In this document: positions 1-64,000 of the stretch, in pieces
Layout: each line of letters begins with the position of its first letter
Numbering within the stretch: position 1 is the stretch's first letter
Assembly (NCBI GenBank): GCA_014163555.1
Contig: JACJGO010000001.1
Location: forward strand, 1-64,000
Length of the DNA stretch: 64,000 nucleotides
Direction: 5' to 3'
Source of the DNA: Flavisolibacter longurius
GTDB taxonomy: Bacteria > Bacteroidota > Bacteroidia > Chitinophagales > Chitinophagaceae
The notes under the pieces: model-generated
What the model saw: only the letters and a program-made list of their open reading frames with translations
The model's database searches: none
Told to the model about the DNA's origin: nothing
Program-made: the position numbers and the translations under genes

Positions 1-75
1 TGGAAGCAGATCGCTTACCGCTGCCCATTCACCATCGCTCAACCAAACACCACCTTGCATCACACACTTTTCCAT
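1..75 (-). CDS. Partial CDS, N-terminus resembling an IS5-type transposase
   Basis: An open frame on the minus strand starts with ATG at 75 (a second ATG is at 60) and runs off the left edge after 25 codons. The visible peptide contains GGVWLSDGEWAAVSDLLP. The pattern LSDxEWAxxxxLLP is typical of the N-terminal helical domain (DUF4096-like) of IS5/IS4-group transposases. Only this short piece can be seen, so no catalytic residues can be checked. The 84 bases between this start and the heptamer array hold no clear terminal inverted repeat. It could instead be an unrelated hypothetical protein. Confidence 0.35.
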   Translation of the reverse strand, partial: MEKCVMQGGVWLSDGEWAAVSDLLP

Positions 76-159
76 CCCTATCCACAAAGCCCATACCTAT
101 TCAAAACCATTTTTGAGATAAGCTCTAAATTCATATCCTTTCCTACCTTAATCAGTTTT

Positions 160-290
160 AATAACCAATAACCAATAACCAATAACCAATAACCAATAAC
201 CAATAACCAATAACCAATAACCAATAACCAATAACCAATAACCAATAACCAATAACCAATAACCAATAACCAATAACCAATAACCAATAA
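160..290. repeat. Tandem heptamer repeat (AATAACC, about 18.7 copies)
   Basis: A 131-base block consists almost purely of the 7-base unit AATAACC and ends one base before the stop codon of the GH172 gene. Because 7 is not a multiple of 3, every frame reads as a 7-residue peptide repeat; on the minus strand this is VIGYWLL. That makes a spurious open frame from 78 to 287. No spacers or dyads are present, so it is a simple tandem array and not CRISPR. It resembles in form the short tandemly repeated heptamers known from cyanobacterial intergenic regions. Copy number is likely to vary by slippage. Confidence 0.95.
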
Positions 291-291
291 A

Positions 292-1488
292 CTACCACCG
301 CGGTATTTCTAAATCATCCTTTGAAGGCAGTTTTGGAAACGGTGCATGCGGTTCTCGTTGATACCAGAAGACTACAGAGGAAATATCCGACTTCTGAGGG
401 TAATACCGCCAGTCGTGGCGCCAACCAAGATCCTGAATGGTGATGCGCAGGTCTTTTTCAAACCGGACCGGATCGAGGATATGCCAGCGATACATGCCAA
501 AGGCTTGCTGCGACTGGTATAAACCATTCGGGCGGATAACCTGGTGCAGCCCCGAATAAGCGGTTGAAAACTCCTGGTATTGTTTTGTTTTCTGGTTTTC
601 GAAATTATACGACCCGAGGAAATAATCTTCTGCACCGGTACCGTTGATGGTGGGATATTGCGTGTCACCATCCATATAAAACTTGATCTCCCCTTCACCC
701 CACCAGGCATTGTTGTTTACGTTCCAAGCCATGTAGGTTCCTACATAATGCCCTTTCCCTTTGATGCCGTCAACGAGTGTATGCAAGGAGTTCACTGTTG
801 GATTAGAGCGCCGGAATTGTGCATGGAAATACGCTTCATCCTCCCCGACTTCGGTTAAGGTATAATCGATCTGGTAATAAAGCCGCATGGCTTCCCGCTT
901 GTTCAGGTTTTCAAGTGTAATTCTTGCTTTTTTACGAAAGGGCATTTTCCACCAGCAATTAAAAGCGCTACCCGGATTCACCGTTACCGCCAACGAATTC
1001 AATGGGGCAAATTCATTAAAGGCCATGCCGAAGAAATCTCCCACCGGCACTTCCACAGATGGCTCTTTTTCATCATCCCAATAAAAACGCAGAATGGAAA
1101 AACGCCAGTTGCCCGTCGGTGTCATCCAGATATGCTGAATGGCGCCGGGACCATCGATTTCGCCAATGGTGATGGTTTCTCCTCCCAGCACTTCAATAAA
1201 AGGATTGACCTTCCAGCCTTTGCCCAGATCCTGCGCCGCATACCAGGCGTTGGCCACATTCCTTTTACCACTGTCCAGCTTTGGATCGGCCATGCCGCCA
1301 CGGCCTTTGGCACCGGTAAAGTTTTCAGGTGAGATCGATCTTGTTTTGGCGTCAGAAAGGCGCGACAGGTTGCCCATGTTCATATCCAGTCCCGTAAACC
1401 CTTTGGATTGTGCTACCACATTGCCGGAGAGAAGACAGCCCGTAATAACAAAGAAAAAAATGCGGAAAAAACTATTCATGGTTTTCAT
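292..1488 (-). CDS. GH172 (DUF2961) glycoside hydrolase, secreted
   Basis: This 398-residue protein matches the DUF2961 family, now glycoside hydrolase family 172. Characterised members act on alpha-D-fructofuranosides, difructose anhydride I and alpha-D-arabinofuranosides. Residues 1-26 form a signal peptide ending in VVAQ. The conserved N-terminal stretch GAKGRGGMAD follows near residue 59. Two acidic residues, E266 in WWGEGEIKF and E287 in GTGAEDYF, lie 21 residues apart, the same spacing as the reported catalytic glutamate pair of the founding enzyme; their assignment here is inference. It is the last gene of the lacI-susC-susD-GH43-GH43-GH172 run, 18 bases after the GH43 gene. The array of heptamers begins directly after its stop. 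Family call is firm; substrate is open. Confidence 0.88.
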   Translation of the reverse strand: MKTMNSFFRIFFFVITGCLLSGNVVAQSKGFTGLDMNMGNLSRLSDAKTRSISPENFTGAKGRGGMADPKLDSGKRNVANAWYAAQDLGKGWKVNPFIEVLGGETITIGEIDGPGAIQHIWMTPTGNWRFSILRFYWDDEKEPSVEVPVGDFFGMAFNEFAPLNSLAVTVNPGSAFNCWWKMPFRKKARITLENLNKREAMRLYYQIDYTLTEVGEDEAYFHAQFRRSNPTVNSLHTLVDGIKGKGHYVGTYMAWNVNNNAWWGEGEIKFYMDGDTQYPTINGTGAEDYFLGSYNFENQKTKQYQEFSTAYSGLHQVIRPNGLYQSQQAFGMYRWHILDPVRFEKDLRITIQDLGWRHDWRYYPQKSDISSVVFWYQREPHAPFPKLPSKDDLEIPRW

Positions 1489-1506
1489 ACTGTTTCATTC
1501 AATTAG

Positions 1507-2595
1507 TTACTGAATGGATGTAGCTTTTTGCTTGACCACTTTCTTTTTTTCTGAAGGAACGGGGATTGCCTCGCCAGGCTTTTTCGGCTCGCCAAAATAG
1601 GGCAATCCATTGCGCCAGGTAAAACGCTGTGCCCTTGGTGACCGTTGCCGGCCGCAGCCCTGTCCCGGTGCACTGTTGGCATGATAAAGGATCCACTCTT
1701 CTTTGCCATCCGGCGAACGAAAGAAAGAATTGTGTCCCGGTGCATACACACCGTTTTCGATGGATGTTTGAAAGATGGGTTCCAGGTGTTTTGTCCAGGA
1801 AGTGGAATCCAGCAAATCACTGTTGGCGCTTGCCGACAGCACACCAAGTGCATAGTTATCCGTCCAGCAGCCGCTGGCAGAAAAAACCAGGTGCACCTTA
1901 TTGCCATGGGTTAAAAACTGCGGGCCTTCGTTCACAGCCACATGCGGTGGATTGTTGGGATCATTCAATGTACCATGTCGCTCCCAGGCATAGGTTGGAC
2001 TGGCAATCCGCACTCTTTTTCCTTCGATGGCCCAGGGGGTTTTTAGCTTGGCAATGTAGATATCTTGTTGCCCATTCGCGTCTCCCTCCCATCCCGACCA
2101 TACCATGTACCACTGGCGCTTGTGCTGAAAGACGGAGGCGTCGATTGCCCATTTATCGGAAGGATCGGCAACCTTGCCTTTCAGGGTCCATTCACCTTCG
2201 AGCGGATCTTTGGATGGGTTCTCCAGCACCCAAATGCGGTGATCTTCATTCCGGCCGCTGTCGGCCGCAAAATACAGGTACCATTTGCTGTTGATATGAT
2301 GCAGTTCCGGAGCCCATATCTGTTTGCTGTACATTGTACCTTTCGGTGGCGTGTACACGGTTTTCTGCGGCGCTGTTTGCAGGTCCGCTATGCTTTTTGT
2401 TTGCCACAACACCAGGCGGTTGCCAACCGTATGCGTATAGTAATAATAGCCATCTTTATAGATGGTCCAGGGATCGGCGCCGGCAGGCAGCAGCGGATTG
2501 GTAAAGGTTTTGCCTGGCTGTGCCAACAGGGTTACAGACACCAACAGCAGACCATAAAAAAAGAATGACTGTGTAAAAAGAATACGCTGTTTCAA
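1507..2595 (-). CDS. GH43 glycoside hydrolase, secreted
   Basis: A 362-residue five-bladed propeller hydrolase of family GH43, whose members mostly release L-arabinofuranose or xylose. A signal peptide covers residues 1-26 (…VTLLAQ). The family's catalytic triad is visible: D41 in AGADPW as base, D152 in WAIDASVF as pKa modulator, and E223 in AVNEGPQ as acid. The WAPE motif near residue 94 is also typical. The start abuts the stop of the paralogous GH43 gene upstream with no gap, so the two are surely co-transcribed. The protein is close in length and motif order to that neighbour, which suggests a local duplication followed by divergence. The C-terminal tail is lysine-rich (KKKVVKQK). The exact subfamily cannot be told from the sequence alone. 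Confidence 0.9.
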   Translation of the reverse strand: MKQRILFTQSFFFYGLLLVSVTLLAQPGKTFTNPLLPAGADPWTIYKDGYYYYTHTVGNRLVLWQTKSIADLQTAPQKTVYTPPKGTMYSKQIWAPELHHINSKWYLYFAADSGRNEDHRIWVLENPSKDPLEGEWTLKGKVADPSDKWAIDASVFQHKRQWYMVWSGWEGDANGQQDIYIAKLKTPWAIEGKRVRIASPTYAWERHGTLNDPNNPPHVAVNEGPQFLTHGNKVHLVFSASGCWTDNYALGVLSASANSDLLDSTSWTKHLEPIFQTSIENGVYAPGHNSFFRSPDGKEEWILYHANSAPGQGCGRQRSPRAQRFTWRNGLPYFGEPKKPGEAIPVPSEKKKVVKQKATSIQ

Positions 2596-3681
2596 TTATT
2601 CTCCTGCGGGTTTTTTAATGGGTGTATTGATGGGTAAAGGCTCACCAAAATTAGGTGTACCATCGCTGTTCCAGGTAAACTTCTGCATCCGTGGATTGCG
2701 GGCATCACCACAGCCCTGTCCTGGTGCATTGTTGGCGTGATACAGTATCCAGTCTTCCGAACCGTCTTTTGATTTAAAAAACGTATTGTGCCCGGGCCCG
2801 TAAGTACTGGTGCTGCCTTTTTTGCTAAACACCGGTGTTGTGGTTTTCACCCAGTCAGCCGCATTCAGCGGATCGCCTCCTGCCTTCAACGTCAGCATGC
2901 CAAGGGCATAATCATCCGTCCAGCAACCACTGGCTGAGAAGATGAGGAAAATCCTGCCGGCACTGTTTTTTAAAATTTCAGGCGCTTCGTTCACAGCAGG
3001 TGGTGCACCTACCCGTTCCCAGGCAAACGAGGGAGATGATATCAGTGTTCGACTGGTCGCTAGCGTCCAGGGATTGGCCATACGGGCAATGTAAAGATTC
3101 TGTGTATTGTTGTTTGCAATCGGATGACCGCTGTAGATGAAATAGTTTGTTCCATTGTGAGTGAACACGGTGCCGTCGATCGCAAAAAAATCGGCTGCAG
3201 GATCCTTAATTTGTCCCTTGTCTGTCCAGGTACCGGAGGTTGGATCCGGCGATGCATTTTCGAGCACAAACGACCGCTGCGTACTTAAATCTGAAGGCGC
3301 TCCGGCGGTGTAGTACGCATACCATTTATTGTCAAGAAAATGAATCTCGGGTGCCCACACATTTCGGGAGTTCGGACCGGAGGTAGGGGCTGTCCACACC
3401 GTTTTTGGCGTAGCCTTGTTCAACTCCGTCATTTTTTCCGTTTTCCAAATAGCAATGCGATCGCCCAGGGTATGGCTATAGTAGTAGAAATTATCTTTTT
3501 GTGCCACCCATGGATCAGGGCCGGAAGGCAACAGGGGATTTTGGAAAACCGTGGTGGGATCAACCGGGTTAGGAGCCGGTGCAGGATTGCCAGATTTTTT
3601 ACAATGGCTAAATCCGGCAGCAATAAAAAACAGGAGTACCGGAAATTTGCGAAACCAGGAAACCGGAATTGTCTGCATCAT
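2596..3681 (-). CDS. GH43 glycoside hydrolase, lipoprotein
   Basis: A 361-residue GH43 enzyme and second copy in the locus. Unlike its neighbour it has a lipoprotein signal: hydrophobic residues 13-25 end at C27 (GFSHC), followed by a Pro-rich linker to about residue 42, so it probably sits on the outer membrane facing the cell surface or periplasm. The triad is D56 (SGPDPW), D169 (FAIDGTVF) and E232 (VNEAPE). WAPE occurs near residue 109. It lies 61 bases downstream of susD and directly abuts the next GH43. One plausible division of labour, inferred only, is that this anchored copy cuts the polymer or side chains outside while the soluble copy finishes oligosaccharides. Confidence 0.9.
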   Translation of the reverse strand: MMQTIPVSWFRKFPVLLFFIAAGFSHCKKSGNPAPAPNPVDPTTVFQNPLLPSGPDPWVAQKDNFYYYSHTLGDRIAIWKTEKMTELNKATPKTVWTAPTSGPNSRNVWAPEIHFLDNKWYAYYTAGAPSDLSTQRSFVLENASPDPTSGTWTDKGQIKDPAADFFAIDGTVFTHNGTNYFIYSGHPIANNNTQNLYIARMANPWTLATSRTLISSPSFAWERVGAPPAVNEAPEILKNSAGRIFLIFSASGCWTDDYALGMLTLKAGGDPLNAADWVKTTTPVFSKKGSTSTYGPGHNTFFKSKDGSEDWILYHANNAPGQGCGDARNPRMQKFTWNSDGTPNFGEPLPINTPIKKPAGE

Positions 3682-3742
3682 AACGTAAAGGAATAAGTGA
3701 AAACGTGCTGCCTTCGTGAAGGCAACACCTTTTCATAAAAAA

Positions 3743-5362
3743 TTACCAATTAGGGTTCTGCACCAAATTAGGATTGATGTCCAGTTCCGATTGCGGGATC
3801 GGCATGTATTTGTTCCGGCCAATCACAAAATTGTTGAACTCCGGATCACGGGCCCGCAACAACGCCAGTTTGGCGGCATCATCAAAATAACCCCAGCGGG
3901 CCAGGTCGTTCCAGCGTACGGATTCTCCGGTGAGCTCCGTGATGCGTTCATGCTCCAATTGCTGTTGGAACTGTGCTTGCGACATACCAGGCATTACCAC
4001 AGATAGCGGTCGCAGACCGGCTCGTTGCCGAACCCTGTTCACATACTGATAGGCATCACCGGTTTGACCAAGGTTGTTCAGGGCCTCGGCATACATCAGT
4101 AATACATCGGCGTACCGCAAGGCACGGAAATTAATATCACTGTTGAACGGTTCGCCACCATCTACGATATGATAATCGTTTAAGTATTTACGGTAGTACA
4201 CCCGGTTTTTTATGTTGTCGTCGTTACAGGCACCATTGATATAGGAATTTGCCCAGGAACCTGCATTGCACCGTGGCTGGTTGTTGGCATTTAATCGCAA
4301 CGGCACGTTGTCATACACCAGGGTAAATTCGGGGCCTCTAACATCCGTGGAATCATACAGTGCTGTTGCCGCCAGTCGCGGATCCCGTTCACCGGTTGTC
4401 GTCCGCTCCTGGTGAAAATGATTGAGCACCCAGCGGTGCATGTTGGCATCGTTAAACCCATGGCCGGGAGGACCAAAGAAGGGGGCACGACTCGTACCCA
4501 CATTCGACATGGGTCCGTCCTCTCCCGAGTTTTCAGCCCTTTGCTTAAACTGCACTTCAAATACCGATTCAGCATTGTTCTCGGTTGTATGCAAAAAGTT
4601 ATCGCGATAATTCGGTACCAGGCTGTAACGGCTGGCACCGGGCCCTGTTACAAGCCAGGCCAGGGCATCGGCAGCCTGCTGCCATTCCCGCTGCATCAGG
4701 TGAGCACGGCCCAGGTAGCCATAAGCAGCCCCTTTGGTGGCACGGCCCACTTCTTCGCCAGAATAAGATTCGGGCAGTACAGCAACAGCTTCTGTCAGGT
4801 CTTTTTCAATCTGCGCCCAAACCTGGTCTTGCGGTGCCTGTGAAGGTTTGTCAGCCGGGTTGGATGGTTGCAGGATCAACGGAATGTTTCCCCAAATGGT
4901 TACAAGGTGGTAATAGTAAACGGCTCGGAGAAATTTCGCTTCACCCAAGATACGGGCTTTCAGTGTCTCATCCATCTCAATTCCGGGTACATTGGCTATA
5001 ACCTGGTTGGCCCGGAATACACCCCGCCAATGGTGCCACCAGGTATCATAATTGACCTCAAAACTGTACTGCGTAATATTGAGTCCACCGATACTGCGCA
5101 ATTCGTTCCAAGGGCTGGTTGAGTAACCGTCATCCGACCGCACATCCATATAAAACGGCAGCCAGCGGGAATACGGCGCACCATTGCGATAAAAATTACC
5201 ATATACGGCATTGATACCTTCCACAGCACGTTCGGCTGTGGTCCAGAAGTTCGATTCATCGATCCGGTTGGGATTGGGAATCTCCAGATCAAAGTATTTT
5301 TTGCAGGCCGTGCCGGAAAGCAGGACACTGGCTGCAAGGCAATATTTTAAGATTGTTTTCAT
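3743..5362 (-). CDS. susD: SusD/RagB-family glycan-binding lipoprotein
   Basis: A 539-residue SusD-like protein, the surface lid that binds glycan and closes over its partner SusC transporter. The signal ends in a lipobox at C20 (LLSGTACKKYFD). The N-terminal SusD-like region with NPNRIDESNFW and TPR-like helices, and the C-terminal RagB/SusD motif (RYADVLLMYAEALN and the terminal region with MPIPQSELDINPNLVQNP), are clearly seen. It follows susC by 25 bases on the same strand. Family identity is certain; the ligand is not, and must be read from the neighbouring GH43 and GH172 enzymes. Confidence 0.95.
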   Translation of the reverse strand: MKTILKYCLAASVLLSGTACKKYFDLEIPNPNRIDESNFWTTAERAVEGINAVYGNFYRNGAPYSRWLPFYMDVRSDDGYSTSPWNELRSIGGLNITQYSFEVNYDTWWHHWRGVFRANQVIANVPGIEMDETLKARILGEAKFLRAVYYYHLVTIWGNIPLILQPSNPADKPSQAPQDQVWAQIEKDLTEAVAVLPESYSGEEVGRATKGAAYGYLGRAHLMQREWQQAADALAWLVTGPGASRYSLVPNYRDNFLHTTENNAESVFEVQFKQRAENSGEDGPMSNVGTSRAPFFGPPGHGFNDANMHRWVLNHFHQERTTTGERDPRLAATALYDSTDVRGPEFTLVYDNVPLRLNANNQPRCNAGSWANSYINGACNDDNIKNRVYYRKYLNDYHIVDGGEPFNSDINFRALRYADVLLMYAEALNNLGQTGDAYQYVNRVRQRAGLRPLSVVMPGMSQAQFQQQLEHERITELTGESVRWNDLARWGYFDDAAKLALLRARDPEFNNFVIGRNKYMPIPQSELDINPNLVQNPNW

Positions 5363-5387
5363 TTGTCAACAATTGAAGATTGAAAGA

Positions 5388-8300
5388 TTAAAAACCAAAC
5401 GAAACACCTGCAGCGATAATGCGGAGTGCTGGATACTGGCCGTTATCCAGCCCACGTTCAAAAATGTTCACCCCTGTAATGTCCGGATCAAAGCCTGAAT
5501 AACCGGTAAAGGTGACCAGGTTTTGTCCACTGATATACACACGGGTATTGCGGAAGCCAATCCGACGCAGCGCATTCTGTCCGAATGTATAGGCAATCTC
5601 CAGGTTACGAAGGCGCAGGTAACTGCCGCTTTCCAGCCAGCGGTCACTTTGCGGCAGTTCATTATAATCCAATCCCTGGTCAGTTGGCGTGGTGTTGCGA
5701 ATGGCAGCACGGGGATATTCTGCGCCTGGATTTTGCGGTGTCCAGAAATCGATTCCCCTGCGGAAATTGGTATTTTGGTTCAACACATCCACTGTATAGC
5801 GTGCCCGGTTGTACAACTGGTTTCCCACCACGGCATACCACTGCATGTTCAGGCTAAAAGCTTTGTAACCGAAGTTGAGTTGCAGGCCGGTTTCAAAATC
5901 GGCCCAGGGGCTGCCGGCATAATAACGGTCTTCGGCAATGTTCAGCACACCATCATCATCTACATCCACATAGCGGATGTCACCGGGTTTAGCCCATGGT
6001 TGCAATACCTGACCGGTTTTGCCACGGTGTGCATCCACTTCGGCCTGGCTTTGAAAGATGCCGGCTGTTTTCAGCACATACCATTCACCGATGGAACGAC
6101 CCAATTCCGTACGGGCATCACCAATTTGGGTGTATGTAGTGGAAGGGTTACCAAATGCCACCACTTCGTTGCGGATAGTGGTAAAGTTCAGCGTGGCATC
6201 CCAGCGGAAATCCCGGCCGGCCCGAGGACGATATCCCAACGCCATTTCAAAACCTTTGTTTCGAATACTGGCCGCATTCACCGGGGGATCGCCACCTGCA
6301 TTACCGGTCGTAAGGCTGATGGGAAGGTTTACCAAAACATCTTCCGTTTCCGCAATAAAATAGTCTGCAGTAAGCGTGACACGGTTGTTAAACAAACCAG
6401 CATCCAGCCCGATGTTGGTTGTTTTTTTCCGCTCCCAGCGAAGATCGTTGTTGGCCAACCGCGTTACGATCTGCCCGATCTGCTCTACCTGCGCCGGACC
6501 AAACACTGCTCTTGGGAAAGGGTTGATCTGCGCATAATATAACCAGGGCTGTAAAAATTCATCATTACCCAAAGAGCCATACGAAGCACGGATCTTCAGT
6601 TCGTTCACCGGCGTTACCGTCCAGAAACCTTCTCTTGAAATACGCCATGCTACCGATGCCGAGGGGAAATTTCCCCAGCGGTTGTTCTGGCTGAACAGGG
6701 AGCTGCCGTCACGTCGAAACGTAAGGCTGGTCAGGTATTTATCCTTGTAATTATAATTCACCCGTCCCAGGATGCCGATACGGTTCCAGCGGTTTGTATA
6801 GGGATCTTCCGTTGTCGGACTTCCCACTGTTGTACTAAACCGAAGGATAGGGTGGTTAAAATATTGCAGGCTCAAACCGCCTACGGCACTCACCCGGTGG
6901 TCACCATAGGCACGGTCTAAATTGAGGGTATGCTCTAACAGTTCCGATTGAAAACGGCCAGTGCTGTTGAAGTAGGCCAGTGTATTGTTGTTAGGAGAAG
7001 GTGTTCCCTGCCTCACCGTTCCAGGGTAGCGGGTACCGTTACCCCGGTCAATGGTTTTTTCCAGTCCAAAATTAAACCGGTAGGTCAAGCCTTCGAGAAT
7101 GCGAAAATCCAGGTAGGCATTGCCACGCAGCTTAAAATTTTTCTGCGTAAACTGGTCGAGGTATTGAAGAGCGGGCACATTGGCCTGCAGGGTACTGAGA
7201 TAAGCATCGTTTAGTCCAATGCCATAGCCTTCCGGGTTATCGGGACGAACAAAACGGCTGCCGCGCAATGGTACTACCGGGGGCATGGCAATCACGTTAA
7301 CAAAAGGATTGACACCAACGCCACCGCCAGCGATCGGATCTTCTTTTGTCCAGCTCAGCAAAAGGTTTTGCCCGATGGTAAACCGCCAGAACCGCGTATC
7401 GGTATTGATGCGGAAACCGCTGCGGCTAAAATCGTTATCGATTACGGGTCCCTTATTACGAAAATGGTTGCCGCTAATGTAAAAATTCACTTTGTTTTTG
7501 ATGGATCCCGAAAGTGCCAGTTGGTAGTCGCCAATAGCTCCGGTGCGGAAAAATTCCTCCTGCCAGTCGGTATTCATGTTGGGGTCAAAATCTGTTGTCA
7601 GCGATGTAGGCGGCGTAAGGTTCCCGGCCTGGTATAACCGAAGGGCCAGGTCGCGGTATTCGGACGCATCCATCATATCATAACGCTTTGGAACGGACTG
7701 CACCCCTTGTTTAATGTTCCCGTTGAACTGCACAGGACCCGAACGGCCACGCTTTGTAGTGATGATGATCACACCATTGGCTGCGCGGCTACCGTAAATA
7801 GCGGCGGCAGATGCATCTTTCAGGATCTGGATGGATTCAACATCCTGCGGATTGAAATCCGGGGTGGCATCGCTGTACATACCATCAATAATGTAAAGCG
7901 GGTTGTTTGAAGCAAAGGTTCCCGCACCTCGGATGTCAATCTTGGCACCACCACCCGGTTGACCTGTGTTCCGAACCGTTACTCCCGGCGTAAGGCCCTG
8001 GATACTCTCTGCCAGCGTGTTAGCCACATTGCGGTTGGCTGCCGCTGGATTGATCACTCCCACCGCACCGGTCAAGTCGCGGCGGCGAACGGTTTGATAA
8101 CCGATCACCACCACTTGTTGTAAGTCCCCGGCAGCAGCCTGCATCTGGACATTCAATGGTCCGGTACCGGTTACCGTTATTTCCTGCGGTGTATAGCCCA
8201 CATAGGTTACCACCAGTGTACTGCCTGCCGGCGCATTGATGGTAAACTCACCGGAAGCATTGGTGATCACCGACGTGGTGGTGCCTTTTACTGAAACCGT

Positions 8301-8432
8301 TGCACCAGCCATCGGCTCGCCGGTGGCAGATCGCAAGGTTCCGCTGACAGGTTGCTGAGCCATGACACCTGCGGCAAACAGCAACGCAAACGTTGTCAAA
8401 AAAGCAGCGTAGAGCAGTCGTCTCTTTTTCAT
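5388..8432 (-). CDS. susC: SusC/RagA-family TonB-linked outer-membrane transporter
   Basis: A 1014-residue TonB-dependent transporter of the SusC class. A signal peptide covers residues 1-25 (…GVMAQQ). It is followed by a carboxypeptidase-regulatory-like domain at about 28-110 (PVSGTLRSATGEPMAGATV … YVGYTPQ), the SusC signature and plug domain at about 115-235 (VVVIGYQTVRRRDLTGAV … AAIYGSRAANGVIIITTK), and a 22-strand barrel to the C-terminal aromatic residue (AAGVSFGF). There is no N-terminal STN domain, so it is not of the FecA-type anti-sigma signalling class. With the SusD gene it forms the import pair of the locus. The leader of 81 bases to lacI holds a short TTATCGATAA palindrome. Length is normal for the family. 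Confidence 0.96.
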   Translation of the reverse strand: MKKRRLLYAAFLTTFALLFAAGVMAQQPVSGTLRSATGEPMAGATVSVKGTTTSVITNASGEFTINAPAGSTLVVTYVGYTPQEITVTGTGPLNVQMQAAAGDLQQVVVIGYQTVRRRDLTGAVGVINPAAANRNVANTLAESIQGLTPGVTVRNTGQPGGGAKIDIRGAGTFASNNPLYIIDGMYSDATPDFNPQDVESIQILKDASAAAIYGSRAANGVIIITTKRGRSGPVQFNGNIKQGVQSVPKRYDMMDASEYRDLALRLYQAGNLTPPTSLTTDFDPNMNTDWQEEFFRTGAIGDYQLALSGSIKNKVNFYISGNHFRNKGPVIDNDFSRSGFRINTDTRFWRFTIGQNLLLSWTKEDPIAGGGVGVNPFVNVIAMPPVVPLRGSRFVRPDNPEGYGIGLNDAYLSTLQANVPALQYLDQFTQKNFKLRGNAYLDFRILEGLTYRFNFGLEKTIDRGNGTRYPGTVRQGTPSPNNNTLAYFNSTGRFQSELLEHTLNLDRAYGDHRVSAVGGLSLQYFNHPILRFSTTVGSPTTEDPYTNRWNRIGILGRVNYNYKDKYLTSLTFRRDGSSLFSQNNRWGNFPSASVAWRISREGFWTVTPVNELKIRASYGSLGNDEFLQPWLYYAQINPFPRAVFGPAQVEQIGQIVTRLANNDLRWERKKTTNIGLDAGLFNNRVTLTADYFIAETEDVLVNLPISLTTGNAGGDPPVNAASIRNKGFEMALGYRPRAGRDFRWDATLNFTTIRNEVVAFGNPSTTYTQIGDARTELGRSIGEWYVLKTAGIFQSQAEVDAHRGKTGQVLQPWAKPGDIRYVDVDDDGVLNIAEDRYYAGSPWADFETGLQLNFGYKAFSLNMQWYAVVGNQLYNRARYTVDVLNQNTNFRRGIDFWTPQNPGAEYPRAAIRNTTPTDQGLDYNELPQSDRWLESGSYLRLRNLEIAYTFGQNALRRIGFRNTRVYISGQNLVTFTGYSGFDPDITGVNIFERGLDNGQYPALRIIAAGVSFGF

Positions 8433-8491
8433 GTTTTGCGGTTTAAATTCGTAATTAAGTTTCGCTTTGTTTCCATCAGTGGTGTACAGAC

Positions 8492-8501
8492 TTATCGATA
8501 A
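8492..8501. promoter_or_regulatory. 10-bp palindrome in the susC leader
   Basis: TTATCGATAA is a perfect palindrome with a central CG, about 60 bases upstream of the susC start and in the gap after lacI. LacI-family operators often have a central CG, but this one is shorter than and differs from the operator in front of lacI itself. It is listed as a possible site only; a 10-bp AT-rich palindrome may occur by chance. Confidence 0.25.
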
Positions 8502-8513
8502 ATGGTTGGTCGG

Positions 8514-9545
8514 TCAGGTCTCCTTTTTCAGGCTAGATTGCCGGTACACCAATACCGGTTCCAGCACTTTTTTAGCCGGTGCGGATGTGTAGAAATCAGC
8601 CTTTTCCACATGGTCGAAAAACAGCTTTGCGGCTTCCTCACCCATTCGAATTGTTTGCTGATCAACGGTGGAAAGCGAGGGAGTAATGTAGGCGCCAAAA
8701 GCTTCGTTGGCAAAACCAATCAGGGCTACCTCTTCCGGAATCCGGAGGTTGGCTTCTTTAATGGCCTGCATGGCGCCCAGCGCTGTAAAATCTTCTACTG
8801 CAAACACACCATCCGGCGGTGTTTCCAACGCCAGCAGTTGCTGCATGCAGCGTTTGCCTGACTCAATGCTTATCCCGCCTTCTGTGATGTATTCGTTTCC
8901 TATAGTAATGCCGGCATCTGCAAGTGCATCGGTGTATCCTTTTAATCGCTGGCCGAAGATGGCAACATGTTGCAGTCCGCTGATATGGGCGATGCGTTTA
9001 CAGCCTTGTTCCTGTAAATGTTGTACTGCTTTGTAAGCGCCGGCATAATCATCCACCACTACCGACGGCACACCCAGGGAGTCATTGGCCCGGTCGAATA
9101 GCACCAGCGGCACCCGGCGTTTTTTTATTTCGGCGAAATGCGAAAAATCCTTGGTTTGTTTGGCGATGGAAACCAGTACACCGTCTACCCGTGACCGTAA
9201 GAAGGTTTCCACCCCTTCCTGTTCATTCCCGGTTTGCTCGTTCGACTGGTAGATCAGTATGTTGTAATCATTCTGCCTAGCCACGTTCTCAATGCCGTGC
9301 ACCACCGAACCAAAAAAATTGATCTCGGCACTGGGAATAATAACTCCGAGTATTTTGGTGCGGCCAAGTCGAAGAGAAGAAGCAATTTTATTGTGACGGT
9401 AATGAAGTTTTTTGGCGGTGCGGACCACAGCCTTTTTGGTAGCCTCACTGATGGAATGATGATCATTCAGTGCACGGGAAACCGTGGACGGGGTTACCTG
9501 CAATTCTTTTGCAATGTCCTGAATTGTGGTTTTGGGTGCCCGCAT
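8514..9545 (-). CDS. LacI-family transcriptional regulator
   Basis: A 343-residue LacI/GalR-type regulator. Residues 5-60 form the helix-turn-helix and hinge helix (TIQDIAKELQVTPSTVSRAL … KIASSLR). Residues 62-340 form the periplasmic-binding-protein-like effector domain (ILGVIIPSAEINFFGSVVHGIE …). It lies just upstream of susC on the same strand, 81 bases away, and is most likely the local regulator of the glycan locus, responding to an imported sugar. Its own promoter region carries a matching palindrome (9553-9574), which points to autoregulation. PULs in this phylum more often use hybrid two-component or ECF-sigma regulators, so a LacI type is a less common arrangement. Confidence 0.92.
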   Translation of the reverse strand: MRAPKTTIQDIAKELQVTPSTVSRALNDHHSISEATKKAVVRTAKKLHYRHNKIASSLRLGRTKILGVIIPSAEINFFGSVVHGIENVARQNDYNILIYQSNEQTGNEQEGVETFLRSRVDGVLVSIAKQTKDFSHFAEIKKRRVPLVLFDRANDSLGVPSVVVDDYAGAYKAVQHLQEQGCKRIAHISGLQHVAIFGQRLKGYTDALADAGITIGNEYITEGGISIESGKRCMQQLLALETPPDGVFAVEDFTALGAMQAIKEANLRIPEEVALIGFANEAFGAYITPSLSTVDQQTIRMGEEAAKLFFDHVEKADFYTSAPAKKVLEPVLVYRQSSLKKET

Positions 9546-9552
9546 AAAGCAG

Positions 9553-9574
9553 TTTACGCAATCGTTTGCGTAAA
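9553..9574. promoter_or_regulatory. LacI/PurR-type operator in front of lacI
   Basis: A 22-bp inverted repeat is centred on a CG at 9563-9564, with arms TTTACGCAATC and GTTTGCGTAAA (10 of 11 positions symmetric). Its core ACGCAATCGTTTGCGT closely resembles classic LacI/PurR-family operators. It starts 8 bases upstream of the lacI ATG and overlaps the proposed -7 element, so binding would block transcription. The lacI product is the obvious candidate ligand protein. Confidence 0.75.
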
Positions 9575-9600
9575 ATTAGAGAAAGATTGCAACCGACAAA
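9571..9600 (-). promoter_or_regulatory. Bacteroidota-type promoter of lacI
   Basis: On the minus strand TTTG (complement of 9597-9600) is followed after 18 bases by TAATTTTA (complement of 9571-9578). This matches the Bacteroidota consensus TTTG and TAnnTTTG at all but the last base. The -7 element runs into the operator. The rest of the 347-base gap between lacI and cheB shows no gene. Confidence 0.5.
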
Positions 9601-9811
9601 AAATTTAATTGATAATCAGATGTTTACTGATGAGCTTGACCAGTCTTTTCTAAACCATGCAAGTGTGCTTTACCCTTGTTGCTCGCCGTTAGTCTGTACT
9701 AAACTTTTACCTTGTATAAAATCTTCAAATTTTATGTTGAAGAGTTTTGAAAAGTGTGGCTATAGAGAAGGAAAGTAATCTACCTATACCATTCTAAAAA
9801 CTTAGAAAGAA

Positions 9812-9825
9812 GAACCGAAAGGTTC
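9812..9825 (-). terminator. Weak terminator-like hairpin after the cheB operon
   Basis: On the minus strand GAACC-TTTC-GGTTC forms a short 5-bp stem followed by a T-rich run (TTCTTTCT). It lies about 70 bases after the cheB stop and is the only candidate terminator for the long che/kinase operon. The stem is short, so this is tentative. Confidence 0.3.
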
Positions 9826-9892
9826 AGGTTGTTTTCAATTATTGCCTAGAACTAAAAGAAGAATTTCGAGGAAGTACAGCGCCTTCTTACGC

Positions 9893-10471
9893 TTATTCAT
9901 TTATCAGCGAACGCACAAGGTGACCAACTTCTTTCACCGGCAAAACGCGGTCAACAGCCACATGCTCAATGGCATATTTCGGCATGTAAGCAACCACCGC
10001 TTCTGCCGGATCCTGCACCATCACAAATCCACCGGCTGCTTTGATCATTTTCAATCCGGCAGCGCCATCATGGTTGGCACCGGAAAGTAATAATGCAATG
10101 ACATTGGAGCCGTAAGCCTCTGCAGCGGTCTCAAAGGTTACATCTATGGCCGGGCGACTGTAATGAATTTTTTCTGAATAGTCAAGGGAAAACGTGTAAT
10201 CCTTTTCTACCAGCAGGTGATAGTCAGCCGGCGCCAGGTAGATTGTTCCCGGTTCAATGGAATCTTTTTCTTCCGCCTCCCTTACCTGCCAGCCGGTTTT
10301 ATCCCGCAGGACTTCGGCCAGCACGGATTCGCCGCTCCTGCGATGAAAGACCAATACAACCGCGAGGTTTTTTTCCGGCGGCAGATTGGGAAACAGGTGC
10401 AGGATCGCTTCCAGCCCGCCTGCCGATCCACCGATGAGCAGTACTTTATATGTTATGGGCTTTTGCGCCAT
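9893..10471 (-). CDS. cheB: CheB-type methylesterase, catalytic domain only
   Basis: A 192-residue stand-alone CheB catalytic domain that would remove methyl groups from glutamates of a receptor. The Ser-His-Asp triad is visible: S16 in IGGSAGG, H43 in VFHRRSG and D135 in GANHDGAAG. The receiver domain of classical CheB is absent, so activity would not be switched by phosphorylation in cis; the single-receiver protein encoded two genes upstream may act in trans (inference). The gene overlaps the 3' end of cheR by 19 bases and is the last of five co-oriented genes. No chemoreceptor, CheA or CheW lies nearby, so a role in flagellar chemotaxis is unlikely. Confidence 0.9.
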   Translation of the reverse strand: MAQKPITYKVLLIGGSAGGLEAILHLFPNLPPEKNLAVVLVFHRRSGESVLAEVLRDKTGWQVREAEEKDSIEPGTIYLAPADYHLLVEKDYTFSLDYSEKIHYSRPAIDVTFETAAEAYGSNVIALLLSGANHDGAAGLKMIKAAGGFVMVQDPAEAVVAYMPKYAIEHVAVDRVLPVKEVGHLVRSLINE

Positions 10472-11259
10472 ATTTTTTCTTTTCCCAACTGTTTAAACTG
10501 TGGTGCTACGGCCGAAAACCGCATGGTTTCCTTGGCGCCAAGGGCAATAAAACCAAGCGTTTCGAGGCTTTGGTCAAAGAGGTGAAGCACACGATCCTGC
10601 AAGGACTTTTCAAAATAAATCATCACGTTGCGACACATGATCAGTTGAAAGCGGTTAAATGACCCATCAGATACAAGGTTATGCGTAGCAAAAACCATTC
10701 GGGAGGAAAGGTCCTGGTTGAACTTGGCGTAGTCGTACCGGGTAGTGTAATAGGAGGAAAAATCAGCCATGCCCCCGGACAGAATGTAGTTCTCCGAATA
10801 TTGCTTCATACCACTCAGCGGGAAAATTCCTGCTTTTGCTTTTTCCAGTACGTCAGGGTTGATGTCCGTGGCATACAGCAAGGCTTTGTGCAGCAGGTTG
10901 GCTTCTTTCAGCAAAATGGCCATAGAATACACTTCTTCCCCCGTGGAGCAGCCGGCATGCCAGATGCGGATAAACGGATAAGTAGCCAGCAGGGGTAATA
11001 CTTCCTTTCGTAATGTTTTATAGAAATCAGGATCGCGGAACATTTCGGTTACATTCACCGTGATTTCTTCAACAAACCGTTTCAGGTATACTTCGTCGTT
11101 GCGCACCCGGAACCTGAATTCGGCAAAAGACGGAAACCCATCGAGTGTGTAAAGCCGTTGCATCCGGCGTTTCAAAGAAGCTTTTGCATAATCATTGAAA
11201 TCATAGCCATACACTTCCAGCAAGTCATTCAACAATATGTCCACTTCTTCGTCCTTCAT
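10453..11259 (-). CDS. cheR: CheR-type protein-glutamate methyltransferase
   Basis: A 268-residue CheR. An N-terminal helical domain (about 1-75, YGYDFNDYAKASLKRRM) is followed by the SAM-dependent methyltransferase fold with the motif I region IWHAGCSTGEEVYSMAI near residue 105 and FQLIMCRNVMIYF near 205. No TPR extension is present. It lies 2 bases after the single-receiver gene and overlaps cheB. The natural target, a receptor with methylatable helices, is missing from the window; the HAMP and coiled-coil linkers of the hybrid kinase upstream are possible targets, but that is speculation. Confidence 0.92.
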   Translation of the reverse strand: MKDEEVDILLNDLLEVYGYDFNDYAKASLKRRMQRLYTLDGFPSFAEFRFRVRNDEVYLKRFVEEITVNVTEMFRDPDFYKTLRKEVLPLLATYPFIRIWHAGCSTGEEVYSMAILLKEANLLHKALLYATDINPDVLEKAKAGIFPLSGMKQYSENYILSGGMADFSSYYTTRYDYAKFNQDLSSRMVFATHNLVSDGSFNRFQLIMCRNVMIYFEKSLQDRVLHLFDQSLETLGFIALGAKETMRFSAVAPQFKQLGKEKIWRKSP

Positions 11260-11261
11260 AC

Positions 11262-11639
11262 TTATTCGTCTTCTTCATGGCCTGCCAACAGGGCAAGCAA
11301 CTGGTCCACATCAATCGGTTTAGAAAGATATTCATTGGCGCCGGCTTCCAGGCAGCGTTCCCTGTCGCCTACCATTGCCTGCGCCGTCACGGCAAACACC
11401 GGAATCTGTCGCAGGGTTTCATCTGCCTTGATCAACCGGAGTGCCTCGTAGCCATCCATCTCCGGCATCATCATATCCAGCAACACAACTTTGATGCCTT
11501 TGTTTTTTTCCATGATGGCAAGGCCCTCTTTTGCCGAAGTAGCCGTAACAACTGAATACCCCCTGGACTTTAAAACAGCCGAAAGCGCAAAAATGTTGCG
11601 GCTGTCATCATCAATCAGCAGGATGCTGCCTTTATCCAT
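11262..11639 (-). CDS. Single-domain response regulator (receiver)
   Basis: A 125-residue CheY-like receiver without output domain. The acidic pocket (LLIDDDSRN), phospho-acceptor D in VVLLDMMMPEMDGYEAL, Thr in FAVTAQ and Lys in YLSKPID are all present. It is clearly related to the last receiver domain of the adjacent 1338-residue kinase (shared NIF.., MMPEMDGYEA and KP.DVDQLL.LL patterns), so it may have arisen by domain copying. It sits 3 bases after that kinase gene and 2 bases before cheR. It probably shuttles phosphate between the kinase and the CheB/CheR pair. Confidence 0.93.
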   Translation of the reverse strand: MDKGSILLIDDDSRNIFALSAVLKSRGYSVVTATSAKEGLAIMEKNKGIKVVLLDMMMPEMDGYEALRLIKADETLRQIPVFAVTAQAMVGDRERCLEAGANEYLSKPIDVDQLLALLAGHEEDE

Positions 11640-11642
11640 TTC

Positions 11643-14600
11643 TTAAAAGATTTTATCGTATAACCATACCCGTAACAGCGACAGCAACTGGTCGATATCC
11701 ACTGGTTTTGAAATATAATCGGAAGCGCCGGCGCGGATGCATTTTTCACGATCGCCGGTCATAGCCTTGGCCGTAATGGCAATGATGGGGAGATTGCGGT
11801 ACTGCGGCTTTTTGCGAATGGCCTGCATGGCCTCGTAGCCATCCATTTCCGGCATCATGATATCCATCAGTACGGCATTGACATCAGGATTTTCTTCCAG
11901 CTTTTTCAGGGCTTCCCTCCCATCCATGGCAGCCACTACATCCACGTTGTGCAGTTCCAATGCTTTGGTGAGCGAAAAAATATTCCGCACATCATCATCC
12001 GCCACGAGGATCTTTTTGCCCGACAACACTTCACTCAAAGCACCCAGGCGCTTGTAGGCCGATGGTTTGTCCTTGCGGCCGTTTTCTTCTACCAGGTGTA
12101 AAAAAAGCGATACTTCATCCAGGATACGCTGGAAGGAATGAGCGGTTTTGATTACGATAGAATCGGCGTATTGGCGAATGCGGGACTCTTCGGTCTTGGA
12201 TAGATTCTTCCCGGTGAAAATGATAATGGGTAGATTTTCCATTCCCGGGTTTTGCTTTACAGCCTCCAGGGTTTCATACGCCTGTTTATCCGGAATGCCC
12301 ATGTCCAGGATCACACAGTCCACCTGCTCACGTTGTAAGGCCTGTACGCTTTCGTTGACCGTTGCAGAAATCTGCGCATTCACATTAAAGGTTTCAAGGA
12401 AGTAAGCCAGGGCTTTGGCGTGCTGCGGGTTTTCTTCCACAATGAGCACCTTTTTGTGGTTTTTTGAAAGCACATGCTCAATCTTGTGAAAAACTTCCTG
12501 CATTTGCTCGTAGGCCATCGGCTTGCTGATAAAATCCACCGCGCCTTTCTTCAGGCTTTCTTTTTTTGCTTCGTGCGACGACATGATGTGCACCGGAATG
12601 TGACGGGTATCGGGGTTGCTTTTTAATTCTTCCATCACTTCCCAGCCATCTTTTACCGGTAACTGAATGTCGAGCAGAATTCCTATTGGCCGGTACTGCT
12701 GCGCCAGGGCAACGCCTTCATCGCCCCGCACGGCCATCAGGGCCTTGTATCCATTCTGGTGCGCAAAGTCGGAAAGTGCCTTGGCAAATCCGGTATCGTC
12801 TTCAATGATCAGGATGATCTTATCATTAGGCTGTACACTGCTCCTGTCGTCGGGAAGCGCTTCCGGAATGTGCTCCACACGCATATCTTTTTCCTGCGGC
12901 TTTTCTGCCGGCAACGCCGGTACAACCTCGCGGGCAAAAATGGGCTCTTTCTGTGCAGCTGCCATTTTCCATTTGGGAACATACACCGTGAACTCACTGC
13001 CTTTACCGGGTTCACTGGTTAACTTGATCTCACCTCCCAGGAGCCGGATCAGTTCGCGGCTGATGGAAAGGCCGAGACCCGTGCCGCCGTATTTCCTGCG
13101 GGTAGAACCATCCGCCTGTTGAAAGGCTTCAAAAATGAGTGATTGTTTTTCCGCCGGAATGCCGATACCGGTATCTTTTACGCTGAAAGAAAGGAAAGAC
13201 TGGTTATCCGGAAGTGTACTCACGGTAAGGCTTACACTGCCTTCAGCAGTAAACTTGATGGCGTTGGAAAGAAGATTGCGTAACACCTGCTCCAGCCTTA
13301 GCTTGTCGGTTTCAATCTGCGAGGGCACATCCGGTGCAATTTGCAGATCAAACTGTACGCCCTTTTCACGGGCAACCGGTGCAAAAAGATTTTTCATGTC
13401 AGCAACAATCTCCTGCACCATCACGCTGTTGTATTCCAGCTCCATTTTACCGGCTTCGATTTTGGAAAGATCCAATATTTCGTCGATCAGGGAAAGCAGC
13501 CCCTGTCCGGAACTTTGGATCACTTTGGCATATTCCACCTGGTCGCTGGTCAGGTTGGCTTCGTTGTTCTCTCCCATCAGCCGCGAAAGAAGCAGAATGG
13601 AATTGAGCGGGGTTCGCAGTTCATGCGACATATTGGCCAAAAACTCCGATTTGTATTTTGTGGTCAGCGCCAGTTCTTCGGCCTTTTGCTGGATCTCCAG
13701 GTTGCGTTCTACAATCAGCGCATTGCGTTCTTCCAGTTGGCGGGTTCGTTCTTCCAGCTCCTGGTTGGCCTGCATCAGTTCTTCCTGCTGCACCTTTAAT
13801 TCTTCTTCGGAGGTTTGCAGTTTCTCGGCCTGGGCTTCCAGTTCGGCATTGATGTTTTCCAGCTCGGCGTGTTGCGATTGCAGTTCTTCTGACTGCGCCT
13901 GCGTTTGTTCAAACAGATGCTGCAATTGTGCTTTGCTTTTGGCCGAACGAAGAGCAATGGCCATATCCGTTGCAGCCTCCCGGAGAAACTCCACTTTTAC
14001 ATCACTGATTTTGTTAAGTGAAGAAAGCTCAAGCACACCTTCCACCACATCATCGGCCACTAATGGCAGTACTAAGACATGCCGTGGCTGTGAGGCTCCC
14101 AACCCGGACCGGATCTGCAAAAAAGTATCCGGTACATTTTCCAGGAGCATGGGCTTTTTTTGTACAGCCGCCTGGCCAATGAGCGTTTCCCCGAACGAAA
14201 GTTCTTTGGGCACTGCCGACAGGTTACTGACCGCATAGCCTGCCTCAAAACGCAAAAATGTTTCGTTGGCTACGTAAAATAGTCCGCTTTCACATTCCAG
14301 GTAGGGCACCAGCACATGCAAGGCATCCTGGCCCAGAGCAGCAATCCCCTTATCGCCCCGCAGGCTATCGTTGATCTGAGAGATACCCGTTTGCACCCAT
14401 ATCTTTTCTTCACTGGCACGGGCATAGGACTGCAGGTTGGTTTTCATGTGTGAAATGGCATTCCCCAGAACATCGTCAGCACTGCGGGGTTCCACCACCA
14501 CGCTAAAATCACCATCGCCGATGGCCTGTGCTGCAATGGCCAGTTTGCGGTCATTGCGGTCGATGGCCAGTATGGATTTTGTAAGCGACCCAATGGCATC

Positions 14601-15659
14601 GTTGGCTTCCGGAATAATTTTTAAACCTGTTTTACCCGAGGCCAGGTTTTCGGCTGCATTGCGCAGGTGTTGCAGCCGCTGTGTAATAAACCCTATAACG
14701 TATATGATAAACGTTACGACGAGGCACATCACCAGCACGAGCAAAACAAGACTCAGGGTTTGCTGTCGCTTTTCCTTTTCATAAATGTCATTGGCGCCAT
14801 GACGGCCTTCTGCCATCATGCCGTTCTGAATATCCTTGTACCGGTTTACCGTCCGGGTGGCGATCTCCCAGTAATGGGATGGTGATATAGCCGTATCCAT
14901 GGCCGGGTTGGTGCGGAAGCGCTGTTCGATGGCCATCGTTTCCTTAGCAGTAGTGTCCTGTCGAACGGCATTAAACGCATTAACCCATTTGGGTGGCGCT
15001 TTCAGCCTGAATTCATGCACATAAGACCCCAGCATATCCTGGTACTGGTACACGCTATTCAACAATGCCCTGTTTTTTCCGCCCGTTTCCATATAGAGGT
15101 AAAGCTGCGCCAGCAGCATGCCTTTATAAGTAATGATATCGGAAAGAATCTTTTGGCTGGTAACCGTTTGCATGATGGGCGCCAGGTAGAGCACATTACC
15201 GGCAGCCACCGAGTTCATGGTATTGAGACGGAAGATGCTGTTGGAGTAAAATGTCAGCACCTCTTCTTCATTGACCTCCTTGTTGTTGATCTGGTTTCGG
15301 AAACTTGTCAGCTTATCCAAAAACGTGTAGGCCTCAAAGTTCTGATGAATGGTTTCGCTGCTGTCCTTTACCCGCTGAATGGCCGCATCGGTTTGCGGAC
15401 GGCGTTGCAGCATTTCATTTTGCATCATGCCATTCATGGCATAGATAAAGCTGTACCGGCGCTCGTTTTGCAAGGCATCGATCAATGCATTGATGTCAAT
15501 AGCCTGCCGGATGCGCTGCCGGTAGCCGTCGAGCATGGCAATCTTTTCCCGTTTTTCCTTGTTGTATTGCAGCACAACAACCATCAGGAACAACAACGGT
15601 ATGGCACCCAACAAAACCAACTTGGCCGGCAGGGGCAATCGCTTGAAAAATCCTTTCAT
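11643..15659 (-). CDS. Hybrid histidine kinase: NIT-like sensor, HAMP, GAF, kinase, three receivers
   Basis: A 1338-residue membrane kinase. Transmembrane helices at about 12-30 and 300-325 flank an all-helical extracytoplasmic sensor resembling the NIT (nitrate/nitrite-sensing) domain. HAMP-like segments follow at about 326-420, a GAF domain at 425-575, a long coiled coil at 575-665 rich in Glu, Gln and Leu, HisKA with phospho-His H679 (ANMSHELRTPLNS), and an HATPase domain with GIGI and GTGLGLSI motifs. The C-terminus has three receivers; the first and third have standard acidic pockets (IIEDD, VADDD), the middle one has VEENP and looks degenerate. The start overlaps the stop of the next kinase gene by 4 bases. 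The NIT assignment is from architecture and is less sure than the rest. Confidence 0.92.
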   Translation of the reverse strand: MKGFFKRLPLPAKLVLLGAIPLLFLMVVVLQYNKEKREKIAMLDGYRQRIRQAIDINALIDALQNERRYSFIYAMNGMMQNEMLQRRPQTDAAIQRVKDSSETIHQNFEAYTFLDKLTSFRNQINNKEVNEEEVLTFYSNSIFRLNTMNSVAAGNVLYLAPIMQTVTSQKILSDIITYKGMLLAQLYLYMETGGKNRALLNSVYQYQDMLGSYVHEFRLKAPPKWVNAFNAVRQDTTAKETMAIEQRFRTNPAMDTAISPSHYWEIATRTVNRYKDIQNGMMAEGRHGANDIYEKEKRQQTLSLVLLVLVMCLVVTFIIYVIGFITQRLQHLRNAAENLASGKTGLKIIPEANDAIGSLTKSILAIDRNDRKLAIAAQAIGDGDFSVVVEPRSADDVLGNAISHMKTNLQSYARASEEKIWVQTGISQINDSLRGDKGIAALGQDALHVLVPYLECESGLFYVANETFLRFEAGYAVSNLSAVPKELSFGETLIGQAAVQKKPMLLENVPDTFLQIRSGLGASQPRHVLVLPLVADDVVEGVLELSSLNKISDVKVEFLREAATDMAIALRSAKSKAQLQHLFEQTQAQSEELQSQHAELENINAELEAQAEKLQTSEEELKVQQEELMQANQELEERTRQLEERNALIVERNLEIQQKAEELALTTKYKSEFLANMSHELRTPLNSILLLSRLMGENNEANLTSDQVEYAKVIQSSGQGLLSLIDEILDLSKIEAGKMELEYNSVMVQEIVADMKNLFAPVAREKGVQFDLQIAPDVPSQIETDKLRLEQVLRNLLSNAIKFTAEGSVSLTVSTLPDNQSFLSFSVKDTGIGIPAEKQSLIFEAFQQADGSTRRKYGGTGLGLSISRELIRLLGGEIKLTSEPGKGSEFTVYVPKWKMAAAQKEPIFAREVVPALPAEKPQEKDMRVEHIPEALPDDRSSVQPNDKIILIIEDDTGFAKALSDFAHQNGYKALMAVRGDEGVALAQQYRPIGILLDIQLPVKDGWEVMEELKSNPDTRHIPVHIMSSHEAKKESLKKGAVDFISKPMAYEQMQEVFHKIEHVLSKNHKKVLIVEENPQHAKALAYFLETFNVNAQISATVNESVQALQREQVDCVILDMGIPDKQAYETLEAVKQNPGMENLPIIIFTGKNLSKTEESRIRQYADSIVIKTAHSFQRILDEVSLFLHLVEENGRKDKPSAYKRLGALSEVLSGKKILVADDDVRNIFSLTKALELHNVDVVAAMDGREALKKLEENPDVNAVLMDIMMPEMDGYEAMQAIRKKPQYRNLPIIAITAKAMTGDREKCIRAGASDYISKPVDIDQLLSLLRVWLYDKIF

Positions 15660-17194
15660 GTATGGTGACTTTTATAAACTGTCGTTTGAGAAGCCGGCCG
15701 TTTGCCGGGCTGTTGCCTGGGCAGGATAATGGAAAATGTGGTGCCTTCATCGGGCAGGCTGTGTACGGAAATGCTGCCGTTGTGCTTTTCCACAATCTTC
15801 TTGGCAATGGTCAGCCCAATGCCGGTGCCCTCGTACGCCTCCCTTGCATGCAGGCGTTGGAAAAGGGTAAAAATTTTGTCCTTGTATTTTTCTTCAAACC
15901 CAATTCCGTTATCTGCAATGGAAATGCGACAGGCGGTTTCTCCCTCCTGCTCTGCCCAGATCCGGATCTGCGGTTTTACACCGGGCCTTGAAAATTTAAG
16001 GGCATTGCTGATCAGGTTTTGAAACAGTTGCCGCACGAGCGATGGCACCACCTCCAGCAACGGAATGGGTTGCACCGAAACAACGGCGCCTTTTTCCTTT
16101 ATGCCCAGTTCAAGGTCGAAAAGAATATCCCTGATGATTTCATTGATATCCGATACTTCAAAAGCCAGTTCTTCCGAAAGGCGGGCAAATGAAAGCAGGT
16201 CTGAGATCAGTTGACTCATGCGTTTCGACGAACGGATGATTTTATCCATGTACACCGCTGTTTTTTCATCCAGTGTACCGCCGTCCATGATAAGGCTTCC
16301 AAAAAACTGGATCTTGCGAAGCGGTTCTTTCAGGTCGTGCGAAGCCACAGAGGTGAACTGTTGTAATTCGTCGTTGCTGATCTCCAGTTCACGGTTTATT
16401 TCCAGCAATTCCTTTGTACGTTCCCCCACCTTCCGTTCCAGGGTTTCGTTCAGCAGTTTTTGCTCGTGGATCGACGTCAGCGTACCCACCCAGCGGCTGA
16501 TGTTTTCGTTGACAAATACCGGCGTGGCCCGTAACAGATGATGATAATATTGTCCGTCTTCCAGCCGCTGGATAGCCGCTTCCAGTTCAACCGGTTTTTC
16601 GTCCCGAATGCTTTGCAGCCAGCGTTCCTGCAGCGCAGGTGTACCGGGAAGCGTTTCGGGAAACAGGTTCTTTTCTTTGGAAAACTGGTACCACAGTTTG
16701 TTTACAAACTGCAATTCGCCCCTTTGGTTGGCCGTGAAAGCCAGTTGCGGCAATGATTCAAGCGTAGAGTGCAGTTCGTTTACCGTAGCAGTAAGTTCTT
16801 TTTCCGCTTCTTTCAACGCACTGTTTTTTTCGTACAGGCGATAAAAGTTGCGCACCTTCAACATGAGGATATCCGGATCTACCGGCTTGGTAAGATAGTC
16901 CACGGCACCGGACTCAAACCCTTTCGTGATAAAGCGCTTGTGCGTATTGACGGCCGAAAGAAAGATGATGGGAATGTCTTTGGTTTTGTTCATCCCGGTG
17001 AGTGCTTCGGCTACTTCGAAGCCATCCATCACCGGCATTTGTACATCAAGAATGATCAGGGCATATTCCTGTTTCAGCACTTTTTTCAATGCTTCCTCCC
17101 CGGATAAAGCGGCATCCGTTCGAAAACCGTATTGCTCCAACACAGTTCTCAGCGAAAAAACGTTTTCCTGTCTGTCGTCAACTATAAGGATCAT
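15656..17194 (-). CDS. Response-regulator histidine kinase: REC-PAS-HisKA-HATPase
   Basis: A 512-residue soluble protein: receiver domain at 1-120 with phospho-acceptor D50 (LIILDVQMPVMDG) and K103 (LTKPVD), a coiled coil at 120-145, a PAS-like domain at about 142-250, a second coiled coil, then HisKA with H286 in VASHDLKEPLRK, a motif usual in phytochrome-like kinases, and an HATPase domain with GIGFEEKYKDKIF and GTGIGLTI. It is first in the five-gene operon and probably receives phosphate on its receiver and passes it on. The 3' end overlaps the hybrid kinase start by 4 bases, implying translational coupling. Confidence 0.93.
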   Translation of the reverse strand: MILIVDDRQENVFSLRTVLEQYGFRTDAALSGEEALKKVLKQEYALIILDVQMPVMDGFEVAEALTGMNKTKDIPIIFLSAVNTHKRFITKGFESGAVDYLTKPVDPDILMLKVRNFYRLYEKNSALKEAEKELTATVNELHSTLESLPQLAFTANQRGELQFVNKLWYQFSKEKNLFPETLPGTPALQERWLQSIRDEKPVELEAAIQRLEDGQYYHHLLRATPVFVNENISRWVGTLTSIHEQKLLNETLERKVGERTKELLEINRELEISNDELQQFTSVASHDLKEPLRKIQFFGSLIMDGGTLDEKTAVYMDKIIRSSKRMSQLISDLLSFARLSEELAFEVSDINEIIRDILFDLELGIKEKGAVVSVQPIPLLEVVPSLVRQLFQNLISNALKFSRPGVKPQIRIWAEQEGETACRISIADNGIGFEEKYKDKIFTLFQRLHAREAYEGTGIGLTIAKKIVEKHNGSISVHSLPDEGTTFSIILPRQQPGKRPASQTTVYKSHHT

Positions 17195-17373
17195 GAATTG
17201 CTGAATGGTTAAGGCATACGCCCTGGATTATTGTTTTCGTATGGTTTGATCGAATTGCTAAGGGCCGAAATTAGGCCATTTCAAGGGCTGCAACAAACCG
17301 GAAATATGAAGGGAGTTTTTGGCTTCGTTACAGTAGGCGAATGAATTTCGTCAGATGTCCTCAAGCGCACAAT

Positions 17374-17403
17374 TTTGTTATGAAACGGCGCCCTCTTCAT
17401 TTG
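17374..17403 (+). promoter_or_regulatory. Possible promoter of the 52-residue ORF and MFS gene
   Basis: TTTG at 17374-17377 and TTCATTTG at 17396-17403, 18 bases apart, fit the Bacteroidota promoter in all but one conserved base. The predicted start of transcription is near 17410, about 15 bases before the ATG at 17426. Confidence 0.4.
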
Positions 17404-17425
17404 ACAAAAGATAGAAAATAGAACC

Positions 17426-17584
17426 ATGAATAAATTACACAAAGCAGCTATACTGTTGGGTTTTGCAAAGAACCTGGGAAAGGGTTTAACAAGTCCCCTA
17501 TTCGTACTTGGTGCTATATTTGTCGCTTCAACCCGCCACCTGCTACGATTATTGCCTGCCTTTGAACGCTTGCCCGCTACGTGA
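17426..17584 (+). CDS. Possible small membrane peptide (52 residues)
   Basis: An ATG-started frame of 52 codons ends with TGA 48 bases before the MFS gene. The peptide is basic at the N-terminus (MNKLHK) and at 37-48 and has a hydrophobic centre, SPLFVLGAIFVAST at about 23-36, long enough for one membrane helix or an amphipathic anchor. No family is recognised. Support comes from the promoter-like site just upstream, the sensible position, and codons that look like the neighbouring genes. Against it, there is no homolog evidence, and ORFs of this size occur by chance. If real it is likely co-transcribed with the permease. Confidence 0.38.
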   Translation: MNKLHKAAILLGFAKNLGKGLTSPLFVLGAIFVASTRHLLRLLPAFERLPAT

Positions 17585-17632
17585 AAAACGGTTGTATGCT
17601 TCTGAAAAACAATCTTGTTTTAAACCGTGAAT

Positions 17633-18808
17633 ATGTCAGAAATCGCTGTGTCCATCCATAAAACAAAACGGATTTATCGTATTGCTGTCAGCACCTTGTT
17701 TTTCATGCAAGGGCTTTGTTTTGCTACCTGGGCTTCGCGGATTCCCAGTATCCAGCACCGCCTTGGCATTTCCGAATCGCTTCTGGGCATTATTCTATTT
17801 GCTCTTCCCGCGGGTTCGATGATTTCACTGTTTTTCTCGGGCAGACTGGTGACGAAATTCGGCAGTAGAAAAATTGCCGTTAATGCCATTTTGCTTTACA
17901 GCCTCCTGTTGCCGGCTATTGGTTTCTCGTACAATGTTCCTCTTCTCATCGGTAGCCTGGTATTGTTTGGATTTGCAGGTAACTTGGCCAACATTGCCAT
18001 AAATACACAGGCCGTACATGTAGAGGCACAATATGGCCGCAACATCATGGCTTCTTTCCACGGCTTGTGGAGCACGGCGGGTTTTGTAGCGGCCGGCATC
18101 GGCACCTTTATGATCGGGAAAGGCATTGTTCCGCTCACGCATTTTGTGATCATTACCGCCGTAATTGCAGCCGGCGTTGCTGCTGCCTACCAGTACCTGG
18201 TAACGGAAGAAAAAACACCGGCCGCTTCCACCCGCCTGTTTGTAAAGCCGGACAAGGCTTTGCTGCGCCTGGGCATTTTGGCTTTTTGCTGCATGATCTG
18301 TGAAGGCGCCATGTTTGACTGGAGCGGTATCTATTTTCAGACGGTGGTGGGCGCCGAACAAAATTGGATTGGTGCTGGTTACACAGCCTTTATGTGTGCC
18401 ATGGCCAGCGGCCGCTTTGTTGCCGACTGGGTTTCAAACAAACTAAAGTTTACCCTCACCATCTTCATCAGTGGCATCCTCATCACAAGTGGTCTATTGC
18501 TGGCCGTTTGCATTCCGCAGGTGTTGCCCTCCATCATTGGATTTTTGATTGTTGGATTTGGCGTTTCTTCAGTGATCCCGCTTATTTACAGCGAAGCCGG
18601 GAAATCAAAAACCACCTCGGCCGGCATGGCGTTAACGGCCGTTTCCAGCATTGGCTTTCTGGGATTTTTGATCGGTCCACCGTTAATTGGAATTATGGCT
18701 GGCGTGTTCAGCCTCCGGATTTCTTTCCTGGCCATTGCCTTTATTGGATTGTTTATCGCCATTATGATCCGTTATGGCAGGGCTGGCGACCCGGAAAAAC
18801 CAGCTTAA
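17633..18808 (+). CDS. MFS transporter, YbjJ/fucose-permease-like
   Basis: An integral membrane permease of about 391 residues with twelve predicted helices in two halves. The N-terminal SRIPSIQHRLGISESLLG, the cytoplasmic loop GRLVTKFGSRK, and NTQAVHVEAQYGRNIMASFHGLWS near residue 130 are typical of the YbjJ-like branch of the major facilitator superfamily, often described as sugar or drug permeases. ATG at 17633 is chosen; GTG two codons earlier (17627) is also open. A rho-independent terminator lies 180 bases downstream. The substrate is unknown. Confidence 0.88.
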   Translation: MSEIAVSIHKTKRIYRIAVSTLFFMQGLCFATWASRIPSIQHRLGISESLLGIILFALPAGSMISLFFSGRLVTKFGSRKIAVNAILLYSLLLPAIGFSYNVPLLIGSLVLFGFAGNLANIAINTQAVHVEAQYGRNIMASFHGLWSTAGFVAAGIGTFMIGKGIVPLTHFVIITAVIAAGVAAAYQYLVTEEKTPAASTRLFVKPDKALLRLGILAFCCMICEGAMFDWSGIYFQTVVGAEQNWIGAGYTAFMCAMASGRFVADWVSNKLKFTLTIFISGILITSGLLLAVCIPQVLPSIIGFLIVGFGVSSVIPLIYSEAGKSKTTSAGMALTAVSSIGFLGFLIGPPLIGIMAGVFSLRISFLAIAFIGLFIAIMIRYGRAGDPEKPA

Positions 18809-18935
18809 AAGCAGTGGATGTCGTAAGTAAAAAATTGCGAAACCCTTACCAGTAGTGCATTTCAGCCGGTTTTACAGGGCCTTAACAGCGTAATTAACGC
18901 CACAACTTGGTTCTGCCTGTTGGCTATAAGGGTGG

Positions 18936-18943
18936 TAGATTTG
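18936..18943 (+). promoter_or_regulatory. Perfect TAnnTTTG -7 element in an intergenic region
   Basis: TAGATTTG matches the Bacteroidota -7 consensus exactly. The -33 region is weak (TCTG at 18912-18915, spacing 20). Transcription would start near 18950 and run only to the terminator at 18988-19017, with no gene in between. Confidence 0.35.
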
Positions 18944-18949
18944 TATCAG

Positions 18950-19017
18950 AAATCGACAAAATATTTATATAGCAAGCAATCGTTAGCGTCCGCTGTTTCT
19001 ACAGTGGACTTTTTTTT
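18950..19017 (+). ncRNA. Candidate short RNA, about 68 bases
   Basis: A region bounded by a perfect -7 element and a strong intrinsic terminator contains no ORF of useful length. If the promoter is active, it would yield an RNA of about 68 bases with an AT-rich unpaired 5' half and a 3' terminator stem. No known RNA family is recognised. The simpler reading is that the terminator only serves the MFS gene and the -7 match is chance. Confidence 0.25.
18988..19017 (+). terminator. Rho-independent terminator
   Basis: GTCCGCTG (18988-18995) pairs with CAGTGGAC (19002-19009), with one G-U pair and a 6-base loop, followed by eight T residues. It ends plus-strand transcription before the convergent DUF1080 gene. 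Confidence 0.85.
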
Positions 19018-19081
19018 GCCCCTTTCTGAAGGCTACATCACTTCGCCGGTTCCTTCAACATAACAAATTCTCACGTCGTTC

Positions 19082-19858
19082 TTACAAAGGACGCAACCAG
19101 ATATTGCGGAAGGAAATCGGTTCACTCGGATCGCCGTGGGATTGCAGCAAAATGGGCGCAGCACCATGTGCCTTGTAGGTAGGTTGCCCAATGTACTCGG
19201 TACGCCCCTTTACCTCCACATTATTTTGCACCAGCACACCATTTAAAAAAGCGGTTACCCGTGCCGGTGAGGCCAGTGAGCCATCAGCTTTGAAACGTGG
19301 TGCCGTCCACACAATATCGTACACCTGCCACTCACCCGGCGGACGTGTTGGATTGGCCAGCGGAACATGCTGTTTGTAAATGCTGCCCACCTGTCCATTG
19401 GTATAGGTGGTGTTGTTGTAATTATCAAGCACCTGTATCTCGTAGCCGCCACCAAATACGGAAGCAAGGAAAATACCGCTATTGCCACGTGCCTGTCCCT
19501 TGCCGGTAATGTGTTCCGGTACCCGCCACTCAAGGTGGAGTTGGTAATCCAGAAAGGAATCTTTGGTGCGAATGTCGCCGGCCTGCTTGTTCACCTTCAG
19601 TAAACCATTTTGAACGGTCCAGCCGGAAGCCTTGGTCGTATCTTTTGCATTGACCCATTTGGCATCGTTGCTGCCATCAAACAAAACAACAGCATCGGAT
19701 GGCACACCGCAAAGTGGCGAACCCGGATTCACAATTTTAGGTACGGGAGAATACACTTCCGTGTCTTCGGGTTTTGCTTTTTGTTGGGCCGATGTGCAGG
19801 CCACCAGAAACGCAGCAGCGGAAAAAAGAAACAATTTTTTATTCATGGATTTAGTCAT
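19082..19858 (-). CDS. DUF1080 (3-keto-disaccharide hydrolase family) lipoprotein
   Basis: A 258-residue protein whose N-terminus is a lipoprotein signal (LFSAAAFLVACTS, C21), so it is likely periplasmic or surface-anchored. The rest is the LamG-like fold of PF06439, with VVLFDGSNDAKWV, GNSGIFLASVFGGGYEIQVLDN and the C-terminal SFRNIWLRPL being hallmark stretches. Characterised members of the family hydrolyse 3-keto-disaccharides made by a glycoside 3-dehydrogenase. It is the third gene after a PQQ dehydrogenase and a GMC oxidoreductase on the same strand, 30 bases from the latter, which fits a pathway of oxidation at C3 followed by glycosidic cleavage. ATG at residue 5 is an alternative start. 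Confidence 0.88.
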   Translation of the reverse strand: MTKSMNKKLFLFSAAAFLVACTSAQQKAKPEDTEVYSPVPKIVNPGSPLCGVPSDAVVLFDGSNDAKWVNAKDTTKASGWTVQNGLLKVNKQAGDIRTKDSFLDYQLHLEWRVPEHITGKGQARGNSGIFLASVFGGGYEIQVLDNYNNTTYTNGQVGSIYKQHVPLANPTRPPGEWQVYDIVWTAPRFKADGSLASPARVTAFLNGVLVQNNVEVKGRTEYIGQPTYKAHGAAPILLQSHGDPSEPISFRNIWLRPL

Positions 19859-19888
19859 TTTTCTTCCTGAAAATAAGAAAGGCTTTCT

Positions 19889-21598
19889 TTAGAGATTCTG
19901 TTTTTTTAATTCCTTCACCGCAAAATCGGCGGCTCTTGCTGTTAGTGCCATGTAGGTAAGAGAAGGATTCTGGCAGGCGCTGGAGGTCATGCAGGCGCCA
20001 TCGGTAACAAACACATTTTTGGCATCCCATACCTGGTTCCATTTGTTCAGTACCGACGTTTTTGGATCATGTCCCATTCTCGCCGTTCCCATTTCATGAA
20101 TCCCATGACCGATAGCATGTCCCTGGTCCCAGGTATGAACACCTTGTACACCGGCGGCTTCCAGCATGGCTTTCGCTTCGGTTTTAATGTCTTCCCGCAT
20201 CTTCATTTCATTTTCCTTTAGTTCAGCATCCATTGCCAGCACCGGTAAACCCCATCTATCTTTACGGGTTTTGTCCAGTGAAATTTTATTTTCATGATAG
20301 GGTAAAATTTCTCCGAAACCCGTCATACCAATGCTCCATTCCCCGGGTTCGCACAGCGCATCTTTGTAGGCACCTCCAATATTCATCTCTGCAATTTCGC
20401 GGGCCCAGCTTTGGCGGCTGGCGCTACCCTGGTACCCAAAACCACGCAGGTAATCCCGCTTGTCCCCTGCCAGGTTGGCAAAGCGAACAATGTAAAAACC
20501 ATTGGCCCGCTTGCCGTAATAGTATTGATCCAGGTAACCTTCCACTCTTCCGGAGGCGCCAAGGTTGTAATGGTGATCCATCACGTTGTGTCCCAGTTCG
20601 CCGCTGCTGCTGCCCAGTCCATCTGGCCATACATCCGTGGCGGAGTTCATCAGCACCCAGGCAGAATTCAGTGCGGAAGCATTGAGGAAAACTATCGATG
20701 ATGTGTATTCGTACGTTTTGTTGGTCTCGGCATCCAGTACCTCCACTCCTCTTGCTTTTTGCGTGTCTTTATCGTACAGGATTTTTGTTACAATAGAAAA
20801 AGGACGTACTGTTAAGTTGCCTGTTTTTTGTGCGGCTGGTAACGTAGAGGATTGTGTACTGAAATAGGCACCAAACGGACAACCCTCCCAGCAGCGGTTG
20901 CGAAACTGGCACTGTGTACGTCCGGCGATGGGTGCGGTCAGGTTGGCCGTACGACCAATGATCAGGTGGCGACCCATTTTTTGTTTGAGGCGTGCCGCTA
21001 CATCTTTTTCCACGCAGTTCAGTTCCATGGGGGGAAGAAAGTTACCATCGGGCAAATGTGCCAGCCCTTCCTTTGAGCCGCTGATGCCGGCAAAACCCTC
21101 GACATAGTTGTACCAGGGCGCCATGTCTTTGTAACGAATGGGCCAGTCAATGGCAATGCCCTCTTTCGCGTTGGCTTCAAAATCAAGGTCGCTCAACCGG
21201 TAGCTCTGGCGGCCCCACAAAATAGACCGCCCGCCCATTTGGTAACTCCGCCACCAGGTAAAGGGTTTAATCTCGGTGTAAGGACAGTCCTCTTCATCAG
21301 CCCAAAAACTAAGATCGGGATGACCGATGGCCCAGCCACGGTTCACCACTTTGTATTTTTCTTTTTCCTGCGGTGTAGCCGATCCGCGGTGGGGTAATTC
21401 CCATGAATTCAGGTTCGCGGTTTTGTAATCTTTGATGTGTTCCAGGGGACGGCCTCGTTCGAGCATGAGCACTTTCAGGCCTTTTTCTGTCAGCTCCTTC
21501 GCAGCCCAACCGCCTGAAATTCCGGAACCGATCACAATGGCATCATAATGGTTTTGCGCAACCGCTTTGGTATTGACATTGAGGGTATCGTTTGGCAT
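19889..21598 (-). CDS. GMC-family FAD oxidoreductase
   Basis: A 569-residue flavoprotein of the glucose-methanol-choline family. The FAD dinucleotide motif is at about 20-45 (AIVIGSGISGGWAAKEL), a GGRS[I/L]LWGR region near 120, and the C-terminal substrate domain has HGIHEMGTARMGHDP with the catalytic His region and NPSLTYMALTARAADF at the end. It resembles the large subunit of membrane glycoside/gluconate dehydrogenases. No signal peptide is visible; in related enzymes the small subunit (gluconate 2-dehydrogenase subunit 3 type) carries a Tat signal, but no such gene lies here. Cysteines in GRTQCQFRNRCWEGCPFGA are also typical of that branch. Its partner is probably the DUF1080 hydrolase downstream. 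Confidence 0.9.
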   Translation of the reverse strand: MPNDTLNVNTKAVAQNHYDAIVIGSGISGGWAAKELTEKGLKVLMLERGRPLEHIKDYKTANLNSWELPHRGSATPQEKEKYKVVNRGWAIGHPDLSFWADEEDCPYTEIKPFTWWRSYQMGGRSILWGRQSYRLSDLDFEANAKEGIAIDWPIRYKDMAPWYNYVEGFAGISGSKEGLAHLPDGNFLPPMELNCVEKDVAARLKQKMGRHLIIGRTANLTAPIAGRTQCQFRNRCWEGCPFGAYFSTQSSTLPAAQKTGNLTVRPFSIVTKILYDKDTQKARGVEVLDAETNKTYEYTSSIVFLNASALNSAWVLMNSATDVWPDGLGSSSGELGHNVMDHHYNLGASGRVEGYLDQYYYGKRANGFYIVRFANLAGDKRDYLRGFGYQGSASRQSWAREIAEMNIGGAYKDALCEPGEWSIGMTGFGEILPYHENKISLDKTRKDRWGLPVLAMDAELKENEMKMREDIKTEAKAMLEAAGVQGVHTWDQGHAIGHGIHEMGTARMGHDPKTSVLNKWNQVWDAKNVFVTDGACMTSSACQNPSLTYMALTARAADFAVKELKKQNL

Positions 21599-21621
21599 GT
21601 ATTGAAATTGATATATTTATT

Positions 21622-23799
21622 TTACTGTTTTGGTAAGGCAAAGGCAACGTAATAATCACCGGATTTGGTTTTCAGTTTTCCGCCACCGCAGGCAATGACA
21701 ACATACTGCCTGCTCCCAACTTCATAAACCGCCGGTGTGGCAAATGCAGGCGCTGGCAAATCTGTTTCCCACAAAAGCGCTCCATTGCGTTTGTTGAAAG
21801 CCCGGAACTTTCCATCCTTCGTTGACGCAATGAACAACAGCCCGCCTTTGGTTACCACCGAAGCGCCGTAGTTTTCTGTACCCGTGGGCTCTTTTGCATT
21901 TTTGAAAGCAGTATCGTGGCCCAGAGTTTTCTTCCATACATATTGCCCTGTTGCAACATCCAGCGCATTTAAGGTGCCCCAGGGTGGCGCAATGGCGGGG
22001 TAACCTTCTTTGCTTAAAAATTTATTGTAACCGGTGATGGTATAAGGCAGTTGAAATCGCTCATCCTTTTTGGCTGCCGCAAATGCTTTTGTTTTTGCTT
22101 CGCTCCGGTTGAGTACATAGGTGGCGATGGCTTCCCGTTCGTTTTCGTTCAATTGTTTAAAGGCTGGCATCATGCGGCGGCCCGATTGCACCAAGGCATG
22201 AAAGGCCTCTGCAGAATATTTTTTTTCCACGCCAAGCAGCGAAGGATTGTTTCCTGATCCCTGTCGCTCAGCACCATGACATTGCATGCAATTGTTTTGA
22301 TACAACCGCTTTCCTGCCTGCTCATAGTTTTCGGATTGTACGGTTTTTTTGCTGATATCAACCGCCTGCAACACCCAAGGCATTTCGTTGGCATTGATAT
22401 AAAGCATCCCGGTTTCCGGATCAAAGCTGGGTCCACCCCATTCAGCGCCGCCATCCAGACCCGGAAAAACAACTGTGCCTCCCAGTGAGATGGGCTCAAA
22501 TAGATGACCATTCCTGTAAGAAGCCAATCTCCGTTTTACATCTGCGAAAGAACTATCAGAAAGATAGGGATTGATGTCAGCTTCGGTAAACCGTTGCCGC
22601 ATGAAGGAAGCAGGTGCTGCCGGCATGGGTTGCGTTGGCGATAATTTTTCACCTTTTAATTCCGAAACCGTTGGAACCGGTTTTTCTTCAATGGGGAATA
22701 AGGGTTCTCCGGTTTCCCTGTCAAAAACATACAGGAATCCTGTTTTGGTGGTAACGGCTGCGGCATCAATCCACGAACCGGCTTTTTTGAAACGAATCAA
22801 CGCTGGTGCTGCAGGCACATCCCTGTCCCACACATCGTGGTGCACAAACTGGAAATGCCATTTGCGTTGGCCGGTTGTTGCATCCAGGGCCAGCAGACAA
22901 TTGGCAAAAAGATTATCGCCACCGCGGCGACCGCCAAAAAAATCGTAGGAAGCAGAACCCGTGCAGGCAAAGAGTGTTCCCCGCTCCTTGTCCAGGCTAA
23001 AACCGCTCCAGGGGTTTGCACCGCCGATGAACCGGTAAGCCGTTGAATCATCCCAGGTGTTGTGGCCTTCTTCGCCGGGATGCGGAATGGTGTGAAAGAT
23101 CCATTTGCGCTGGCCGGTGCGTACATCGTAGGCCCGGATATGCCCCGGTGCAGCTAATGGTCCTTCGTCAACCCTTGTACCAATGATGAGAAGGTCCTTG
23201 TAAATTATAGGTGGCGACGTGGCCGTGATAAATAGTTCGGCAACATCCCGGTCTAGGCCATTGTGCAGGTCAAGCCGTCCCTGCTCCCCAAACGAATACA
23301 ACATTTTGCCATTGGACGCATCGATACAATACAGGTGCGAACCCGCCGTATAGAAAATGCGCTGGTCCCCTTTCCCATCCGACCAATAGGCCACACCTCG
23401 GGAATTGTTCAGAATAAAGGTCAGGCTCTTATTTTCATCTTTTTTTGTTGTATCAAAAGGATTGAATCGCCAGACTTCTTTACCCGTAGCAGCATCCAGT
23501 GCAAAAAGCGCCATTTGCGGTGTGGTGCCATACAGTTTTCCCTCTACCATAATTGGGTTGCACTGGATCTGTGAATTGTGCACCGTATCCGCATCGCCGG
23601 TGCGGAACACCCAGGCTACCTGCAGGTTTTTGACATTGGCGGTATCGATTTCTGTTAGTGATGAATACTGGATGCTTTCCGGGGATCCTTTGTAATGATC
23701 CCAGGTTGTATAGTCTTTATCAGACTGGCATCCGCAACACAGCAACACGAGTAGCAGAATGCTAAATGTGGAATGCAGCAACAACAATCGTGAACTCAT
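21622..23799 (-). CDS. PQQ-dependent dehydrogenase with cytochrome c domain, lipoprotein
   Basis: A beta-propeller quinoprotein dehydrogenase of about 725 residues. ATG at 23799 is preferred over 23865 because it is followed by a clean lipoprotein signal (LLVLLCCGCQSDKD). Propeller repeats with ALDAATGKEVW, LALDATTGQRKW and FRAFNKRNGALLW are seen. A cytochrome c domain is inserted about two thirds along, with the haem site CMQCH and a likely Met ligand in GRRMMPAF, so electrons can pass from PQQ to haem in the same protein. It lies 24 bases before the GMC gene, so the three genes probably form one transcript. No PQQ biosynthesis genes are present, so cofactor must come from elsewhere in the genome or from outside. 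Confidence 0.9.
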   Translation of the reverse strand: MSSRLLLLHSTFSILLLVLLCCGCQSDKDYTTWDHYKGSPESIQYSSLTEIDTANVKNLQVAWVFRTGDADTVHNSQIQCNPIMVEGKLYGTTPQMALFALDAATGKEVWRFNPFDTTKKDENKSLTFILNNSRGVAYWSDGKGDQRIFYTAGSHLYCIDASNGKMLYSFGEQGRLDLHNGLDRDVAELFITATSPPIIYKDLLIIGTRVDEGPLAAPGHIRAYDVRTGQRKWIFHTIPHPGEEGHNTWDDSTAYRFIGGANPWSGFSLDKERGTLFACTGSASYDFFGGRRGGDNLFANCLLALDATTGQRKWHFQFVHHDVWDRDVPAAPALIRFKKAGSWIDAAAVTTKTGFLYVFDRETGEPLFPIEEKPVPTVSELKGEKLSPTQPMPAAPASFMRQRFTEADINPYLSDSSFADVKRRLASYRNGHLFEPISLGGTVVFPGLDGGAEWGGPSFDPETGMLYINANEMPWVLQAVDISKKTVQSENYEQAGKRLYQNNCMQCHGAERQGSGNNPSLLGVEKKYSAEAFHALVQSGRRMMPAFKQLNENEREAIATYVLNRSEAKTKAFAAAKKDERFQLPYTITGYNKFLSKEGYPAIAPPWGTLNALDVATGQYVWKKTLGHDTAFKNAKEPTGTENYGASVVTKGGLLFIASTKDGKFRAFNKRNGALLWETDLPAPAFATPAVYEVGSRQYVVIACGGGKLKTKSGDYYVAFALPKQ

Positions 23800-23912
23800 G
23801 GAGGTAAATGATAATGAAAACAACCGCCGGTTCGCAGCGCTTAAAAATTCATCGACAATATACATGTTCCCGTTGAAAACTTCGCGGCGATTTCGCCTGA
23901 AAACAAATACAA

Positions 23913-23940
23913 AAAAGCCTTGCGTATGGACAAGGCTTTT
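23913..23940 (-). terminator. Rho-independent terminator
   Basis: AAAAGCCTTG and CAAGGCTTTT form a perfect 10-bp stem with an 8-base loop; reading on the minus strand it is followed by a T-rich run. It lies about 65 bases after the stop of the membrane-protein gene at 24006 and isolates it from the PQQ operon. Confidence 0.85.
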
Positions 23941-24005
23941 GCAAATGGAAATGCTCTGAGGTTGAAAATGCCGAGTGAAGGAGTCGCTTTGCTACAATGT
24001 ATATC

Positions 24006-24593
24006 CTAAGCAGCTTTCCTCTTTTGATCCTGGGAAATAACAAGGAACTTTCCCGGCTTTATTGTCAGAAGGGCCACCGCCAACAAACTCCAGGCTATGG
24101 CTGAATACACAGCACCAATGGTGCCCGTAGTACCGCCCCTGCCAAATAGGTTCATACTAATGATCATCACAGGGAACCAGCAACCTACAAACAGGGGCAC
24201 AAAACGCCGCCACCCCTGCAATCTTCTGGCTATGGCGATCGTGATGCCGACGACCAGCATCAACAGGTTGCTCAGCGGCCAGAAAGAATCCAAAATGATA
24301 AAGGCAAGGGAGCGATCTCCCGGAAAAACTACCTGGTACAGGTTGGAAAGATTGGCCAGCAAAAGAAAACTAAGTTGCACCCAAAGCAAAGCCTTTCCAA
24401 AGCGGTTTTCTCCTGTTGCTTTCAGACGTTGCAGGAGGAGGATGCTGCACATCCAGGCGCTGATGTAGATGGTTCCCCAGATACCATAAAACTGCTGCGG
24501 ATGCAGAAAGGAAAAATAGGGCTGTAAAAATGAGCTGAGTAAGAAAAAAGGTGCCCCAGCCAGGGCCAGTAACCCTAGTGATTTGTTGTTCAT
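24006..24593 (-). CDS. Hypothetical integral membrane protein
   Basis: A 195-residue hydrophobic protein with about six transmembrane helices (around 5-25, 35-55, 68-88, 98-120, 130-150 and 160-180) and a basic C-terminus (QDQKRKAA). No motif of a known transporter or enzyme was recognised. It is a single-gene unit: a terminator lies after it, and a LytTR regulator gene lies 109 bases upstream on the same strand, so it might be controlled by that pair. Function unknown. Confidence 0.75.
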   Translation of the reverse strand: MNNKSLGLLALAGAPFFLLSSFLQPYFSFLHPQQFYGIWGTIYISAWMCSILLLQRLKATGENRFGKALLWVQLSFLLLANLSNLYQVVFPGDRSLAFIILDSFWPLSNLLMLVVGITIAIARRLQGWRRFVPLFVGCWFPVMIISMNLFGRGGTTGTIGAVYSAIAWSLLAVALLTIKPGKFLVISQDQKRKAA

Positions 24594-24702
24594 GATTGTT
24601 GTATTTGATTAAGGAGTAATAAGTAGGCGGAAGGCTATTTATTCCAAAAAGAAGAATCGTTTCTACTGTGATGACGAATATACTATCAACTCACCACCCA
24701 CC

Positions 24703-25479
24703 TCATGCTCCGAGCCATTTTTTAAACTCCGGTGCCCTGTCGCGGCTGACGTACAATTCATCTTTGATAGCTGGCTTAACTGCTACTTTGTAGCGTCCGT
24801 TCAATTGTGCCTGCACGCCCTGAATGGCACTGCGGTGAACCAGGTATTTCCGGCTGGCTCGGAAAAATTGGTCCGGATCCAGTTGCTGCTCCAACTCTTC
24901 AAGGGGTAAATCAAGTGTATAAAAACGTTCGTCTCTGCCTTTTAAAAAAGTCACTCTTCCTTCGCTGTAGAAATAGGCGGTTTCTTCGGCGCTGACAGAG
25001 ATCAGGCGCTGTCCCTGTTTTACCAGAAAACGTTCCCTGTAATTTTCTACCGCAGGCCTGGCAGCGCTTTGTAATTCTTTCACCACTTCTTTGATAAAAT
25101 CACTGTTGTGACGGCTGTATTTCCCCGAAAGCTTTTTGAATTTTTCAATGCTTTGCTGCAGTTCCTCCTGTTGAATAGGCTTTAGCAGGTAGTCGATGCT
25201 GTTCACCTTAAAAGCCCGCAGCGCAAATTCATCGTAGGCCGTGGTAAAAATCACCGGGCAGGTAATTTCCACCTCACGAAAAATCTCGAAGCTTTGGCCA
25301 TCCACCAGTTCAATGTCCATCAGAATCAGGTCAGGCATCTCCATCGTTTGTAGAAAGGCAACACTGTCTTCGATGCTGTCGCAAACCGCCACAATATTGG
25401 CACCCGGCACTGTCTTAACCACCAGTTCCTGCATTCGTTCGGCGGCAACGGCTTCGTCTTCTACAATGAAAATATTCAT
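24703..25479 (-). CDS. LytTR-family response regulator
   Basis: A 258-residue LytR/AlgR-type regulator. The receiver domain covers about 1-120 (acidic pocket VEDEA, phospho-acceptor in DLILMDIELVDG, Lys in YLLKPIQ). The LytTR DNA-binding domain covers about 150-255 (RFLVKQGQRLISVSAEETAYFYSEG … FFRASRKYLVHRSAI … KVAVKPAIKDELYVSRDRAPEFKKWL). It overlaps the kinase gene upstream by 4 bases, the usual coupled arrangement. The target is unknown; the membrane-protein gene downstream is a candidate. Confidence 0.94.
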   Translation of the reverse strand: MNIFIVEDEAVAAERMQELVVKTVPGANIVAVCDSIEDSVAFLQTMEMPDLILMDIELVDGQSFEIFREVEITCPVIFTTAYDEFALRAFKVNSIDYLLKPIQQEELQQSIEKFKKLSGKYSRHNSDFIKEVVKELQSAARPAVENYRERFLVKQGQRLISVSAEETAYFYSEGRVTFLKGRDERFYTLDLPLEELEQQLDPDQFFRASRKYLVHRSAIQGVQAQLNGRYKVAVKPAIKDELYVSRDRAPEFKKWLGA

Positions 25480-26561
25480 ACGTCAATGGGTTTGATCAGG
25501 GGCACCCGAACCGAAAACTGCTCTGCCTCGCTCAGGATCACCACATCGGGCTGGTTTAATAATTTGTATTTGGCGGCAATGTTTGAAAGGCCCATCCCAT
25601 TTGAGGTGGTTACACTTCGCTTGGGTTGAGAATTGTTGGTTACCACCAGGCTACTGGTCTCTGTCTGAATTGTAACCAGCAAAGGCTTCCGGGCCGACAC
25701 CTGATTGTGCTTTACAGCATTTTCTAACAACATCTGTAAGGTCAGGGGCGGAATAAAATGTGCCAGGAGTTTTTCATCAACCGCCACCTGCAACTGAATC
25801 CCTTCGCCAAACCGGGTTTGCAGCAGGAAAAAATATGCTTCCGTAAACTGCAGTTCCTGCGATAGTTGGATCACCTCTTTTTCGTTACTCTGCAGAAGGT
25901 ACCGGTACACTTTCGACAATTCTGCAATGAACTTTACAGCTCGTGGTGTGTCCTTCTCTACCAGGCCAGTCAGCGTATTTAAACTGTTGAAGAGGAAGTG
26001 TGGTTTCACCTGGCTTTTCAGCGATTCAAGCTGCATCATCACATTGATCTTTTTGAGTTGTTCGGCTTCCTGAGTGGCTTTCCGCAGGGCTTCCATAAAC
26101 ACAAGCAATTCGTAAAAAGCGGCTACCAGCATTCCATGCAGAAATCGATCAAAAAGCCCCAAGATCAGGTAAAGTTTTGGTGGCGCTGCCTCGGCGCTGA
26201 GCAGGAAGAAAATGCCTACCGTAACACCGTAAACGATTCCGTTTACCACAAACACCACCACTGCTTCTTTTCCTAACCGTTGGGCCGAAAGCTTACCCAA
26301 AGGGTAGCGACGATTAAAGTAAAACACCACCAGGCGGTTGGTTTCCCACGTAATAATGCCGGTGAGCAAGGCCCAAAAGAAATTGCTCATGACACTGCCC
26401 CATGTCAGTAACTGCAGCCCCGCCAGGGTATCGCTCATTTGAAAGCCAAACCGGAGGGCTGTTATGACCAGGATACCAATGATGCGGATGCGGTAATTAT
26501 GGAAAATGTTCACGCTTTGCTGTTGGTACCGCAAAATAAAGATTAGGCCTGTCGGAAGCAA
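25476..26561 (-). CDS. LytS-type sensor histidine kinase
   Basis: A kinase of up to 361 residues. Four hydrophobic helices occupy about residues 25-165, with no extracytoplasmic domain of note. The His_kinase (LytS-type) domain follows, with the phospho-acceptor in KSQVKPHFLFNSLNTL near residue 205 and an HATPase region with LLENAVKHN and GMGLSNIAAKY. It pairs with the downstream LytTR regulator. The N-terminus is uncertain: the first helix is basic and unusual, and a start some 17 or 41 codons later is possible. Confidence 0.9.
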   Translation of the reverse strand: MLPTGLIFILRYQQQSVNIFHNYRIRIIGILVITALRFGFQMSDTLAGLQLLTWGSVMSNFFWALLTGIITWETNRLVVFYFNRRYPLGKLSAQRLGKEAVVVFVVNGIVYGVTVGIFFLLSAEAAPPKLYLILGLFDRFLHGMLVAAFYELLVFMEALRKATQEAEQLKKINVMMQLESLKSQVKPHFLFNSLNTLTGLVEKDTPRAVKFIAELSKVYRYLLQSNEKEVIQLSQELQFTEAYFFLLQTRFGEGIQLQVAVDEKLLAHFIPPLTLQMLLENAVKHNQVSARKPLLVTIQTETSSLVVTNNSQPKRSVTTSNGMGLSNIAAKYKLLNQPDVVILSEAEQFSVRVPLIKPIDV

Positions 26562-26715
26562 GTGTGTACTGACAGAATGGTGGAAAGCAGCAACCGACCC
26601 GCAGGAAAGGGCAACCCAGTTGTAGAAAGTGTGCAGATGGAATGCTGGTTCAGGTTACCGGCAGGACATATTGTTTAGGAATGTCCCGGTTTTGAACATG
26701 ACAAAATCATACAGG

Positions 26716-26732
26716 CAGGTCAAATTGACCTG
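26716..26732. promoter_or_regulatory. 17-bp palindrome upstream of the LytS/LytTR genes
   Basis: CAGGTCAA-A-TTGACCTG is a perfect inverted repeat with 8-bp arms. It lies about 155 bases upstream of the kinase start and 36 bases after the stop of the hypothetical gene. There is no T run, so a protein-binding site is more likely than a terminator. The regulator is unknown. Confidence 0.4.
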
Positions 26733-26767
26733 TACACTATATAAAAAGAACACAAAACCCTGTTTGG

Positions 26768-27022
26768 CTAAAGCAAAAGCTGCAAATCCGAAACATCCAC
26801 CATGCGCAGATAAGGTTCTAAATGCCGGGTGTCCTCAAAACACCGTATGCGGGTACATTCCGACATTTTTTCATCAAAATATATTTCGACGTAAAAACCT
26901 TCAACTTGGTAAAGTATCACATTCACACCAACGCCTGATCGTCCAAAAAGAAAAGCACCATAATGTTTCACCACATTCCGCTGGATGTCCTTGGGCAGTG
27001 ACGTAAACTGCTGGATCGTCAT
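26768..27022 (-). CDS. Conserved hypothetical protein, about 84 residues
   Basis: A small soluble protein starting MTIQQFTSLPKDIQRNVVKH, where ATG at 27022 is preferred; the frame is open back to 27097. The patterns VILYQVEGFYVEIYFDEK and RIRCFEDTRHLEPYLRMVD read like a compact alpha/beta protein. I believe similar short proteins occur in related genomes, but this is from memory and unverified. It stands alone, with no partner on either side. Confidence 0.6.
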   Translation of the reverse strand: MTIQQFTSLPKDIQRNVVKHYGAFLFGRSGVGVNVILYQVEGFYVEIYFDEKMSECTRIRCFEDTRHLEPYLRMVDVSDLQLLL

Positions 27023-27357
27023 AAGCATTTGTTGTTTAAAGCCAAGGTTGCACAAATCCAGTGCCGTAAATCTTCCCTTCCATCCATTTAAACGCATTCA
27101 GCCGGGCTGTATAAAACATTACACAAAATGACAATAAAACTCTACAGGACTCCGTTTGCGAGGCTTGTTCTTTGTTTAACAAGTAAATGGCATTGCGTTT
27201 GGAAACTTAAACCGGGGATGATTTTACGGCAGGCAGAAAGCAGGAACGAATAGTTCCACTTCCAAAAGAATCCCCAAACTAATCTTCATCATTACGCAAA
27301 TCCGTTAAGCCCTATGTCGCTATAAAGTGTGATAAGTGGAATTTTGGTGTAATGCGC
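27023..27357. other. Intergenic region without a recognised gene
   Basis: About 335 bases between the small hypothetical gene and the terminator of the CoA-transferase operon. A weak 6-bp inverted repeat (CTTGTT…AACAAG near 27165) is the only structure noticed. It should hold the promoter of the minus-strand hypothetical gene; no convincing TAnnTTTG was found. Confidence 0.5.
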
Positions 27358-27382
27358 AAAAGAGCCCTTCAGGGGCTCTTTT
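27358..27382 (-). terminator. Rho-independent terminator of the CoA-transferase genes
   Basis: AAAAGAGCCC and GGGCTCTTTT form a perfect 10-bp stem with a 5-base loop about 25 bases after the scoB stop. A and T tracts flank both sides, so it can work in either direction. Confidence 0.9.
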
Positions 27383-27406
27383 ATTTTCTGGAAACAGGAA
27401 TTGAAG

Positions 27407-28063
27407 CTATAATATCATCTCAGGCACTTCGCCCTGTACGATCAGCTTCCCGGCTGTTTTTTGCTGAATCTCCTCTATGCTGACACCCGGTGCCCGTTCG
27501 CGGAGAAGAAAACCGTCGGGAGTAATATCAATAACCGCCAGTTCCGTGACGACCTTTTTTACGCAGGCCACACCGGTCAGCGGCAGGGTACACTGTGGCA
27601 GCAACTTGCTCTCTCCTCTTGGATTGGTATGTTGCATGGCCACAATAATGTTGCGGGCCGATGCCACCAAGTCCATGGCGCCACCCATTCCTTTTACCAT
27701 TTTGCCGGGAATCTTCCAGTTGGCGATATCACCCTTCTCCGACACCTCCATCGCACCCAGAACGGTGAGATCGATCTTGCCGGCGCGGATCATTCCAAAG
27801 CTTTCCGCCGAATCAAAAAAGGCACCGCCGGGCACCACGGTAACGGTTTCCTTACCGGCATTGATCAGGTCTGCGTCAATATCTTCTTCAGGTGGATAAG
27901 GCCCCATGCCCATCATGCCGTTCTCGCTTTGCAGCATGACAAACATGCCTTCCGGAATGTAATTGGAAACAAGCGTTGGAATACCGATGCCCAGATTTAC
28001 GTACATGCCATCCCGTAATTCCTGCGCAATTCGTTTTGCAATTCCGAATTTATCTAAAGCCAT
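27407..28063 (-). CDS. scoB: 3-oxoacid CoA-transferase subunit B
   Basis: A 218-residue beta subunit of succinyl-CoA:3-ketoacid CoA-transferase, which moves CoA between succinyl-CoA and acetoacetate in ketone-body use. Family marks are [22 protein letters not shown], the catalytic Glu in [11 protein letters not shown], and [17 protein letters not shown] and [14 protein letters not shown]. It lies 60 bases after the alpha-subunit gene on the same strand, the usual order A then B, and is followed by a terminator. Length is normal. Confidence 0.95.
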
Positions 28064-28068
28064 TTTTT

Positions 28069-28118
28069 AGTTCAAGGTTTAAAGTTTACAGTTTACAGTC
28101 GAGATATGAAGTTCAAGG
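28069..28118. repeat. Heptamer-periodic repeat between scoA and scoB
   Basis: Units GTTTAAA, GTTTACA, GTTTACA occur at exact 7-base steps from 28077, and the 9-mer AGTTCAAGG flanks them as a direct repeat (28069-28077 and 28110-28118). The block fills most of the 60-base gap inside the operon. It is one of four short-period intergenic repeats in this window. Confidence 0.65.
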
Positions 28119-28123
28119 AGGCT

Positions 28124-28828
28124 TCATTTGTTCGACGCCAGTCGTACAGTGCGGCGTTCGATTCGCTTCTCGTAATTTTTTCCCTGGAAGATGCGATGCA
28201 CATAAACACTAGCCACATGAATTTGATCGGGATCGAGACTGCCGGGTTCCACCAGTTCTTCCACTTCGGCAATGGTGATAGTACCGGCTTTGGCCATGGA
28301 GGTTGAAAAATTGCGGGTGGTTTTTCGAAACACGAGGTTACCATACCGATCGCCTTTCCAGGCTTTGACAAGGGCAAAATCAGCATGCAGCGCATGTTCC
28401 ATCAGGTATTGTTTGCCACCAAATTCCCGCACCTCTTTGCCCGATGCAACTTCGGTACCGAAGCCCGCCGGCGTGTAAAAAGCAGGAATGCCCATAGCCG
28501 CCATCTGAATGCGGGTGGCCAGCGTTCCCTGCGGAATCAGGTCCACTTCCAGTTCGCCGGAAAGCAACTGCCGTTCAAATTCGGCATTCTCACCCACATA
28601 GGAAGAAAGCATTTTTTTGATCTGCCGGTTTTGCAGGAGCAGGCCCAGGCCAAAATCATCTACGCCGGCATTGTTGGAAATACAGGTCAGGTTTTTTACA
28701 CCCATCTCCTGTAACGCTGTAATAGAATTTTCGGGAATGCCACAAAGGCCAAAGCCACCGAGCATGAGCGTGGCGCCAACTGTAATATCATGCAAGGCCT
28801 CCCGTGCGGAAGAAAAAACTTTATTCAT
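28124..28828 (-). CDS. scoA: 3-oxoacid CoA-transferase subunit A
   Basis: A 234-residue alpha subunit, recognised by [15 protein letters not shown], the CoA-transferase signature [13 protein letters not shown], and the region [27 protein letters not shown]. With subunit B it forms the heterodimeric enzyme for acetoacetate/succinyl-CoA exchange in the cytoplasm. A -7 promoter match lies about 70 bases upstream. The gap to subunit B holds a heptamer repeat. Confidence 0.95.
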
Positions 28829-28896
28829 ATAGCAAGATTATTTGTTCTGATTGACCGTACGTTTTTTCATCCGTACAGCCCTTCCATTGGTAGGAA

Positions 28897-28904
28897 CAAA
28901 CATA
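28897..28904 (-). promoter_or_regulatory. Possible promoter of scoAB
   Basis: On the minus strand TATGTTTG is an exact match to TAnnTTTG, about 70 bases upstream of the scoA ATG. No clear TTTG lies at the -33 position. Confidence 0.35.
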
Positions 28905-29041
28905 AGACAGCGACAGTTTTCTTCCGTAGAAATCTTTACAGCGTTAACCAAAGCCAAGTTTATGTAGGTTCTGAGGAAACCCGGAATGTGCATTTCTATA
29001 GAGAAACAACCTGCTGGTGTTTACCTGCAACAGGCATTCAT

Positions 29042-30061
29042 TTACGCAGCCACCTCTCGCCGTTTAAAATATGGCGCTACAAGGCGATAGGATTTCTTTT
29101 TTGCTTCCAGATCGTATATATGCGAAGTGATCATGAGCTCCTGGATGCCGGTTGATTGCACAAAGGCTTCCAGTTCTTTTCGAACGGTTTCAGCACTGCC
29201 CACAAAAGAAAACTGCAACATGTGTTGCACGGCTGCCCGTTCGGGCTCGCTCCATATACCTTCCATGGTTGGAATGGGCGGCTGCATTGCCTGCCGCTTA
29301 TTGCGTATCATACCCAGGGCCATCTGGTAAAACGAAGTTGCCAGCACTTCCGCTTCTTCGTCCGTATCAGCAGCAATGACATTGACACAAGCCATGCTGT
29401 AGGGGTGTTGCAAAAACCGCGAAGGTCTGAAGTTGGATGTATAGAGTTGCAAAGCATCGTACAGATGCGTAGGCGCAAAATGCGAAGCAAACGCAAACGG
29501 CAGACCCAGCATAGCTGCCAGTTGCGCACTGTAGGTACTGGAGCCCAGGAGCCATACCGGCACATTGGATCCTTCACCGGGAATGGCCCGCACTTTTGCT
29601 TCCGGGTCCCGAGGGCCCAGGTAGTTGATCAGTTCCACCACATCATTTGGAAAGGAATCCACGTCTCCTTTCAGGCTGCGGCGCAAGGCGTATGATGTCA
29701 CGGGATCCGTGCCGGGTGCCCGGCCAAGGCCCAGATCAATACGTTCGGGATACAAAGCCGCCAGTGTACCAAATTGCTCCGCCACCATCAGGGGAGCGTG
29801 GTTGGGCAGCATGATGCCACCGGATCCTACACGAATGCTTTTTGTACCACCGGCCACATAGCCAATCAAAACAGCCGTAGCAGCCGAAGCCACACTTTCC
29901 ATGTTGTGATGTTCGGCAAACCAGTAACGGGTATAGCCACACGTTTCTGCTTCCCTTGCCAATGCCAGGCTTCTGCGAAAGGCATCTGAAACGGTTTCAT
30001 CCTGCACGATGGTGGCAAGGTCGAGGACGGATACAGGTATCTGCGAAAGTTGATTTTCCAT
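29042..30061 (-). CDS. LLM-class flavin-dependent oxidoreductase
   Basis: A 339-residue luciferase-like monooxygenase of the MsnO8 type, binding FMN in a TIM barrel. Typical stretches are [11 protein letters not shown] at the start, [48 protein letters not shown] and [10 protein letters not shown]. The oxidised substrate is unknown; members act on many small molecules. It is a single gene, 213 bases upstream of scoA on the same strand, and 139 bases after the SGNH esterase. Confidence 0.92.
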
Positions 30062-30199
30062 AATTGAAACGATTGCCTGCAGTAAAGTCGCATGTAATCT
30101 TTTGCAGGCAAGAAGTTTTCAGCCGACAACTTTCAATCCAAACGGACTTACTGCTTTTCTCAAGGGCCACACAATTGTGCCAAAAAGAACCACAAAAGG

Positions 30200-31318
30200 T
30201 TATGGCAGCAGTTTTCGAAAAAATGGCAGCAGGCTCTCTGCCATCCGGCCATGGTCTGCCACGCTGGGATGCCCGGAACAACCGTTTGCCTGCATGGGCT
30301 GGAAAAAGAAAATAGCGAGTGGCTTTGCCTTTGGCTGCGCAGCATCAACTCCTGCCTTTACGGCCGTAATACAGTTTTGCAACAGCTCTCTCGAAGAACC
30401 GCTTAACATCGGACTACTCAAAAGCGCAAGCTGTGCTGCCGGATAGTTGGCCTGCACCTGCTGCACAAAGCTGATATAGGCCTTCACAAAACGGGTACTG
30501 TCAAAGGGCGGGCGTTCCTTTTTGCCCTCACCACGGCTGAAATCATTGGTACCAAGGGCAATGCTGACCACATCCGGCGAATAGTTGCTGAAGTTCCACC
30601 GGAGAGAACTGTTCGGTTGAAAATCGGTGTATTCGTAAACCTGCGGCATGGTTGGGCCGTCGCTGTTCCAGTTGCGGTACACGCCAATACCACTAACGCT
30701 GCTGAGAAGAAAATTGGCATTCAGCGCTCTTGCTACCTGCGGCCCATAGGCCATATAGGCATTGTGCTGGTCGTGGTAAACGCCGGTGCCGCAAGGCACT
30801 TCCGAGTGATCGGCGGCAGCACCGCAGGTTATGCTGTTACCGATAAATTCAATCAGTGGTGCGACAGGACGTTGCAGTGACGAGATATTTTCTGCTTCGA
30901 TTTGCTGAATAAAAACGGGTCCCGTATGTGCTTCGGTGGCTTTGTAAATCCATACTGTATGACGGCTCTCGGAAGTGGTATAGATACCGATCATTGTGTC
31001 CTTTGAGAAAACAGCCAATCGTCCCATGTATTGTCCATCCAATTCGTACTGCAGGTAGTTATGATCAAGCCACTCGGGGAGTGAAACACGGATGCGGCAC
31101 TCGGGCCCTTCAAATGTAAAACCAATGTTCGAAGCAGAGCTAACCAGGGCCAAACCTTTCTCCTGTAAAATCGTTCTGCCAAAAGGTTTGAGGTCTGCAG
31201 CGGAGAGTTTATTGCTGCTCTTTATTGTACCCGCATTTTGCGCCATCACACAACCTGATAATACAAAGCAACAGGCAACAAAAACTATCCGGGAAATGCT
31301 AACCATATGCACGACCAT
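30200..31318 (-). CDS. SGNH/GDSL esterase, CE2-like acetylxylan esterase architecture
   Basis: A secreted esterase of about 372 residues. ATG at 31318 is preferred because a signal peptide follows (IVFVACCFVLSGCVMAQ); the open frame reaches 31444 only through a repeat region. Residues about 35-160 form a jelly-roll domain (FTFEGPECRIRVSL … YLQYELDGQYMGRLAVF) and the rest an SGNH hydrolase with block I IEFIGNSITCG (catalytic Ser), IALGTNDFS (block III) and C-terminal GHPSVADH (catalytic Asp/His region). This order is that of carbohydrate esterase family 2, which removes acetyl groups from xylan or glucomannan. It is divergent from the Gfo/Idh gene, from which 160 bases separate it. Confidence 0.85.
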   Translation of the reverse strand: MVVHMVSISRIVFVACCFVLSGCVMAQNAGTIKSSNKLSAADLKPFGRTILQEKGLALVSSASNIGFTFEGPECRIRVSLPEWLDHNYLQYELDGQYMGRLAVFSKDTMIGIYTTSESRHTVWIYKATEAHTGPVFIQQIEAENISSLQRPVAPLIEFIGNSITCGAAADHSEVPCGTGVYHDQHNAYMAYGPQVARALNANFLLSSVSGIGVYRNWNSDGPTMPQVYEYTDFQPNSSLRWNFSNYSPDVVSIALGTNDFSRGEGKKERPPFDSTRFVKAYISFVQQVQANYPAAQLALLSSPMLSGSSRELLQNCITAVKAGVDAAQPKAKPLAIFFFQPMQANGCSGHPSVADHGRMAESLLPFFRKLLP

Positions 31319-31412
31319 TATTGATTGCGAAAGATAAAGCCGTTTTGCGGAGTTATAATATGCATTCCCAATGCAACCGTCCATATTGCCCTGGATAATT
31401 GTATCGGAAAAT

Positions 31413-31449
31413 AATATCCCAATATCTAGTATCCAATATCTCAATATCC
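31413..31449. repeat. Degenerate heptamer repeat (AATATCC/AATATCT)
   Basis: Five units of 7 bases, AATATCC, AATATCT, AGTATCC, AATATCT and AATATCC, lie in the divergent region between the esterase and oxidoreductase genes. The unit differs by one base from the AATAACC of the 160-290 array, and again the complement reads as an I/L/D/G/Y/W-rich frame that extends ORFs falsely. Confidence 0.7.
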
Positions 31450-31478
31450 TATTCTCTCAATCCTTAGCTTTATTCCCT

Positions 31479-32456
31479 ATGCAAAACGAAACTATCCAAT
31501 GGGGCATTATTGGTTGCGGTGATGTAACCGAAGTGAAAAGTGGTCCGGCCTTCAACAAAGTGCCCAACTCCCGCCTTGTAGCCGTGATGCGACGCAACGC
31601 GGAAAAAGCCGCTGACTATGCCCGGCGGCACAAAGTGGCCCGGTGGTTTAGCGATGCGGAAACCCTGATTAATGACCCGGACGTAAATGCCATTTATATT
31701 GCCACGCCACCACTTTACCATAAAGACTATACTCTACAAGCCCTGCGGGCCGGAAAGCCTGTGTATGTAGAAAAACCCATGGCCATGAATGCAGCCGAAG
31801 CACAAGAAATGGCTGCGGCAGCACAGGAAACCGGTGTTAAACTTTGTGTGGCCCATTACCGCCGGCAGCAGCCCTTGTTTTTAAAAGTAAAGTCGTTGCT
31901 GGCGGAAGGAGCTATTGGCAAACCGCGAATCGTAAACTTACAATGCCTGCAACCCCACCAGGACAGCATGATCACCCGCACAGAAGATGCCTGGCGGTAC
32001 AACCCGACCATTTCAGGGGGTGGGCTGTTCCATGACCTGGCCCCGCACCAACTCGACCTGATGCTCTATTTTTTCGGCCGTCCCGAAAAAGTCCATGGCA
32101 TCTCTGTAAATGCTTCCGGATTGTATAGTGCTGACGATACAACCACAGGCCAGGTTTTGTTTGCCAACGACATCGTATTCAACGGTGCCTGGTGCTTTAC
32201 AGTGCCGGAGAAACATGACCTGTGTGAAATACTTGGTACGGAAGGATCGCTGCAGTTCCCCATCTTTGATCACCGGTTGGTGGTGTTAAAAAAGGGCAAC
32301 GATGAAATGCATTTTCCTTTTGACCCTTTGCCGCATGTGCAACAGCCCATGATAGAAAACGTCGTCAATTATTTTCTTGGCAGGGCAGAAAACCCCTGCC
32401 CGGCAGAAGACGGCTGGGAAGTGATGAAGATGATAGACCGCATGACAGGCAAATAA
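31479..32456 (+). CDS. Gfo/Idh/MocA-family NAD(P)-dependent oxidoreductase
   Basis: A protein of 325 residues from ATG 31479 (MQNETIQWGIIGCGDVTE), which is where the Rossmann motif begins; upstream frame is repeat sequence. The nucleotide-binding half has WGIIGCGDV and NAIYIATPPLYHKDYTLQAL, and the EKP motif YVEKPMAMNAAEA near residue 95 has the conserved Lys. The C-terminal half has GGGLFHDLAPHQLDLMLYFFG with the usual His. No signal peptide, so cytoplasmic. Such enzymes oxidise or reduce sugars and inositols; some act on 3-keto sugars. It is single, followed by the Dabb gene 48 bases later. Confidence 0.93.
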   Translation: MQNETIQWGIIGCGDVTEVKSGPAFNKVPNSRLVAVMRRNAEKAADYARRHKVARWFSDAETLINDPDVNAIYIATPPLYHKDYTLQALRAGKPVYVEKPMAMNAAEAQEMAAAAQETGVKLCVAHYRRQQPLFLKVKSLLAEGAIGKPRIVNLQCLQPHQDSMITRTEDAWRYNPTISGGGLFHDLAPHQLDLMLYFFGRPEKVHGISVNASGLYSADDTTTGQVLFANDIVFNGAWCFTVPEKHDLCEILGTEGSLQFPIFDHRLVVLKKGNDEMHFPFDPLPHVQQPMIENVVNYFLGRAENPCPAEDGWEVMKMIDRMTGK

Positions 32457-32504
32457 CCATTCCCGTTTATATTTACACCACACAATTTCTTCAATTTATT
32501 TCCC

Positions 32505-32810
32505 ATGTTTGTACACCACGTTTTTTTCTGGCTGAAGCCCGGTTTATCCGAAGACGAACAAAAACAATTTGAAAAAGGAGTCAGCTCTCTGCTTTCCATT
32601 GAACATGTTAAGATGGGCGATGTGGGCCGTCCCGCAGCCACCGACCGCCCTGTGATCGAACGTTCTTACTCCTACTCCCTGCTATTGGTATTTGAAGACC
32701 AGGCTGCCCATGATGCCTATCAACCTCACCCGGTTCACAAAGCCTTTGTGGAAAGCTGCTCACACCTGTGGGAACGGGTGCATATTTATGATTCCGAATC
32801 GATAGGATAG
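32505..32810 (+). CDS. Dabb-domain (stress-responsive alpha/beta barrel) protein
   Basis: A 101-residue ferredoxin-like dimeric barrel protein. It starts FVHHVFFWLKPGLSEDEQ, the usual Dabb opening, and has SLLLVFEDQAAHDAYQPHPVHKAFVE, the characteristic second half. The function of most members is unknown; some are small cyclases or stress proteins. It follows the Gfo/Idh/MocA gene by 48 bases, so the two may be co-transcribed. Confidence 0.9.
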   Translation: MFVHHVFFWLKPGLSEDEQKQFEKGVSSLLSIEHVKMGDVGRPAATDRPVIERSYSYSLLLVFEDQAAHDAYQPHPVHKAFVESCSHLWERVHIYDSESIG

Positions 32811-32884
32811 AGCCGGTTTTCTGAAGCGGGTTGTAACTGCGCTAGTACACAAACGTATTATCCCCTACCACAAAACCTTTCCAC

Positions 32885-33238
32885 ATGAAAAGCCTTGTGT
32901 TGCTGCTGTTTTTTGGACTGGCAGCTTGTCAGCCCGGCAACCAAACAGGATTGACAGGCACTTGGGTTTCGGATACAACTGATGCCAGCAATCGTGACCG
33001 GGCTTTGTTTGAAAAGCTGTTGTTTTTGGAAAATGATTCTTTTCGAGCAGAAATTTTTATGGACGGCCGGTTGCAGGAATCTTTTAGGGGCCACTATGTT
33101 TTCAACGAAAGACAAAAACGCCTCACCACCACCGTTGGCACTGTAGTAGCTAAGTCGGAAATCGTTCACCTCACAAATGAAAAACTGACCATCAAGTTCG
33201 AAAGCACAAAATCTCTAAGTCATTACCGACGTCAATAA
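32885..33238 (+). CDS. Small hypothetical lipoprotein
   Basis: A 117-residue protein with a short lipoprotein signal (LVLLLFFGLAACQPG, C15). The mature part begins GLTGTWVSDT and looks like an all-beta lipocalin-type domain (ENDSFRAEIFMDGRLQESFRGHY … KRLTTTVGTVV), as is frequent in small lipoproteins of this phylum. No specific function can be given. It lies 74 bases after Dabb and 49 before the S41 peptidase. Confidence 0.7.
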   Translation: MKSLVLLLFFGLAACQPGNQTGLTGTWVSDTTDASNRDRALFEKLLFLENDSFRAEIFMDGRLQESFRGHYVFNERQKRLTTTVGTVVAKSEIVHLTNEKLTIKFESTKSLSHYRRQ

Positions 33239-33287
33239 ACGAATCCTAACTAAAAGAAAGCTTCGTAAATTCCTTTCTTCAACCCGA

Positions 33288-34676
33288 ATGCATCACATGA
33301 GAAAACTTTTTTTACTCCTCTTGCTATGTTCCGGTTTCATCAGTTACGGCCAGGCTTGTGATTGCGAAAAAGAATTCCTGTACATCAAACAATTTATAGA
33401 AGATAACTACGCCGGCTTTCAGGACAAGCAAGCACAAATGACACCGGAGAAGTATAACAAAACTGCCAGACGGTTTCAGGCGCTGACCAAAGGCGCAGGC
33501 GAAAAATGTCTATTGGTGATCTCTCAATACCTCGACGTTTTTCAGGACCAGCATATCCAGATCGGCAGTCGTTTTGATGCCACTAAAATTGATACTGGTT
33601 ATATCAACCGCCGTCCCTTAGTTACCGTTTCTGAAAAAAAACTTGCAGAACTTTCGGGATCAAAAGGCAAAGAAGGCATTTATGTTTTTCGCCACGATTC
33701 GTCGTATAGGATTGCCGTACTAAAAGATCCCACGGCTTTACACGATTATATCGGAGTTACCATAGATGCCAGGAATCCCACGTGGAAAAAAGGGCAAATG
33801 AAATTTGAAGGCAAACAGGTAAACGACTCCCTTCTCAAAGGCGTCTTGTACATGCGTAACCACCTGCCTAAAGTGGAGTATTTCGGTTTTGGCAAAGACC
33901 GCATTTCAGGCGACTGGCAAAGAGAAGGTACCGTATGGGAAGAGGAGCCTTACCAGTTTGTACACCTTGCCGCAAAAAAACTTTCTGACAGCACACTCTA
34001 TTTAAAAATTTCCAGTTTTGGTGCTTTCAATGCAAAGAACATCGATTCGTTGGTAAAGGTTCACAAGGCCACCTTAGCGACCACACCCAACCTGATACTT
34101 GATGTCAGGGACAATGGCGGCGGTTCTGATTTTACATTCATGCCCCTGTTGCCCTACCTCTATACCGGACCGGTAAAAGGAATTGGCGTGGATGTATTGG
34201 CAACGGAAAAAAACATTGAGGGTTGGAAAAAAATTCTTGATGACGAAAACCTTCCGGCAGAAAACAAAAAAAGCATCAACGGAATGATTGCAGGCATGGA
34301 ACAAAACAAGGGGAAACGGGTGAGTGTCGCTTCGGATTATATCGATTCTTCGTATACACCCCAGCCCTATCCCCGCAAGGTGGTTATTCTTACCAACCGG
34401 GGATGCGCATCCACTACGGAGCAGTTTCTCCTTTATGCAAGACAAAGTGCCAAGGTGATTCTTGCCGGCGAGCCCACGCAAGGAACGCTGGATTACTCCA
34501 ACATGCGGGAAGCATCTTTTCCGTGTATGCCTTATGTTTTGCGTTATGCCACCACCCGCAGCCGCAGGCTTGATATCGGGGAAGGAATCGACAACGTAGG
34601 AATTCAACCGGCAGTTCGGCTTCCAAAAAATACGGATTGGATGGTGGAAGCGCAAAAGTTGTTGGAAAAGCCATAA
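33288..34676 (+). CDS. S41-family peptidase, secreted
   Basis: A 462-residue protein with signal peptide (ATG at 33297, MRKLFLLLLLCSGFISYGQ, is an alternative start). An N-terminal helical region (CDCEKEFLYIKQFIEDNYAGF) precedes the tail-specific-protease fold with NLILDVRDNGGGSDFTFMPL near residue 265 and VVILTNRGCASTTEQFLLYA near 365, where the Ser is the likely nucleophile. There is no PDZ domain in the usual place. The Lys expected about 25 residues after the Ser in CtpA/Prc-type enzymes is not seen (GEPTQGTLDY), so it may use a tricorn-like Ser/His arrangement or be inactive. Target unknown. Confidence 0.82.
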   Translation: MHHMRKLFLLLLLCSGFISYGQACDCEKEFLYIKQFIEDNYAGFQDKQAQMTPEKYNKTARRFQALTKGAGEKCLLVISQYLDVFQDQHIQIGSRFDATKIDTGYINRRPLVTVSEKKLAELSGSKGKEGIYVFRHDSSYRIAVLKDPTALHDYIGVTIDARNPTWKKGQMKFEGKQVNDSLLKGVLYMRNHLPKVEYFGFGKDRISGDWQREGTVWEEEPYQFVHLAAKKLSDSTLYLKISSFGAFNAKNIDSLVKVHKATLATTPNLILDVRDNGGGSDFTFMPLLPYLYTGPVKGIGVDVLATEKNIEGWKKILDDENLPAENKKSINGMIAGMEQNKGKRVSVASDYIDSSYTPQPYPRKVVILTNRGCASTTEQFLLYARQSAKVILAGEPTQGTLDYSNMREASFPCMPYVLRYATTRSRRLDIGEGIDNVGIQPAVRLPKNTDWMVEAQKLLEKP

Positions 34677-34844
34677 GCTCTCCAATTCTTCATTAAGAAC
34701 ATAATGAGAAGTTTGTTGCTTACCGAACAATATGTTTTAGAACAGAAAAAGTTTTCCGGACTGAAATGTTTTTTCCTTTCTCTGCATGCATTCAGGGCAT
34801 AAGAATAACAACCAATCAGTAGCACCACCAAAGCAAACAAGACC

Positions 34845-35633
34845 ATGACCATCCAGAAAGACTTTGCGGAAAGAACTGTTCAGGTTTTATCACCCGACGA
34901 ATCGGTAACAGGCATTGCCGTTGCCGGTTCCTGGCTGACGAATGAAATGGATGAATACTCTGATCTTGATTTAGTCCTCGTAACAAAAGAAAAAGTGGGT
35001 GGCGACAGAACGAAGATGTTGGCATATGCAAACCGTTTAGGCGATCTTCTTTCAGGTTTCACGGGCGAACATGTTGGCGAACCGAGGGTATTGATTTGCC
35101 TTTACGACAATCCGCTGCTCCACGTTGATGTAAAGTTTGTGACGGCTGAAGAATTTGGACATCGGGTTGAGAACCCGGAAATTTTATTTGACAGGAAAGG
35201 GCAACTCTCAAAACTATTGGAAGATTCCGAAGCCCGTTTTCCTTATCCCGATTACCAATGGATAGAAGACCGATTCTGGACCTGGGTACACTATGCCTTG
35301 CTGAAAATCGGAAGAGGTGAACTGCTGGAAGCATTTGATTTTTTAGGCTACCTGCGCATGGTGGTATTGGGGCCGCTGCTTCACATTCGGAACAATCGCT
35401 TGCCCAGGGGTGTTCGCAAGGTAGAAACCCAACTCCTGCCAACTGATTTTGAAAAGCTAAAAAGCACCATTCCCGTCTACACAACCACTTCTCTTTTGGA
35501 AAGTTTGAATAATGCTGTTTCGCTATACAAAGAACTACGGTATGAGCTTTATACAACCAAAGTTTTACAGCAAACAAGGGCAGAGGAAAAAGTAGCTGCT
35601 TATTTTGTGCGAATACAATCAGCGTCGCAATAA
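34845..35633 (+). CDS. Nucleotidyltransferase, aminoglycoside 6-adenylyltransferase-like
   Basis: A 262-residue protein of the polymerase-beta-like nucleotidyltransferase fold. The signature is VAGSWLTNEMDEYSDLDLVLV at about 27-47, with the GS and DxD elements, and a further acidic residue near 87 (VDVKFV). The C-terminal helical region resembles that of AadE/AadK-type 6-adenylyltransferases and of many uncharacterised proteins. It may modify a small molecule; resistance to aminoglycosides cannot be assumed, as chromosomal relatives of this kind are common. Single gene. Confidence 0.8.
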   Translation: MTIQKDFAERTVQVLSPDESVTGIAVAGSWLTNEMDEYSDLDLVLVTKEKVGGDRTKMLAYANRLGDLLSGFTGEHVGEPRVLICLYDNPLLHVDVKFVTAEEFGHRVENPEILFDRKGQLSKLLEDSEARFPYPDYQWIEDRFWTWVHYALLKIGRGELLEAFDFLGYLRMVVLGPLLHIRNNRLPRGVRKVETQLLPTDFEKLKSTIPVYTTTSLLESLNNAVSLYKELRYELYTTKVLQQTRAEEKVAAYFVRIQSASQ

Positions 35634-35767
35634 AAATATTCGTGTATGTGTATTAAAAATTTCTAGCGGAACAATGGAATAACCTTCTTACCAATCCGTT
35701 GCTCCTGCGCAAAAAGCAAAACCTTGGCCCGGCCATTGTCAATTCAAATCAACCTTAAAAAAAAGTA

Positions 35768-36331
35768 ATGAAAACCGAAAAAGAAAAAATGCTGGCGGGT
35801 GAACTTTACGATGCGCTTGATCCGCAATTGGCAGAAGAAAGACTGAAAGCAAGGTTACTCCTGAAAGAGCTAAACGATTCGCGGGAGGATGAGACAGAAG
35901 AACGTATCCGCATTTTAAAAGCGCTGATTCCGCATGCAGGTGAAGGGCTCTGGATGCAACCGCCATTTTACTGCGATTATGGCTACAACCTCAAGCTTGG
36001 CGAAAAGGTCTTTTTCAACTTCAACTGTGTGGTGCTCGATGTGGCAGAAGTAGTAATTGGCAGCCGAACCCTTTTTGGTCCCAATGTGCAGATCTATACC
36101 GCCACTCATCCTATGGATCATAAGGTGCGTGCCTCCGGTTTGGAAAATGCCAAACCCATTCGTATAGGCGAAGATGTATGGGTTGGTGGCAGTGCAGTTA
36201 TTTGTCCCGGTGTTACCATCGGCTACCGCAGCGTGATTGGTGCCGGCAGCGTTGTGACAAAGGATATTCCTGCCGATGTTTTTGCTGCGGGTAATCCCTG
36301 CCGGGTGATCCGTTCATTGGTTCAAGAGTGA
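35768..36331 (+). CDS. maa: Sugar O-acetyltransferase, Maa/NodL type
   Basis: A 187-residue left-handed beta-helix acyltransferase. The N-terminal Mac domain (EKEKMLAGELYDALDPQL) is that of maltose/galactoside acetyltransferases. Hexapeptide repeats with FNFNCVVLDVAEVVIGSRTLFGPNVQIYTATHP and IGEDVWVGGSAVICPGVTIG give the trimeric acetyl-CoA-binding fold; the catalytic His is in the TATHP motif. The natural acceptor is unclear. It ends 32 bases from the convergent GH16 gene. Confidence 0.92.
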   Translation: MKTEKEKMLAGELYDALDPQLAEERLKARLLLKELNDSREDETEERIRILKALIPHAGEGLWMQPPFYCDYGYNLKLGEKVFFNFNCVVLDVAEVVIGSRTLFGPNVQIYTATHPMDHKVRASGLENAKPIRIGEDVWVGGSAVICPGVTIGYRSVIGAGSVVTKDIPADVFAAGNPCRVIRSLVQE

Positions 36332-36363
36332 TTAAGAATAGTGGCTTGTCTTCTTTTAACTGA

Positions 36364-37203
36364 TCAGGGCTTCATTCTGTAAACCCGAACGTAATCAATT
36401 TCAAACCGGGCCGGGAAGATCGAATCATCAACTCCTTTTTGTCCGCCCCAGTTGCCGCCTACAGCAAGGTTGAGCAGAATGTGAAAGCGTTTATCAAACG
36501 GCCAGGTAGCTGACCCTTTGCCTTCGTTGGCAAATGAAAAAACCTGTTCGTTATTAAAATAGCCCTTGATAGAATCCGGCGTCCAGTCCACCCGGTAGAG
36601 ATGAAAATCCGTCATGGCCGTAGGAATGTTTTTTTCTCCGCTTTTCTGTGTACCCTTCACGTGGTTGTAGGCTTCGGTATGAATGCTAAAGAGCACCCGG
36701 TTGGGATCGTAACCCACATGCTCCATGATGTCAATTTCGCCGGATGCCGGCCAGCCTCCATAAGCCCAGTCGGTAGGCAGCATCCAGATAGCCGGCCAGG
36801 TGCCCCGTCCGGAGGGAAGTTTGGCCCGCACTTCAATTCTCCCGTACAAAAAATCGCCTTTGTTTTTCGACACCAGCCGCGCCGAGGTGTAATTTTTATC
36901 ACCCATCGGCTCTTTAATAGCCGTAATAGTCAGCTTGCCATCGGCTACATTTGCATTCTTGCTTTCGGCAGTATAATACTGCAATTCGTTGTTACCCCAG
37001 CCATTACCACCAATATCATAGCCCCATTTCGAAGAGTCGGGCAAGCCGTTGTACGAAAATTCATCCTGCCATACCGGCGTGGATTCAAATCGATCATCTG
37101 ATTGGCTGGATGCGCTGGGTTGCGAGGCGCTGCTGCCAACTGTTTGGCGAGAGCAGGCAAAGACAAGCATCAGGGCAAACGAGAAATAAAAAATGCGCAG
37201 CAT
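36364..37203 (-). CDS. GH16 endo-beta-glucanase (laminarinase-like), lipoprotein
   Basis: A 279-residue glycoside hydrolase of family 16. The signal ends at C17 (FACSRQ), then a Ser/Gln-rich linker to about 38. The catalytic motif E156-I-D-I-M-E161 is visible (GEIDIMEHVGYDPN), with E156 as nucleophile and E161 as acid/base by family rule; the beta-bulge form with Met is that of laminarinases and related enzymes. WPAIWMLP and the C-terminal FEIDYVRVYR fit. It is 13 bases downstream of the NIPSNAP gene on the same strand. Likely substrate is beta-1,3-glucan, by family only. Confidence 0.92.
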   Translation of the reverse strand: MLRIFYFSFALMLVFACSRQTVGSSASQPSASSQSDDRFESTPVWQDEFSYNGLPDSSKWGYDIGGNGWGNNELQYYTAESKNANVADGKLTITAIKEPMGDKNYTSARLVSKNKGDFLYGRIEVRAKLPSGRGTWPAIWMLPTDWAYGGWPASGEIDIMEHVGYDPNRVLFSIHTEAYNHVKGTQKSGEKNIPTAMTDFHLYRVDWTPDSIKGYFNNEQVFSFANEGKGSATWPFDKRFHILLNLAVGGNWGGQKGVDDSIFPARFEIDYVRVYRMKP

Positions 37204-37216
37204 AGCAACTGATTAC

Positions 37217-38056
37217 TTAAAGTTTGGAATAGGTAGTTGGTCGAAGAAATGTGATATCAATTTTTGAAACATTGTTCTGGTATTCGGGAAGCGCCGACAT
37301 GGTTTTCCATTCGGGATCGCCGCCAAAGTTTTTCCAGTGTTCATCTCTCGCCGCTTTGTTTTCAAAGGAGGTCATGTACATTAAGTTTGGCATACGGCTG
37401 CCGGCAATGACCTGTCCATAAAATATGGCATTAAAGCCAAGGCGGTCGAAAAGCTGTACCTCCCCTTCGTTGAACATTTTGACTTTGTTCAGGTACAGGT
37501 TTTCCGTTGCCCCCTCGTAACTGCGCAATTCATACACCCTTTCCTCTCTTGTGCCCTTCAGCACCGGAGCTTTTACCTGCGGCATACCGGCAAAGGATTG
37601 CAGAAGGATAGTTTCCATGCGGGTAAATGAAGGCCGGTTGTGCGCAGCTTTTGCATAGGCCTTTGCTTTCACCGTATCCGCCAGCGTTTGTTCAGACAAC
37701 TGAGAGAACTGTTCCAGTCTGGCAAGCCCTGTGAAAGGGATCAACACATAGATTTTTTTATCAGCAGCGGTATCGTTGCTGATGGCCGTGAACACACCGG
37801 CCTTCTTAAAGCCATTCCTGTCAAGTGCCGGCAACAGGGAAGCCTGCAGGTACTGATCGATCGTGGAAAGCTGATCGGCTGTTGCCGCATGATATACTCT
37901 TAATACCATATACTCTCGTGGACCTTTCACCAGTGATTTCTTTTGCGCCAGCAAAACCTGCCCCGGAATAAATGTGCAGCAAAAGAAGAAAACAAAAATG
38001 AGTGTATAACTGTGCAGGCGGATCAACCCTGCAGCAGAGCGAAGTAAACGATTCAT
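37217..38056 (-). CDS. NIPSNAP-family protein, secreted
   Basis: About 279 residues from ATG 38056, chosen because a signal-like segment follows (LHSYTLIFVFFFCCTFIPGQVLLAQ). Two ferredoxin-like NIPSNAP modules are seen: PREYMVLRVYHAATADQLSTI near residue 50 and EERVYELRSYEGATENLYLNKV with FNAIFYGQVIAGSRMPNLMYMTSFENKAARDEHW in the second half. Function of the family is poorly known. It is the first gene before GH16, so it may be co-transcribed with it. Confidence 0.85.
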   Translation of the reverse strand: MNRLLRSAAGLIRLHSYTLIFVFFFCCTFIPGQVLLAQKKSLVKGPREYMVLRVYHAATADQLSTIDQYLQASLLPALDRNGFKKAGVFTAISNDTAADKKIYVLIPFTGLARLEQFSQLSEQTLADTVKAKAYAKAAHNRPSFTRMETILLQSFAGMPQVKAPVLKGTREERVYELRSYEGATENLYLNKVKMFNEGEVQLFDRLGFNAIFYGQVIAGSRMPNLMYMTSFENKAARDEHWKNFGGDPEWKTMSALPEYQNNVSKIDITFLRPTTYSKL

Positions 38057-38242
38057 AAAAGTATTCTTGAAAAAGATAAATGTAAGGTCTTTTCCCCAGC
38101 CGCTGTCATCCGTGTAGGTCACTTTATTTTTTAGGGATCGCAAGGGCTTCGCAAAGCCGTTCCAGCGAAAAATAAAATCATGCAGGAAGCTGATGCTTGT
38201 CAGGTCGGTGCCTTTTACCCCCAGGTAGCTTTGCTCTTGAAG

Positions 38243-38653
38243 ATGAAAAAAATAGCTTACATCCTGTCACTGTTTTTGCTGCTCTTAACCGGTGCAGGGG
38301 CGGTTTACGGCGGCTGGTCATTGATGACTGATCCCTCCGGTTCTGCCATACAGCTTTCTTTGCATGCTCTTGACCAAACGCCTTTTCCTGATTTCCTGAT
38401 TCCCGGCATTGTATTGTTCATCTGTATGGGATTATTTAGCCTGTTGGCCATATTTTCCATGCTGCTTTTACAGCCCCATTACTCTTATTTTATTCTGGCA
38501 GAAGGCATCCTGCTGACAGGCTGGATCCTTATTCAAACCATCTGGACGCAACTCTTCCATCCCCTGCAGGTAATTATGGGTATCACCGGTTTATTTCTTA
38601 TGGTCTGCGGGTTGATTCTGTATAAAGCAGAAGGCGGAAAACTTTGTTTTTAA
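38243..38653 (+). CDS. Hypothetical membrane protein
   Basis: About 136 residues from ATG 38243 (MKKIAYILSLFLLLL). Four hydrophobic helices are predicted, at roughly 4-26, 52-76, 82-100 and 110-128. It has no recognised motif. It is divergent from the NIPSNAP gene and lies 46 bases before another small membrane protein, which may be its partner. Confidence 0.65.
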   Translation: MKKIAYILSLFLLLLTGAGAVYGGWSLMTDPSGSAIQLSLHALDQTPFPDFLIPGIVLFICMGLFSLLAIFSMLLLQPHYSYFILAEGILLTGWILIQTIWTQLFHPLQVIMGITGLFLMVCGLILYKAEGGKLCF

Positions 38654-38699
38654 CCATAAACGAACTGCCATAATCAACTATTTTATAGCCTGGCTACCG

Positions 38700-39053
38700 A
38701 TGCTTTTCCTGGCGATAGCCAATGGTACCTTCCGTGAAGCCTTCCTGAAAAAGCGAATGCTTGCTGAAAAAGCGCAGCAGGTTTCTACAATGCTTCTGCT
38801 TTGCTTATTGGTTGTTTACATGGTTCTAATCATGCGATGGTTTCCTCCAGCATCACCCCTTTACGCTTTTATTATTGGTTTATCCTGGGCTTTCTTAACG
38901 CTGGTGTTTGAAGTTGGTTTTGGCCGTTATCGCGGTATAAGCTGGCAGACCATGCTCGCCGAGTATAATCTTCTGGAAGGAAAACTCTGGGCACTGGTTC
39001 CAATAAGTTTGCTATTAGCACCTGTTGTCATTTATTACATTACTGCGCTTTGA
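38700..39053 (+). CDS. Hypothetical membrane protein
   Basis: A 117-residue protein with four predicted helices. Residues 1-27 include LAIANGTFREAFLKKRM, and GFGRYRGISWQTMLAEYNLLEGKLWALVPISLL near the C-terminus resembles a small family of four-helix membrane proteins found next to various enzymes. No function assigned. It ends 7 bases before the convergent proA stop. Confidence 0.7.
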   Translation: MLFLAIANGTFREAFLKKRMLAEKAQQVSTMLLLCLLVVYMVLIMRWFPPASPLYAFIIGLSWAFLTLVFEVGFGRYRGISWQTMLAEYNLLEGKLWALVPISLLLAPVVIYYITAL

Positions 39054-39060
39054 ATAAGGA

Positions 39061-40302
39061 TTAACGAACCTGCCCGTTGCCAAGCGCAATCCATTTTTCC
39101 GTTACCAGTTTTTCTAGGGCAAAAGGCCCTCTCGCATGCAGCTTCTGTGTTGAGATTCCAATCTCGGCACCGAGCCCGAATTCTTCACCATCCGTAAAGC
39201 GGGTGGATGCATTGGTGTAAACAACGGCGGCATCCACGCCTTGTATAAACCGGCTGCATTGCTTTTTATTTTCTGAAATTATGGCTTCGGAATGCCGGGT
39301 AGAATGATTGCGAATGTGCAGCAAGGCTTCCTCCAGGCCTTCAACAAGCTTAACGGAACATTGGAGGCTGAGGTATTCGTGACCAAAACTTTCCGTGGTA
39401 GCTTTTTCCAGGTAAGGATAGCCTTTTAGCATGGCATGTGCATTTCGTTCAGCAAAAACTTTGACACGGTGTTGCGAAAAGAGGGGCAATAGGCCTTCAA
39501 AAAAATCCTTTGCAATGCTTTTATCCACCAATACAGTATCAACCGCATTACACACGGATGGCCGCGAAACTTTTGCATTCACCACAATGCTCACAGCTTT
39601 TGCAATAGCTGCTTCCTTCTCTACATAAATATGGCAAACGCCGGCACCGGTTTCAATGGTCGGCACCAGGCTGTTTTGTCGTACATGTGCAATTAAACCT
39701 GCTGAGCCGCGGGGGATGATCACATCAATGTATTTCGTTGCTGTAAACACCTGTTGCAGCACTTCCCGCTCCGATGGCAGCAATGTAACGCTGTTGGCAG
39801 GCAAACCGTTTTCCGCCAACACCATTTTGATAAGCCTTACAGCCGCTTTATTGGTTTCTTCCGCATCGCGACTGCCCTTGAGCAGGCAGGCATTTTTGCT
39901 GCGCAGGCAAAGAGCGGCAATGTCAAACGTTACATTGGGTCGGGATTCGTAAATCACTCCCACTACACCCAATGGCGCCGTGTGGCGTTGCAGCCGCAAA
40001 CCGTTTTTCAATACCTTTTCTTCTAGCAACTTTCCGGCCGGACAAGGCAGGGATGCTATGGATTTGATGGCATGGGCAATAGAACGGATCCGCTCTTCAT
40101 TCAGCAACAGGCGATCTCTTTTGGGATCATCGGGCGACTGCTTTGCCAGGTCTTTTTTATTGGCCCGGATCAGCGAAGCAGTTCTTTCTACCAATAGCCG
40201 GCTCAGGTGCAGCAACGCTTTTTTGACCTGGGCATCGGTTGCCGCCTGCAGCGCAAAAGAAGCGTCATAAGTACGCCGGATCAGTTTATCAACAGTTTGC
40301 AT
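39061..40302 (-). CDS. proA: Glutamate-5-semialdehyde dehydrogenase
   Basis: A 413-residue enzyme that reduces gamma-glutamyl phosphate to glutamate-5-semialdehyde with NADPH, the second step of proline synthesis. Seen are APLGVVGVIYESRPNVT, KGSRDAEETNKA, IIPRGSAGLI and the catalytic Cys in KVSRPSVCNAVDTVLV near residue 255. The end LHARGPFALEKLVTEKW is also standard. It is 11 bases downstream of proB, in the same transcript. Length is normal. Confidence 0.97.
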   Translation of the reverse strand: MQTVDKLIRRTYDASFALQAATDAQVKKALLHLSRLLVERTASLIRANKKDLAKQSPDDPKRDRLLLNEERIRSIAHAIKSIASLPCPAGKLLEEKVLKNGLRLQRHTAPLGVVGVIYESRPNVTFDIAALCLRSKNACLLKGSRDAEETNKAAVRLIKMVLAENGLPANSVTLLPSEREVLQQVFTATKYIDVIIPRGSAGLIAHVRQNSLVPTIETGAGVCHIYVEKEAAIAKAVSIVVNAKVSRPSVCNAVDTVLVDKSIAKDFFEGLLPLFSQHRVKVFAERNAHAMLKGYPYLEKATTESFGHEYLSLQCSVKLVEGLEEALLHIRNHSTRHSEAIISENKKQCSRFIQGVDAAVVYTNASTRFTDGEEFGLGAEIGISTQKLHARGPFALEKLVTEKWIALGNGQVR

Positions 40303-40313
40303 GTACGTTCTTT

Positions 40314-41345
40314 TTAAAAGATCACAATGTTGTCAGCATGGGCAGCCATGCCATTGCGTTGCTCGCCACTTTCAATCACGGCAGACGAAAGCCGCATTTG
40401 TGCTACGCCAATGGTCTCGCCATCAGGGTTAACCAATTCTACAATTTCTCCTACGGAAAAAGGACGCACAACAGCGGTGATGCCAATCGCCAATAAGCTT
40501 TTCCGGTCAGCCAGGGCACGGCAGGCACCTGCATCCAATTGTACAGCGCCGCTTGTGATAGACCCGCTGGCCAGCCATTTTTGCCGGTCTTTCAGGGCGG
40601 AGGGTTTTGCACGGAAAGTGGTGCCTTCTTCCCCCTTCATGGCCCTGCTGAAGATCGCATCATTGCCAAGACCACACATTATAACAGTAATGCCCAACCG
40701 CGTCGCCAATTTGGTAAATGTCAGTTTCGATGCCATGCCGCCAGTTCCATGTGCTGATGTTTCGTGCCGCAGTAGGGATAAAAGGCCGTCATTGATTGTT
40801 TCTATTTGCGGGATCACCTTGCCTTCGTTGTCGAGAAAACCGCCGCTGGTAGTACAGAGAATTAAGGTCTGCGCATTAAAAGCTACGGCGATCAACGTGG
40901 CCAGTTCATCGTTGTCGGAGAATTTTAATTCATGATCGCTGACGAAGTCGTTTTCATTGACGATGGTCAGAATATTGTTGCGCCAGAGTTCCGTGATGGT
41001 TTCTTTTAATTGCAGGAACTGGTGGCGATTGGAAAAATGGTGCCGCTCCAGCAATGCCTGCGCCACCCGAATCTGGTAGGATTCAAAAGCACGGCTATAA
41101 GCCGCAATCAGGATTGGATTACCAATAGCGGCTGCCGCTTTTCGTTCGCCGATCTTCCCCTTGTAAAATGGCAGGGCCGATCTACCACTGCTGACAGCTC
41201 CGCTTGATACGAGCACGACACGATAATCATGACTGAGCTGCGCTATCTCAGCCGCGATTTTAGCGACTTTCTCTTCTGCAAGATTACCGGAAGCATCTGC
41301 CAGAATCGAAGATCCAATTTTTACAACAACAACGGGCTTTTCCAT
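40314..41345 (-). CDS. proB: Glutamate 5-kinase
   Basis: A 343-residue amino-acid kinase that phosphorylates glutamate with ATP as the first, usually proline-inhibited step of proline synthesis. VVVKIGSSIL at the N-terminus and LVSSGAVSSGRSAL define the family; GTGGMASKLTFTKLATRLGI is the ATP-site region. A C-terminal PUA domain is present (GITAVVRPFSVGEIVELVNPDGETIGVAQMRLSS), so it is the full-length type. It leads the proBA operon. Confidence 0.96.
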   Translation of the reverse strand: MEKPVVVVKIGSSILADASGNLAEEKVAKIAAEIAQLSHDYRVVLVSSGAVSSGRSALPFYKGKIGERKAAAAIGNPILIAAYSRAFESYQIRVAQALLERHHFSNRHQFLQLKETITELWRNNILTIVNENDFVSDHELKFSDNDELATLIAVAFNAQTLILCTTSGGFLDNEGKVIPQIETINDGLLSLLRHETSAHGTGGMASKLTFTKLATRLGITVIMCGLGNDAIFSRAMKGEEGTTFRAKPSALKDRQKWLASGSITSGAVQLDAGACRALADRKSLLAIGITAVVRPFSVGEIVELVNPDGETIGVAQMRLSSAVIESGEQRNGMAAHADNIVIF

Positions 41346-41537
41346 ACAATTTCGGTGGACAAAATAAAGCGAATTGTACAGATGAATAACGCAAACTTCA
41401 GAAAGGGAATAAAACGCGGTGTAAAAAATAGGTTAGCCAGGCAGGATAAATCTAATCAAAGTAGAGAGAAAAAATCTTGATAAAAATAAAATGACGCCTT
41501 TGGCAAATAGTATACGAAAAAACATGCAGGCTACATT

Positions 41538-41590
41538 CATTGATGCCTGCGGGAACAGTTTTCGGTTCCCGCAGGTGTACTGCATCAATG
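41538..41590. terminator. Long two-part hairpin at the 3' end of the DUF3072 gene
   Basis: An inner perfect 11-bp stem (CCTGCGGGAAC at 41546-41556 with GTTCCCGCAGG at 41565-41575) is enclosed by an outer 9-bp stem (CATTGATGC with GCATCAATG at 41582-41590) that reaches into the stop codon region of the gene. No long T run follows, so termination may be weak or factor-aided; an RNA-stabilising role is also possible. Confidence 0.6.
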
Positions 41591-41836
41591 GTCTAACCCA
41601 CGGCCGGTTTTATGCTGTAATTCATCGATCTTTTTCGAAGCCTCGGCTTTTGTAAGATCATCAGGAATAGCTTCTCCTGCCTCCTGTGAAAGTGTTTGCA
41701 GATAAGACCGTTGTGCGCCAGTAGCCGACTCTTCCCCTGTAGTCCAGTTGTCAGGATGTTTAACCGTATTTCCCATATCCTCATTTTGTGGTGCTGCTTT
41801 TCCTGTGGACTGATTATTTTGTTTTTTGCTGCTCAT
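41585..41836 (-). CDS. DUF3072-domain protein
   Basis: An 83-residue hydrophilic protein from ATG 41836 (MSSKKQNNQ); ATG 41857 is an alternative. The C-terminal half, ATGAQRSYLQTLSQEAGEAIPDDLTKAEASKKIDELQ, is the DUF3072 motif, a short helical hairpin related to the C-terminal part of some BRCT or SAP-like modules in other proteins; its role is unknown. The N-terminal half is low-complexity and Gln/Asn/Lys-rich. It is divergent from the response-regulator gene. Confidence 0.85.
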   Translation of the reverse strand: MSSKKQNNQSTGKAAPQNEDMGNTVKHPDNWTTGEESATGAQRSYLQTLSQEAGEAIPDDLTKAEASKKIDELQHKTGRGLDH

Positions 41837-42041
41837 ATTATTTTTTCTTTCAGTCATACCAAGACCGTGCCCATTTTGCTAAATATTTTAGCTTATACAG
41901 GAAGCTGGTTTCACATTATAGCTTTAATGAAGCATGCCCTGCAGTTCGTTCACTAGATACAGCTCAACACAGCATGCATTGGCTTCACCTACAGATTTAA
42001 CCATATGATAGAGTTTATCATTTATGAGAGAGAAGAAAAAC

Positions 42042-42049
42042 TAAGTTTG
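42042..42049 (+). promoter_or_regulatory. Possible promoter of the response-regulator gene
   Basis: TAAGTTTG is an exact match to TAnnTTTG, 66 bases upstream of the ATG at 42115. The -33 region has no good TTTG. Confidence 0.35.
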
Positions 42050-42114
42050 ATTTTCGATTGTTCTGAAAAAGAAACTGTCTGAAGAATAACCTGCCCGTAT
42101 ATTCCATCAATACA

Positions 42115-42588
42115 ATGCAAATCGACCGACACGCTATCACCCGCATCCTGCTCATCGACGATGACGATGACGACCATATTGTATTCAAGCTGGCCATGGC
42201 AGAAGTCGATGATTCAATTCAGCTGCTGTATAGCAACTGTGCCGACAATATCACAGATTTGATTGCACTGGAAAAACCGCAGCTTATTTTCCTGGATATA
42301 AACCTGCCTCGTATCAATGGCATCGAATGCCTGGAGCAATTGCAAAAAGATAAACTGGCAAAAACCATCCCGGTGGTAATGTACAGCAGTTCGGAATTGC
42401 CGCGTGACCTGCAACTTTCGTTCGGTGCAGGGGCCAGCCTGTACTTCCAAAAACCAACTGAACTGTCGAAACTGATTTCTGCCCTGAAGAAAATTTTTGC
42501 TATGGACTGGGAGCAGCCCGGGACCATTCGGGAAAAACACCTTATGGATGGCCGTTATATGGCCTTTGCCACCAATGAAAATAGGTAA
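42115..42588 (+). CDS. Single-domain response regulator, Rcp1-like
   Basis: A 157-residue receiver protein. The acidic pocket is LLIDDDDDDHIVF, phospho-acceptor in LIFLDINLPRINGIECL near residue 61, Thr/Ser in VMYSSSE and Lys in YFQKPTE. The N- and C-terminal extensions are short and carry no output domain. The LPRINGIE form is that of Rcp1-type regulators that pair with phytochrome-like kinases; no cognate kinase is adjacent, although the REC-PAS-kinase at 15656-17194 is of a fitting type. Confidence 0.92.
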   Translation: MQIDRHAITRILLIDDDDDDHIVFKLAMAEVDDSIQLLYSNCADNITDLIALEKPQLIFLDINLPRINGIECLEQLQKDKLAKTIPVVMYSSSELPRDLQLSFGAGASLYFQKPTELSKLISALKKIFAMDWEQPGTIREKHLMDGRYMAFATNENR

Positions 42589-42678
42589 CGACAATGACTA
42601 TATATGTCAATCCGGCGCAAATAATCAGCCTTTCCCTTTCTTACCGTATTTCTACTGAAAACTTCCGTTCTTTCACCA

Positions 42679-42709
42679 TTGTCTTTCATAAAACTGCTTT
42701 GTACTTTTA
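42679..42709 (+). promoter_or_regulatory. Possible promoter of the 80-residue hypothetical gene
   Basis: TTG at 42679-42681 and TACTTTTA at 42702-42709, 20 bases apart, match the Bacteroidota promoter but for one base. Transcription would start about 12 bases before ATG 42730, which supports that start over the longer frame from 42679. Confidence 0.35.
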
Positions 42710-42729
42710 AACTTTCAAACCAATATCCA

Positions 42730-42972
42730 ATGAACCGCTTTATCCAATCTACTGAAGGAACTGTTCTTTTCCGCATGACCAACCATGCCGAATATTACAG
42801 CGAGGGGAAGGGTGTGTTCGAAGTGCGTTGCCAAAGCCAGAACAGCCGCCGTTTTCCCACATTACTCGAAGCTTTTTTATTTTATTACACCATTGAAGAA
42901 GGCGCCCAATTGTGGGACCAGACAGCCGAACCCGTTATGATCGAAAGCAAAATTCAAATCTCTCTCAACTAA
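42730..42972 (+). CDS. Hypothetical protein, 80 residues
   Basis: Starts MNRFIQSTEGTVLFRMTNHAEYYSEG and ends with VMIESKIQISLN. It looks like a small beta-rich domain with one helix (RRFPTLLEAFLFYYTIEEGAQLWD). No family recognised. The start at 42730 is chosen because a promoter-like element overlaps the upstream part of the frame. Confidence 0.55.
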   Translation: MNRFIQSTEGTVLFRMTNHAEYYSEGKGVFEVRCQSQNSRRFPTLLEAFLFYYTIEEGAQLWDQTAEPVMIESKIQISLN

Positions 42973-43119
42973 GTCAGGATTTTTTTTGCTGGCTCTCCTC
43001 CAGATCATTTGCGGGTATTCCATCCTGAACATACCCTGCAGTATTCTGTTCTGTGCGGTAAAACAGCCATTTCTCTTCCTGCGAACCGTGCATGGAACAG
43101 GTATTGTATGCTTACCGGT

Positions 43120-44952
43120 ATGCAATACCAGCCGATCGAAAATTATGGCATCATTGGTGACCTCAACACAGTAGCCCTCGTGGGCCTGAATGGCTCCATT
43201 GATTTCATGTGCTTTCCGGACTTTGATTCGCCAACCGTTTTTGCGGCTCTCCTGGATGCGGAGAAAGGTGGGCAGTTCCAGATTGTTCCGGCGTTTGCTG
43301 AAATGAAATCAAAGCAGCTTTACCTGCCCGATACCAACGTATTGCTTACCCGGTTTCTTTCCCGCGAAGGTGTAGGTGAGATTACCGATTTTATGCCGGT
43401 AGAAGAATTGTTCGATGGCAAAGAACTCATTCGGCGGGTTACCACGGTGCGTGGCGAAGTGCATTACAAACTCACCTGCCAGCCCCGGTTTAATTATGCC
43501 CGGAGCCCGCATACCACCGTCATCCGCTCCGATTATGAAGTCATTTTTTTCAGCAAAGGCGATGATCAAACTACACTTCGCCTGTTGAGCACTGTTCCTT
43601 TACAGGTAAAGGACAATGATGTTTTTGCCGAATTCAGCCTGAAGCCCAACGAAACGGCAGACTTTCTTTTGGAGCATGTTAACAAGCAACATTCTCTGCA
43701 AAAAAACTTCAAGAAATTTATTACCGACAGCCTTTTCCAAACTGTCAATTATTGGAAAGAATGGGTGGCACAATCCTCCTACCAGGGCCGCTGGATGGAT
43801 ACGGTGAACCGTTCTGCCCTAGTTTTAAAATTGCTTACCTCCTTCCGCTTAGGGTCCATGGTGGCGGCGCCAACTTTCAGCCTTCCCGAATGTGTGGGCG
43901 AAAAGCGCAACTGGGATTACCGCTTTACCTGGATCCGCGATGCATCGTTCACCGTTTATGCTTTTATTCGGCTCGGTTATACCAAAGAGGCCGGCGCTTT
44001 TATGAACTGGGTAGAAAAACAATGCCGCGACATCAAAGGACATCAGCGCCTTGGCATTATGTACAGCATTGATGGCAACCGCCAACTGCAGGAAGAAATC
44101 CTTGATCACCTTGATGGCTACAAAGGATCAAAGCCTGTTCGGATAGGCAATGATGCCTACCGGCAGTTGCAATTGGACATCTATGGCGAATTGATGGATT
44201 CAGTTTACCTGTACAACAAATACGGCAGTCCTATTTCCTATGATTTCTGGAAAGACCTGGAAAAGCAGATCGACTGGCTTTGCCAAAACTGGAATCAACC
44301 CGATGAAGGTATCTGGGAAGTTCGGGGCGGGCAGAAAAAGTTCCTGAATTCACGATTGATGTGCTGGGTGGCTTTCGACCGGGCTATCCGCATTGCACGG
44401 CTACGATCCTTCCCCTACCCCGATCAATGGGAAAAAGAACGCGACATCATTTATAAAAGTATCTATGCTGAATTCTGGGATGAAGAAAAAGGGGCGTTTA
44501 TGCAATACCATGGCTCGAATACGGTGGATGCATCAGCCCTGCTGATGCCACTGGTGCGTTTTATTGCCCCAAGAGATCCGCGCTGGCTTTCCACCCTGAA
44601 ACGCATAGAAGATGAACTGGTCTCCGACTCGCTGGTGTACCGGTATCACCCCGAAAAAGCCGCCGCCGATGGATTGGATAGCCACGAAGGCACCTTCTCC
44701 ATGTGCACGTTTTGGTATGTAGAATGCCTGGCCCGTGCCGGCCAACTGGAGAAAGCCCGGTTTTATTTTGAAAAAATGCTGGGGTATGCCAATCACCTAG
44801 GATTGTATTCGGAACAACTGGGATTTCAGGGCGAACACCTTGGAAATTTTCCTCAGGCCTTTACCCATCTTGGCCTTATTTCCGCGGCGCATATTCTCGA
44901 TAAGCAGTTGAACGACCGGCGCAACAAAGCCGTTAACAACGGTGATATCTAA
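43120..44952 (+). CDS. GH15 glucoamylase-like hydrolase
   Basis: About 610 residues from ATG 43120 (MQYQPIENYGIIGDLNTVALVG), where family similarity begins. The N-terminal beta-sandwich domain covers about 1-250; the (alpha/alpha)6 barrel follows with NWDYRFTWIRDASFTVYAF (substrate-binding Trp, Arg, Asp), QPDEGIWEVRGG (likely acid Glu) and DSHEGTFSMCTFWYVE (likely base Glu). No signal peptide, so cytoplasmic. This branch of GH15 includes glucoamylases, trehalases and glucodextranases; the substrate is probably an alpha-glucoside or trehalose. Single gene. Confidence 0.9.
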   Translation: MQYQPIENYGIIGDLNTVALVGLNGSIDFMCFPDFDSPTVFAALLDAEKGGQFQIVPAFAEMKSKQLYLPDTNVLLTRFLSREGVGEITDFMPVEELFDGKELIRRVTTVRGEVHYKLTCQPRFNYARSPHTTVIRSDYEVIFFSKGDDQTTLRLLSTVPLQVKDNDVFAEFSLKPNETADFLLEHVNKQHSLQKNFKKFITDSLFQTVNYWKEWVAQSSYQGRWMDTVNRSALVLKLLTSFRLGSMVAAPTFSLPECVGEKRNWDYRFTWIRDASFTVYAFIRLGYTKEAGAFMNWVEKQCRDIKGHQRLGIMYSIDGNRQLQEEILDHLDGYKGSKPVRIGNDAYRQLQLDIYGELMDSVYLYNKYGSPISYDFWKDLEKQIDWLCQNWNQPDEGIWEVRGGQKKFLNSRLMCWVAFDRAIRIARLRSFPYPDQWEKERDIIYKSIYAEFWDEEKGAFMQYHGSNTVDASALLMPLVRFIAPRDPRWLSTLKRIEDELVSDSLVYRYHPEKAAADGLDSHEGTFSMCTFWYVECLARAGQLEKARFYFEKMLGYANHLGLYSEQLGFQGEHLGNFPQAFTHLGLISAAHILDKQLNDRRNKAVNNGDI

Positions 44953-45031
44953 ACTGCTTTCAGGCAGGCCCGGCAAGGGTTCTGAAAGAAATAGGGGCCG
45001 GTAGCCATGCTAGAATGAAGCAAAAACCAAT

Positions 45032-45061
45032 TTTGTATTTTCAGCCAGTTGCTTTATTTTG
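45032..45061 (+). promoter_or_regulatory. Bacteroidota-type promoter of the thr operon
   Basis: TTTG at 45032-45035 and TATTTTGG at 45055-45062 are 19 bases apart; only one conserved base of TAnnTTTG deviates. Transcription would begin near 45068, about 12 bases before the leader ORF. The long distance (190 bases) from here to thrA fits a regulatory leader. Confidence 0.55.
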
Positions 45062-45079
45062 GTCATCTATCAAATAGTT

Positions 45080-45163
45080 GTGACTAAGGTAAGCAGCCAT
45101 ATTATCCCGATCTTCTCAGCCACTTCGGCTGGCATTACCATTACCACAACAACAATCCGCTAA
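45080..45163 (+). CDS. Candidate thr operon leader peptide (27 codons, Thr/Ile-rich)
   Basis: A short ORF begins with GTG at 45080 and ends with TAA at 45161-45163. The last nine residues are ITITTTTIR, with codons ATT ACC ATT ACC ACA ACA ACA ATC CGC, so five Thr and three Ile codons stand in a row. This is just the pattern of the enterobacterial thrL peptide, which senses charged tRNA-Thr and tRNA-Ile. It lies between a promoter-like sequence and thrA, on the same strand, and a hairpin overlaps its end. No other start is needed, though GTG is less usual. That it is a leader is inference; the codon run and position are seen directly. Confidence 0.68.
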   Translation: MTKVSSHIIPIFSATSAGITITTTTIR

Positions 45164-45190
45164 CGCGGATTGAAATGACCATATTATCCC
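45097..45190 (+). repeat. 12-bp direct repeat CCATATTATCCC in the thr leader
   Basis: CCATATTATCCC occurs at 45097-45108, inside the leader ORF, and again at 45179-45190, between its stop and thrA. ACTTC follows each copy 24-25 bases later. The spacing is 82 bases. Such a repeat could allow two alternative RNA pairings or be a protein site; its partner is unknown. Confidence 0.6.
45154..45171 (+). promoter_or_regulatory. Hairpin at the end of the thr leader ORF
   Basis: AATCCGC (45154-45160) and GCGGATT (45165-45171) form a perfect 7-bp stem with loop TAAC, and the loop contains the stop codon of the leader ORF. A second small hairpin (CAGCC-ACTTC-GGCTG, 45117-45131) lies upstream within the ORF. 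A ribosome stalled in the Thr/Ile run would cover the left arm and block this stem. There is no T run, so classic intrinsic termination here is not evident. Confidence 0.6.
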
Positions 45191-45258
45191 CTGGGCCCTG
45201 TGCTACTTCTCTGGTTCAAATCATCTATTCATCATCTATACCAATAAACCATTTGTTC

Positions 45259-47694
45259 ATGCAGGTTTTAAAATTTGGCGGCACGTCTGTGGCAAATGCA
45301 GCCAATATCAAAAAAGTAAAAGAAATTGTACAGGCCCGGCAGGGTAAAACCGTCGTCGTGGTCTCGGCCCTTGGCGGTGTAACCGATATGCTGCTGGAAT
45401 GTGGCCACCTGGCCTATCGTGGCGAAAGCTGTTACAAATCCACGCTGCAAAAACTCACCGACCGCCACCTGGCCACCGTGAAGGAACTTTTGCCGCTCAC
45501 CAATCAAAGCAGTGTGTTGAGTTTTGTGATGCAGCAGTTTAACGAAGTGGAAGACATCTGCAACGGCATTTTTCTGCTCCGCGATTTTACGGAGAGAACA
45601 AGAGACCGCATTGTGAGTTATGGCGAGCTTATTTCTTCGCAAATCATTGCTGCTTTTTTCAAAGCTGAAGGCCTTAACAGCGAGTGGGTAGATGCCCGCC
45701 AACTGTTAAAGACCAACTCCGATTTTACGAGGGCAATTGTTGATGTAACCAAGACCGATGCGGCATTTGAACGTTATTTTTCGGAGGCTACTGCCAATGT
45801 ATTTGTGCTACCGGGATTTATTGCTTCCGACGAAAGCGGTAACACCACCACGCTGGGTAGGGGCGGATCGGATTATACCGCCGCTATTGCCGGTGCGGCG
45901 CTTAATGCAGGCGTTGTGGAAATCTGGACCGACGTTTCGGGTATGATGACCGCCGATCCGCGGAATGTGCCAAATGCAAAAGTGATCCGCCGGATCTCTT
46001 ACCATGAGGCCATGGAGCTATCGCATTTTGGGGCCAAGGTGATATACCCGCCCACCATTCAGCCGCTGATGAAAAAGTCCATCCCGGTTTGGATCAAGAA
46101 CACCTTTCACCCCCAAGATGAGGGCACCCTGGTTCAATCGACCCACCACAATGGCGACATAATTACCGGCATTTCCAGCATCAACAAAATGGCCCTGCTC
46201 CTGCTCGAAGGCAGCGGCATGGTAGGCATTCCGGGTTTTTCCAAACGGCTGTTTGAAGCGCTGGCCACAAACAACATCAATGTTATACTGATTACACAGG
46301 CCTCCTCCGAGCATTCCATCTGCGTAGGTGTAGATGAAAGCCTGGCAGAAAATGCAAAAGCCATCGTTGACCAGGCCTTCCGCTTTGAAATTGAAAAAGA
46401 AAAAGTAAACCCGCTGAGCATAGAACGGAATCTTTCTATCGTTGCGTTGGTGGGTGATAAAATGAAAAGCCATCCCGGTATCAGCGGTCGCATGTTTAGC
46501 ACCCTGGGCCGCAATGGCGTGAATGTGCGGGCCATCGCCCAGGGTTCGTCCGAACGGAACATCTCTGCCGTGATTGCAACCGAGGACATTAAAAAGGCCA
46601 TGAACGTGCTGCACGAGGAGTTTTTTGAAACGGCCTACAAACAACTGAACCTGTTTATTGCAGGCACCGGCAATGTGGGCAGCAAACTGTTGGCGCAGAT
46701 CGCACAGCAACAGGATTACCTGCAGCGAAATTTACGGTTACAGGTAAGAGTGGTAGGCCTTGCCAACAGTCGCAAAATGGTCTTCAGTGATGAAGGCATT
46801 GATCTGCACAACTGGCAGGACCGCATGGCCGAAGGCGAAGCCTCAGACCTCTCCCGCTTTATTCACATCATGCAGGAAAAAAACCTGCGGAACGCCGTAT
46901 TTATTGACATTACCGCCAACGAGTCGGTTGCTATGGCTTATGATAATGTGTTTGAAAAAAGCATCTCCATCGTGGCCTGTAACAAAATTGCCTGCTCTTC
47001 TGACTTTGCGTACTACCGGGGCCTGAAAGAAGCGGCCCGGGATCACAATGTTTCGTTTCTGTTTGAGACAAACGTTGGTGCAAGTCTTCCCATCATAGGT
47101 ACGCTGAACGACCTTTTACGCAGCGGCGACCGCATCACAAAAATTGAAGCGGTGCTGAGTGGCACCCTGAATTTTGTTTTCAACAACTACAATGGCGAAA
47201 GAAGCTTTGCCGATGTTGTACGGCAGGCACAGGCCGAAGGCTATACCGAACCCGATCCGCGACTGGACCTAAGCGGAAAAGATGTGATGCGCAAGATCAT
47301 GATCCTTGCAAGGGAAGCCGGTGAACCCTTGGAGATGAGTGCTATCACCAATCATACCTTTATGCCGGAAAGTTGCATGCAGGGAAGCGTGAATGATTTT
47401 TATGCGGAAATGGAGCGGCAGGAAGCGCATTTTAAAAACCTGTATGAAGAAGCGAAAGCAGCCGGCAAAAAATTGAAATTCGTGGCCACCTTCGAAAACG
47501 GCAAAGCAGCGGTCGGCTTAAAACACATTGACCCTGCACACGATTTTTATCACCTGTATGGCAAAGACAACATCGTGACCTTTTTCACCAACCGGTATAC
47601 TGATCAGCCCATGGTGGTAAAAGGCGCCGGCGCCGGTGCCGAAGTAACGGCTTCCGGTGTTTTTGCGGACATTATCAGAACCCTCAGAGCATAA
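45259..47694 (+). CDS. thrA: Bifunctional aspartate kinase / homoserine dehydrogenase I
   Basis: An 811-residue fusion from ATG 45259 (MQVLKFGGTSVANA), where the kinase domain starts; the frame is open back to 45175 but this extension is not family-like. Aspartate kinase covers 1-295 with KFGGTSV and TTTLGRGGSDYTAAIAG; two ACT domains at about 310-450 (NINVILITQASSEHSICVGV; NGVNVRAIAQGSSERNISAVI) give feedback control. Homoserine dehydrogenase covers about 460-811 with IAGTGNVGSKLL (NADP) and GTLNFVF. It catalyses the first and third steps from aspartate to threonine. A leader ORF, hairpin and promoter lie upstream. Confidence 0.96.
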   Translation: MQVLKFGGTSVANAANIKKVKEIVQARQGKTVVVVSALGGVTDMLLECGHLAYRGESCYKSTLQKLTDRHLATVKELLPLTNQSSVLSFVMQQFNEVEDICNGIFLLRDFTERTRDRIVSYGELISSQIIAAFFKAEGLNSEWVDARQLLKTNSDFTRAIVDVTKTDAAFERYFSEATANVFVLPGFIASDESGNTTTLGRGGSDYTAAIAGAALNAGVVEIWTDVSGMMTADPRNVPNAKVIRRISYHEAMELSHFGAKVIYPPTIQPLMKKSIPVWIKNTFHPQDEGTLVQSTHHNGDIITGISSINKMALLLLEGSGMVGIPGFSKRLFEALATNNINVILITQASSEHSICVGVDESLAENAKAIVDQAFRFEIEKEKVNPLSIERNLSIVALVGDKMKSHPGISGRMFSTLGRNGVNVRAIAQGSSERNISAVIATEDIKKAMNVLHEEFFETAYKQLNLFIAGTGNVGSKLLAQIAQQQDYLQRNLRLQVRVVGLANSRKMVFSDEGIDLHNWQDRMAEGEASDLSRFIHIMQEKNLRNAVFIDITANESVAMAYDNVFEKSISIVACNKIACSSDFAYYRGLKEAARDHNVSFLFETNVGASLPIIGTLNDLLRSGDRITKIEAVLSGTLNFVFNNYNGERSFADVVRQAQAEGYTEPDPRLDLSGKDVMRKIMILAREAGEPLEMSAITNHTFMPESCMQGSVNDFYAEMERQEAHFKNLYEEAKAAGKKLKFVATFENGKAAVGLKHIDPAHDFYHLYGKDNIVTFFTNRYTDQPMVVKGAGAGAEVTASGVFADIIRTLRA

Positions 47695-47699
47695 ACCAA

Positions 47700-47770
47700 G
47701 TTCACATGTTCACGGGTTCACGAGTTCACAAGTTGGCGGACAGAACATGTAAACTAGTGAACAGGTGAAC
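47700..47770. repeat. Octamer-periodic inverted repeat between thrA and thrB
   Basis: GTTCAC occurs at 47700, 47708, 47716 and 47724, exactly 8 bases apart, with a degenerate copy at 47732. On the other side GTAAAC and two GTGAAC copies occur at 47749, 47757 and 47765, also 8 apart, in the opposite sense. The two arms can fold to an imperfect hairpin of about 30 pairs. It fills the 90-base gap between the two genes. Confidence 0.8.
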
Positions 47771-47784
47771 CTTTACGTAAAATC

Positions 47785-48738
47785 ATGAATGCAATAAAAA
47801 TAAAAGCGCCGGCAACGGTGGCCAATCTTGTCTGCGGGTTTGATATACTTGGCATGTGCCTGCACAATCCTTACGACATAATGGAAGTACAACTGCTGGA
47901 CCGGCGGGAAGTTCTTATTGAAAGCGCTGACGGTTACCCCTTACCGAAAGACCCTGCTCAAAACACAGCCGGTGCCCCCTTGCTTGAAATGCTGAAAGAC
48001 ATAGACGATGACCTGGGTTTTGCAGTGACCATCCACAAGCATATCAAGCCTGGAAGCGGACTGGGTTCCAGTGCAGCCAGTGCCGCCGGCGCTGTAGCTG
48101 CTGCCAATCAATTGCTGGGAAACCGGTACAGCCGGGAAGAACAGGTGCAGTTTGCTATGTTTGGCGAAAAAGCCGCTTCCGGCGTCAAGCATGCCGATAA
48201 TGTAGCGCCGGCGATCTACGGCGGCATTACCCTTATCCGTTGCATTTTTCCGCTGGACATCGTGTCCATTCAACATCCGCCACTTTTTGTTACCGTAGTA
48301 CATCCACAGATTGAAGTAAAAACCTCCGATGCACGGCAGATTCTTCGCAAAGAAGTTCTGCTGAAGGACGCCATCAAACAATGGGGCAATATTGCCGGCC
48401 TGGTGGCGGGTTTTCTGAAAGGCGATTATGATCTGATTGGCCGCTCGATGGAAGACATCATCATTGAGCCGGTGCGCAGCGTTTTGATTCCTGGCTTTGA
48501 AAAAGTAAAGCGGGAATGCAGGGAAGCCGGCGCCCTCGGTGGCGGCATTTCCGGGTCGGGGCCTTCCCTTTTTATGCTCAGCAGGGATGAAGCAACCGCC
48601 AAAACAGTGGAAGGCATCATGAAAGAAACCTACCAGGCACTGGGACTGGATCATTACACCTACGTAACTACGGTTAACAGCCATGGTTGTACCCTCCTTA
48701 ATCAACAACAACATGAAGTATTACAGCACCAACAATAA
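47785..48738 (+). CDS. thrB: Homoserine kinase
   Basis: A 317-residue GHMP kinase that phosphorylates homoserine. The ATP motif PGSGLGSSAASAAGA is at about residue 90, the N-terminal IKAPATVANLVCGFDILG is typical of ThrB, and GGGISGSGPSLFML near 250 is the third GHMP motif. It overlaps thrC by 26 bases, so the last two steps are translationally coupled. Length is normal. Confidence 0.96.
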   Translation: MNAIKIKAPATVANLVCGFDILGMCLHNPYDIMEVQLLDRREVLIESADGYPLPKDPAQNTAGAPLLEMLKDIDDDLGFAVTIHKHIKPGSGLGSSAASAAGAVAAANQLLGNRYSREEQVQFAMFGEKAASGVKHADNVAPAIYGGITLIRCIFPLDIVSIQHPPLFVTVVHPQIEVKTSDARQILRKEVLLKDAIKQWGNIAGLVAGFLKGDYDLIGRSMEDIIIEPVRSVLIPGFEKVKRECREAGALGGGISGSGPSLFMLSRDEATAKTVEGIMKETYQALGLDHYTYVTTVNSHGCTLLNQQQHEVLQHQQ

Positions 48739-50026
48739 ATCGTTGCAGGCGAATTTCAGAGAAGCCGCTATCCAAGGACAGGCACCCGACAAGGGATTAT
48801 ATTTTCCTGAAGCCATTCCGAAACTGCCAAAAGGTTTTATCGATGCATTAAAAACGGCATCGAAAGAGGAAATAGCCTACACGGTTATGAAGCCCTACGT
48901 TGGCGATACGATGTCGGGAGACGAATTACTTCGCATTGTTTCTGAAACGGTTAACTTTTCATTCCCACTCATCCCCCTTACCGATTCCATTTCAACTCTC
49001 GAACTGTTTCATGGACCTACCCTCGCTTTTAAAGATGTTGGCGCCCGGTTTATGAGCCGCTGCCTGGGGCATTTTGTAAAGGCCCGGGACAAAGAAATCA
49101 CCGTGCTGGTAGCAACCTCCGGCGACACGGGCGGCGCTGTGGCTGCGGGCTTTTATGAAGTGGAAGGTGTGAACGTTGTTATTCTTTATCCTTCGGGGAA
49201 AGTCAGCCTAACACAGGAAGTGCAGCTAACCACCCTGGGTAAAAACATTACTGCCATTGAAGTGGATGGCAGCTTTGATGATTGCCAGCAGTTGGTGAAG
49301 AATGCTTTTATGGATGAAGACCTGAAAAAAGCACGATTTCTCACCTCGGCCAATTCCATCAATGTGGCCCGGTGGCTACCGCAACAGTTGTATTATTTTT
49401 TTGCGCACCAACAATGGTCGCAAAACGAAGCACCGGTCATCTCAGTCCCCAGCGGTAATTTCGGTAACATCTGTGCCGGTTTGCTGGCCAACGTATCGGG
49501 ATTACCGGTAGCCCATTTTATTGCCGCCTGTAATGCCAACGATACTGTTCCGGCATTTTTGGAAACCGGTGTGTACCAGGCCAAACCTTCGGTGCCAACT
49601 TTGTCCAATGCCATGGATGTTGGCAATCCCAGCAATTTTGTGCGCATCCTGGAACTATTTGACCATCAATTACCGACCTTAAAAAATCTACTCACGGCCT
49701 GTAGCATCAAGGATGAAGAGACCCGTGCCACTATCAGGGATGTATACACAAAAACAGGTTATGTACTGGATCCGCATGGCGCAGTGGGATTTCTTGCCCT
49801 TCAACAATATCTTGAAAGGGCTCCCGCTAAACAAGGCTATTTCCTGGAAACAGCGCACCCGGTTAAATTCTACGATGCCATAGAACCGGTAATTGGAAAA
49901 AAGATCCCGGTTCCCGAAAGCATTGCCGTTTTATTGCAGAAAGAGAAAAAAAGCATTCGCATGAAACCCGATGATGCACATCTTAAAACAGTGCTTTTGG
50001 AACAAACACTGCAGCCAGCCACATGA
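48713..50026 (+). CDS. thrC: Threonine synthase
   Basis: A 437-residue PLP enzyme from ATG 48713 (MKYYSTNNKSLQANFREAAIQG); the frame is open to 48683 but the family begins here. The PLP Lys is in FHGPTLAFKDVGARF, ATSGDTGGAVAAGF binds phosphate, and SANSINVARWLPQQ and NPSNFVRILEL are hallmark stretches. It converts phosphohomoserine to threonine. It ends the operon; a terminator lies about 195 bases on. Confidence 0.96.
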   Translation: MKYYSTNNKSLQANFREAAIQGQAPDKGLYFPEAIPKLPKGFIDALKTASKEEIAYTVMKPYVGDTMSGDELLRIVSETVNFSFPLIPLTDSISTLELFHGPTLAFKDVGARFMSRCLGHFVKARDKEITVLVATSGDTGGAVAAGFYEVEGVNVVILYPSGKVSLTQEVQLTTLGKNITAIEVDGSFDDCQQLVKNAFMDEDLKKARFLTSANSINVARWLPQQLYYFFAHQQWSQNEAPVISVPSGNFGNICAGLLANVSGLPVAHFIAACNANDTVPAFLETGVYQAKPSVPTLSNAMDVGNPSNFVRILELFDHQLPTLKNLLTACSIKDEETRATIRDVYTKTGYVLDPHGAVGFLALQQYLERAPAKQGYFLETAHPVKFYDAIEPVIGKKIPVPESIAVLLQKEKKSIRMKPDDAHLKTVLLEQTLQPAT

Positions 50027-50220
50027 GTTTTGTAGTGGCAAAAGTTATTTTTTCGCACGGAGACAAATAGAAAAGGAGTTTTCACAGAAATGTTTTCTCT
50101 GTAACAGAGTTACCTTTTTCAGTAAGCGCTACGATTCTTGTTTTCACCGCTTATTTAAGCTCGGTTAAATAGAGCGTATTGAACACCTCCTTGTCTCCGT
50201 GCGGAAAATTTCATAAAAGA

Positions 50221-50246
50221 AAAACCCGCTTAGACAAGCGGGTTTT
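50221..50246. terminator. Bidirectional terminator between thrC and amt
   Basis: AAAACCCGCTT (50221-50231) and AAGCGGGTTTT (50236-50246) are a perfect 11-bp stem with a 4-base loop and A/T tracts on both sides. It serves the convergent thr and amt transcripts. Confidence 0.92.
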
Positions 50247-50274
50247 GTTTTCAAGCTATGGAACAATGAACAAA

Positions 50275-51717
50275 CTATACTTCCTGTCTTTCGACACCAT
50301 TGGATCGTACCCGGCTTATCAGTTCCACTTCCTCTTGGAAGGATTCTTTCTCGATCACCTCACCGGTTTTGGTGGTCACTAGCAGGGTACCCTGTACGTA
50401 CTTCTCATTATGCTGGCTGGCATCCAGACCGGCATCTTCTTCTTCATCTGTTACACGCAGCGGCACAATAAAGTTGATGAACTTAAAGATGGCAAAGGAA
50501 ACTGCAAAGCTGTAACCAACGGCGATGAACATGGCTTTTGCCTGTGTAAAAAAGAAATCGAAATTACCCAGCGCCCAACCGTCGGCACCCGCCGCATTCA
50601 CAGCCTTGGTAGCAAAGACACCGGTTAGCAGCATGCCTACCATACCACCCAAGCCGTGACAGGGGAATACATCCAGCGTATCATCGAGAGAAGAACGCGA
50701 TTTAATCTGCACGGCAATATTGGATACAACCGCCGCAATAAAGCCGATAAAAATACTTTGCGGAATCGCTACAAAACCGGCGCCCGGCGTAATGGCCACC
50801 AGTCCTACAACGGCTCCCACGCAAAAGCCAACTACGGAAGGTTTTTTACCCCGCATCACATCAAAAAACATCCACGACAAGCCCGCAGCAGCGGCAGCGG
50901 TGTTGGTGGTGGCAAAGGCAGACACCGCCAGCACATTGGCACCCAAAGCCGAACCGGCATTGAAACCAAACCAGCCAAACCAGAGCAACCCGGTCCCGAT
51001 CAATACATAAGGAATATTGGCCGGCTCATGAGCATGGCCATTGAGGTGAGCCTTGCGGCGCTTCAGCACCAGCGCACCGGCCAAGGCTGCGCAACCGGCA
51101 GAGATATGCACAACCGTACCACCTGCAAAATCAAGGGCACCCATTTGAAACAGGAAACCTTCGGGGTGCCAGCTCCAGTGCGCCAGCGGGGCATACACGA
51201 GCAAGCCAAATAAAACCGTGAACAAAACATAAGCCTGAAAGCGCATCCGCTCGGCGATGGCTCCTACCACCAGTCCCGGTGTAATGATGGCAAACATCAA
51301 CTGGAACATGGAAAAGAGTGGCTTGGGTATACTGGTAGCCAACGACCAAGGTTCACCGGACGCTACTCCTTTAAAGAAAAGGTGCGTGCCGGGATTGCCA
51401 ATAAAGCCACCCAGGCTGTCGCCAAAACAAAGGCTGAAACCGACTACGATCCAAAGAACGCCGACGATGCCGGCGGCCACCACGCTTTTCATCATTGTGG
51501 ACAGCACGTTTTTCCGGTTGACCATACCTCCGTAAAAAAAGGCAAGTCCCGGCGTCATTAAAAATACAAGTGCTGTTGCCACAAGGATCCAGGCAGTATC
51601 GGCACCATTAAATTTTCCGTCGTCGAAATTGGGCAGCGAGGGTACAAACATAGCGCCGAGGGCAATCACGGCAAGTCCAAGAAAAGGCAATACGTTTTTC
51701 AATTTGAGTTTGTTCAT
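50275..51717 (-). CDS. amt: Ammonium transporter
   Basis: A 480-residue Amt channel from ATG 51717 (MNKLKLKNVLPFLG). An N-terminal helix or signal (1-22) precedes eleven membrane helices. Amt marks are FNGADTAWILVATALVFLMTPGLAFFYGGMV, GALDFAGGTVVHISAG (first pore His region), GTGLLWFGWFGFNAGSA and HGLGGMVGMLLTG (second pore His region). The C-terminal cytosolic part is long (about 65 residues). There is no GlnK/PII gene next to it, which is unusual for amt genes. It is 28 bases downstream of an outer-membrane beta-barrel gene and probably co-transcribed with it. Confidence 0.96.
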   Translation of the reverse strand: MNKLKLKNVLPFLGLAVIALGAMFVPSLPNFDDGKFNGADTAWILVATALVFLMTPGLAFFYGGMVNRKNVLSTMMKSVVAAGIVGVLWIVVGFSLCFGDSLGGFIGNPGTHLFFKGVASGEPWSLATSIPKPLFSMFQLMFAIITPGLVVGAIAERMRFQAYVLFTVLFGLLVYAPLAHWSWHPEGFLFQMGALDFAGGTVVHISAGCAALAGALVLKRRKAHLNGHAHEPANIPYVLIGTGLLWFGWFGFNAGSALGANVLAVSAFATTNTAAAAAGLSWMFFDVMRGKKPSVVGFCVGAVVGLVAITPGAGFVAIPQSIFIGFIAAVVSNIAVQIKSRSSLDDTLDVFPCHGLGGMVGMLLTGVFATKAVNAAGADGWALGNFDFFFTQAKAMFIAVGYSFAVSFAIFKFINFIVPLRVTDEEEDAGLDASQHNEKYVQGTLLVTTKTGEVIEKESFQEEVELISRVRSNGVERQEV

Positions 51718-51745
51718 GTTGGAGAATTTTGATGAGTAAATAGGA

Positions 51746-52807
51746 TTAAAACTGGTAAACGGCAGCGAGTAAAACGTTGGCGGCGGTTTTGGTGGCAGCA
51801 CCATTGCTCTTGGTAAAAATTTCTTTGTTGGCGGCGTCGATCCGGAACTCCGGGATCAGGGTGAGGTTGCCGGAACGGAGCTGAGCGGAAAGCGTTGTGG
51901 CCATGATGTTTCCATCGCCGGCCAGACCACCGTATTTCAGTCCGCTGGCATCGCTAAAATATTCCTGGCGCAGGGTGAAGCCAAGTTTGTCGGAGGGATC
52001 GAAGTTGGCATAAACGGCACTGCCCCACCAGTTCTTGTAACCGTCAAATTTGCTGTCACCACTGTAGTGATTCACACTCCCCACGGTTCCGTTGAAGGCC
52101 AGGTTGAATTTGTTGCTGATTTTGCTGGTGATGGCCAGGTCGTACTGCTGGGATTTTGAAGTGTCCAGCCCCTGTCCACCCGCATAATTCAGGAAGGCCT
52201 TGAAGGCATCGCCGGCCGAAAAGCTGTACTGGGCAATAAAGAACTTTTTGTTCAGGTAACCATCGGGTACGTATTTGAAATCGGTCGGGTTGACAACCCC
52301 CACCATAATCCCGCTTTTACCGGTTGAAATTTCTGCCTTGACACCGGTGTGGAAGAAGGGGCCGTTGGTGAACATGTAGGACATGCTGTAGTTACGGTTT
52401 GCATAGGCGTCCACCAATTCATATCCAATATGAGTGGCCCAGCTTCCGGCGGTTAGTTTCAGCCAACTATTGGCAGCATAGGACAGATAAAGCTGTTTTA
52501 CAGCGGCAAGAATGCCTTCATCGTTGTAAGAAAAATCCTGGGCCCGTTTGCCAAAACCAAGATCGGCTACCATCTCAACCTTCCCCGCCGTGTAGTCGAA
52601 CTTTACCGAGGCCATACCCAGTTCAAAACTGTTGTGCGAGCCGGTAAACGAAGTCAGGTTGTTCGCCCTTGTTTTGCCGAAATCGTACTTGTAATAAATA
52701 TCGGCCGAACCACTGATAGCCAGCGAAGAAGCCTGTGTGCTGTCTTGTGCAAACGCGGTGTTAAGTGAGGCCACACCGATGGCCACAGAAAGAATTTTTC
52801 GTAACAT
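51746..52807 (-). CDS. Outer-membrane beta-barrel protein (porin-like)
   Basis: A 353-residue protein with signal peptide 1-20 (VASLNTAFAQ) and an amphipathic beta pattern ending in an aromatic residue (LLAAVYQF), typical of the OmpL-like putative porins of Bacteroidota. Examples of strand patterns are GSADIYYKYDFG and KLGFTLRQEYF. In this phylum such genes often go with amt, suggesting a nitrogen-uptake pore; this is from memory and not shown by the sequence. The 5' leader carries a terminator-like hairpin. Confidence 0.85.
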   Translation of the reverse strand: MLRKILSVAIGVASLNTAFAQDSTQASSLAISGSADIYYKYDFGKTRANNLTSFTGSHNSFELGMASVKFDYTAGKVEMVADLGFGKRAQDFSYNDEGILAAVKQLYLSYAANSWLKLTAGSWATHIGYELVDAYANRNYSMSYMFTNGPFFHTGVKAEISTGKSGIMVGVVNPTDFKYVPDGYLNKKFFIAQYSFSAGDAFKAFLNYAGGQGLDTSKSQQYDLAITSKISNKFNLAFNGTVGSVNHYSGDSKFDGYKNWWGSAVYANFDPSDKLGFTLRQEYFSDASGLKYGGLAGDGNIMATTLSAQLRSGNLTLIPEFRIDAANKEIFTKSNGAATKTAANVLLAAVYQF

Positions 52808-52824
52808 TGTTCTGGTTTTTAATT

Positions 52825-52891
52825 GAAAAAAAGAAAGGTATTGCTCGTCCGGGGCTTGTTCCAGAAGCCGTCGTTCGCAAGCAATACCTTT
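52825..52891 (-). terminator. Terminator-like hairpin in the 5' leader of the porin-amt operon
   Basis: On the minus strand AAAGGTATTGCT (complement of 52880-52891) and AGCAATACCTTT (complement of 52834-52845) form a perfect 12-bp stem enclosing a further small hairpin, followed by CTTTTTTTC. The T run ends about 17 bases before the porin ATG. Placed here, it should stop transcription before the operon unless it is prevented, so attenuation is suggested. It could also be a distant terminator of ppc, which ends 285 bases upstream. Confidence 0.6.
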
Positions 52892-52940
52892 TGTTTATAG
52901 CTGGTTTTCTTTTCCGGGTTCTCCTTCACTCAATCATTCC

Positions 52941-52954
52941 GCACCGCATTAGCC
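52941..52954 (-). promoter_or_regulatory. Possible sigma-54 promoter of the porin-amt operon
   Basis: On the minus strand TTGGCTAATGCGGTGC has GG and GC exactly 10 bases apart, with TGGC and GTGC around them, the key marks of a -24/-12 promoter. Start would be near 52929, upstream of the leader hairpin. Nitrogen control by sigma-54 would fit amt, but the match is partial. The rest of the 369-base gap is an AT-rich stretch from about 53020. Confidence 0.25.
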
Positions 52955-53176
52955 AACACACCAGAGTTTTTTCTACACCTATCAGGCTAATCTTTCTCTA
53001 AGTTGGATAAATCTTTCAATACAAACAAATAATTTTTAAAAAAATGTGAAAATAATTTTAATCCACGTATCAAATTATATAAATAACCCCTTGTGAAACT
53101 ATACATTTTTCCGACATGGATACATAATATTTAGAATTTTCCTGTAATTATCACATATATAATAATTTATTATTTG

Positions 53177-55741
53177 TTAGACAGAATTTCTCCCTGCATT
53201 TATAATTCCAAACGAAGACCTTACCACTAACCGCTCCAACACCTCCCTGTCCGGTCGCTCTTTGCTCTCCCGCAACTTGGCCAAAACATACTGCTGAATG
53301 GTTGTCAACGGCAATACAATCTTCTCCCGCATTTGTATTGACAACTGGTCCACAGGGTATGACGCCATCAGGTCATTGCTTTTTGAGATTTTGGAAATGA
53401 ACTTTATAGATCGTTCATACTCCTCGTAAATACACATCCACAACTCTTTGTACGCAGGATCATCGGCCAGGTAAGCTGTTAGCGGAAAAAATGATTTTTT
53501 CATGGCCATTTCGCAGTTTTCGATAATGGTGCGGAAGTAGAGCGACTCCTGGTAAATGGCAACTACCTCTCCCAGCTTTCCTTCTTTTTCCATTGCCTCC
53601 AGCGCAGCGCCTACGCCATAAAACCCCGGCACGTTCTGCTTGAGCTGGCTCCAGGCCCCCACAAACGGAATGGCCCGAAGGTCATTTAGCGATAACCGGG
53701 AGGTTTTGCCCCGTTTGGCCGGACGGCTGCTGATATTGGTTTCGCTGTAATAATTCACTGGGCTTACTTCGGACAGGTAAGGCAAAAATTGCGGATGCTC
53801 TTTCAGTTCTTTATAACATTGGTAGCTCCTGTCGGCCAGTTCCTGCAGGGTGCGCAGGTGTTGCGGGTTCAGCGATATAGAAGATTCGGGGAATAAGCTA
53901 TTGCTGATGCCAGCATGCAGCAATTGCTCGATATTGAATTGTGCGGCATCACGGTTGCCAAAATTGGAGCTGACGGTCTGCCCCTGGATGGTCAATTGCA
54001 ACTCTTTCATGGAAATGCGGTTGCCCATCGATGCATAATATTTATGGGTTTTTCCTCCGCCCCTTGCCGGCGGTCCGCCCCTGCCATCAAAAAACACCAC
54101 AGCAATACCATACTCTTCCGAAATGGAAGTCAGTTCGGTTTTGGCTTTGTAAATGCTCCAGTTGGCCATAAAATAGCCGCCGTCTTTTGTTCCGTCGGAA
54201 AAGCCCACCATGATGGTTTGCTTGTTGCCGCGCAGGTGAAGATGTTTCCGGTACGCTTCGTTGCTGTATAACGAACGCATGATGCCCGGCGCCGCTTTCA
54301 GGTCATTGATGGTTTCAAACAAGGGCACAATGTCTACGGCAAGGCTTTCCTGTTTCCAGCCACTGAGCAGGAAAAGTCCATACACCTCCAATACATTCAG
54401 TGCACTGTTGCACTGGCTAATGATATAGCGGTAACAACCGTCCTTTCCGTTCAATTGCTGAATGGTGGCAACCGCTGCTGTGGACTGCAATGTATCTTTT
54501 ACAACGCCGTCAAATGATTCTGCCTCTACCGCCTCCGAAATGGAAAGGAGCAGGTTGCATTTTTCTTCGTCTGAACGTTGCGCATAATCCTGCGGCAGCG
54601 GCCCCCCTTTTTCGGCAATTGTTTCAAGCACCTGTCCGTGCACACTGCTTTCCTGCCGGATGTCCAGCGTGGCGAAATGCAGTCCAAATACCTGCACTTT
54701 ATAAATAAACCGGTCGAGCAGGTGAAGAAACAGGCTGTTGTGCTGGTACACCAGAATTTCCCGGATGGAATACAAAGCATCCAGGATCTCTTTTTGCGTT
54801 AGCTCCGTTACGTTGCCCGGGATAAAAATATTGTTGTACAATTTGGCTTCGAGTTCCGTAAGAATGGTATCAATGCCTTTGAACGTGAGCCGGCGCTTTA
54901 ACCGCCGCACATCCGAATAATAACATTTGATAATGCTGGAGCGAAGGGCACCAGCCACCTTGAGGGTAATCTCCGTGGTTACATTCGGGTTGCCATCCCT
55001 GTCGCCACCGGGCCAGAAGCCCATTTTAATGATGGAATTTTTTCCCAGGTTGATGTGCTGAAACTGCTCCTGCAGGGTTGCAATAATGTTTCCGACCGCA
55101 TTGTAAAATACATTTTCCAGGTACCACACCAGGCTGATGGCTTCATCGTAAGGGGATGGCCGCTCTTTTTTAAAGAGTGGTGTTTTGCCCAGTTGCTGTA
55201 AGTAGGAATTGATCAGCGGCGTATTGTTTTCCTTCAGGGCTTTTGCCAAGTCGTTTATGATACCCAAAACCGATCCCGGATAAAATTGGGTAGGGTGCGC
55301 CGTTAGTACCGGCATCACCACAAAGCTGTCCAGCTTTTCCATTAGCTCCGCTTCTTTTCCCTGCTGCAGCACCTTGCTTTCCAGGTGCTTGAGCGTGCCT
55401 ACTCCCATTGTATCATGAATATCCCGAAAGGCAGCGTCTTCCAGGGCATCAAACAACACCACCTGCCGCTCGGCATATTGAATAAAGCGAAACAGCAGAT
55501 CAACTTTTTCGGTTTCGTTTTGCACCGTAGTGTACTTTTCAAAAAACCGGTCGATAATCTCTTTCGGGCTCCACCGTTTTTTATACCCTTCTTCGCAATG
55601 GTTCAGAAACATCGATAGCATGATGCCTGTCTTTTCAATGCGGTGAAAAGGCAAGGAGGTAAACAAGCTGTTGTACAACTGAAACTTCAGCGCAACGGCA
55701 CTTTTAAAATTCTCTAACTGGCGACTGGGAATTGCATTCAT
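53177..55741 (-). CDS. ppc: Phosphoenolpyruvate carboxylase
   Basis: An 854-residue enzyme from ATG 55741 (MNAIPSRQLENFKSAV); the frame is open to 55903 but the leading part is not family-like. It carboxylates PEP to oxaloacetate in the cytoplasm. Seen are TAHPTQFYPG near residue 145 (catalytic His), KMGFWPGGDRDGNPNV, MVGFSDGTKDGGYFMANW, and the glycine-rich loop FFDGRGGPPARGGG. The end SSFGIINAGRNSV is close to the canonical NT(G) terminus but diverged. It is divergent from gltB, so carbon and nitrogen entry genes share a control region. Confidence 0.95.
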   Translation of the reverse strand: MNAIPSRQLENFKSAVALKFQLYNSLFTSLPFHRIEKTGIMLSMFLNHCEEGYKKRWSPKEIIDRFFEKYTTVQNETEKVDLLFRFIQYAERQVVLFDALEDAAFRDIHDTMGVGTLKHLESKVLQQGKEAELMEKLDSFVVMPVLTAHPTQFYPGSVLGIINDLAKALKENNTPLINSYLQQLGKTPLFKKERPSPYDEAISLVWYLENVFYNAVGNIIATLQEQFQHINLGKNSIIKMGFWPGGDRDGNPNVTTEITLKVAGALRSSIIKCYYSDVRRLKRRLTFKGIDTILTELEAKLYNNIFIPGNVTELTQKEILDALYSIREILVYQHNSLFLHLLDRFIYKVQVFGLHFATLDIRQESSVHGQVLETIAEKGGPLPQDYAQRSDEEKCNLLLSISEAVEAESFDGVVKDTLQSTAAVATIQQLNGKDGCYRYIISQCNSALNVLEVYGLFLLSGWKQESLAVDIVPLFETINDLKAAPGIMRSLYSNEAYRKHLHLRGNKQTIMVGFSDGTKDGGYFMANWSIYKAKTELTSISEEYGIAVVFFDGRGGPPARGGGKTHKYYASMGNRISMKELQLTIQGQTVSSNFGNRDAAQFNIEQLLHAGISNSLFPESSISLNPQHLRTLQELADRSYQCYKELKEHPQFLPYLSEVSPVNYYSETNISSRPAKRGKTSRLSLNDLRAIPFVGAWSQLKQNVPGFYGVGAALEAMEKEGKLGEVVAIYQESLYFRTIIENCEMAMKKSFFPLTAYLADDPAYKELWMCIYEEYERSIKFISKISKSNDLMASYPVDQLSIQMREKIVLPLTTIQQYVLAKLRESKERPDREVLERLVVRSSFGIINAGRNSV

Positions 55742-55777
55742 TTGATTAGGGTTATAAATAGACAGGAAAGGCGATGC

Positions 55778-55822
55778 GTGAAGGTAGGCGAAAGCGGCCG
55801 ATCGGCCCTTATTCTCCTTCAC
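55778..55822. promoter_or_regulatory. Nested inverted repeat in the ppc leader
   Basis: A perfect 12-bp palindrome GGCCGATCGGCC (55796-55807) is enclosed by a second inverted repeat, GTGAAGG (55778-55784) and CCTTCAC (55816-55822). It lies 37-81 bases upstream of the ppc ATG, in the 376-base gap shared with gltB. It may be an operator or an RNA hairpin; no T run follows. The rest of the gap shows no gene. Confidence 0.5.
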
Positions 55823-56117
55823 TGGCAGGCAAGCGTTAGCGTCATTGAATCCGGAGGAGAAAATTAGTTTTCCTGCTGCAACAAGTCGTTGGCAAAATGA
55901 CACATAATTGCTGCGATCCCTGTTTACCTACACAGACACCATTACCGCAAAACCCTTACCCCTGCTGCATTTGCGGGGAAATATTTTATGACGGCCAAAA
56001 AAATCAGCGCTGAAAACCTTTGTCCGAACAGGACGGTTAACGACACAATTTTTGTTATTTTCACTCAGGTTGCTTGCTTTCGCTATGGAGGCATACTAAA
56101 CGTATTAAATACAAGCT

Positions 56118-59100
56118 ATGATGGCAAGCAACAATGGACTCTATTCTCCCCTGTTTGAACACGATTCCTGTGGCATTGGTTTCGTCGCCAATATTAAAGG
56201 CAACAAATCGCACCAGAATATTTCTGATGCACTGACCATCCTCGAAAACATGGAGCATCGCGGCGCCTGTGGCTGCGAGAACAACTCCGGTGACGGTGCC
56301 GGTATCATGTTGCAATTGCCGCATGAATTCTTTTTTGATGAATGCTTAAAACTTGGGGTACACCTGCCGCCGTTTGGCCGCTATGGTGTGGGTGTTTTGT
56401 TCCTGCCCAAAGACATACGGTTGCGGGAAGAATGCCGTGATATTTTAAACCGTTGTGCCGAGAAACTTGGCCTCGAAATCCTATTATATAGAAAAGTGCC
56501 GGTAAATGCCGACGATGTGGGCCTGACCGCACTTTCCGTTGAACCCGAGATGGAGCAGGTATTTGTAGCCTGTCCTGATAACATTACCAATCCTGACGAA
56601 TTTGAACGCAAGCTTTTCCTGCTGCGCAATTATGCCTCGCATACGGTTGCGGATACAGTAAAAAAAGACGCCATTGGCTTTTACATTGCTTCCTTTTCGT
56701 ACAAAACCATTGTTTACAAAGGACAGCTTACCAGCCTGCAGGTTCGCGGTTATTTCCCCGACCTGAATAACAAGCGGGTGGTATCGGCTTTTGGCCTGGT
56801 GCACTCCCGGTTTGCCACCAATACCTTTCCTTCGTGGAAGCTGGCGCAACCCTTCCGTTTTATTGCGCACAATGGAGAGATCAATACGCTGCAGGGCAAT
56901 TTAAACTGGCTGAAAACAAGTGAAAAGAATTTTACCTCGCAATATTTTACCAAGGAAGAAATAGACCTGTTAACGCCGATTGTAACGAGCGGCCAATCCG
57001 ACAGCGCCTGCCTTGACAATATGGTGGAATTGCTCACTCTTTGCGGCCGTTCGCTGCCGCATGTGATGATGATGCTGATCCCCGAAGCCTGGGACGACAA
57101 CGACCTGATGGACCCGGTGAAAAAAGCCTTTTACGAGTTTCATGCTTCGTTCATGGAGCCCTGGGACGGCCCGGCCTCCATTTCGTTTACCGATGGAAAA
57201 GTGATTGGTGCTACCCTGGACAGAAACGGTCTTCGCCCTTCCCGCTATTGCGTTACCACCGATGACAGGGTGATCATGGCTTCGGAAACCGGCGCACTCC
57301 CCATTGATCCCAAACTGATCAAAGAACAGGGCCGTTTGCAGCCGGGCAAAATGTTTGTGGTAGACCTGGAGCAGGGACGAATCATTTCCGATGATGAACT
57401 GAAACAAAGCATTTGTTCGCAAAAGCCCTATGCCGAATGGTTGAATAAATACAAGATTCGACTGGAAGAATTGCCCGAGCCAAGAGTGATGTTCACCGAC
57501 CTGCATCACGAGCAGGTATTTCAATACCAGAAAGCCTTTGGTTACAGCAAAGAAGATCTGGAAAGCATTATTGCACCAATGGCCATCGATGGCAAAGAAC
57601 CCATTGGTTCGATGGGAGCGGATGTGCCACTGGCCGTGTTGAGCGATCAGCCCCAACACCTCTCTTCTTATTTCAAACAATTGTTTGCGCAGGTTACCAA
57701 TCCGCCGATTGATCCCATTCGCGAACGCATGGTGATGTCGCTGGCCACCTTTGTGGGCAACAACGGTAATTTGCTGCAGGAAGACCCACTGGCTTGTCAC
57801 AGTGTTGCCCTGAAACACCCGGTGCTCACCAACTATGAACTGGAAAAAATTCGCAGCATTGATACGGGTATATTCCAGGCGAAAACATTACAATGTTATT
57901 TCCGTGCCGACGGCAAAGCAGGCTCGATGAAAAAAGGCTTGGAGCGGCTTTGTCGTTACGCCGTTGATGCGGTGGAAGACGGTTTTGAAGTGATCATTCT
58001 CTCCGACCGTGCTATCGACAGCGAACATGCACCGATACCTTCGCTACTGGCAACGGCAGCCGTGCATCACCACCTAATCCGCAAAGGCCTGCGTGGCCAG
58101 GTTGGTATTGTAGTGGAAGCCGGCGACGTGTGGGAAGTGCACCATTTTGCCTGTCTCGTAGGCTTTGGAGCTACGGCCATCAATCCCTATCTCGCCTTAC
58201 ACTCCATTAAAGATCTGAAAAACAGCAGCCTGCTAAAAGGCGTAGAATACGACGAAGAAAAGCTTCGCAAAAATTATATCAAAGCGGTAAACGATGGGTT
58301 GCTAAAAGTGTTTTCTAAAATGGGAATCTCTACCCTGCAATCCTACCAGGGCGCACAGATTTTCGAGATCATCGGAATTAATAAAGCCGTTGTTGACCAA
58401 CATTTCTCCGGCGCCATTTCCCGCATAGAAGGAATGGGCCTGGATGAAATTGCCAAGGAAACCCTGGCGAAACACCAATTTGCTTTCAACAAAAAAAGCC
58501 TTCCGTTTGAACGTTTGCCCGTAGGCGGTATCTACCAGTGGAAACGCAAAGGCGAATTTCACCTGTTTAATCCGCAAACAATCCACCTGCTGCAATATGC
58601 CACCAGCACGAACGATTATCCAACGTTCAAAAAATATTCAAAACTGGTGAACGAGCAGGATCAGAAAGCCTGCACCCTGCGTAGCCTCCTGCAGTTTAAA
58701 CGCAATCGCCCTGCTGTTTCCCTTGATGAAGTAGAGCCGGCCGAAAGCATTTTGAAACGGTTTGCCACAGGTGCCATGAGTTTTGGTTCCATTTCGCATG
58801 AAGCCCACTCTATACTGGCCATTGCCATGAACCGTATCGGTGCAAAAAGCAATACGGGTGAAGGCGGTGAAGATGAATTGCGCTATCAACCTTTGCCGAA
58901 TGGCGACAGCATGCGGTCTGCTATCAAGCAGGTGGCTTCCGCACGGTTTGGCGTAACGAGTTATTACCTCACCATGGCCGATGAACTGCAGATTAAAATG
59001 GCGCAGGGCGCCAAGCCTGGTGAAGGCGGACAACTGCCCGGCCATAAAGTGGATGACTGGATTGGCAAGGTACGGCACTCCACACCAGGTGTAGGTTTAA

Positions 59101-60641
59101 TCTCGCCGCCGCCGCACCACGATATTTATTCGATTGAAGACCTGGCGCAATTGATTTTTGATTTAAAGAATGCCAATCGCCAGGCACGCATCAGTGTAAA
59201 GCTGGTATCAAAAGCCGGCGTAGGCACTATCGCTGCTGGTGTGGTAAAAGCCAAAGCCGATGTGGTACTGATTTCCGGCCACGACGGTGGTACCGGTGCA
59301 TCGCCCATCAGCTCTATCAAACATGCCGGCTTACCGTGGGAATTGGGCCTGGCGGAAACGCATCAAACCCTTGTCAAAAACAAACTGCGCAACCGTGTGG
59401 TGGTACAGAGCGATGGCCAGTTGCGTACAGGTCGCGACATTGCAATAGCAACCTTACTGGGTGCCGAAGAATGGGGCATTGCCACCGCTGCCTTGGTAGT
59501 GGAAGGTTGTATCATGATGCGCAAATGCCATGAGAATACGTGCCCGGTAGGCATCGCTACTCAAAACCCGGAACTGCGCAAACGCTTTAACGGTAATGCC
59601 GACCATGTGGTGAATTATTTTAAAATGGTGGTACAGGAATTCCGCGAAATCATGGCTGAACTGGGCTTCCGCACAGTGAATGAAATGGTAGGGCAAGTGG
59701 ATTGTTTGGAAACCAAAAGCGACATCCGGCATTGGAAATACAGCAAGCTAGACCTCTCTCCTATCCTCTACAAAGAACCCAATTCTCTCTATACGGGTTT
59801 GCATAAACAACAGGAGCAGGATCATGGCATTGACAAGGTACTGGACTGGGAATTGCTGGACGCTGCCAAACCTGCTTTAGAAAACAGCGAAAAGGTTACG
59901 GGAACTTTCCATCTTCTCAACATTGACCGAACCATTGGTACTATTGTTTCCAATGAAATCTCAAAGAAATTTGGCGCCAGAGGTTTGCCGGAGGATACCA
60001 TTCACTTCAAGTTTACCGGAACGGCGGGACAAAGCTTTGGTGCGTTCAACACCAGTGGTGTTACACTGGAGTTGGAAGGTGATGCCAACGACTATTTTGG
60101 CAAGGGTTTATCCGGCGCCAAATTGATCGCTTATCCTTCCGCCCAAGCCAGTTTTGTTCCGGAAGAAAATATTATCATCGGCAACGTTGCATTTTATGGT
60201 GCCACTTCCGGCAACGCATACATCCGCGGCAAGGCCGGCGAACGCTTTGCTGTTCGCAACTCCGGTGCCCATGCAGTGGTGGAAGGTGTAGGCGACCATG
60301 GCTGCGAATACATGACTGGCGGTCGCGTTGTGATCCTGGGTGATACCGGACGAAACTTTGCGGCCGGTATGAGTGGCGGCATTGCCTATGTATATGATGT
60401 GAAAGGCACATTTGCCACGCTTTGCAACAAAGAAATGGTGGATCTCGATCCCGTTGACAGCAATGATGCAGCCGAAGTCAAAGAAATGATAGAAGATCAC
60501 TACCGGTACACCGGCAGCACGGTTGCCCGTTTTGTGCTGGATGATTTCGAAAACCAGTTGAAAAACTTTGTCAAGGTCTTCCCGAGCGATTACAAAAAAG
60601 TTTTAAAGGCAAAACAACTGGAAGCTGTCACAGCAAGATAA
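56118..60641 (+). CDS. gltB: Glutamate synthase large subunit
   Basis: A 1507-residue GOGAT alpha subunit that takes the amide of glutamine to 2-oxoglutarate. The class II amidotransferase domain begins after a short propeptide, with the likely nucleophile C18 in HDSCGIGFVANIKG. The FMN/synthase domain has HGGTGASPISSIKHAGLPWELGL (written by its parts GHDGGTGASP and KHAGLPWELG) and the 3Fe-4S cysteines in MMRKCHENTCPVGIA near residue 1140. The C-terminal GXGXG beta-helix domain covers about 1270-1490. It is 38 bases before gltD. Length is normal. Confidence 0.97.
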   Translation: MMASNNGLYSPLFEHDSCGIGFVANIKGNKSHQNISDALTILENMEHRGACGCENNSGDGAGIMLQLPHEFFFDECLKLGVHLPPFGRYGVGVLFLPKDIRLREECRDILNRCAEKLGLEILLYRKVPVNADDVGLTALSVEPEMEQVFVACPDNITNPDEFERKLFLLRNYASHTVADTVKKDAIGFYIASFSYKTIVYKGQLTSLQVRGYFPDLNNKRVVSAFGLVHSRFATNTFPSWKLAQPFRFIAHNGEINTLQGNLNWLKTSEKNFTSQYFTKEEIDLLTPIVTSGQSDSACLDNMVELLTLCGRSLPHVMMMLIPEAWDDNDLMDPVKKAFYEFHASFMEPWDGPASISFTDGKVIGATLDRNGLRPSRYCVTTDDRVIMASETGALPIDPKLIKEQGRLQPGKMFVVDLEQGRIISDDELKQSICSQKPYAEWLNKYKIRLEELPEPRVMFTDLHHEQVFQYQKAFGYSKEDLESIIAPMAIDGKEPIGSMGADVPLAVLSDQPQHLSSYFKQLFAQVTNPPIDPIRERMVMSLATFVGNNGNLLQEDPLACHSVALKHPVLTNYELEKIRSIDTGIFQAKTLQCYFRADGKAGSMKKGLERLCRYAVDAVEDGFEVIILSDRAIDSEHAPIPSLLATAAVHHHLIRKGLRGQVGIVVEAGDVWEVHHFACLVGFGATAINPYLALHSIKDLKNSSLLKGVEYDEEKLRKNYIKAVNDGLLKVFSKMGISTLQSYQGAQIFEIIGINKAVVDQHFSGAISRIEGMGLDEIAKETLAKHQFAFNKKSLPFERLPVGGIYQWKRKGEFHLFNPQTIHLLQYATSTNDYPTFKKYSKLVNEQDQKACTLRSLLQFKRNRPAVSLDEVEPAESILKRFATGAMSFGSISHEAHSILAIAMNRIGAKSNTGEGGEDELRYQPLPNGDSMRSAIKQVASARFGVTSYYLTMADELQIKMAQGAKPGEGGQLPGHKVDDWIGKVRHSTPGVGLISPPPHHDIYSIEDLAQLIFDLKNANRQARISVKLVSKAGVGTIAAGVVKAKADVVLISGHDGGTGASPISSIKHAGLPWELGLAETHQTLVKNKLRNRVVVQSDGQLRTGRDIAIATLLGAEEWGIATAALVVEGCIMMRKCHENTCPVGIATQNPELRKRFNGNADHVVNYFKMVVQEFREIMAELGFRTVNEMVGQVDCLETKSDIRHWKYSKLDLSPILYKEPNSLYTGLHKQQEQDHGIDKVLDWELLDAAKPALENSEKVTGTFHLLNIDRTIGTIVSNEISKKFGARGLPEDTIHFKFTGTAGQSFGAFNTSGVTLELEGDANDYFGKGLSGAKLIAYPSAQASFVPEENIIIGNVAFYGATSGNAYIRGKAGERFAVRNSGAHAVVEGVGDHGCEYMTGGRVVILGDTGRNFAAGMSGGIAYVYDVKGTFATLCNKEMVDLDPVDSNDAAEVKEMIEDHYRYTGSTVARFVLDDFENQLKNFVKVFPSDYKKVLKAKQLEAVTAR

Positions 60642-60679
60642 AAACACAAACTACTAACGTTAAACCACAAACGTATCGA

Positions 60680-62155
60680 ATGGGTAAGGTAACCGGATTT
60701 TTAGAGTTCACCAGAGAGCATCCTGCCAAGCGGCCGGTAAGCGAAAGAGTGAACGATTACAATGAGTTTGTTCAGCGGTACAGCAACGAACAGCTCAATC
60801 ATCAGGCAGCCCGTTGCATGAACTGCGGTGTACCGTTTTGCCATAGCGGATGCCCCTTAGGCAATATCATTCCTGAATTCAATGATGCCGTGTACCGGCA
60901 GGACTGGGAAGAGGCGTACAGCATTCTATCTTCCACCAATAACTTCCCGGAATTTACAGGCCGTATCTGCCCTGCTCCCTGCGAAAGTGCTTGTGTGCTG
61001 GGCATCAACCAGCCTCCGGTTGCCATCGAAGAAATTGAAAAACACATCATTGAAATTGCGTTTGAAAAAGGATTTGTCAAACCGCACAAACCGGCCTACC
61101 GCTCAGGCAAAAAAGTAGCCGTGATTGGTTCCGGTCCGGCCGGATTGGCTGCCGCTGCCCAACTCAATTATGCCGGCCATTCGGTAACGGTATTTGAACG
61201 GGCCGCACAACCGGGAGGTCTCTTGCGGTATGGCATACCCGATTTTAAATTGGAAAAATGGGTGGTGGAAAGACGCATTGCTGTCCTGGAAGAAGAAGGC
61301 GTCCAGTTTCGCTGCAATGCCAATGTAGGGGTCAACATTTCTATCAATGATATTCTGCGTGAATTTAGTGCGGTCGTTCTCGCCGGCGGTTCCACCATTC
61401 CCCGTAACCTGGATATTCCGGGCCGGGAATTAAAAGGTGTGCATTTTGCCATGGAGTTTCTGACCCAACAAAACAAACGGGTTAGCAATGAGTCGTTCAC
61501 CGAAGAAGATATTTTCGCTACCGGCAAAGATGTCGTAGTAATTGGCGGAGGTGATACCGGAAGTGATTGTGTGGGCACCTCTAATCGTCATGGCGCTGCC
61601 TCGGTAACGCAGTTTGAACTTCTCCCCCGTCCGCCAAAGGATAGAACAGTGCAAATGCCCTGGCCGACCTATCCCATGCTGGAGAAATTTACGTCTTCGC
61701 ATGAAGAAGGTGCGCAACGCCACTGGGCCATTGCTACCAAATCGTTTGTGGGTGACGAAAACGGCAAACTGAAAGCGCTAAAAGTTGTTGACTTGGAGTG
61801 GAAAACCGCGCCGGACGGACGCCTTGCACAGTTTGTAGAAGTTCCGGGTTCCGAAAGAGAGATTCCCTGTCAATTGGCCCTGCTGGCTATGGGTTTTGTA
61901 CACCCACAGCACGATGGTTTGATCAATGAACTGGATGTGGAACGGGATGAAAGAGGCAACGTAAAAGCACCCGAATCCACGTACAAAACAAACATTCCAA
62001 AAATATTTGCAGCCGGAGATTTACGCCGTGGCCAATCACTGGTGGTATGGGCCATCAGTGAAGGCCGCGAATGCGCCAAAGCGGTTGACGAATACTTGAC
62101 AGGAAAAACATCTGCGCTGGAAAGCAAGGACCGGTCGGCGGTGCTGGTTAGCTAA
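60680..62155 (+). CDS. gltD: Glutamate synthase small subunit
   Basis: A 491-residue NADPH-dependent beta subunit that feeds electrons to GltB. N-terminal cysteines for 4Fe-4S clusters are in CMNCGVPFCHSGCPLG and CPAPCESAC. FAD binding is at VIGSGPAGLAAAAQL near residue 150, NADPH binding at VIGGGDTGSDC near 290, and the C-terminal FAD site at FAAGDLRRGQSLVVWAI near 450. It completes the gltBD operon; a terminator follows 32 bases after the stop. Confidence 0.97.
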   Translation: MGKVTGFLEFTREHPAKRPVSERVNDYNEFVQRYSNEQLNHQAARCMNCGVPFCHSGCPLGNIIPEFNDAVYRQDWEEAYSILSSTNNFPEFTGRICPAPCESACVLGINQPPVAIEEIEKHIIEIAFEKGFVKPHKPAYRSGKKVAVIGSGPAGLAAAAQLNYAGHSVTVFERAAQPGGLLRYGIPDFKLEKWVVERRIAVLEEEGVQFRCNANVGVNISINDILREFSAVVLAGGSTIPRNLDIPGRELKGVHFAMEFLTQQNKRVSNESFTEEDIFATGKDVVVIGGGDTGSDCVGTSNRHGAASVTQFELLPRPPKDRTVQMPWPTYPMLEKFTSSHEEGAQRHWAIATKSFVGDENGKLKALKVVDLEWKTAPDGRLAQFVEVPGSEREIPCQLALLAMGFVHPQHDGLINELDVERDERGNVKAPESTYKTNIPKIFAAGDLRRGQSLVVWAISEGRECAKAVDEYLTGKTSALESKDRSAVLVS

Positions 62156-62186
62156 AGAATAGATACTGGTTGTTTTTAGTTGTACA

Positions 62187-62212
62187 TCCCGCTGAAAGGC
62201 GGGATTTTTTTA
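62187..62212 (+). terminator. Rho-independent terminator of gltBD
   Basis: ATCCCGC (62187-62193) and GCGGGAT (62200-62206) form a 7-bp stem with a 6-base loop, followed by seven T residues. Confidence 0.9.
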
Positions 62213-62224
62213 TGCAAAACATTT

Positions 62225-62256
62225 ATAATCGATTATGAATATTAATAAACGTTTAT
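62225..62256. promoter_or_regulatory. Two perfect 12-bp palindromes, 20 bp apart
   Basis: ATAATCGATTAT (62225-62236) and ATAAACGTTTAT (62245-62256) share the form ATAAWCGWTTAT and have centres exactly 20 bases apart, about two turns of DNA. They lie 100 bases upstream of the secreted-protein gene at 62357. Such a pair is typical of a cooperatively bound repressor. The regulator is not known, and none is encoded nearby. Confidence 0.6.
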
Positions 62257-62356
62257 GTATATTGGTTACACCAAAACAACTGTTGGCGTCAACGGAGCAG
62301 CGGTTGCCAAGTAAGATCATATAAACCTGTATTTTTTACCGCCAAATAAAACAACA

Positions 62357-62779
62357 ATGAAAAAAGGATTCTTCTCTCTTGCTTTTGCCCTATTGTCCCT
62401 GTTTTCTTTTAGTCAAACGGTCCATAAAGGTAGCCTGATCAGTGTACACAGCGCTACCCCTACGTTAAAGGAAGGTGTAACGATGGAAGACTTTATAAAG
62501 TTTAATAAGACTACACTAATACCTGCTTATGAAAAAGCCTTTCCTGGTCTGAAGATGTATCTAACGAAACGTTTGCGCGGACAAGATTCGAGCAGTATGG
62601 GTTTTATTCTCATGTTTGATAGTGAAGCTGTCAGAGACAAATACTTCAATAACGACGGTACAGCAACGGAACTCGGGAAAGCTGCGGGTGCAAAATTGAG
62701 CAGTCTTGGGAAAGAGTACGACAAGTACGTAGTACGATCGAATGCTGCTGACATTTACACGGATTGGTTAATCGAATGA
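62357..62779 (+). CDS. Hypothetical secreted protein, dimeric alpha/beta barrel-like
   Basis: A 140-residue protein with a signal peptide (FFSLAFALLSLFSFSQ). The mature part has GSLISVHSATPTLKEGVTMEDFIKF, LTKRLRGQDSSSMGFILMFDSEAVRDKYF and ELGKAAGAKLSSLGKEYDKYV, a pattern of beta-alpha-beta halves like NIPSNAP or ABM proteins. No enzyme motif. It is a single gene between two terminators, downstream of a palindrome pair, so probably regulated on its own. Confidence 0.7.
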   Translation: MKKGFFSLAFALLSLFSFSQTVHKGSLISVHSATPTLKEGVTMEDFIKFNKTTLIPAYEKAFPGLKMYLTKRLRGQDSSSMGFILMFDSEAVRDKYFNNDGTATELGKAAGAKLSSLGKEYDKYVVRSNAADIYTDWLIE

Positions 62780-62797
62780 GGTAACAAAAGTTGTATT

Positions 62798-62827
62798 AAA
62801 AAACGCCCTGAAAAAAGGGCGTTTTTT
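62798..62827 (+). terminator. Rho-independent terminator
   Basis: AAAAAACGCCCT and AGGGCGTTTTTT pair over 12 bases with a 6-base loop, ending in T residues. It lies 19 bases after the stop of the secreted-protein gene. Confidence 0.92.
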
Positions 62828-62878
62828 ATTGACATAAAACGAATGCGCAGCTAGCGTGTTTATTAACTTGTGGCGGAA

Positions 62879-62892
62879 TGAATGCGCATTCA
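62879..62892. promoter_or_regulatory. 14-bp palindrome TGAATGCGCATTCA
   Basis: A perfect palindrome lies about 120 bases upstream of the hydrolase gene. GAATGCGCA also occurs singly at 62841-62849. It could be an operator with an accessory half-site; there is no further support. Confidence 0.3.
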
Positions 62893-63009
62893 ACAATAAA
62901 TCGCTTTTTTGCTTTTGTGGTTATTTGAAGCTGTCCTTTTGCAAATACCACTGGTTCCTTTGGGCCGGAATTGATATTCTAGGAGAAGCGAATCATACAA
63001 AACAAGTTT

Positions 63010-63540
63010 ATGGGCAAAGTAATTATCTTTCATGGTACAGGAGCAAATCCGGATGTGTGTTGGTATCCATGGCTGGCAACTGAATTGACAAATAAAGGGC
63101 ACGACGTAACACGACCTTATTTTCCTGACTTAAATATTGAACCGATTGAAACGTTTCTGCCAAAAGTTTTAGCCAGTCTTGACTTTACACCCAACACCAT
63201 CTTAATTGGCCATTCGGGTGGCGCTCCCTTACTATTGAGTATATTAGAAAACATTGAAACGAAGGTAGCAAAAGCCATTTTAGTGGCTGGTTACCTGACG
63301 CCACCCAATACCGCACGTGAGCCCATATTGCAAGAATCGTATAACTGGGAAAAGATCAGATCAAATGCAAATGAATTGATCTTTATTAATTCCATTAACG
63401 ATCCTTATGGCTGTGATGACAAACAAGGGCGAATGTTATTTGATCGATTGGGCGGCAAACTAATTATCATGGATGAAGGCCACTTTGGTTCAGAATTCAA
63501 GGACTACCCAACGTTTGAATTCCTGAACCGGTTGATCTAA
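63010..63540 (+). CDS. RBBP9/YdeN-family alpha/beta hydrolase
   Basis: A 176-residue serine hydrolase. The nucleophile elbow is GHSGGAPLLLS near residue 70, with Asp in SINDPYGCDD near 137 and His in DEGHFGSEF near 157 completing the triad. The opening VIIFHGTGANPDVCWYPWL gives the oxyanion loop. It has no signal peptide. Members are small cytoplasmic esterases of mostly unknown substrate. Codon use is AT-richer than in the core genes upstream. Confidence 0.9.
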   Translation: MGKVIIFHGTGANPDVCWYPWLATELTNKGHDVTRPYFPDLNIEPIETFLPKVLASLDFTPNTILIGHSGGAPLLLSILENIETKVAKAILVAGYLTPPNTAREPILQESYNWEKIRSNANELIFINSINDPYGCDDKQGRMLFDRLGGKLIIMDEGHFGSEFKDYPTFEFLNRLI

Positions 63541-63703
63541 ATCCTTCCCCTTATTTTCCAAGTTCAATGGAGTTTCCTAAAAATACCCGCTGGCATTTTT
63601 TAAAGCATCACTTGAAGAAAAAGAGTTAAGTAATAAGGAAAAAAAACCACCGAAAAAATCTCAAAAAAGGACAAAACTGAAAACAGTCAAAACTAATCTT
63701 TTA

Positions 63704-64000
63704 ATGATGGAAAACGACGTCACAAAATATATTGCAACAGTTGGTGCTGGTGAACAAAAGGCATTACGTTCTTTACGACAGCAGATCCTTCAACTCCTTC
63801 CAGGTGCAGAAGAGCGTTTAAGTCGCGGCGTGCCCTTCTTTTATTACTGCGGTAAAAGAGCCGTAGGATTCAGGGCTTCCAAACATCATCTTTCCTTTTT
63901 TATCATGGAGGGCAATGTGCTGAATGAGCTGCGCAAGGAGATGGCGGATTTCAACAACGCATCAACAGTGGTCAGGTTCACGGCTGACAAACCACTTCCC
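63704..64000 (+). CDS. DUF1801 / YdhG-like protein, 3' end outside the window
   Basis: From ATG 63704 (or 63707) the frame stays open to the last base, 99 codons. VTKYIATVGAGEQKALRSLRQQILQLLPGAEE, SRGVPFFYYCGKRAVGFRASKHHLSFFIM and FTADKPLP are as in the DUF1801 (iron-chaperone-like YdhG) family. The C-terminal end is missing. The same frame is open upstream to 63581, reading Lys-rich peptide, but no start codon supports an extension. Confidence 0.82.
   Translation, partial: MMENDVTKYIATVGAGEQKALRSLRQQILQLLPGAEERLSRGVPFFYYCGKRAVGFRASKHHLSFFIMEGNVLNELRKEMADFNNASTVVRFTADKPLP

Follow-up and report, generated by a model that had tools for sequence, protein, structure and literature searches.

The DNA directly upstream of thrA in the window (the whole analysed stretch, 64,000 nucleotides long) raises the question of whether the threonine operon of a Chitinophagaceae bacterium is controlled by a translated leader and, if so, how that leader acts. 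The original prediction was that the region repeats the leader logic of enterobacterial thrL attenuation, possibly with a different mechanism, and comparison with relatives supports this reading. The gene order downstream of the leader is thrA-thrB-thrC, and thrA starts at 45259, directly 3' of an array of leader, hairpin HP2, CATAT and GGGC.

45033 to 45062, + strand: promoter-like element TTTG-N19-TATTTTGG (from the sequence; family compared with shuffles).
45259 to 47694, + strand: thrA, bifunctional aspartate kinase/homoserine dehydrogenase I (NF006959, 1044 bits).
47785 to 48738, + strand: thrB, homoserine kinase (NF002288).
48683 to 50026, + strand: thrC, threonine synthase (TIGR00260).

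The thrC start is the first ATG of a mechanically called ORF that overlaps thrB, and the real start may lie later. Among the best 80 of 578 thrA loci, the closest named relatives of this ThrA are from Flavisolibacter species (89 and 86% identity).

The family set comprises the window and the best 80 of 578 confirmed thrA loci from a scan of bacterial genomes; f1 is the home family, Chitinophagaceae, and f2 to f51 label other families. A hairpin, CATAT and GGG lie upstream of thrA in 77 of these 81 regions, in the order leader ORF (usually ending in a Thr/Ile run), HP2, a linker of 5-10 nt, CATAT and GGG. No leader was found before thrA at L017, L027 and L069, nor at L078, which has only 107 bases upstream, and these four are set aside from the later family counts. 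L054 is left out of the terminator and later tests, L055 (unclear frame) out of the P0 and motif 1 counts and part of the HP2 counts, L041, for no strong reason, out of the segment scan, swap and P0 tests, and eight near-duplicates out of the swap tests. At L054 (about 2722-2821) the module sits farther out, about 250 bases upstream of thrA, and four of the last 12 leader codons specify Thr or Ile.

The predicted promoter-like element, TTTG followed after 19 bases by TATTTTGG, is present at 45033-45062, and it resembles Bacteroidota promoters of the -33/-7 type. A -7 match of at least five of six positions together with TTG occurs in 34 of 76 family-set sequences compared with 10.7% of mononucleotide shuffles; a perfect -7 is found in only 13 of 76 (7.4% of shuffles).

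45080 to 45163, + strand: leader peptide ORF, 27 codons plus TAA (from translation; conserved in relatives).
45134 to 45157, + strand: Thr/Ile regulatory codons, five Thr and three Ile (from translation and family codon comparison).

Translation bears out the predicted 27-codon ORF with five Thr and three Ile among its last nine codons. It starts with GTG at 45080, encodes VTKVSSHIIPIFSATSAGITITTTTIR and stops with TAA at 45161-45163, the final nine codons reading Ile Thr Ile Thr Thr Thr Thr Ile Arg. Alignment of relatives had been proposed as a check, and their thrA upstream regions keep an ORF whose closing Thr/Ile codons vary at the third position. Within 10 codons near a stop, 69 of 80 family upstream regions (L078, with 107 bases, is too short to count) reach a Thr/Ile score of 7 or more, against 0.75% of dinucleotide shuffles, and 67 of the 81 family-set regions pass a stricter script that also asks for at least six Thr/Ile in the last 12 codons. 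Across codons -9 to -4 (69 sequences; six register variants, L054 and L055 are left out of this table) A predominates at the first position and the third varies freely, with an entropy of 1.33-1.73 bits at position 3 compared with 0.30-0.93 at position 1. Thr and Ile are thus kept while the third position is free, indicating that the run behaves as coding. The leader starts 26-31 codons before its stop in 57 of 74 cases under our start rule, which is limited to 24-38 codons in the home family and to 18-44 codons in the tests of f5, f24 and f3.

45153 to 45172, + strand: HP2, perfect 8-bp hairpin with the stop codon in its loop (from sequence, swap tests and arm types).
45117 to 45131, + strand: HP1, CAGCC-ACTTC-GGCTG, 5' of the Thr/Ile run (from own-versus-swapped pairing).

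The hairpin at the end of the leader is perfect and carries the stop codon in its loop, as originally described, and is 8 bp rather than 7 bp long: the arms CAATCCGC (45153-45160) and GCGGATTG (45165-45172) flank the loop TAAC (45161-45164). In 69 of 75 family-set sequences the stop falls within the HP2 loop or overlaps it; the other six have it inside or beyond the 3' arm and retain the hairpin, which suggests that HP2 itself is kept. Its arms fall into several types (50 AACCC, 13 TCCGC, 10 GACCC and 3 others among 76), with the variants CAACCC-GGGTTG and CAATCC-GGATTG (a C-G to T-A exchange) within the family, and TACCCC-GGGGTA and ACGGG-CCCGT outside it. Pairing is preserved by compensatory changes on both sides, a second point on which the proposed check came out positive. 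Same-species arms beat swapped arms in 60 of 60 trials (z -7.8; 0 of 60 swaps reach the own pairing). HP1 also pairs better with its own partner (z -3.3 in the segment scan; z -3.7 and 0 of 60 swaps in a targeted test). The leader and hairpin observation is confirmed as real and well beyond chance. At the sequence level the evidence for the element is comparative, and the folding energy of the window leader by itself is unremarkable (z -1.7, equalled by 13 of 200 shuffles).

45097 to 45108, + strand: motif 1, first copy of CCATATTATCCC, within the leader (from counts of CATAT or CATAC against shuffles).
45179 to 45190, + strand: motif 2, second copy of CCATATTATCCC, with the core CATAT at 45180-45184 (from conservation).
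45194 to 45204, + strand: HP3, GGC-CCTGT-GCT, a possible small hairpin, doubtful (only GGGC is clearly conserved).

A CATAT-type motif is doubled in the window, once in the leader and once after HP2. Attention had been drawn to the second copy of a 12-bp repeat, and deservedly so: its CATAT is the most conserved stretch, nearly invariant (TATAT in a few family-set regions) and followed by GGG. The linker between HP2 and CATAT is 7 bases in the window and 5-10 nt in all 76 family-set sequences measured. Inside the leader, CATAT or CATAC occurs in 52 of 75 cases compared with 24% of shuffles, in 7 of the 52 outside the usual frame. HP3 does no better than chance in the home family (a score of at least 7 in 36 of 76 sequences compared with 40% of shuffles), two of 60 swaps reach its own pairing, and it is absent from the predicted fold of the window. 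HP3 was dropped as a second conserved hairpin, as shuffles equal it and the finder always returns something. The hairpin after CATAT looks much stronger in f24 (L101, L200, L201 and L204), which belongs to a class other than that of the window; examples are TTGGC-ATTAT-GCCAA (L101, by eye) and CGGCA-TCC-TGCCG (L200).

When every pair of segments between -150 and +75 of CATAT is compared, own against swapped, HP4 (z -6.4), HP2 and HP1 come out among the top, along with a pairing between the start codon and the Thr/Ile run and some pairs that we do not interpret. HP4, a covarying hairpin that many relatives have at about +27 to +48 from CATAT, is missing or very weak at that place in the window (about 45202-45228). 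Further segment pairs in the scan have z near -3, for example -72/-30 and -135/+30.

45077 to 45092, + strand: 5' strand of helix P0, with GTTGTG at 45077-45082 (including the GTG start) and GGTAA at 45088-45092.
45135 to 45150, + strand: 3' strand of P0, inside the run, with TTACC at 45135-45139 and CACAAC at 45145-45150.

The pairing between start codon and run, which we call P0, is an addition to the original account. In the window GTTGTG would pair with CACAAC and GGTAA with TTACC. Over 66 non-redundant sequences the mean duplex energy of P0 is -7.58 kcal/mol, compared with -6.30 kcal/mol for swapped partners (0 of 200 as strong) and -6.68 kcal/mol for random synonymous Thr/Ile codons (0 of 100 as strong). 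The P0 windows were picked after the segment scan and swap tests on the same sequences, and the swap test corrects incompletely for relatedness; synonymous recoding is the stronger control. In whole-leader folds (n = 74) the expected number of P0 pairs has a mean of 4.1 and a median of 0.95, and reaches four or more in only 42%, indicating a strong P0 in some relatives and a weak one in others. In f5 the signal is weak (1 of 300 swaps reach it; 15 sequences), and P0 was not seen in f24 (118 of 300 swaps; 11 sequences) or f3 (264 of 300 swaps; 6 sequences). By sequence comparison P0 is clear only in the home family, where it suggests that translation of the leader limits itself except while a ribosome occupies the run.

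The reach of the element was assessed with a covariance model running from HP2 to GGGC, built from 38 of 56 eligible sequences. All share one HP2 type, so the counts are lower bounds. The model matches at least 104 of 195 family genomes, counted without regard to position relative to thrA, and it misses G004, which has the element (L144). It also matches at least 22 of 395 phylum genomes, in all 22 just upstream of thrA; ten of these are from the home family, four from f5 and eight from f24, a family of another class. A thrA search of the same 395 genomes found 299 with thrA at E up to 1e-100, and 80 of the 299 upstream regions, hand-picked for spread among the matches listed, make up a wide set. 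Within it, 19 of 80 regions have CATAT behind a hairpin resembling HP2, against 1.6% of shuffles (nine in f5, three each in f4 and f24, two in f8, one in f12 and one, probably spurious, in f1), and 21 of 80, among them 7 of 7 from f3, reach a Thr/Ile score of 7 or higher, against 0.75% of shuffles. None of five sampled f2 regions scores 6 or more, and in a mixed set of 20 that includes f2 none scores 7 or more and three score 6. In the window's own genome the module pattern has 11 matches compared with 6 for a reversed control; the other 10 show no Thr/Ile leader by eye, 9 of them lying within an open frame, and the covariance model finds one match at E up to 10. The ilvD gene of this genome (L225) has no leader and follows another gene closely. 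L145, a home-family locus with 49% ThrA identity, has a GC-rich hairpin near thrA (score -4.6) and lacks the module. Outside the home family, the ThrA most similar to that of the window, among the matches listed, is in f9 (L190 and L191; 60-62%): both loci have a hairpin that, like HP2, holds the stop in its loop, both lack CATAT, and their terminator scores are -34.4 and +8.5, respectively.

Taken together, the comparison supports the ORF, the codon run, HP1, HP2, P0 in the home family, CATAT, the position before thrA and the lack of a canonical terminator. We consider it likely that the element regulates thrABC in cis through a leader peptide whose translation gauges how much charged tRNA-Thr and tRNA-Ile is available. 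Given which codons it contains, where it lies and how it is conserved, sensing of that supply by a ribosome is by far the likeliest function, by analogy with established attenuators.

How such a sensor would act on thrA is a separate matter. The most obvious answer, an ordinary intrinsic-terminator attenuator whose terminator (HP2 plus linker, or HP4) is weak or degenerate, we think unlikely. It gains from HP4, the strongest own-versus-swapped signal, which reaches -2 kcal/mol in 29 of 76 sequences compared with 10.5% of shuffles; from T-rich stretches seen by eye after a hairpin in some relatives; and from best terminator scores that exceed those of shuffles in the family set (median -40 vs -63). 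Against it, a terminator score (standard formula, with f3 as positive control) above 0 occurs in none of the 76 family-set sequences, window included (0.8% of shuffles have one), nor in 14 f5 sequences, three f24 sequences and the three f4 members with CATAT, compared with 7 of 7 in f3 and two of four other classic-looking cases. HP4 has no U-rich tail and was set aside as a terminator for that reason, and HP2 in that role would overlap the translated region. A simple scan of 44700-45600 gives five terminator-like sites where 1.3 are expected: those on the + strand at 44744 and 44824 precede the leader, at HP2 only the - strand qualifies, and none lies on the + strand between leader and thrA. 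The earlier remark that no T run follows the hairpin is right for the + strand. An antiterminator pairing was not found either: when the HP2 3' arm was matched with five downstream segments, the best partner was reached by 3 of 60 swaps. Folds of several relatives without the HP2 5' arm show a classical switch with CATAT as region 3. This candidate was dropped because same-species pairs are no better than swapped pairs (HP2 3' arm paired with the CATAT region: own -3.59, swapped -3.95, with 60 of 60 swaps doing at least as well). Weak AU hairpins running from CATAT into T tracts are visible by eye in the f5 relatives L175, L176 and L172, and with scores of about -33 in L175 and L176 they are a lead only.

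We rate as rather improbable a translational output, in which the state of the leader would change how accessible the thrA start codon or how stable the mRNA is, and not transcription. The fairly constant distance from CATAT to thrA (median 83.5, quartiles 79.75 and 90; 76 sequences) fits such an output, as does the failure of the searches to find a terminator. However, in 14 tests pairing leader segments with the region of the thrA start or with the preceding 20 bases, none clearly beat swaps (the best, at -1.08 kcal/mol, was reached by 2 of 100), and the module lies 164-174 bases 5' of thrA in four f5 relatives. That a repressor binds HP2 as a DNA palindrome, with the ORF incidental, is highly improbable: HP2 is a perfect inverted repeat near a promoter-like element, but G.U wobble pairs in 20 of 76 sequences fit RNA instead, and Thr/Ile codons are conserved with their third positions free. 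A small functional protein is barely credible, since the ORF, although conserved, varies in sequence and length apart from the Thr/Ile run, the HP2 codons and the His-Ile pair often encoded by motif 1, which in some leaders is in a different frame.

For the leader-peptide regulator we infer the transcript start, the stalling, the direction of control and the output step as follows. The RNA would start a few bases before 45080, and a ribosome would load at the GTG with very little RNA 5' of it. With Thr or Ile in short supply, the ribosome would stall in the run at 45134-45157, covering the codons that otherwise pair with the leader start in P0 and standing at the HP2 5' arm. If both were ample, it would reach the stop codon in the HP2 loop and leave; P0 could then close over the start codon, so that leader translation limits itself, and HP2 would form, the module of HP2, CATAT and GGGC lowering thrA expression. 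As a guess, our first choice for the output is termination that depends on Rho or another factor, or processing of the mRNA close to CATAT, favoured here because no terminator was found. A more specific proposal, which we advance tentatively as a serious possibility, is that this is a distinct thrABC attenuator of the Bacteroidota in which a U-tract-free module of hairpin, linker, CATAT and GGGC acts through some factor, and in which the Thr/Ile codons of the Chitinophagaceae are synonymously chosen to mask the leader start, so that occupancy of the run gates leader translation.

The enterobacterial thrL attenuator (Rfam Thr_leader) places a Thr/Ile leader peptide directly before thrABC. The window element resembles it in having a Thr/Ile leader before thrABC and a hairpin that extends into the regulatory codons, with the stop codon next to it. 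It differs in that no U-tract terminator was found and no antiterminator is supported, in its conserved CATAT after the hairpin, and in a start region paired with the regulatory codons. In the E. coli trp leader, translation inhibits itself through pairing of the leader start with distal leader RNA; the masking of the leader start by downstream leader RNA is shared, whereas the masking strand here is the regulatory codon run itself. Rfam Thr_leader has no match at the gathering score in the window, there is no Rfam match at the gathering score at eight other loci, and at E up to 5 the region 44950-45400 gives only five chance-level matches to other families.

PMC2965389 covers the range of leader peptides then known, PMC7366714 describes Bacteroides short ORFs reminiscent of leader peptides, PMC4833913 deals with leader ORFs and reinitiation, and PMC2864571 lists Bacteroid-trp RNA (RF01692) for Bacteroidetes as likely cis-regulatory; the available portions of these four papers do not name a thr leader in Bacteroidota. 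Among the open-licence papers listed in full-text searches, none showed a thr or amino-acid leader from Bacteroidota or Chitinophagaceae. RF01692 matches none of 60 family genomes, the window's own included, under strict filters that recover the control Bacteroides ihuae.

Judged by their sequences, leader attenuators are not foreign to this organism or phylum. The f3 loci (L151-L157) resemble the window in that thrA is preceded by a Thr/Ile leader (all 7 score 7-9), but all seven have a strong terminator with a T run, none has CATAT with HP2, and P0 gives no signal (6 sequences); antiterminators were seen there only by eye. In the window's own genome, a his attenuator (L224, about 1380-1490, on G000:C43) lies just before hisG at 118099. 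It shares the leader-peptide sensor, here MNKNVHIHHHALPNG, with the thr leader and differs in a perfect 8-bp antiterminator (GGGTAAGC/GCTTACCC, -12.4 kcal/mol) and a terminator with a T run (score +30.5), so the organism has a canonical-looking attenuator, though not before thrA. The sensor part of the thr element is of an already known type, and the whole sets itself apart in that the searches found neither a terminator nor a supported antiterminator. If the proposal holds, amino-acid sensing by translating ribosomes would be widespread in Bacteroidota, with one form that does without the usual terminator, and the presence of a canonical-looking his attenuator beside a terminator-free thr leader in one genome would make the missing output factor directly testable.
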